DNA of 20,717 nt, from IMG/VR virus record IMGVR_UViG_3300042344_000895, positions 1 through 20,717 of that record. One strand, 5' to 3'. The notes below the pieces were generated by a model. That model was not told the DNA's origin, made no database searches, and worked only from the letters and a program-made list of their open reading frames with translations. This DNA comes from a virus. A program made the position numbers and the translations under genes. Shown here piece by piece: positions 1 to 20,717 of the stretch. Position 1 is the first letter of the stretch. Every line of letters begins with the position of its first letter.

Positions 1-203
1 AGGCGGCTATTGCGCCTAGTGGCAAGGCCTATGTAGCCTGTCGCGGCTACAACCAACTCGCGGTGATCGATTTAGGGACGGCCTCGCTAATCAAGCGGAT
101 CCCTTGCGACCCTGGCCCGCAAAACGTAATCTACGAACCAGGATCTAATCGGATTTTGGTTGGCTGTGAAGTTGGTACGGTTCAGTCTTTTGAGGCAGAG
201 TAA
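1..203 (+). CDS. C-terminal end of a YVTN-type beta-propeller protein (partial)
   Basis: Reading from base 3 gives 66 residues ending at the TAA at 201-203; the start lies before the window. The segment IAPSGKAYVACRGYNQLAVI followed by DLGTASLIKRI fits the YVTN beta-propeller repeat (a glycine/lysine turn, then YVA, then V-ID-L and a closing strand). A second half-blade follows (NVIYEPGSNRILVGCEVGTV). Such propellers usually bind proteins or ligands. The stop codon overlaps the start of the next gene (TAATG), so it is translated in the same late operon as the head genes. A propeller here is unusual; it could be a structural or host-surface-interacting virion protein, but that is inference. 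The fold call rests on about 1.5 repeats only. Confidence 0.6.
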   Translation, partial: AAIAPSGKAYVACRGYNQLAVIDLGTASLIKRIPCDPGPQNVIYEPGSNRILVGCEVGTVQSFEAE

Positions 204-676
204 TGACTATTTCAAGGTTTTCGGTGCTATCCCCTTTTCGCTTTGGGGGTCGTGATTTGGCAACAGGAGACACGATAGATCTGGACGATCAAGACTCATC
301 CACGCTGCAATTAATTGAGGCTGGTATGGTTGGGACTTTTGACCCCGGACTAAAGCCTCAGTCCCCGCCGGATTACCTGGGGTTTTTCGAGTCCATTTCA
401 CAGTCGCCTGCACTGAGCAAACTTTTGGAGATCGCGTCTGACACAGGCAAGCCTTATTCCCAGGCAGCAAACTTGCATTACACCAACGCGATCGCGCACC
501 TGGGTTTCCTGGGAACGGAACAACAACTTAATCGCCCTTTCACCCAAGTGCGACAAGCGCTTTTTTCGGGTGCAATTGCCAACCTGCTAACATCGATCAC
601 GCCCGACCCGGATCGTGACGAAATTGAGGCGGCAATTAATTCGCTGTCCGAACAATTTGCCGTGCCCCTCGAATGA
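203..676 (+). CDS. Hypothetical phage head-region protein
   Basis: A 157-residue soluble protein that I do not recognise as a named family. Its start is fixed by a TAATG overlap with the upstream stop, and its end overlaps the next gene as ATGA. Residues 1-47 (RFSVLSPFRFGGRDLATGDT onward, then a hydrophobic helix ending in AGMVGTF) look like the small beta-strand/helix domain seen in the 65-residue protein at 4092-4289: a short strand, a basic stretch, L-x-G-x-x-I/V-x-L, a helix, then G-x-V/A. The remaining 110 residues look mostly helical. Position between the propeller and the gpG-like gene suggests a head or head-tail completion role, but this is inference from position. The coding sequence contains a HIP1 octamer at 488-495. 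Confidence 0.75.
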   Translation: MTISRFSVLSPFRFGGRDLATGDTIDLDDQDSSTLQLIEAGMVGTFDPGLKPQSPPDYLGFFESISQSPALSKLLEIASDTGKPYSQAANLHYTNAIAHLGFLGTEQQLNRPFTQVRQALFSGAIANLLTSITPDPDRDEIEAAINSLSEQFAVPLE

Positions 677-1071
677 GCCTATCCTTCTCCATCTCGGGCC
701 CCGCCGTTGCCGATTTGCAGCGCGTCCGATCCAAGCTGCATGACCTGAGTGAGTTGGTGACGCAATTGGGTGAGATGCAACACCAAATGACGCTTGAGGA
801 TTACGGGTCTCAGGTTTCACCGGATGGAGCCGGTTGGGTTGGCGGGCCCAACTATCACGGGCTGGTAGAGACGGGCGCGATGCAAGGCGGTATCACCCTG
901 TCATCTGGGGGCAATACCGCCACGATCACCGCGTCCGATGCCAAGTCACCCTGGCATAATTTCGGGACTTCAAGAGGGATCCCAGCGCGTCCCTTTGTTG
1001 GGATTGGGGCCAGGCACGAATCGAAGCTCAAGGAAACAGCCGAGCAGTGGCTTCAGACAATACTCGGGTGA
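673..1071 (+). CDS. Phage virion morphogenesis protein, Mu gpG-like
   Basis: A 132-residue protein whose C-terminal part (WHNFGTSRGIPARPFVGIGA, about residues 95-114) has the hallmark of the phage virion morphogenesis family (Mu gpG, P2 gpS type): an aromatic/His segment, then G...IPARPF-hG, then a final helix. In these phages the protein acts in tail completion or head-tail joining. An N-terminal helix (residues 10-45) is consistent with family members. The ATG overlaps the preceding stop by four bases (ATGA), implying translational coupling. Its 3' end overlaps tail-to-tail by 19 bases with the minus-strand HTH gene. The family call is fairly secure; the exact role in this phage is inferred. 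Confidence 0.75.
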   Translation: MSLSFSISGPAVADLQRVRSKLHDLSELVTQLGEMQHQMTLEDYGSQVSPDGAGWVGGPNYHGLVETGAMQGGITLSSGGNTATITASDAKSPWHNFGTSRGIPARPFVGIGARHESKLKETAEQWLQTILG

Positions 1072-1514
1072 GGCTCGAACTCTGGAAACAACTCGCTCAC
1101 TGGCTTTTGAGCCAATGCAGCCAACTTTTGACGCTCCCAATAGGTGGGAGCGTCTTGCTTTCTGAGGATTGCGTGCAGCCTCGTGTAGTCCACGCCGCTT
1201 AGGTGCGATAGCGGCCCAACATCGATCCGCCCGGTTGCCTTCAAGTCTCGGAACCATTCGATAAAGACCTCAGCAGCTTGGTCGTACTCCGGGAACGCAT
1301 CAGGCAGCTCTAGCCCCAACGCCTGAGACACCAGCCGCCGGAATTGATAGCTCGCTTCCTCACGTCCGTTGATCGCTGCATTCACATGCTGCGGGATTAG
1401 TTTTTTCCCGGTCTTGGCAAAAACCAGGTAGCACAAATCAACCTGGCTTAGCTTGCGTTCCTTCAGGATTCGTTGCATCTGAACACAGGCTTTTGCGTTT
1501 TGAGTTCGGCCCAT
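1053..1514 (-). CDS. HTH (XRE-like) DNA-binding protein, antisense within the head operon
   Basis: A 153-residue protein. Residues 13-52 (MQRILKERKLSQVDLCYLVF, later QHVNAAINGR) have the layout of an XRE/Cro helix-turn-helix: helix 1, then LSQ-x-D-L as helix 2, then a recognition helix ending in I-N-G-R. A second possible HTH follows at about residues 95-140 (LSHLSGVDYTRLHAILRK). This suggests a transcriptional regulator. It runs opposite to all neighbouring structural genes, and its stop codon lies inside the 3' end of the gpG-like gene. It is divergent from the protease gene, with 164 bases between them. I see no good ribosome binding site before the ATG. It is likely a moron-type insertion. 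Target and effect are unknown; it could control the promoters beside it or host genes. Confidence 0.75.
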   Translation of the reverse strand: MGRTQNAKACVQMQRILKERKLSQVDLCYLVFAKTGKKLIPQHVNAAINGREEASYQFRRLVSQALGLELPDAFPEYDQAAEVFIEWFRDLKATGRIDVGPLSHLSGVDYTRLHAILRKQDAPTYWERQKLAALAQKPVSELFPEFEPHPSIV

Positions 1515-1577
1515 TGGTTAACAAAAATAAGACGACACCTTAATCGTAAATGCAGACTGCCGACATCTAAAACTTAA

Positions 1578-1656
1578 CCCTACTCTTTTGGGCGGGGGAT
1601 CCCAGGTAGTTTCCGGGGTTAACGCCCCTGAAGGGAGCCGCCCGGCGAAAGTAGGG
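1578..1656 (+). promoter_or_regulatory. Structured RNA leader upstream of the protease/scaffold gene
   Basis: Nested complementary segments fold this leader. CCCTACT (1578-1584) pairs with AGTAGGG (1650-1656). GGGCGG (1590-1595) pairs with CCGCCC (1638-1643). TCCC (1600-1603) pairs with GGGA (1633-1636). GGGG (1615-1618) pairs with CCCC (1625-1628), with an extra U-G wobble. Together these form one long four-stem rod. It ends 11 bases before the ribosome binding site GGAGGGGAG (1667-1675) of the GTG start at 1679. There is no T-run, so it is not an intrinsic terminator. A role in translation control, RNA stability or regulator binding is inference. No known riboswitch class was recognised. 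Confidence 0.5.
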
Positions 1657-1678
1657 AGAGAAGTTTGGAGGGGAGACG

Positions 1679-2680
1679 GTGGCGATTCGCGAGCTTGAGG
1701 TTTTCGCTGAAGGGGAGTGGACAGATTCGGCGGGCAACACTCGATCCTTTAATAGCGAGTTACCCGAAATTGCCGAGCAAGACTTGGACTTATCCCCTGT
1801 GCCGTTGGTGGCTGGGCATCCTAAGACTGACGATCCCGCTCTTGGGTGGATCGAATCCCTGAAGCTGAATGCTGGCAAGTTGATCGCGTCCTACGAGGAT
1901 CAAAAGCTGGCCCCTGGTATCCGAGAGTTTTTGAGCGCACCGTTTCGCCCCTTCCGCAAAATCTCTGTGAAGCTCTGGCATCCTGAGCACCCATCCAATC
2001 CACGTCCCGGTAAATGGGGCTTGGCTCACGTGGGTTTGCTCGGGGCCGTACCACCCGCGATCCCTGGCTTGCAAAACGCCTATGCCTCTGGGGATGTGGA
2101 TTTTACTTATGAACTGGCATGTGAACCCATGACTGATCCGATCACCGCACCCCCGGAATCGACTGAATCCCCCCCGGTCGCAACCGAGCCGACCTATCAA
2201 GCCCCGGCCGATAACAGCGCTGAGTTGGCAGAGTTGCGCCGTCAAGTTGAGCAGCTAGCCCAACAAAACCAAGCCCTGTCGCTGGAATATTCGGACACTC
2301 GCGACCAATTGGAAACCGAGCGGCTGACCCGCCGCTTTGATGAGTTGGCTAGCAGCCGTCCTGAGCTGACCGCCCATCGTCCCCAGCAAATCGAGTTTTT
2401 AGCCAGCCTCGCTAAGACCGTCTCGCCTGAGTTCTCAGTGGGTGGCAAGTCCCCGGTTGAGTATCACTTGGAGTTTTTGGCTCAAGCCTTTGGTGAGTTT
2501 GACCCGACCGCTCCGGTGATCCCTAGCGACGAACAGCCCGAACCCGTGATCGCGTTCAACGCGCCGCCGGGAACTGAGGTTGATCGCGAGGCCCTGGCTT
2601 TGCACCAAAAAGCGCTGGCTTACGCAACCGAAAACAATGTCGATTATTTAAAGGCCCTGAAGGCCGTAGGGGGTAACTAA
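1679..2680 (+). CDS. Phage prohead protease with C-terminal scaffold region (Mu gpI-like)
   Basis: A 333-residue protein with a GTG start chosen for the strong upstream GGAGGGGAG. Residues 38-60 (VPLVAGHPKTDDPALGWIES) match the Mu-like I protease signature: a Gly-His-Pro, Asp-Asp-Pro-Ala, Gly-Trp pattern. The protease domain continues to about residue 140 (HVGLLGAVPPAIPGL). After a Pro/Thr-rich linker (150-175) comes a coiled coil (180-220, ELAELRRQVEQLAQQNQALS) and a charged helical tail, which looks like the scaffolding half. In Mu the scaffold is made from an internal start of the protease gene, and the same could happen here. It would cleave head proteins during capsid maturation. Its stop overlaps the decoration gene as TAATG. 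Confidence 0.8.
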   Translation: MAIRELEVFAEGEWTDSAGNTRSFNSELPEIAEQDLDLSPVPLVAGHPKTDDPALGWIESLKLNAGKLIASYEDQKLAPGIREFLSAPFRPFRKISVKLWHPEHPSNPRPGKWGLAHVGLLGAVPPAIPGLQNAYASGDVDFTYELACEPMTDPITAPPESTESPPVATEPTYQAPADNSAELAELRRQVEQLAQQNQALSLEYSDTRDQLETERLTRRFDELASSRPELTAHRPQQIEFLASLAKTVSPEFSVGGKSPVEYHLEFLAQAFGEFDPTAPVIPSDEQPEPVIAFNAPPGTEVDREALALHQKALAYATENNVDYLKALKAVGGN

Positions 2681-3099
2681 TGGCAGGACTTTTCCCTCAG
2701 CAGCATCCTGAAGACGTTTTGACCGTCGAGGCGGCGGTTGACATTCCTGTGTACCACTTTGTGGACGTTCGCACAGGACAGCTCGGAACTTCAGCGACCC
2801 AAAAGCTTGGGATTGCCCAGCACGCGGCCCAAGCTGGCGAAGTGGTAACGGTGGCGACCGGTGGGCTTTGCTCCGTTCGAGCTGGCACGGGTTTTAACTT
2901 CGCCGACCAAGGCACGGCGGTCTATCCCCGCTATACCTTTTCCGGGACGATGACGGCCGCCTTTGCAGCCCCCGGCACAAACGGCCAAGTGATCGTCGGA
3001 ACAAGCGCCGCCGCTTCGGTCGGTGTTTTCGCCCAAGGTGAATGGGCCTCACCCCCGTCCGCTGCGAATCCCCAACTTGCCAACATCATCTGGTTCTAA
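2680..3099 (+). CDS. Capsid decoration (cement) protein, DUF2190-like
   Basis: A 139-residue protein, rich in beta strand, Ala, Gly and Thr, lying directly between the protease/scaffold and major capsid genes, which is the classic position for a capsid-stabilising decoration protein. The segment VEAAVDIPVYHFVDV and later LGIAQHAAQAGEVVTVATGG resemble the DUF2190 / lambda gpD-type small beta-barrel, in which a G-I-A/T-x-x-A-A-x-x-G-x-x-V-x-V-x-x-x-G pattern is typical. Its start is coupled to the upstream stop (TAATG), and the next gene begins two bases after its stop. The family assignment comes from this pattern and position, not from a search. Confidence 0.7.
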   Translation: MAGLFPQQHPEDVLTVEAAVDIPVYHFVDVRTGQLGTSATQKLGIAQHAAQAGEVVTVATGGLCSVRAGTGFNFADQGTAVYPRYTFSGTMTAAFAAPGTNGQVIVGTSAAASVGVFAQGEWASPPSAANPQLANIIWF

Positions 3100-3101
3100 C
3101 T

Positions 3102-4091
3102 ATGCCAATGTCACTTCGGGAACGCCGGATTGGAATCGATCCGGTTCTGACCACCATCGTTCGAGGGTGGAAAAACGCCACGCTCGTCGGCACTGCTCTT
3201 TGTCCGATTGTGCCGTCGCCTAAGCGCTCGGGAAAGGTGGTGGCCTTTGGTAAAGAAGCCTTTGCGACCTACAAAACGAAGCGGTCGGTGCGCGGGTACA
3301 GCAATCGGATTGAATGGGGCTACAGTGCCGACCCTTACAACATTGATCAACACTCTCTGGAACATTTGGCGGACTTAACTGAAATCCAGGAAACGGAAGG
3401 GACAATCGGAATCGGCTACGAAGCGGCCACCATGTCGGCTCTCATGGGCGCTCACGCCCTGAACCTGGAGAAGGAAATTGCTGACGTAGTGGCCAACCCT
3501 GCCAACTACGACGCGAACCACAAAACCATCCTCACTGGCAACGATAAATGGTCGGTGGGTGAGGGCGCTAGCCGTTCCCGCCCGTTCCGTCAGGTGAAAG
3601 ATTGGGCCCAACAAATCCGGCGCTCGATTGGGATTAAGCCCAACACCCTATTCCTGGGTTCCGAGGTGTTTGATGCGCTCGATGACCATGAGGACATCAG
3701 AGACCGAATCAAACACACCAGCCGGGAAACGCTCACCCCTGAAATGCTGGCTGAGATGTGGGGACTAGTCCAAGTCATCGTGGGTGACGCGGTGCATTTG
3801 GCAGAAGGCGAGGGTGAGGAATTGGGTGATATGGCTTGGGGCAAGTCGGCAATCTTGGCCTATGTGAACCCCAATGCCATCGGGCGCGGTGTCGTTTCCT
3901 ACACGCCGACCATTGACGTGTCGATGCAAGAGCCGAGCGCATTTTATACCTACGTGCTAGACGGGATGCCTGCGGCCGAAACGCCCTACGAAGAACGCGC
4001 CCAAAAGAGCATCGTCTATGGGGTCAACTACGACCGTCAGGTTGTGGTCACAGGACAGGGCGCTGCATTTTTAGCTCAGGAGGTGATCTAG
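3102..4091 (+). CDS. Major capsid protein (HK97-fold)
   Basis: A 329-residue protein starting at the ATG at 3102; an in-frame ATG 60 bases upstream lies within the decoration gene and is unlikely to be used. The length, single copy and position after decoration and scaffold genes fit a major head protein. The region around residues 190-240 (KPNTLFLGSEVFDALDDHED, then IRDRIKHTSRETLTPEMLAE) is the characteristic stretch of phage coat proteins that assigns a value to a coat subunit and leads into V-x-V-G-D/E-A-V. The C-terminal WGKSAILAYVNPNA and the beta-rich end fit the A-domain strands. It would assemble the icosahedral shell. It should be the most highly expressed gene in the window. Confidence 0.85.
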   Translation: MPMSLRERRIGIDPVLTTIVRGWKNATLVGTALCPIVPSPKRSGKVVAFGKEAFATYKTKRSVRGYSNRIEWGYSADPYNIDQHSLEHLADLTEIQETEGTIGIGYEAATMSALMGAHALNLEKEIADVVANPANYDANHKTILTGNDKWSVGEGASRSRPFRQVKDWAQQIRRSIGIKPNTLFLGSEVFDALDDHEDIRDRIKHTSRETLTPEMLAEMWGLVQVIVGDAVHLAEGEGEELGDMAWGKSAILAYVNPNAIGRGVVSYTPTIDVSMQEPSAFYTYVLDGMPAAETPYEERAQKSIVYGVNYDRQVVVTGQGAAFLAQEVI

Positions 4092-4289
4092 GTGAAATAC
4101 AAGCTACTTGTACCGGTCACGCTGGATCGGGTTCGTCGCTTGCCCGGCGAGGTTGTCGAGTTGCCGCCCAGTGCGGTTGAAGCCTTTTTGCAGCGGGGTT
4201 ATGCAGAGCTATTCGTTGAGCCTGAACCCGAACCCGTTGCAGCACCCAAACCCGCTCCGAAGAAAGCAGCACCCAAGGATAGCGAGTAA
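4092..4289 (+). CDS. Small head-region protein (gp35-like)
   Basis: A 65-residue protein with a GTG start immediately after the capsid stop and a good ribosome binding site, CAGGAGG, at 4077-4083. Residues 1-43 form a compact domain (KYKLLVPVTLDRVRRLPGEV, then a helix and RGYAELF). The rest is a Pro/Ala/Lys linker of PEPEP and KPAPKK type. It resembles the small proteins that follow the capsid gene in Mu-like phages and carry the 'L-x-G-x-x-V-x-L' strand-helix domain. Function is not known; a head-tail joining or capsid-binding accessory role is plausible from position. It shares its domain layout with the N-terminus of the 157-residue protein at 203-676. Confidence 0.7.
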   Translation: MKYKLLVPVTLDRVRRLPGEVVELPPSAVEAFLQRGYAELFVEPEPEPVAAPKPAPKKAAPKDSE

Positions 4290-4291
4290 CC

Positions 4292-5221
4292 ATGGCCGCA
4301 ACCTTTACCATCACCGGCACTTTCGATGGTGCGCTCAAGATCTCACTCCCTCATCAGTGGGTTTGGGACTTGCGCGTGCTGCCGACTAACTCGCTGTTGG
4401 TGGCCGATAAGGACTACGCGGCCGATTTCGAGACTGGGGAAATCACGCGGCTCCCGTCCAGTCGGCTAACGGTCGGGTCGGTGCTGCTGGCCACTTACTC
4501 AACCGCGTTGGGGACGGTGGCAAACGAGCCGGTCTTGATCGTCCCGTCCGGTGGCGTGCTGGCGACCTATCCGATTGAATCCCTTGAGCTGCGTTCAATC
4601 GAGCCATTGCCCTACCAACGGGCCATCGCAGGTGAGGCTGGGGACTACTTCGCCGACCTCGAAAAGGGTGAGGTGACTTGGAACCCGAGTGGACGAATCC
4701 CGGTGGCTGAAGAGCTGACGATTTCCTATTCCTGCTTTGGGCGGAACGTGCCTGAAGACCCTGAAGCGATTGACCTGTCTGGGTTTTATGCGACCCCGGC
4801 TGATTTCGTCAGGGCCATTGGATTGAAGGAAACGATCCGGCTCACCCAAAACGGCAATGGCGAGGGACGGGATTATGCAACCGAGCCTGATTGGGACAAG
4901 CTTTCGATTCATCTCGAACATGCCACGGCGGCGATTGACTCAGCGGCCGGGGCCTACCTGGAATGGAACGCAGTGGGTGGGAACACCCCTGAGTTCGACT
5001 CTCGCCAGTGGATTGCGATCTCGTTTGCCCGATACCACCTTGACCCGCAACAAGGGCAAGACATCTGGACTCAAGCCGATTTAGCCCTGTCTCGGTTGCG
5101 GGATCAGGGCAAGGGCGGCGGGGTGATTCCACCGGAATTTGGCACGGGGCTAGACAGCCGGTACATCTCCTACGGTGTCGCACCGCAGACCTTCACTCAG
5201 GAGCGGTTGCGCCAATGGTGA
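4292..5221 (+). CDS. Head-tail connector with DUF1320-like C-terminus and N-terminal beta modules
   Basis: A 309-residue protein, two bases after the preceding stop, with AAGGA at 4275-4279 as its binding site. Residues about 163-285 (FYATPADFVRAIGLKETIRL; AIDSAAGAYLEW; RQWIAISFARYHL; LRDQGKGGG) match the DUF1320 family (Mu gp36-like), an all-helical adaptor at the head-tail junction. The first 150 residues are an extra beta-rich part with two copies of a module: DYAADFETGEITR...GSVLLATY (about 40-69) and DYFADLEKGEVTW...ELTISY (about 118-146). The same module occurs four times in the sheath protein. The usual DUF1320 protein is only about half this length, so the N-terminus is a fusion. It overlaps the next gene by seven bases. 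Confidence 0.75.
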   Translation: MAATFTITGTFDGALKISLPHQWVWDLRVLPTNSLLVADKDYAADFETGEITRLPSSRLTVGSVLLATYSTALGTVANEPVLIVPSGGVLATYPIESLELRSIEPLPYQRAIAGEAGDYFADLEKGEVTWNPSGRIPVAEELTISYSCFGRNVPEDPEAIDLSGFYATPADFVRAIGLKETIRLTQNGNGEGRDYATEPDWDKLSIHLEHATAAIDSAAGAYLEWNAVGGNTPEFDSRQWIAISFARYHLDPQQGQDIWTQADLALSRLRDQGKGGGVIPPEFGTGLDSRYISYGVAPQTFTQERLRQW

Positions 5222-5853
5222 GTTGGATTGCCGCTCAGCGTTCTGGGATTATCGATCGCTTGACCGAACCCTTTGAGCCGTTCGGGGTGATGCCCAAAGT
5301 GCCCAACCCGTTGGCAGAAGCTGAAGTTTCAGAGGGTTCGTTTCGTGGCTATTGCTGGGTCGGACTAGATGAAATCCGGTGGGCAGCATCCGAGGGTCGC
5401 TTGGTTCCAAGCCAAAAGGGTGAGGCGCTATGGGTGATTGCCTTGGGACATGTGGAGCTGGATTCAGTTGAGGCAATGGTCGCGATTGCACAATCCCGGC
5501 TGATTGGGGCCAGCTTGCCACACGCTCGAACGGTTGCAGCCTTGACCCGTGCGACTTACGAGGGAATCGACAAGGGCACTCGCAGGATTTGGCAGTACAC
5601 CCTGCAAATCTCAGTGCCGGTCTTGGCCGTTGCTGACAACACCCCAGAACCGGAACCCCTGGCCAAGGCGATTCTGTTTGACCTGCAAACACCAGGGCAG
5701 CCCGATCTTGACGCGGCGGGGCGGCCCATCATCCCAGCCCCGACCCTCTCAGACCCCAACGATCCTGAGTCACCCCCGCTCAATCCACACACTCCGAACG
5801 GCAACCCACCCAAGCCCCGATTGCTCACGATTCCCTACAAGAATGAGGATTAG
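5215..5853 (+). CDS. Tail terminator/completion-like protein (Mu gp37 position)
   Basis: A 212-residue protein whose start overlaps the connector stop by seven bases. The first 140 residues have the layout of small tail-terminator proteins: an N-terminal amphipathic helix (IAAQRSGIIDRLTEPFEPFG), a beta strand region with GEALWVIALGHVEL, a long helix and a closing strand IWQYTLQISVPVLA. Terminators cap the tail tube and connect it to the head. Residues about 143-208 form an unusual Pro/Asn-rich, probably unfolded tail (SDPNDPESPPLNPHTPNGNP). The family name is inferred from position between the DUF1320 gene and the sheath and from secondary-structure pattern; sequence motifs are weak. Confidence 0.6.
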   Translation: MVSWIAAQRSGIIDRLTEPFEPFGVMPKVPNPLAEAEVSEGSFRGYCWVGLDEIRWAASEGRLVPSQKGEALWVIALGHVELDSVEAMVAIAQSRLIGASLPHARTVAALTRATYEGIDKGTRRIWQYTLQISVPVLAVADNTPEPEPLAKAILFDLQTPGQPDLDAAGRPIIPAPTLSDPNDPESPPLNPHTPNGNPPKPRLLTIPYKNED

Positions 5854-5858
5854 CCCCC

Positions 5859-7937
5859 ATGGCCGCGATTGGCGAATTCATCCGAGGCGTTCAGTTTGTT
5901 GAGATCCCGACCGGATTGGTTCCGGTTCAGATTACTCGCACCAGCACGATTGGCTATATCGGCACGGCTCCGATCCATAAGTTGGCCACAGCCGACCGCA
6001 AAATCAATGAGCCGGTACTGATTTCCAACGACCGTGACGCTGCCCAGTATTTAGGCCCGCGCCTCCCCGGGTACTCGCTGCCCTATGACGCAAAGGCACG
6101 GGATGACCACGGCGGCGGTCTGATTATCGCGATCAACGTGTTTGACCCGTCCGTTCACCTCAACATCGCAGCGGAAACCGTCACCTTCGATGGCGATGTG
6201 TTGACCCTGGAAGGAACCAAGCCGGGTGAGGCCAACATTGACCTAATCGCCATCGAAGGGACTGCCAATTATCTTGGCTCGTTTCGCTTCAAGGGCGCGA
6301 TTCGCACCACCGAGTCCCTGACCTTTGTGGGCACACCGGGTACGGTGACGCTACCAACCGGGGCAACGTTGGTGGCTTTGCGCTCACCCGCTGGAGCAAC
6401 CTACGCACTCACCACGGACTACACGATCACAGGCCAAACCATCACGCGCGTGGCGACCGGCACGATCCCAGCACTGGGCACGGTGATCGCGGTCTATGAC
6501 GCCGGGGTTGATTCGATCACGATGCCTCGACAAGTGACGCGCACGATTGGAGCGTCCGGCAACCTCTATGACACTGGAGAACCATCAGCAGACATCCTCA
6601 AGGTGGAATCGTTGTCGGGTACGTCCTATGCACTGACCACGGATTACACGGTTGCATCGGGTGTGATCACTCGGGTTGGCGGTGGCTCGATCCCGTCCGG
6701 CGCTCGACTGCGAATCACCTACACCAAGGTAGTGATCGGGACGGTCACGAGCCTTGACGGTTTTACCGCTTACACCTTGGGCGATGACTACACCTATGCC
6801 GATGGCACGATCACGCGCGTGGCGAGCGGGCTGATTCCACCCAACGCAGCCATCCGAGTGGCCTATACCGAGCCAAACGTGGTGTTCGAGGAAAATCGGG
6901 ATTATGTGATCGACCCCATCGCGGGCATCATCACTCGGGTCACCAGCGGATTGCAGCAACGGATCGCGGCTGATGCTGAAGTGTCGGTTTCCTACGAGTA
7001 CCCCTCGGAAGTGACCAGCGCCGACATCATCGGGACAACCCTAGAGGATGGCAGCCGCACCGGGATCCAAGCTTGGCTGGGTTCAATGCAACGGCTTGGG
7101 TTCCAACCGATGTTGATTGCGGCCCCTGGCTGGTCAGACCGGATCGAGGTAGCCCAAGCGCTAGAAGTCTACGCAGAACGAACGCGGGCGGTTGCAGCAA
7201 TTGACGCTCCCTTGGGGCTAACGGTGCAAGAGGTTCTGGAGTCACGCGGATCGGCTGGCCCTGCTGAGAATTTCTTTACGTCATCACGGCGGATCATGCC
7301 GTGCTATCCCTACGGCGAAACTTTTGACACCACGCTCAACAAGGCGGTGCTGGAACCCTATTCGCGCCGTTGGGTGGCCATGGCCTCAGCAACCGACCTC
7401 AACTATGGCTATTGGTTCAGCCCCTCAAACAAAGAACTCAATGGCATTCAGGGCATGGAGCGGCTGCTCACTTCGGTGCATAACGACCCGAACAGCGAAG
7501 TGAACCTGTTGACGGGGGCCGGCGTGGCCACCATCTATCGGGACTACGCGACCGGATTTGTGTCTTGGGGGGCTTATTCCGCAGCCTACCCGTCCAGTTC
7601 TGATGTGCAAAACCTAATCTCGGTACAGCGCACTCTGGACGTGATGCAATTTGCCTTGGAGCGGGCTTGCCTCATCTACATCGACCAGCCCCTCAACACG
7701 GTGATCGCCAACGTGCCGGCCACGGTCAATGCGTTCCTGGATTTTCAGGTGACGCTCGGGGCCATCGTCTGGGGTAAATGCTCCTACGACCGGCGCAAGA
7801 ACCCACCCACTGAGTTAGCCAAGGGAATCGTTCGGTTTGACTACGAAGTAACTCCGATGCCGGGGGCGCAACGGATCATCTTCGAGCAACGGATCGACAT
7901 CACGCGACTCTCTTCGTTGGGCACGGTGGCCGCCTAA
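5859..7937 (+). CDS. Contractile tail sheath protein with inserted beta-module repeats
   Basis: A 692-residue protein. The N-terminal part (FIRGVQFVEIPTGLVPVQIT; STIGYIGTAP) and the C-terminal part (about residues 400-690: TGIQAWLGSM, FQPMLIAAPGW, PLNTVIANVPATVNAFLDFQ, KGIVRFDYEVTPMPGAQRI) are those of the P2 FI-like sheath family. This sheath slides along the tube and contracts during injection. The family's usual length is nearer 390-480 residues. The excess is an insertion at about residues 165-385, made of four repeats of one beta module with the signature D-Y-T-x(5-7)-I-T-R-V-x-x-G-x-I-P...I-x-V-x-Y. The insertion probably decorates the outer tail surface. The stop overlaps the next start as TAATG. 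Confidence 0.9.
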   Translation: MAAIGEFIRGVQFVEIPTGLVPVQITRTSTIGYIGTAPIHKLATADRKINEPVLISNDRDAAQYLGPRLPGYSLPYDAKARDDHGGGLIIAINVFDPSVHLNIAAETVTFDGDVLTLEGTKPGEANIDLIAIEGTANYLGSFRFKGAIRTTESLTFVGTPGTVTLPTGATLVALRSPAGATYALTTDYTITGQTITRVATGTIPALGTVIAVYDAGVDSITMPRQVTRTIGASGNLYDTGEPSADILKVESLSGTSYALTTDYTVASGVITRVGGGSIPSGARLRITYTKVVIGTVTSLDGFTAYTLGDDYTYADGTITRVASGLIPPNAAIRVAYTEPNVVFEENRDYVIDPIAGIITRVTSGLQQRIAADAEVSVSYEYPSEVTSADIIGTTLEDGSRTGIQAWLGSMQRLGFQPMLIAAPGWSDRIEVAQALEVYAERTRAVAAIDAPLGLTVQEVLESRGSAGPAENFFTSSRRIMPCYPYGETFDTTLNKAVLEPYSRRWVAMASATDLNYGYWFSPSNKELNGIQGMERLLTSVHNDPNSEVNLLTGAGVATIYRDYATGFVSWGAYSAAYPSSSDVQNLISVQRTLDVMQFALERACLIYIDQPLNTVIANVPATVNAFLDFQVTLGAIVWGKCSYDRRKNPPTELAKGIVRFDYEVTPMPGAQRIIFEQRIDITRLSSLGTVAA
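6354..7007 (+). repeat. Four tandem protein-coding modules inside the sheath gene
   Basis: Four units of about 43-50 residues. Unit 1 is residues 166-213 (TTDYTITGQTITRVATGTIP). Unit 2 is 245-292 (TTDYTVASGVITRVGGGSIP). Unit 3 is 293-340 (GDDYTYADGTITRVASGLIP). Unit 4 is 341-383 (NRDYVIDPIAGIITRVTSGL), the most diverged. A short spacer separates units 1 and 2; units 2-4 are back to back. DNA similarity is visible too: the stretches around 6406-6424 and 6625-6643 differ only at scattered, mostly third-codon positions. This suggests fairly recent duplication between units 1 and 2. Confidence 0.8.
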
Positions 7938-8305
7938 TGAGTACCGTCAAGGGGATTTTGACCGATCCCCTACTCCTACTTTCGTTCGCTCTCTGGGTTG
8001 GGGTCACAGCGGTTAACCCAGAGCCAACCGCCCGGGAATTGTACAGCTACACCGGGCTTTACCTAACAGGAATCCTCGCGAGAACCCTGAAAGAATTTTA
8101 TCGGATTGGGTGGATCTGGCGTGGATGGAAGTATTTGTTGATCGGGGTGTTAGGCGCGATTTCTTTGCAGTCTTTTTTGGAAGGGCAAGGGCTAAGATTT
8201 GCAAGTTTCGCGTGGATCTCTGGGAGCGTTTTTAATAACGTTTTGTCCAATTCCACCGCTTCGATACGATTGCGGCGTTTCCACAATGTCAGTCGATCCA
8301 GTTAA
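7937..8305 (+). CDS. Small multi-spanning membrane protein between sheath and tube genes
   Basis: A 122-residue protein that starts inside the sheath stop (TAATG). Hydrophobic segments lie at about residues 11-27 (PLLLLSFALWVGVTAV), 38-50 and 65-80 (YLLIGVLGAISLQSFL), followed by a basic C-terminus (SIRLRRFHNVSRSS). This fits an inner-membrane protein with two or three spans. I do not recognise the family. Sheath and tube genes are normally adjacent in P2-like phages, so a membrane protein here is out of place. A holin-like or lysis-related role together with the next gene is possible but speculative. It overlaps the next gene by 20 bases. Confidence 0.6.
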   Translation: MSTVKGILTDPLLLLSFALWVGVTAVNPEPTARELYSYTGLYLTGILARTLKEFYRIGWIWRGWKYLLIGVLGAISLQSFLEGQGLRFASFAWISGSVFNNVLSNSTASIRLRRFHNVSRSS

Positions 8306-8822
8306 TACCACAAGCCTTGCTCAACTTGTCAAGGATAACGCCATCGAAATCACTGCAATCCTTGCTGGGCTTGGAGCAATCCTGGGCAAGATTGCAGAGT
8401 TCAACGAAAAGCAACGTCAACAAAAACGCGAGCTATGGGAGGTTCAGGAGTCCCGACTAAGCGAGCGGGAACGGTACATTGTCGAGACGGCTCGATCAAC
8501 CGACCGAGAAACGATTGCTCAACTACGAACCGACCTTGATCGAGAGCAAGAGCGAGTCGAGTCAATCCAAACTAAATACGCTGAATTGATTGACTTTGCT
8601 CGCGTCGCTTACGACCGCAAAGAATACTATAAACAGCGTTACAAGATTGCATTAGCTCGGTTGGCTCAATCCCTCAATCAGCTTGAGCGATCTTTCCCCG
8701 GCCGGTACTCTCGACAGATCGCGGAGATCGAGCAAGAGCTTAGGGGTGGCGATGTCTCTCAATTCGGCCCAATGCAGCGGTTCGATCCAGGACGGCCACC
8801 CACGGAAGGAGGGGAGAGTTAA
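8286..8822 (+). CDS. Coiled-coil protein with N-terminal hydrophobic helix
   Basis: A 178-residue protein from the ATG at 8286; an in-frame ATG at 8199 gives an N-terminal extension that overlaps the previous gene more deeply and is less likely. Residues 20-38 (IEITAILAGLGAILGKIAEF) form a single hydrophobic or amphipathic helix. Residues 39-165 are a highly charged predicted coiled coil (EKQRQQKRELWEVQESRLSE; IAQLRTDLDREQERVESIQT). The C-terminus is Gly/Pro-rich. The layout resembles an i-spanin (Rz-like: N-terminal anchor plus long periplasmic coil) or a membrane-tethered scaffold. The pairing with the membrane protein upstream favours a two-gene unit. No family was recognised, and the hydrophobic segment is weak for a true membrane anchor. 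Confidence 0.65.
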   Translation: MSVDPVNTTSLAQLVKDNAIEITAILAGLGAILGKIAEFNEKQRQQKRELWEVQESRLSERERYIVETARSTDRETIAQLRTDLDREQERVESIQTKYAELIDFARVAYDRKEYYKQRYKIALARLAQSLNQLERSFPGRYSRQIAEIEQELRGGDVSQFGPMQRFDPGRPPTEGGES

Positions 8823-8873
8823 CCCCTCAAATCCTTGCGACCCAACAACAATAGACCCAATGGAGGGCTAGCC

Positions 8874-9419
8874 ATGTCTGTAGATATTGGAAAAATTGTC
8901 CGTGCCTCGGTTCGATTGAACGGTGTTTTACTCGACGGGGTGATCGATGAAGTGGAGCTGCCCACCATCGAAACCGAGACCGAAGAGGATGCCTCACTGG
9001 CCCTAATCGGAAAGCCAGAGTATCGCTTGAAGATGGAACCGCTGGAATGCACCATGACTTGCACCAGCTATCACCCTGAACTTGACGCGGCCTCGATTGA
9101 CCACATCAATCAGCACGAACTGATTGTTCGGAAAAACGTAGAGATCTATCGCGGCGGCGTGTTGGCTGACGAAAAGCCGCTGGTTGTGGTTTTGCGCGGT
9201 CGATTCAAAGAAACCCCCGGTGGCGACCTGTCGGGCGGTGAGTTGGCCGAATGGGAGTACGTGATGTCCCCCACTTACTACTCCAAGACTTACGACGGGC
9301 AAGAGATCTTGGCGCTCGACGTGGCCGCTAACATCTACCGGGTCAAGAGCGTAGACCTACTCGAACAGATGAGGGCCAACCTGGGGATTCAGGGCGCGGT
9401 ATTGGGTAACGTTGCTTAG
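8874..9419 (+). CDS. Contractile tail tube protein (P2 FII-like)
   Basis: A 181-residue protein starting at the ATG at 8874, with GGAGGG just upstream at 8861-8866; an in-frame ATG at 8835 gives a poor, low-complexity extension. The size, position near the sheath and just before the gpE-like gene, and the motifs are those of the P2 FII tube family: LPTIETETEEDASLALIGKP near the N-terminus, then YRLKMEPLECTMTCTSYHPE, then VVLRGRFKETPGGDLSGGEL and a C-terminal YYSKTYDGQEILALDVAANI leading to the final R-x-x-V. It forms stacked hexameric rings inside the sheath, through which DNA passes. Confidence 0.88.
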   Translation: MSVDIGKIVRASVRLNGVLLDGVIDEVELPTIETETEEDASLALIGKPEYRLKMEPLECTMTCTSYHPELDAASIDHINQHELIVRKNVEIYRGGVLADEKPLVVVLRGRFKETPGGDLSGGELAEWEYVMSPTYYSKTYDGQEILALDVAANIYRVKSVDLLEQMRANLGIQGAVLGNVA

Positions 9420-9437
9420 TTTTTAAGGAGTTGAGAC

Positions 9438-9740
9438 GTGGCTAAAGAGTTGGAGACCACCCAAGCAATCGAACCTCAAGTGCTTAACCAGGGCGATCAA
9501 GTGATTACCCTTCCCTCTGGACGGGTGGCCGTGATCCGCGAGGGCACGATGGCGGATCTGGAAGCAGCACAGGTGGAATCGGGTGGCAAACAGCAAAAGG
9601 TGCTGGCGTTTCTGATTACGCGGCTAGTGACAATTGATGGGCAGCCGCTCACCTACGAGCAATACCGGACGCTATCCCTGAAGGACGGAACCATGATCGT
9701 CAATACGGTTTCCAAGCAATTTCCGGAGGGGGAATCCTAA
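9438..9740 (+). CDS. Tail assembly chaperone gpE-like
   Basis: A 100-residue protein with a GTG start and a good AAGGAG at 9425-9430. It lies between the tube and tape measure genes, where contractile phages encode the tail assembly chaperone. Features typical of the family are the GDQVITLPSGRVAVIREGTM strand pair, then a helix and LAFLITRLVTIDGQPLTYEQ, with a DGTMIVN stretch near the end. The gene ends with a Gly/Glu-rich tail next to a G5 run. The chaperone coats the tape measure and recruits tube subunits. It probably also serves as the first half of a frameshifted gpE-gpE' product (see 9725-9733 and 9731-9913). Confidence 0.8.
   Translation: MAKELETTQAIEPQVLNQGDQVITLPSGRVAVIREGTMADLEAAQVESGGKQQKVLAFLITRLVTIDGQPLTYEQYRTLSLKDGTMIVNTVSKQFPEGES
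9725..9733 (+). other. Candidate -1 ribosomal frameshift site in the gpE-like gene
   Basis: Near the end of the gpE-like gene, the sequence GGAGGGGGA contains five consecutive G residues at 9728-9732. Shifting the GGG codon (9729-9731) back one base gives another GGG (9728-9730), so P-site pairing is kept. Translation then continues in the -1 frame for 60 codons, ending inside the tape measure start. This heptamer is not a canonical X-XXY-YYZ slippery site in this frame, so the exact slip position is uncertain. A conserved gpE/gpE' frameshift is well established for P2 and related phages; that it occurs here is inferred. Confidence 0.6.
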
Positions 9741-9913
9741 CCGGGTCGCACGTCTTAGCCCTGGTCAAGGTTGGGGGATTTTCCCTCACCGAAGTCAGGG
9801 GGATGACGTTCAAGGCGGCTCGGTATTGGTGGAGAGAAGTGACGCTCTACGCGGATCGAGAGCGGCGGGAAATCGAGAAAGCCCGCAATAAGGGTAAGGG
9901 CAATCGTGGCTAG
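9731..9913 (+). CDS. gpE' extension, read by probable -1 frameshift from gpE
   Basis: The -1 frame is open from inside the gpE-like gene to the TAG at 9911-9913. It encodes 60 residues with clear protein character: HVLALVKVGGFSLTEVRGMT, then FKAARYWWREVTLYADRERR, ending in a basic tail. There is no good independent start or ribosome binding site. The stop overlaps the tape measure GTG start (GTGGCTAG), just as gpE' abuts the tape measure gene in P2-like phages. The complete fusion would be about 158 residues. The other alternative frame (a -2 shift) is also open, to about 9893, but its translation looks random and it does not reach the tape measure start. Frame choice is therefore fairly secure; the slip site is not. 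Confidence 0.72.
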   Translation, partial: GILTGSHVLALVKVGGFSLTEVRGMTFKAARYWWREVTLYADRERREIEKARNKGKGNRG

Positions 9914-12900
9914 CACAAACCTCACAATCACGATCAATGCTGTCGATCAAGCTTCTGCGAAGATCGACAGCATTTTGTCTAGGCTCGAACGCGCCCAAAA
10001 AGCCACCGAAAGAGCAGCAAGGGGGGCCGGCGGCGCAACAGATGACGCGGCAAAAGGAGCCGGTCGGTTGCAGCGCGGGATGGGCCGAGCCGCCGACGCA
10101 ATGGCGGGATTCGATGCTGCGGCCAACCTGATCGGGCGGCCGGTGATCGGAGCGATTGGTGGGAGCTTGCAAGCATTCCAAGAATTTGAAGATGCAATGG
10201 CCGGGGTTCGGAAGACCACCGGACTGAGCGCCCAAGAGACCCAAGTATTGGGCAACGAGATCAAGGCGATGTCGCGCACCATCCCCATCAGTCAGAAGGG
10301 GTTGGCGGACATCGCTGAATCGGCCGGGTCGTTGGGCATCGCGCGGGATGACATCGGCAAGTTCGTGGACACGACCGCCAAGATGTCCACGGCCTTTGAC
10401 ATCGCGCCAAAGGAGACAGCCACCCGACTAGGGAAGCTCTCGAACACGTTTGGATTCATGAACCAAACGACGGGCAAGCTTGACTTCGGGCGCGTCCAAA
10501 AGTTTGGCGACATGATCAACTATTTGGGCAACACGTCGGCGGCGACCGAGGTGGAAATCCTGAACGCGACTCAGCGGTTTTCAGGTACAGCCAAGGCGAT
10601 GCGGATCACCGAAAACGACGCGGCCGGGCTGACCACCACCATGATTTCGTTAGGCATGGCCCCGGAGTCGGCCGCCACGGGCCTCAACTCGATGTTCGCT
10701 TCATTGAACGGGTTGAACAAGGCGACACCGAAGCAGGCGGCCGCGCTCAAGGATTTGGGGCTGACCACCCAAGACGTGATGAAGGCAATGGAGGTTAGCC
10801 CAGTCGATGCCTTTGAATCCATTTTGTCTAAGGCGGGTGATGCTGGGCTGAAAGGGCAAGCGGCCCTGGTTGGGCTGTTCGGGAAAAACCACGCACCGAA
10901 GGCCGCGCAACTTGCCCAGAACATGGACGTGTTAGCGGCCACGATGAAGCGGGCTAATGACACGACGGCACAAGGCGGCGGGATGCAAGCTGAATTTGCC
11001 GCGCGGATCGACACGATGAAGGCGCGGGTACAACTTGCCCAGAACGCCTTGAACGAGCTATCGATCAACGTCGGTGGCGCGCTTGCCCCAGCAGTCTCTT
11101 CAGTTCTTGCCCCGATCACGTCAGTCGTTCAGGCTCTTGCGAGTTTCGCTAGTGCAAACCCTGGCATCACCGCCATGATTGCGACGTTCGCAGCCTTGAG
11201 CGCTGGGATTTTGGTGGTGGTGGCCGCAGTCGGCGCGATCGGTGCTGCCCTCGCTGGGATTTCGGTTGGGCCGATTCTGGCTGTGGCGGCTGCGATCACA
11301 GCAATCGGAGCGGCGGCGATGGCGTTGAAACCGCAACTATCAGCGCTGTTCACTGGGTTCGGTCAAGGGTTCATGCAGGCATTTGGCCCTGCACTAGATC
11401 GGGTCAAGGCTGCCTTCTCTCGGTTGGGTGAGGCTTTAGCGCCCGCGTTCAACGCAATCAAGGCAGCGATTCAACAGGCGTTTGGGCCCGGTGCGCTCTC
11501 AGGGATCCAGAACTTTGGGCAAATGATCGGAACTGTCTTGGGCGCGGCGGCTGGGTTCGTGGCTGATTTCGTCGCCAACATCGCCAACGGGATTGCAGCG
11601 GTCGTGGAATTTGGCAACGCGATCGCGCAAGCGTTCAGCGGGGATTTTTCGGGACTGGCCACCATCGGATCGGGACTGATGAGTGCTATCGGCAGCGCAT
11701 TGGCGGGATTGCCGGGGTTGGTGATGTCAATGCTTGCACCCATCCCGAGCATGGTGATGTCGGTATTTTCTGGCTTGGGCGGGATGATTTCGGGTGCGCT
11801 CTCGGGATTGCCCGGACTGGTCTCAAGCGCATTCACTGCCATCCCCACGGTGATCACTGGCATCTTTGGCCCATTGCCCGGAATGCTTGCGAGCCTTGTG
11901 ATGTCGTTCGGGTCTGCGTTCTCAGAACTGGGCAGCTCGATCATGTCGGGATTGCAAGGGGCGCTCTCGGGGATTGGCTCGTTTGTCCAGAGCATTCAAT
12001 CAACCGTGATGGGCGTGGTCAATGGCATTAAGGCGGCCTTTGCTGGACTGTCTGGAGCCATGAACATCGGGGGCGGTGGTGGTGGAGGGTTCCTGAGTGG
12101 GATGCTCTCGGGTGCTCAAACCATGATCCAGGGGTTGATCTCTAGCCTGTCGTCAATCGGCCCGATGCTGCAATCAGCCTTGACCGCTCCCCTCATGGCA
12201 ATCGGCCCGGCAATGGCTTCAATCACGACAGGATTGTCGAGTGTCGCCACCAACATCGGCACGATTTTCAGCGGCATCGCCACAACCATCACGCCTGCAA
12301 TCGCCCAAATCGGCATGGTCTTAACGACGGCGTTCACAACGGCATTCGCACAGGTTGGGGCCCAAGTAGCCGCATTCACCGCGCAACTCGGGGCCGCGTT
12401 CATGGGCATCACCACCCAAGCAACCATGCTCGGTTCAACCCTGACGATGGCGTTCAGCACTGCCTTCATGGGTGTCCAGATGCAAGTGATGATGCTGGCC
12501 GCGAGCATGACCATGGCCTTTGCAACGATCACGGCTCAAGCGACCGCGTTCGGAGCGGCTCTATCCGCTTCGCTCACGTCATCAATGGCAGCAGCCCAAG
12601 CGTCCATGGCGGCCGCCATCGCAGGGATCCAGGCGCAACTTGCACAGCTACCCGCGATTGCATCGGCAGCCGGAGCGCAAATTGCCGCCGCGTTCCAAGC
12701 CATGGCCGGCTCAATGCAAGCGGCCGGGATGGCGATGATGTCGAATTTGGCCAGCGGGATTACAGCCGGAATTGGACAGGCGGTTGCAGCGGCATCGGCA
12801 GCGGCGGCGGCCGTTCGAGGTGCATTTCCCGGTTCTTACGCCAAATACGGGCCGTTCTCTAAGTCCCAATTTGGCGGGGCCGGCCCTGGCTTGCTCGACG

Positions 12901-13193
12901 TGTTCACCACCGGACTGCAACGGGCCGCGACGGGATATCAGGGCACGATTGGCGCTGCACTAACCCCGATGGGCGGGATGGGCGGGATGAACCCGACCCT
13001 CGCACCGGCTCCGATGCCACCGGCAATGGCCATGTCAGGCGGGGGCGGTGGGCAATCGGTGTTCAACTACGCGCCCGTGATCAATGGGGGCGACACCAGT
13101 GGCGTGGGGGCTGTGCTGGCGCAAGAGCGCGAGAAATTCTTTGGGATGATCCGAGAGTACGAGGCGCGGAATCAGAGGCTAAGTTATGGCTAA
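9906..13193 (+). CDS. Tail tape measure protein
   Basis: A 1095-residue protein and the largest gene in the window, starting at a GTG that overlaps the gpE' stop. Residues about 75-330 form the TP901-type conserved core: FEDAMAGVRKTTGLSAQETQ, LADIAESAGSLGIARDDIGK, GLNSMFASLNGLNKATPKQA, LVGLFGKNHAPKAAQLAQNM. Hydrophobic segments follow at about 415-475 (GILVVVAAVGAIGAALAGIS). Residues 590-950 are low-complexity, with repeated GLPGLV/GALSGLPGLV units and an Ala/Met/Thr-rich stretch of about 30-40-residue imperfect repeats. Tape measures set tail length; at roughly 0.15 nm per helical residue, this would be about 160 nm. The C-terminus has GVGAVLAQERE (residues 1065-1075), echoed downstream at 13274-13348. 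Confidence 0.92.
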   Translation: MASTNLTITINAVDQASAKIDSILSRLERAQKATERAARGAGGATDDAAKGAGRLQRGMGRAADAMAGFDAAANLIGRPVIGAIGGSLQAFQEFEDAMAGVRKTTGLSAQETQVLGNEIKAMSRTIPISQKGLADIAESAGSLGIARDDIGKFVDTTAKMSTAFDIAPKETATRLGKLSNTFGFMNQTTGKLDFGRVQKFGDMINYLGNTSAATEVEILNATQRFSGTAKAMRITENDAAGLTTTMISLGMAPESAATGLNSMFASLNGLNKATPKQAAALKDLGLTTQDVMKAMEVSPVDAFESILSKAGDAGLKGQAALVGLFGKNHAPKAAQLAQNMDVLAATMKRANDTTAQGGGMQAEFAARIDTMKARVQLAQNALNELSINVGGALAPAVSSVLAPITSVVQALASFASANPGITAMIATFAALSAGILVVVAAVGAIGAALAGISVGPILAVAAAITAIGAAAMALKPQLSALFTGFGQGFMQAFGPALDRVKAAFSRLGEALAPAFNAIKAAIQQAFGPGALSGIQNFGQMIGTVLGAAAGFVADFVANIANGIAAVVEFGNAIAQAFSGDFSGLATIGSGLMSAIGSALAGLPGLVMSMLAPIPSMVMSVFSGLGGMISGALSGLPGLVSSAFTAIPTVITGIFGPLPGMLASLVMSFGSAFSELGSSIMSGLQGALSGIGSFVQSIQSTVMGVVNGIKAAFAGLSGAMNIGGGGGGGFLSGMLSGAQTMIQGLISSLSSIGPMLQSALTAPLMAIGPAMASITTGLSSVATNIGTIFSGIATTITPAIAQIGMVLTTAFTTAFAQVGAQVAAFTAQLGAAFMGITTQATMLGSTLTMAFSTAFMGVQMQVMMLAASMTMAFATITAQATAFGAALSASLTSSMAAAQASMAAAIAGIQAQLAQLPAIASAAGAQIAAAFQAMAGSMQAAGMAMMSNLASGITAGIGQAVAAASAAAAAVRGAFPGSYAKYGPFSKSQFGGAGPGLLDVFTTGLQRAATGYQGTIGAALTPMGGMGGMNPTLAPAPMPPAMAMSGGGGGQSVFNYAPVINGGDTSGVGAVLAQEREKFFGMIREYEARNQRLSYG

Positions 13194-13231
13194 AAACAAC
13201 GAACCCCACCGGGTTAGGGTAGGGTTCGTTG
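13191..13231 (-). terminator. Minus-strand intrinsic terminator after the BLIP-like gene
   Basis: A perfect 10-bp stem, CAACGAACCC (13197-13206) with GGGTTCGTTG (13222-13231) and a 15-base loop. On the minus strand it is followed by a T-run (complement of TAAAAA, 13191-13196). It would stop transcription coming leftward from the 13355-13678 gene. The T-run overlaps the tape measure stop codon. On the plus strand no T-run follows, so it should not stop late transcription. Confidence 0.7.
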
Positions 13232-13273
13232 GCTTCAATCCTTGCCCAGCCCGGGGGGCGGGCGCTGCCCAAC

Positions 13274-13348
13274 GGAGTTGGAGCGGTGTTGGCGCAAGAG
13301 AGGGAGTTTCAATCCAGCCCGCCGGAGCGGGAATTTCTGCGATCCTAG
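13274..13348 (+). pseudogene. Relic of a second tape-measure C-terminus
   Basis: In frame here the translation reads GVGAVLAQEREFQSSPPERE and ends at a TAG at 13346-13348. The first eleven residues are identical to residues 1065-1075 of the tape measure protein just upstream. At DNA level the two copies differ at seven of 33 positions, and all differences are synonymous. There is no start codon or intact gene upstream; the frame is closed by a TAG at 13220-13222. It looks like the tail end of a diverged homologous tape measure gene left behind by recombination. A chance match of this length is unlikely, but a distinct short protein cannot be wholly excluded. Confidence 0.6.
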
Positions 13349-13354
13349 CTGTGC

Positions 13355-13678
13355 TCACTCAAACTTGTCAAGCATCAACTTATTGGACACCTTAAATCCT
13401 TCATCACCAGGGGCTTGCTCGTAGCGGATGGTAATCACCCCATCGCCAATCCGATAGCTGCGATTTAAAACTTTGACCGCGCCTTGGGTAGTGGACACAT
13501 CCGAACCGCCCTTAACCCCGATGACCCGCTCTGCATCCTCAAGGCTCAATCCATTGGCGACCGATTGCCAAACCCGAACGTCATCAGGCGGCACAGGGGC
13601 AATCGGCTTAGGCTGCGAGAATCCACCCAAGCCAGCACCAACAACGAAGGCAATCAACGGGGCGATCCAGCGTTTCAT
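13355..13678 (-). CDS. Membrane-anchored BLIP/SmpA-fold-like protein
   Basis: A 107-residue protein from the ATG at 13678; a TTG 12 bases upstream is the only nearby alternative. Residues 3-18 (RWIAPLIAFVVGAGLGGF) form a signal peptide or anchor without a lipobox cysteine. The remainder (VWQSVANGLSLEDAERVIGV; VLNRSYRIGDGVITIRYEQA; NKLMLDKF) fits the BLIP-like fold of SmpA/OmlA and DUF3862: 'I-x-x-G-M/L-S-x-x-x-V-x-x-x-I/L-G', then a strand, then I-x-V/I-x-Y/F, then a gL/K-x-x end. It is probably exported. It stands opposite to the tail genes between tape measure and gpU, divergent from gpU, with its own terminator. A moron altering the host envelope is a reasonable inference. Confidence 0.65.
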   Translation of the reverse strand: MKRWIAPLIAFVVGAGLGGFSQPKPIAPVPPDDVRVWQSVANGLSLEDAERVIGVKGGSDVSTTQGAVKVLNRSYRIGDGVITIRYEQAPGDEGFKVSNKLMLDKFE

Positions 13679-13732
13679 AGCACGATCCAAACTCTACCTA
13701 TCTCTACAGCCAAACCTTAAGGAAACCGAAAC

Positions 13733-14218
13733 ATGGCCTATCTGCTTTTGGGTGAGATGGAATTTGCGATCCGGGGTGGCATCAGTGGGGTGCGCAACGC
13801 AGCGAAGTGGAGCTTTCCCACTCACGACCGGATCGCGCGGCAACAGTCAATGCAGGCTTGCGGTTGGGATCTAGAGGCCCTGGACGTGACGCTAGACCTC
13901 CACTGTGAGCAGGGGGCGATTGAACCAAGGTTGTCGGCATTGCGAGCGGCCGCTTCAGAACAAAAATCCCTTGACCTGATTTGGGGCCAAGGGATTTGGA
14001 ATGGCAAGTATGTGATCGAGTCACTCAACTCAGATGTTGAGCAGACGTTTTTGGATGGGGCGCTCTGGAAGGTGAAAGTTGATTTGACCCTGAAGGGGAC
14101 AACGAAACCCGACCCGTCCCCATCGGCTGATTTGTCGGCAGCGTTTGACTTTTCCCCTTTTCAGCAGTCAGCAACCGGGGCGTTAGCGGCGGCATTGTCT
14201 AGGGCGTTGGGGGGTTAG
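13733..14218 (+). CDS. Tail protein gpU-like (P2 U family)
   Basis: A 161-residue protein with TAAGGAAA at 13718-13725 as its binding site. It begins with the family hallmark MAYLLLGEMEFAIRG. The rest fits too: a W-x-F-P-x-H-D-R-I segment, then a strand DLEALDVTLDLHCEQGAIEP, then LSALRAAASEQKSLDLIWGQ and IWNGKYVIESLNSDVEQTFL, ending in a strand with a Lys-Val-x-Leu-Thr-Leu pattern. P2 gpU is a tail component that follows the tape measure gene, matching the position here. The last stretch is Ala-rich. Its 3' end overlaps tail-to-tail by 20 bases with the minus-strand gene at 14199-14546. The late gene run then stops until 19052. Confidence 0.85.
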   Translation: MAYLLLGEMEFAIRGGISGVRNAAKWSFPTHDRIARQQSMQACGWDLEALDVTLDLHCEQGAIEPRLSALRAAASEQKSLDLIWGQGIWNGKYVIESLNSDVEQTFLDGALWKVKVDLTLKGTTKPDPSPSADLSAAFDFSPFQQSATGALAAALSRALGG

Positions 14219-14546
14219 AGCGAAAAAAGACACCGGGAAGCTTCCAGGGACTTTGAACAAGCCCTTGATCTTTTTTGAGTGAATTAGCCCAAACTGCGAA
14301 ACGCTCAATCTGTTCCTGTAATTCCGGGTTGATTTCAGCAAGCGAGTCTAGATTAAGCGAGTCCAGTTCAGCGGTGTCCTGACTTGCAGCGTCATCTTCA
14401 ATCCGATCTGCCATTCTGATGGCATCTTCCACAACGGCAGCAACATCATGCCTACGCCATTCGTACTTGGGATTTGCCAACAGCGCTTCAGTCAATCGCA
14501 GCAATAGCTCAGTCCTGTTCATGGCTTGCACCAGAGGGTTGATCAT
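14199..14546 (-). CDS. Hypothetical accessory protein
   Basis: A 115-residue protein. The start at 14546 is chosen because its ATG overlaps the stop of the upstream minus-strand gene (TAATG), implying coupled translation; a start 24 bases further in (MNRTELLLRL) is also possible. The protein is mostly helical and acidic in the middle (EDAIRMADRIEDDAASQDTA, LDSLNLDSLAEINPELQEQI), with a basic, Pro-containing C-terminus. No family was recognised. It is the last gene of the leftward unit, and its stop lies inside the 3' end of gpU. Confidence 0.6.
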   Translation of the reverse strand: MINPLVQAMNRTELLLRLTEALLANPKYEWRRHDVAAVVEDAIRMADRIEDDAASQDTAELDSLNLDSLAEINPELQEQIERFAVWANSLKKDQGLVQSPWKLPGVFFRSNPPTP

Positions 14547-14944
14547 TAGGGGGTTAGTCCCCACCAGTCGGCAGCCAGGCGGGACGCGGCGACCATGACT
14601 AAGGCCCGGTTCAGTGTTTCGCCGTCAGCATGGCTGGGGTTGATTTGCACCGAATTGATGACCTTGACAGCGCCTTCAATTCCCACCCGATGAGCAAGCT
14701 CCTGAAGTTCAGGTAGCCCCTCGAATACGCCGCGCCGGACGCGATCAATCAGTTCATTGGCTACGGTGTCGTCACTGCCATGGCTATCCAGCTTCTCTTG
14801 CAGCCAGCCCCGAGCCGTGTCTGGCGAAACAGTGACAAGGCGCTCTTTCATTTCTTTCGAGACCTTGACCTGAAATATTTCGCTCAGCCCTCTTCGCTCC
14901 GAGAGTTTCAAGTTTTTCAGTGAATTGGGATTTATCTTTCTCAT
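14546..14944 (-). CDS. Hypothetical protein with a possible DNA-binding N-terminus
   Basis: A 132-residue protein with AGGAG seven to eight bases before its ATG (CAGGAGCGTCACCCATG). The basic N-terminus (MRKINPNSLKNLKLSERRGL) followed by EIFQVKVSKEMKERLVTVSP has a strand-then-helix order that recalls ribbon-helix-helix or short AT-hook-like proteins. The second half is helical (ANELIDRVRRGVFEGLPELQ; LNRALVMVAASRLAADWWGL). It is coupled to the next gene by TAATG. A regulatory role is only suggested. A short hairpin separates it from the gene upstream. Confidence 0.6.
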   Translation of the reverse strand: MRKINPNSLKNLKLSERRGLSEIFQVKVSKEMKERLVTVSPDTARGWLQEKLDSHGSDDTVANELIDRVRRGVFEGLPELQELAHRVGIEGAVKVINSVQINPSHADGETLNRALVMVAASRLAADWWGLTP

Positions 14945-14957
14945 GGGTGACGCTCCT

Positions 14958-14984
14958 GAAAATGCCGGGCCATTACGTCCCGGC
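14958..14984 (-). terminator. Candidate weak minus-strand terminator
   Basis: GCCGGG (14964-14969) pairs with CCCGGC (14979-14984) across a 9-base loop. On the minus strand it is followed by ATTTTC. The stem is short and the T-run interrupted, so it may be a partial terminator or a spacer structure between the 276-residue and 132-residue genes. Confidence 0.45.
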
Positions 14985-14994
14985 GTAAAGGTGG

Positions 14995-15825
14995 CTAGAA
15001 GGGTTCGGTGGGTTCGGGTTCCGATTGCCCGGTCAAGGCTTCGATGGCTTCATGAGCGGATAGGGACTTGGCGATCCAGTAGACAGGGAAAGGAAGCGTG
15101 GAAAGCGCGACCACTCCAAAAATAGGACGGCCCATGAGCATCCAGTCGTTTTCGTCTTCATCCCAAGTCCCACGGAAGACCCGAATCTTGCCATGAGCGT
15201 CCATAAACGCCACGGTGCAATCATCACCATGTTCGGGATAATCGCCATCGGCAATGCAGAACCAGTCATCGGGCGGGTTGATTTCAGGCTTGGCTGCATT
15301 GGGACGCGGATACCGATCACACCAAGTCCCGGTGGTATTGACCAGCCCCTCACGACTGACCGCGGCCACAACGGCAATCGATTGGCCGTCACGCACCCGA
15401 ATCACGTGCCACGGTTCTGCTTTGTCCGGCTTGGTGGAAGGGATCAAATCCAAAACGCACTCATCTCCTTCCATTAACGCCAGCACTTCAGTCAGCAACT
15501 TGGGGTTGACATTGACCGAAACGGGCGATTCTGCATTCATCTGAGAGAGTACATGATTAGCCATCTTCCGATGCTTGTCGTCATCTTCGGTGCGATCCGC
15601 AGGCTCCCAGGTTGCGACCGTCCCGAGTTTCTGTACCTGAAACTGCAACGGGCGATCCTCTAGTCGATGAAACAGCGCCGTGGTGCAAAATGCGATGGGC
15701 CCGTCATCAGGAAAGGCTACGACGACGGGGCCGATTTGCCATACACGGATCGCAGACTCTCCCTTGCGGGCGATGAATGCGTCGAAAAAACGGCGGCTCG
15801 TGACGACCAAATCTTTGATACTCAT
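14995..15825 (-). CDS. Hypothetical 276-residue protein, possible clamp-like and DUF551-like parts
   Basis: The ATG at 15825 is chosen because longer in-frame starts overlap the SWIM gene and add a translation without protein character. It has the shared leader GAGTCCACCC before the ATG. Residues about 103-160 (VSVNVNPKLLTEVLALMEGD, CVLDLIPSTKPDKAEPWHVI, QSIAVVAAV) loosely resemble the last domain of sliding clamps (N-P-K-x-L-L...V-x-L...P-V-x-I...I-x-P-V). Residues about 190-235 (DDWFCIADGDYPEHGDDCTV, then FRGTWDEDENDWML) resemble the DUF551 pattern of W-x-x-V-x-D-G-x-x-P-E-x-G-x-x-V and a closing W. Both comparisons are by eye and weak. It follows the SWIM gene by 32 bases, probably in the same operon. 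Confidence 0.6.
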   Translation of the reverse strand: MSIKDLVVTSRRFFDAFIARKGESAIRVWQIGPVVVAFPDDGPIAFCTTALFHRLEDRPLQFQVQKLGTVATWEPADRTEDDDKHRKMANHVLSQMNAESPVSVNVNPKLLTEVLALMEGDECVLDLIPSTKPDKAEPWHVIRVRDGQSIAVVAAVSREGLVNTTGTWCDRYPRPNAAKPEINPPDDWFCIADGDYPEHGDDCTVAFMDAHGKIRVFRGTWDEDENDWMLMGRPIFGVVALSTLPFPVYWIAKSLSAHEAIEALTGQSEPEPTEPF

Positions 15826-15857
15826 GGGTGGACTCAACTCGACTGGGATGAACGGGG

Positions 15858-16256
15858 TTAAGCAGCAATCAACGAACGGAACTCGGACAACTCCCAGCCA
15901 CAGCGCACCAAATGCTTGCAGATGGGTTGGCGAGACCCTGACGCATCCTGACGGCTCCAATCTTCGCAATCGCACACCGCGCGGTTTTCGACAACCTTGA
16001 CAGAGTGCCACCGGATGTTCGGGCCATCGCACGTTTCGAGCCGGACAACCCCGCGATGCACGGCCGCCAACCGAACGTGATTGGCATTGCCGATTCGCAG
16101 CGACCGAAAATCGGTTGCAAAGTCACGCTTGCTCACGAACCGGCCGCCCTTGCCCTTGACCACAACCAACACCACATGGGCCCAAACTTCGATTCGCAGG
16201 ACTTGGTTGGCGGCAACCTTCAGGATGCGAGCGGCGGCGGCTTTGGTGAATTGCAT
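15858..16256 (-). CDS. SWIM zinc-finger protein
   Basis: A 132-residue protein. The C-terminal part has a clear SWIM signature C-x-C-x(15)-C-x-H: C95 and C97 (VCDCEDW), then C113 and H115 (ICKHLVRCGW). SWIM domains chelate zinc and mediate DNA or protein binding in regulators, recombination accessory proteins and transposases. The N-terminal half is beta-rich and basic (HVVLVVVKGKGGRFVSKRDF), compatible with nucleic acid binding. The protein is much shorter than most SWIM proteins and has no other recognisable domain. It has its own promoter at 16284-16312 and is the first gene of a leftward unit. The motif call is strong; the biological role is unknown. Confidence 0.75.
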   Translation of the reverse strand: MQFTKAAAARILKVAANQVLRIEVWAHVVLVVVKGKGGRFVSKRDFATDFRSLRIGNANHVRLAAVHRGVVRLETCDGPNIRWHSVKVVENRAVCDCEDWSRQDASGSRQPICKHLVRCGWELSEFRSLIAA

Positions 16257-16279
16257 CGCGGGAATCTCAACTCGATACT

Positions 16280-16292
16280 ATCGATTATCGAT
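16280..16292. promoter_or_regulatory. Palindrome overlapping the SWIM promoter -10
   Basis: ATCGATTATCGAT is a 13-base palindrome (ATCGAT, T, ATCGAT). It covers the -10 hexamer GATAAT of the minus-strand promoter and is therefore a plausible repressor site. It is missing from the sister promoter at 17397-17425. Confidence 0.45.
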
Positions 16293-16312
16293 GGTATGCC
16301 ATAGATTGTCAA
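16284..16312 (-). promoter_or_regulatory. Sigma-70-type promoter with spacer operator for the SWIM gene unit
   Basis: On the minus strand TTGACA (16312-16307) is followed by a 17-base spacer and GATAAT (16289-16284), matching the sigma-70 consensus at 11 of 12 positions. The spacer contains an inverted repeat, CTATGG-CATA-CCATCG. The block from CCCCTTGACAATCTA through the inverted repeat is nearly identical to that at 17397-17425. The predicted transcript would begin about 20 bases before the SWIM start. Confidence 0.75.
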
Positions 16313-16398
16313 GGGGGTGGCAAGAAAATTTCAAGCCACCCAAGGTAGATTCAGATAACCCGTTTCCAGTTAGATACCCAAAGTGTTGATATTTCCAA

Positions 16399-16424
16399 CA
16401 AAAAAGCCACCGGGGGCGGTGGCT
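16399..16424 (-). terminator. Intrinsic terminator of the zinc-ribbon protein gene
   Basis: Perfect 7-bp stem AGCCACC (16405-16411) with GGTGGCT (16418-16424), loop of six. On the minus strand it is followed by TTTTTT (complement of 16399-16404). It lies 62 bases after the stop at 16486. No T-run on the plus strand. Confidence 0.85.
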
Positions 16425-16485
16425 GGGTTTGTTGGCGACAAAACCTATGACACTCAGAGTAGCACAACTTGGCTCCTGTGGATGG

Positions 16486-17370
16486 CTATTGTTGACCCAC
16501 GGCCGTGTTGAGGTATTCAACGACGCGGGTTTTTTGCTGGCTCAGTTTTTTTACCAGTTTGCTCTCTTCGCTCTTCAGGGATCCTAGCTCCTGTCGAAGA
16601 TCGTCCACTTTCGCCCACCCCCAGGACGATTCGATGTCGTTGCGGCGGTGAGCATTGGCATACATTTCTTTCGTCCAACTCCCTTCGATCTGCTCATCAC
16701 TCCAGGAGTTGGACTCCTCCTTCAAAGTCTGATACTCAGACCCCTCAGCTTCCGAGTTTGCCTGGGCGGCCCGTGCTGACGCTTGTGCTGACTCAAGCGC
16801 TGCCTGCTTTTCTGCGATTTGGGCGCGGAGACTGCCAATCGCCTTAATGTCATCGGGGGTGATGTGCTGGATCAGAATTTGATCCTCAGCAGCGTCGATC
16901 ACCTCTTCCGCATCGGGGGTTGCGATCGCAGACAGACTGTATGGGTCATGGGCGACAAACCGCCCTTTATCAATAAACCACTTTGCACTAGTCTCTTGCG
17001 ATACCTTGGTGTGCGCCTTTTCCAAAAGGGGAACCACTACCCCCTCAAGCAGAGCGCCCTTAACGCCCTCGATCTCTTCAGTGATAGCCGCAAGCAGCTC
17101 GCTACGGATTGTTTCCGCCCATGCGATTTGCTTGGGCGATCCTTGGATGGCGGGGAGTCCTCGCTCCATGGCTTCCGCAGCCGCTTCCCGTGAAGCCTGC
17201 TGACGTTCTTCCCGCTGTTGCTGTTTCCAGCAATCAGGGCAAAGCCCCTCCCTTTCCCGCCATTCGATCTTTTGTTCTAAGTCCTCCCGAGAAGTGTACT
17301 CAACGTAGACTTTTGCGGTGTGCCCGCAAGAAAACTTGATTGTTTCGTTGGAGGTTTTTGTGCGGCTCAT
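16486..17370 (-). CDS. Zinc-ribbon and coiled-coil protein
   Basis: A 294-residue protein. The N-terminus has a probable zinc-binding site: C15 and H17 (FSCGHTAK), then C44 and C47 (LCPDCWK). Residues 76-95 (IQGSPKQIAWAETIRSELLA) carry a 'G-S-x-K-Q-I-A-W-A-E-x-I-R' motif known from many phage and plasmid proteins of unclear function. Residues about 180-290 are predicted coiled coil (IAEKQAALESAQASARAAQA; LRQELGSLKSEESKLVKKLS). It is monocistronic: promoter at 17397-17425, terminator at 16399-16424. Its operator twin suggests control together with the SWIM unit. The coding sequence contains a HIP1 octamer at 16922-16929. It is probably an intracellular nucleic-acid- or protein-binding accessory factor; no enzymatic motif is visible. 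Confidence 0.7.
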   Translation of the reverse strand: MSRTKTSNETIKFSCGHTAKVYVEYTSREDLEQKIEWREREGLCPDCWKQQQREERQQASREAAAEAMERGLPAIQGSPKQIAWAETIRSELLAAITEEIEGVKGALLEGVVVPLLEKAHTKVSQETSAKWFIDKGRFVAHDPYSLSAIATPDAEEVIDAAEDQILIQHITPDDIKAIGSLRAQIAEKQAALESAQASARAAQANSEAEGSEYQTLKEESNSWSDEQIEGSWTKEMYANAHRRNDIESSWGWAKVDDLRQELGSLKSEESKLVKKLSQQKTRVVEYLNTAVGQQ

Positions 17371-17396
17371 GGCGTTTTGCTGAACTCGTTGAATCT

Positions 17397-17425
17397 ATTG
17401 TCTACGGCATACCGTAGATTGTCAA
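17397..17425 (-). promoter_or_regulatory. Promoter with spacer operator for the zinc-ribbon protein gene
   Basis: On the minus strand TTGACA (17425-17420), a 17-base spacer and GACAAT (17402-17397; 4 of 6 matches). The spacer contains CTACGG-TATG-CCGTAG, a 6+6 inverted repeat. Fifteen bases, CCCCTTGACAATCTA, are identical to the promoter at 16284-16312, and the inverted repeats differ mainly by paired changes (C for T and matching G for A) that keep the symmetry. Confidence 0.7.
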
Positions 17426-17449
17426 GGGGTTAGGCGAAATATTTTGAAC

Positions 17450-17480
17450 AAAGAAAAGCCGGGCCATCACGGCCCGGCTT
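17450..17480 (-). terminator. Intrinsic terminator of the Bro-N unit
   Basis: Perfect 10-bp stem AAGCCGGGCC (17456-17465) with GGCCCGGCTT (17471-17480), loop ATCAC. On the minus strand it is followed by a T-rich stretch (TTTCTT). It begins six bases after the stop of the 41-residue gene. Confidence 0.8.
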
Positions 17481-17485
17481 GATCG

Positions 17486-17611
17486 TTATTTCAGGGCTTG
17501 CCGCAACCGCTTCAGGGTCTTGCGCTTCTGACGGGCCCGCGCCGATCCGCCCTTGCCCTTGTCGTTGCGGCCGGTGTTGCGGGGTGACTCGTGGGACTTC
17601 AGGCGGTTCAT
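17486..17611 (-). CDS. 41-residue basic protein
   Basis: A short gene from the ATG at 17611 to the TAA at 17488-17486. It is preceded by AGGAG and the shared context AGGAGCCACCCATG. It encodes MNRLKSHESPRNTGRNDKGK, a short Gly/Ser/Ala linker, and a tail rich in Arg, Lys and Leu (RARQKRKTLKRLRQ). The strong positive charge suggests nucleic acid binding. It lies nine bases after the Bro-N gene stop and just before a strong terminator, so it is the second gene of that unit. No family was recognised. The ribosome binding site and gene spacing make it credible despite its size. Confidence 0.65.
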   Translation of the reverse strand: MNRLKSHESPRNTGRNDKGKGGSARARQKRKTLKRLRQALK

Positions 17612-17620
17612 GGGTGGCTC

Positions 17621-18226
17621 CTATGCAGCGGCTAGCAGGTTTTTGCTCAGAACTTCAAGGCACTTGGCGGGCGGGAAAAACCAGCATCGAGCCGAGCCGC
17701 CTGGGAAGCGTGACAACTGACCCGGGATGCCGCCTGACGCAACAAGAGCAGCCCGTTCTAACTGGAGCGCGGCAACCTTGACAGACGCAATTGCAACATA
17801 ATCCACGCCAGCACGGTCGCGATGTAGTCGCGCATTGTGTGGGTCGCAAAACTCAAGCTGCCCCCTAACTAGTCTTACTCCGGACAACCGCAGCAAATCA
17901 GCCACACCAAATTGCGACCGCAGCTCACGAGATTGTGGGAGCAAGCAATCAAACACCCACCGCTGAAATCTCTTAAATACAGGACTGCTGCACTGGAACG
18001 CCAGGGACGAAAGCCCTGCTTCGTTCACGAGTACCACATAAGACTCGGATGGCAAGTCCCGAAAACGAAAAGAGCCGATCATCCAGTCATCCAGCGTGTC
18101 AACGGCACCCGCATGCAACCCAAGACAGCCGCAAACGTCTGAGGCGGAAAACCACAATCCATCACTTGTCCCGACCACCCGAACCTCTTGACCTTCAAAC
18201 GCTTGAGTCGGCAAAATATTTGGCAT
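17621..18226 (-). CDS. Bro-N domain antirepressor-like protein
   Basis: A 201-residue protein with an excellent binding site (AAAGGAGG) before the ATG at 18226. Residues about 10-105 have the Bro-N layout: F-x-G-x-x-V-R-V-V followed by LWFSASDVCGCLGL, then YVVLVNEAGLSSLAFQCSSP, then VFKRFQRWVFDCLLPQSREL. Bro-N domains bind DNA and are common in phage antirepressors (Ant, KilA-N and Rha-like proteins). The C-terminal half (YVAIASVKVAALQLERAALV and a Cys/Trp-containing end) does not match the usual ANT/KilAC domains I know. It has its own promoter at 18304-18331. It may lift repression of lytic or accessory genes. Confidence 0.8.
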   Translation of the reverse strand: MPNILPTQAFEGQEVRVVGTSDGLWFSASDVCGCLGLHAGAVDTLDDWMIGSFRFRDLPSESYVVLVNEAGLSSLAFQCSSPVFKRFQRWVFDCLLPQSRELRSQFGVADLLRLSGVRLVRGQLEFCDPHNARLHRDRAGVDYVAIASVKVAALQLERAALVASGGIPGQLSRFPGGSARCWFFPPAKCLEVLSKNLLAAA

Positions 18227-18259
18227 GGTATCAAGTTCCTCCTTTGAACTGATGCCTTG

Positions 18260-18299
18260 GCCGCTCTGAGAATCTGACCTCTCGGGGCGGCTTTGTTTT
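18260..18299 (+). terminator. Plus-strand intrinsic terminator antisense to the Bro-N leader
   Basis: GCCGCTCTGAG (18260-18270) pairs with CTCGGGGCGGC (18281-18291) over 11 positions, two of them U-G wobbles, followed on the plus strand by TTTGTTTT. On the minus strand the two wobbles become A-C mismatches and no T-run follows. The structure is therefore built for plus-strand RNA. It would stop rightward read-through of late transcription just before the minus-strand promoter at 18304-18331. Confidence 0.65.
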
Positions 18300-18303
18300 G
18301 TCC

Positions 18304-18331
18304 ATTATAGCGCAAAGAGTTTAGTCGTCAA
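18304..18331 (-). promoter_or_regulatory. Sigma-70-type promoter of the Bro-N gene
   Basis: On the minus strand TTGACG (18331-18326), a 16-base spacer and a perfect TATAAT (18309-18304). The transcript start would be near 18297, giving a leader of about 70 bases. The promoter overlaps the 3' end of the neighbouring gene (stop at 18321-18323). Confidence 0.75.
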
Positions 18332-18509
18332 TCTTGACCGGGCGGGAAACAACCAATTCACCGCTAGCGATTGCGGCAAAGAACTTATTCCAAGCGGGAT
18401 TACCGCCATGTACATACCCCAACTTCATCACCAACCTGCTCACCTTGTCGCGAGCAGTTCGGGGCATGTGGCAATTAAGCGCAACGCTGTCTGTGTAAGG
18501 ACGCGGCAT
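18321..18509 (-). CDS. Small hypothetical accessory protein
   Basis: A 62-residue protein. Two in-frame ATGs are possible (18515, 18509); the second is preferred because AGGAG lies nine bases before it. It begins MPRPYTDSVALNCHMPRTAR and continues DKVSRLVMKLGYVHGGNPAW, ending in a short strand. The strand-then-helix order and basic residues are compatible with a ribbon-helix-helix-like DNA-binding protein, but I do not recognise a family. Its 3' end overlaps the promoter of the Bro-N gene. Confidence 0.55.
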   Translation of the reverse strand: MPRPYTDSVALNCHMPRTARDKVSRLVMKLGYVHGGNPAWNKFFAAIASGELVVSRPVKIDD

Positions 18510-19051
18510 GATCATCGACTCCTAGGGACAAGCTCTTTGCATTTATTCTATCCCACCCAAGGACAGATAGGTCATCAACCCCTGACCAAAAGGCTTGTTA
18601 CATCTTGGGTGCAACGCCTCAAATCCTTACCCCGTATACGTCTCAGCTTGTATCACGAAACCCCAAAAATAAGTCCCCAACATTTTGAGAGCTCCTAAAT
18701 TTTGGACTCACCCAAGGTATAAAAGAGCACTCGATCAACTGCAAGAATTTAGACCTTGCTTTTTAATCATCATCATTTTTCATTAATACAAAAGATACAA
18801 AGTAACAGAAGAGAAGAGAAGAGCTTGGATTCCTTACTGGGTGAGGGTTTCAGTTTTTTGAGGTTGTGTCACTTCGGTACGGTTTGGTACGAGCTGCTAA
18901 CAGGAGCCATTTTTTGGAAAAACCCGATCCCTGAAAGGCTTATATAGCAAGGATTCTGGGTTGTTACATACCTCTAGGGCTATCCCTGAGTTAACCCCCT
19001 TGGGTGGCTCCGGTCTGTCAGGGTGTAGACAGCCCCAAGCCCTTACCAGCC
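18510..19051. other. Gene-poor gap before baseplate J
   Basis: About 540 bases without a supportable gene; the open frames here lack binding sites and protein character. Composition is more AT-rich than the flanks. It holds several copies of a CACCCAAGG motif, a direct repeat of GGTACG (GGTACG-GTTT-GGTACG, 18876-18891) and TATAAAA-like elements (around 18718-18724 and 18940-18946). No clear -35/-10 pair was found. Because a plus-strand terminator lies upstream, a promoter for the J gene is expected here. Baseplate genes normally found at this point are absent. Confidence 0.5.
18554..19006. repeat. Dispersed CACCCAAGG motif
   Basis: CACCCAAGG occurs at 18554-18562 and 18709-18717, its complement CCTTGGGTG at 18998-19006, and a shortened complement CTTGGGTG at 18604-18611. 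A further copy is at 16337-16345, beside the SWIM promoter. The copies lie in non-coding sequence. They could be protein-binding sites or part of a small dispersed repeat. Confidence 0.4.
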
Positions 19052-20176
19052 ATGCCTCTCCCCACCTTTGTTGCCGTCGATGCCGCCGCCACGGTGCAAG
19101 ACCTGATTGCCGAGTTCGAGCGCCAAACGGGTCGCACCCTCTTCCCCGGCCAGTACGAGCGGCTGCTGATTAACCTGATTGGCTACGAGGGGTTGCTGCT
19201 CAAGGCGGCGATCCAGGACACTGGCGAGCAAAATTTAGTCGAGTACGCCCGTGGGGTAAACCTGGAGAACTTGGGCCGATTACTTGGGGTCACGAGGTTG
19301 CCAGCCCAACCCGCTCGAACCACAGTCCTGATCACCCTGGAGTCACCCGCCCCGGTTCCAGTCACCGTGCCTTCAGGACTGAGGATTGCGGCGGTTGATG
19401 GCCCGGTTTTTGTCACGGTGGATTCAAGGGTGATTCCCACGGGTGGATTGACCACCACGGTTGCGGCCTTAGCGGTGGAAGCTGGCGACGCTGGCAACGG
19501 GTACGCACCCGGTACGGTCACGACGGTGATCGACTCACTGCCATCGGGATTGGGCTATAGCGCAACGAATCAGACCCCAACCGATGGCGGGGCCGCAATT
19601 GAAGATGATGAGAACCTGAGAGAGCGAATCCTATTGGCTCCTGAGAGCTTTTCCAACGCCGGGTCGGTTGGAGCTTACGAGTTTTGGGCAAGGTCAGCCA
19701 GTCAGGAAGTGATTGACGCGGCCGTGCGTGGCGTGTCGCTATCTGAAGACCCACTACCTGGTGAGCCAACCCCTGGTGAGGTTTGGATCTATCCACTCAC
19801 CCGGTCGGGACTGCCTACCCCTGAAGTCAAGGCGCTTGTGGCCGCGTCGGTGTCAGCAGAGAAAGTCAGGCCCTTGACCGATTGGGTGCAAATCAAAGAC
19901 CCGGTGCGAGTGCCCTACGCGATCACCCTGTCTGCGGTGTTGAATCCCGGTGCTGACGCTGAAACGGTCAAGGGGCAAGTTGAAGCGGCGTTGTTTGCCT
20001 TGACGAATGAGTGGCGGTCACGATTGGGCGCTCGGGTCACGGCCTCTCAGATTATTTGTGCTGCCCAAGATTTCGAGGGGGTCGCTTCGGTGTCGCTCGC
20101 CTCACCCAATGCCGACCTGGTGCTTGACCGCTGGCAATGGGCTGATTGCACCGGGATTGCAGTAACCGTGGCGTGA
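19052..20176 (+). CDS. Baseplate protein gpJ-like
   Basis: A 374-residue protein starting at the ATG at 19052; an in-frame ATG at 19004 adds 16 residues of poor character. The whole length fits the baseplate J family (P2 gpJ / Mu gp47): ARGVNLENLGRLLGVTRLPA near the N-terminus, a beta region with VTVPSGLRIAAVDGPVFVTV and GDAGNGYAPGTVTTVID, then DDENLRERILLAPESFSNAG, then VIDAAVRG, VWIYPLTRSG and a C-terminal VRVPYAITLSAVLNPGADAE. GpJ forms the wedge of the baseplate linking sheath contraction and fibre binding. No Shine-Dalgarno sequence is visible. Its usual neighbours (gp25-like W, spike V) are missing upstream. Confidence 0.88.
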   Translation: MPLPTFVAVDAAATVQDLIAEFERQTGRTLFPGQYERLLINLIGYEGLLLKAAIQDTGEQNLVEYARGVNLENLGRLLGVTRLPAQPARTTVLITLESPAPVPVTVPSGLRIAAVDGPVFVTVDSRVIPTGGLTTTVAALAVEAGDAGNGYAPGTVTTVIDSLPSGLGYSATNQTPTDGGAAIEDDENLRERILLAPESFSNAGSVGAYEFWARSASQEVIDAAVRGVSLSEDPLPGEPTPGEVWIYPLTRSGLPTPEVKALVAASVSAEKVRPLTDWVQIKDPVRVPYAITLSAVLNPGADAETVKGQVEAALFALTNEWRSRLGARVTASQIICAAQDFEGVASVSLASPNADLVLDRWQWADCTGIAVTVA

Positions 20177-20183
20177 TGGGCCC

Positions 20184-20212
20184 AAAAAAAACCGGGCCGC
20201 GATGGCCCGGTT
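20184..20212 (-). terminator. Strong minus-strand intrinsic terminator
   Basis: Perfect 9-bp stem AACCGGGCC (20190-20198) with GGCCCGGTT (20204-20212), loop GCGAT. On the minus strand it is followed by an uninterrupted T-run (complement of the A-run starting at 20184). It ends the leftward unit of 20235-20692 just before the gpJ stop. On the plus strand there is no T-run, so late transcription could pass. Confidence 0.85.
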
Positions 20213-20234
20213 GGGATGGTTGGGGGATGGGTGG

Positions 20235-20453
20235 TTAAGTTTCAATCCAGTCAATTGCAGACTGTACGGATTGATGTCGGCTTGGGAACGCGCCAATCAG
20301 CTTGGCTGTGGCATAAGCGCCGTGATCCGCAATCTCGATCACACTCCCATGCTCGTCGCGTCCTTCAAATGTCGCGTGATTTTCTTCTGTGACAGTCCAA
20401 TCCAAAGCCGGGAACGTGTCCCGGAGCTTGTCGAAAATCTCTTCGCTGGTCAT
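20235..20453 (-). CDS. Small hypothetical accessory protein
   Basis: A 72-residue protein from the ATG at 20453, with GAGAGGAA about eight bases upstream; the longer in-frame start overlaps the next gene and is rejected. It reads MTSEEIFDKLRDTFPALDWT, then TFEGRDEHGSVIEIADHGAY, ending in SVQSAIDWIE. A helix, several strands and a final helix are likely. No family was recognised. It shares its leader sequence with other minus-strand genes here. Confidence 0.6.
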   Translation of the reverse strand: MTSEEIFDKLRDTFPALDWTVTEENHATFEGRDEHGSVIEIADHGAYATAKLIGAFPSRHQSVQSAIDWIET

Positions 20454-20479
20454 GGGTGGGTTCCTCTCGACTGGACTAA

Positions 20480-20692
20480 CTAGGGCTTGAACTTCGGAGC
20501 GAACGACATCACGGCCATCACCAAACCTGTTGCACCTACCGCGTCCTGGTACGTGATTTGGCGGCTTTGGTTGACCGGCATGAAGCTCCACGACATCCAC
20601 CCAAACCAAGCCACAGCGAACGGGCCAATGATGGAGAGGGTTAGCTCGGCTGCAAAATCGATCATCTTGTCGCGGTCGTCAGAGCGTTTCAT
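20480..20692 (-). CDS. Small membrane protein
   Basis: A 70-residue protein with GAGAGGAA upstream of the ATG at 20692. The N-terminus is charged (MKRSDDRDKM). Two hydrophobic segments follow: about residues 17-37 (LTLSIIGPFAVAWFGWMSWS) and 52-66 (GLVMAVMSFA). This suggests two membrane spans with a short loop. It is probably transcribed together with the 72-residue gene 26 bases downstream and ends at the terminator at 20184-20212. Function is unknown. Confidence 0.6.
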   Translation of the reverse strand: MKRSDDRDKMIDFAAELTLSIIGPFAVAWFGWMSWSFMPVNQSRQITYQDAVGATGLVMAVMSFAPKFKP

Positions 20693-20717
20693 CGTTGGGT
20701 TCCTCTCAACTCGATTA

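Follow-up and report, generated by a model that had tools for sequence, protein, structure and literature searches.

The Arc repressor of phage P22 is a small phage repressor that acts at Pant through an operator placed between the −35 and −10 boxes, with the antirepressor gene adjoining. Cluster O mycobacteriophages carry more than 30 dyad repeats of 17 bp, TGTTCGG-N3-CCGAACA, located both between and inside genes (PMC4351075). The operators and stoperators of the Cluster A phages L5 and TipsytheTRex are asymmetric 13-bp sites bound by a monomer, and the L5 sites are also found in short intergenic positions, where they block elongation (PMC9283540). In Cluster K, the SAS/ESAS elements comprise a conserved start-codon-proximal sequence, about half of them with an upstream inverted repeat, and their consensus varies by subcluster (PMC3203893).

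The stretch of DNA analysed here (the window) is the full 20,717-bp IMG/VR virus contig IMGVR_UViG_3300042344_000895. Its two similar promoters are probably two members of a phage-wide regulon in which the operator lies in the promoter spacer and would be read by a phage-encoded dimeric protein. The operator position is that of P22 Arc, and a Bro-N antirepressor-like gene is present in the window as well; Arc, however, serves one locus and not a dispersed regulon, and an RHH protein is not confirmed in the window. The promoter family would belong to a known kind, the dispersed phage operator/promoter regulon. It resembles Cluster O in the many copies per phage genome of a short dyad-symmetric site and, as with the zinc-ribbon gene described below, in a gene lying between short direct repeats of which sister phages have one copy; it differs in that each of its sites is placed in a recognisable promoter, within the spacer, four to eight per phage (PMC4351075). 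With Cluster A it shares dispersed sites fixed relative to transcription, read by one repressor in L5 and predicted to be so in the window family, but with no more than one mismatch allowed, the window-type dyad consensus was found at these promoters only and not outside promoters, where the L5 sites block elongation (PMC9283540). The start-associated leader is like the mycobacteriophage SAS, whereas ESAS consists of 17-bp repeats with a variable spacer and the window has a compact 18-bp dyad inside the promoter (PMC3203893).

Results and Discussion

Organization of the window and its gene island

The plus strand of the window encodes a contractile-tail structural module (capsid, sheath, tape measure and baseplate), the sheath being matched to P2-type sheaths. 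A minus-strand gene island separates the tape measure region from the baseplate gene (Table 1). From its upstream end, the order is a 64-aa gene, the Bro-N antirepressor-like gene, a 41-aa basic protein gene, a terminator, promoter B and the zinc-ribbon gene; next come a second terminator, promoter A, the SWIM gene and three further genes. Family searches with the proteins of these last three genes gave no match. SWIM orthologues, 61–62% identical, were found at the equivalent place in the related loci L080 and L082. A promoter-like site before the Bro-N gene (18331–18304) is without the operator.

Table 1. Features of the window, with positions counted from its first letter.
Feature	Positions	Strand	Remarks
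XRE/CI-like HTH protein, candidate regulator (putative binding)	1053..1514	-	conserved in G001, G003, G004
Unit A remainder: 288-aa, 132-aa (14546-14944) and 121-aa proteins	14199..15861	-	no family match
132-aa SWIM-domain protein, encoded first in unit A	15858..16256	-	weak Pfam SWIM match (E 0.035), under the cut-off
Leader A with CGAGTTGAG, nine bases before ATG	16254..16283	-	element also in relatives
Promoter A, CCCC-TTGACA-N17-GATAAT, upstream of SWIM gene	16284..16316	-	PWM score 35.2
Putative operator A, dyad TCTATGGCATACCATCGA, 7/9 pairs	16288..16305	.	consensus TCTRYGGNATNCCRYAGA, 1 mismatch
Unit B terminator, just upstream of promoter A	16405..16424	-	core ACCGCCCCCGGT
Zinc-ribbon-like protein, 294 aa, unit B	16486..17370	-	phrog_16123, E 4e-20
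Leader B with CGAGTTCAG, nine bases before ATG	17368..17396	-	sequence
Promoter B, CCCC-TTGACA-N17-GACAAT, upstream of zinc-ribbon gene	17397..17429	-	PWM score 30.6
Putative operator B, dyad TCTACGGTATGCCGTAGA, 8/9 pairs	17401..17418	.	dyad symmetry
Terminator AAGCCGGGCC..GGCCCGGCTT between Bro-N unit and promoter B	17456..17480	.	sequence
Bro-N unit: 64-aa, Bro-N antirepressor-like (17621-18226) and 41-aa basic proteins	17489..18515	-	

The twin promoters of the window

The coordinates, the shared 15-mer block, the 17-base spacers and the inverted repeats given in the first-pass annotation were all found to be correct. Promoter A is composed of the 15-mer CCCCTTGACAATCTA (16316–16302) with TTGACA at 16312–16307, the 17-base spacer ATCTATGGCATACCATC and the −10 box GATAAT at 16289–16284, the ATG of the SWIM gene being at 16256. 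Promoter B has the same 15-mer at 17429–17415, TTGACA at 17425–17420, the spacer ATCTACGGTATGCCGTA and GACAAT at 17402–17397, with the ATG of the zinc-ribbon gene at 17370. The 18-bp dyad fills the spacer and extends one or two bases into the −10 box (two bases at A); the chance of such a dyad in a random 29-mer is p = 0.0015 for at least 8/9 pairs and p = 0.018 for at least 7/9.

By itself the 15-mer repeat is weak evidence. The window contains six distinct repeated 15-mers, two of which are overlapping halves of one 16-base repeat, and at least one repeated 15-mer occurred in 25% of shuffles of the window; the repeat gains significance because it stands at an equal position upstream of two genes and because of the relatives. 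The statement that the differences between the two inverted repeats keep the symmetry held in part. A and B differ at five dyad positions (5, 8, 11, 14 and 16), among which pair 5/14 is compensatory (T:A to C:G) but position 16 breaks the dyad in A, and pair 8/11 is unpaired in both; at least two symmetric pairs among five differences correspond to p = 0.06. The further copies of the site that the first-pass annotation had proposed to look for were not present elsewhere in the 20.7-kb record. An Rfam search gave no match, and the palindrome was ruled out as an RNA hairpin, the site lying upstream of the expected transcription start.

Promoter copies in related phages

Capsid and SWIM queries were used to find the relatives G001 (IMGVR 3300047551_003799), G003 (2831813989_000002) and G004 (2909633642_000001, 65.6 kb). 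In the SWIM scans, a two-sequence alignment succeeded where the window sequence by itself gave no match. G001 is 82–88% identical in DNA to the window and ends before the promoters. No match to the full window-type 22-mer was found in a scan of viral contigs, because the relatives differ in the spacer; a leader-based scan, in which the −35, −10 and leader were fixed and the spacer was left free, found G005 (3300042344_000972) and G006 (2831813989_000001), the latter forming with G003 two contigs of IMG genome 2831813989.

In total, 20 promoter copies were found in four phages: two in the window, six in G003 plus G006, eight in G004 and four in G005. The 18 copies beyond the window, from three phages and four IMG/VR contigs, stand before unrelated genes. 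Every one of the 20 has a spacer of exactly 17 bases with the site inside it, in fixed register to the core promoter. In G003 and G004 the island order is as in the window, with a single promoter before the SWIM gene; TTGACA and the TATATCGAGTTCAG or GCATCGAGTTCAG leader are kept there and the spacer is different. Among the eight copies of G004, two form a divergent pair in the early region and another is divergent from an XRE-like gene. PWM scans gave 0–2 weak matches in most shuffles of 139 kb and isolated matches only in 1.3 Mb of other loci.

The first-pass annotation had proposed a two-unit regulon within the accessory island. This has to be given up: in the relatives the same promoter type drives early-region as well as island genes, and since the window is a fragment from the structural half, no members other than its two promoters can be seen in it. 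Because the promoter type recurs across the phage genome, the switch is most likely phage-wide and not confined to the two genes.

When 84,980 genomes were scanned with the window-type 22-base pattern, one unrelated match was obtained, although close host genomes may be masked. The Lachnospiraceae match L037 to this pattern, with no proper −10 and no leader, was taken as chance, as were the L098 and L099 matches to TTGACATTCCGATGGTTAC, from which the leader context is absent. At L102 of G004, tandem promoter copies (7394 and 7131) precede a 276-aa gene, and the usual leader is absent.

Spacer types and the proposed factor

The spacer sequence is uniform within each phage, and two types occur overall. 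The six sites of the window and G005 (four in the latter) share the dyad TCTRYGG-NATN-CCRYAGA, and the 14 sites of G003/G006 and G004 (four of them in G006) share the asymmetric sequence TTCCGATGNWTAC. At one centre the window/G005 type has a mean of 6.67/9 pairs, a value reached by 0 of 20,000 column permutations; the second type has 3.07/9 at that centre and is not clearly palindromic. On these pair counts the dyad does not appear to be a general feature of the promoter family. For the second type, the cognate protein would read a site that lacks symmetry, or reading would be limited to the core G-N-W-T-R-C.

Within types the spacers differ at 4.9 or 4.0 of 17 positions and between types at 8.0, against leader differences of 1.3, 1.9 and 2.4 of 10. 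At five orthologous promoter pairs the spacers differ at 5–10 of 17 positions with the −35 unchanged, and the leaders show 0–1 differences of 10 in four pairs and 4 in the fifth. Since one spacer type is found within a phage and the spacer is changed at orthologous positions, the pattern points to a trans-acting factor. The earlier proposal of one repressor for both units is thereby well supported by the relatives as regards a single trans-acting factor; that the factor represses is suggested by the boxes. The −35 boxes and most −10 boxes come close to consensus at a spacing of 17 bases, and for this reason occlusion by a repressor is taken as likelier than activation.

These comparisons also bear on a spread of the promoter–leader block with cassettes by duplication or recombination, in which the spacers would have no operator function and their likeness would reflect recent descent. 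The orthologous spacers have diverged next to an unchanged −35 and, in four of the five pairs, a nearly unchanged leader, and neutral drift would neither re-type several sites in one way nor yield a symmetric consensus. Such a spread is therefore unlikely, although the promoter is duplicated around the zinc-ribbon gene, G004 has its tandem copies (7394/7131), terminator modules are shared, and the copies of one genome may have been duplicated too recently for their likeness to have worn away.

A role of the spacer as binding site for an activator or for a phage-specific RNA polymerase accessory factor, by which the regulon would be switched on and not derepressed, is also rather improbable. 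The conserved spacer in fixed register to −35 and −10 and the asymmetry of the second type would fit such a factor, but perfect −35 and near-consensus −10 boxes at 17-base spacing usually need no activator, and spacer-centred sites more often repress. Control by a host transcription factor, which a dyad site within sigma70-type promoters might suggest, is very doubtful, given that two spacer types are in use among phages that share one gene set and that the genome scan, in which close host genomes may be masked, gave the single unrelated match.

A DNA-binding protein acting at the spacer would be a phage-specific one, most likely the repressor of a phage-wide regulon. Each promoter would be of sigma70 type, with a near-consensus −35, a 17-base spacer serving as operator and a −10. 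With a phage-encoded dimeric DNA-binding protein on the operator, RNA polymerase would be shut out and the unit silenced, probably in a prophage or plasmid-prophage, until the protein is removed. The operator sequence would be specific to the phage type and would have changed jointly at every site of a given genome.

The start-associated leader

Leaders A and B both carry CGAGTTSAG exactly nine bases before the ATG, an element absent from the first-pass annotation. The related sequence ATCGAGTT[CT][AG]G was found directly before the start codons of operon-internal genes that lack this type of promoter (L102 18445, L165 5970 and L082 7200). Since the leader is also present at these genes, it is best read as a separate translation-start-associated module and not as a second operator.

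The zinc-ribbon cassette

The zinc-ribbon gene has its own promoter and terminator. No match to it was found in G001, G003 and G004, and it is absent at the equivalent locus of G003 and G004; in L080 and L082 the gene order is unchanged, with a single promoter and no zinc-ribbon gene. The upstream flank of promoter B (AAAATATTTC, then CCCCTTGACA) matches the flank of the single promoter of G004, and the terminator core ACCGCCCCCGGT of promoter A, its leader and the SWIM gene match this same single-promoter region. Because the flank of B and the leader and gene of A both match one promoter region, the zinc-ribbon gene stands between two promoter copies. L080 and L082 share this terminator core, which there belongs to the terminator preceding the SWIM promoter, and the terminator type located upstream of promoter B (17456..17480) was also found in G004 and G005.

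This layout may have arisen either by insertion of a moron-like cassette or by loss in the relatives through recombination between the promoter copies; the same two histories have been offered for gene 14 of Corndog (PMC4351075). The zinc-ribbon gene resembles a moron-type cassette placed next to a SWIM promoter that was already there, and by this move it would have joined an existing regulon.

Single genes have been gained or lost at several points of the island. Compared with its counterparts in G003 and G004, the Bro-N protein of the window (17621–18226) keeps the N-terminal domain and has a different and shorter C-terminal part (201 aa versus 323–340 aa), a domain swap in an antirepressor-like gene. 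The very basic 41-aa protein (17489–17611) is about 78% conserved in G003 and G004 and is always encoded last in the Bro-N unit. An extra 151-aa gene (L082 7221–7673) lies between the Bro-N and 41-aa genes of G004, and none is found there in the window.

Candidate regulators

The HTH protein encoded at 1053–1514 is conserved in four phages, with 60–95% identity across G001, G003 and G004. Its N-terminal domain models as a CI-type/XRE HTH (AF2, pLDDT 85–90), the closest PDB structure being the TP901-1 CI NTD (probability 1.00, TM (target) 0.74, E 0.03). The putative recognition helix is nearly identical across phages of both spacer types, which counts mildly against this protein as the spacer regulator.

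A second candidate, an early XRE-like gene, is present in G004, G006 and G005, where the XRE call is by sequence pattern only; it has no Pfam or PHROG match. Palindromes lie near it: TAGTTTAACTA in G004 and G006, and ACACTCAGAGTGT twice in G005. In G004, TAGTTTAACTA and TAGTTTGGCTA are located between the XRE-like gene and the divergent promoter (L103 4584–4617), and both are also found in G006. In G005 (L163), the spacers of the promoters at 12352 and 13422 contain ACACTCAGAGTGT, a different palindrome that is perfect or nearly so, and one of the two promoters is divergent from the XRE-like repressor gene; ACACTCAGAGTGT is probably this repressor's own operator. Since the XRE-like gene has its own nearby palindromes, its product probably reads other sites, in G005 at least.

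The 132-aa protein of the unit A remainder was considered as an RHH autorepressor from an RHH-like pattern seen by eye, which neither searches nor model supported: it had no Pfam, PHROG or PDB match, and its structure model had a pLDDT of 43.

Host and significance

An actin-like ParM-type partition protein is encoded in the early half of G004 (L102 15916–17040) and of G005 (L163 4760–5878). The G004 protein had 13 plasmid matches, all in cyanobacterial plasmids; since these matches are only cyanobacterial, a cyanobacterial host is likely for these phages, possibly with a plasmid-like prophage, and G004 and G005 are possible phage-plasmids.

Tentatively, a modular promoter may be at work in cyanobacterial contractile-tail phages, possibly phage-plasmids, in which the −35 is invariant, the spacer operator exchangeable and the start-associated leader conserved. 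All operators of a genome would be re-typed together, defining immunity groups, and cargo genes would join the switch by acquiring the module. Little is known of lysogeny control in temperate cyanobacterial phages, and an operator/promoter module with natural sequence types would provide a handle for finding the repressor; it may also help to predict superinfection immunity groups and to recognise cargo genes under phage control.
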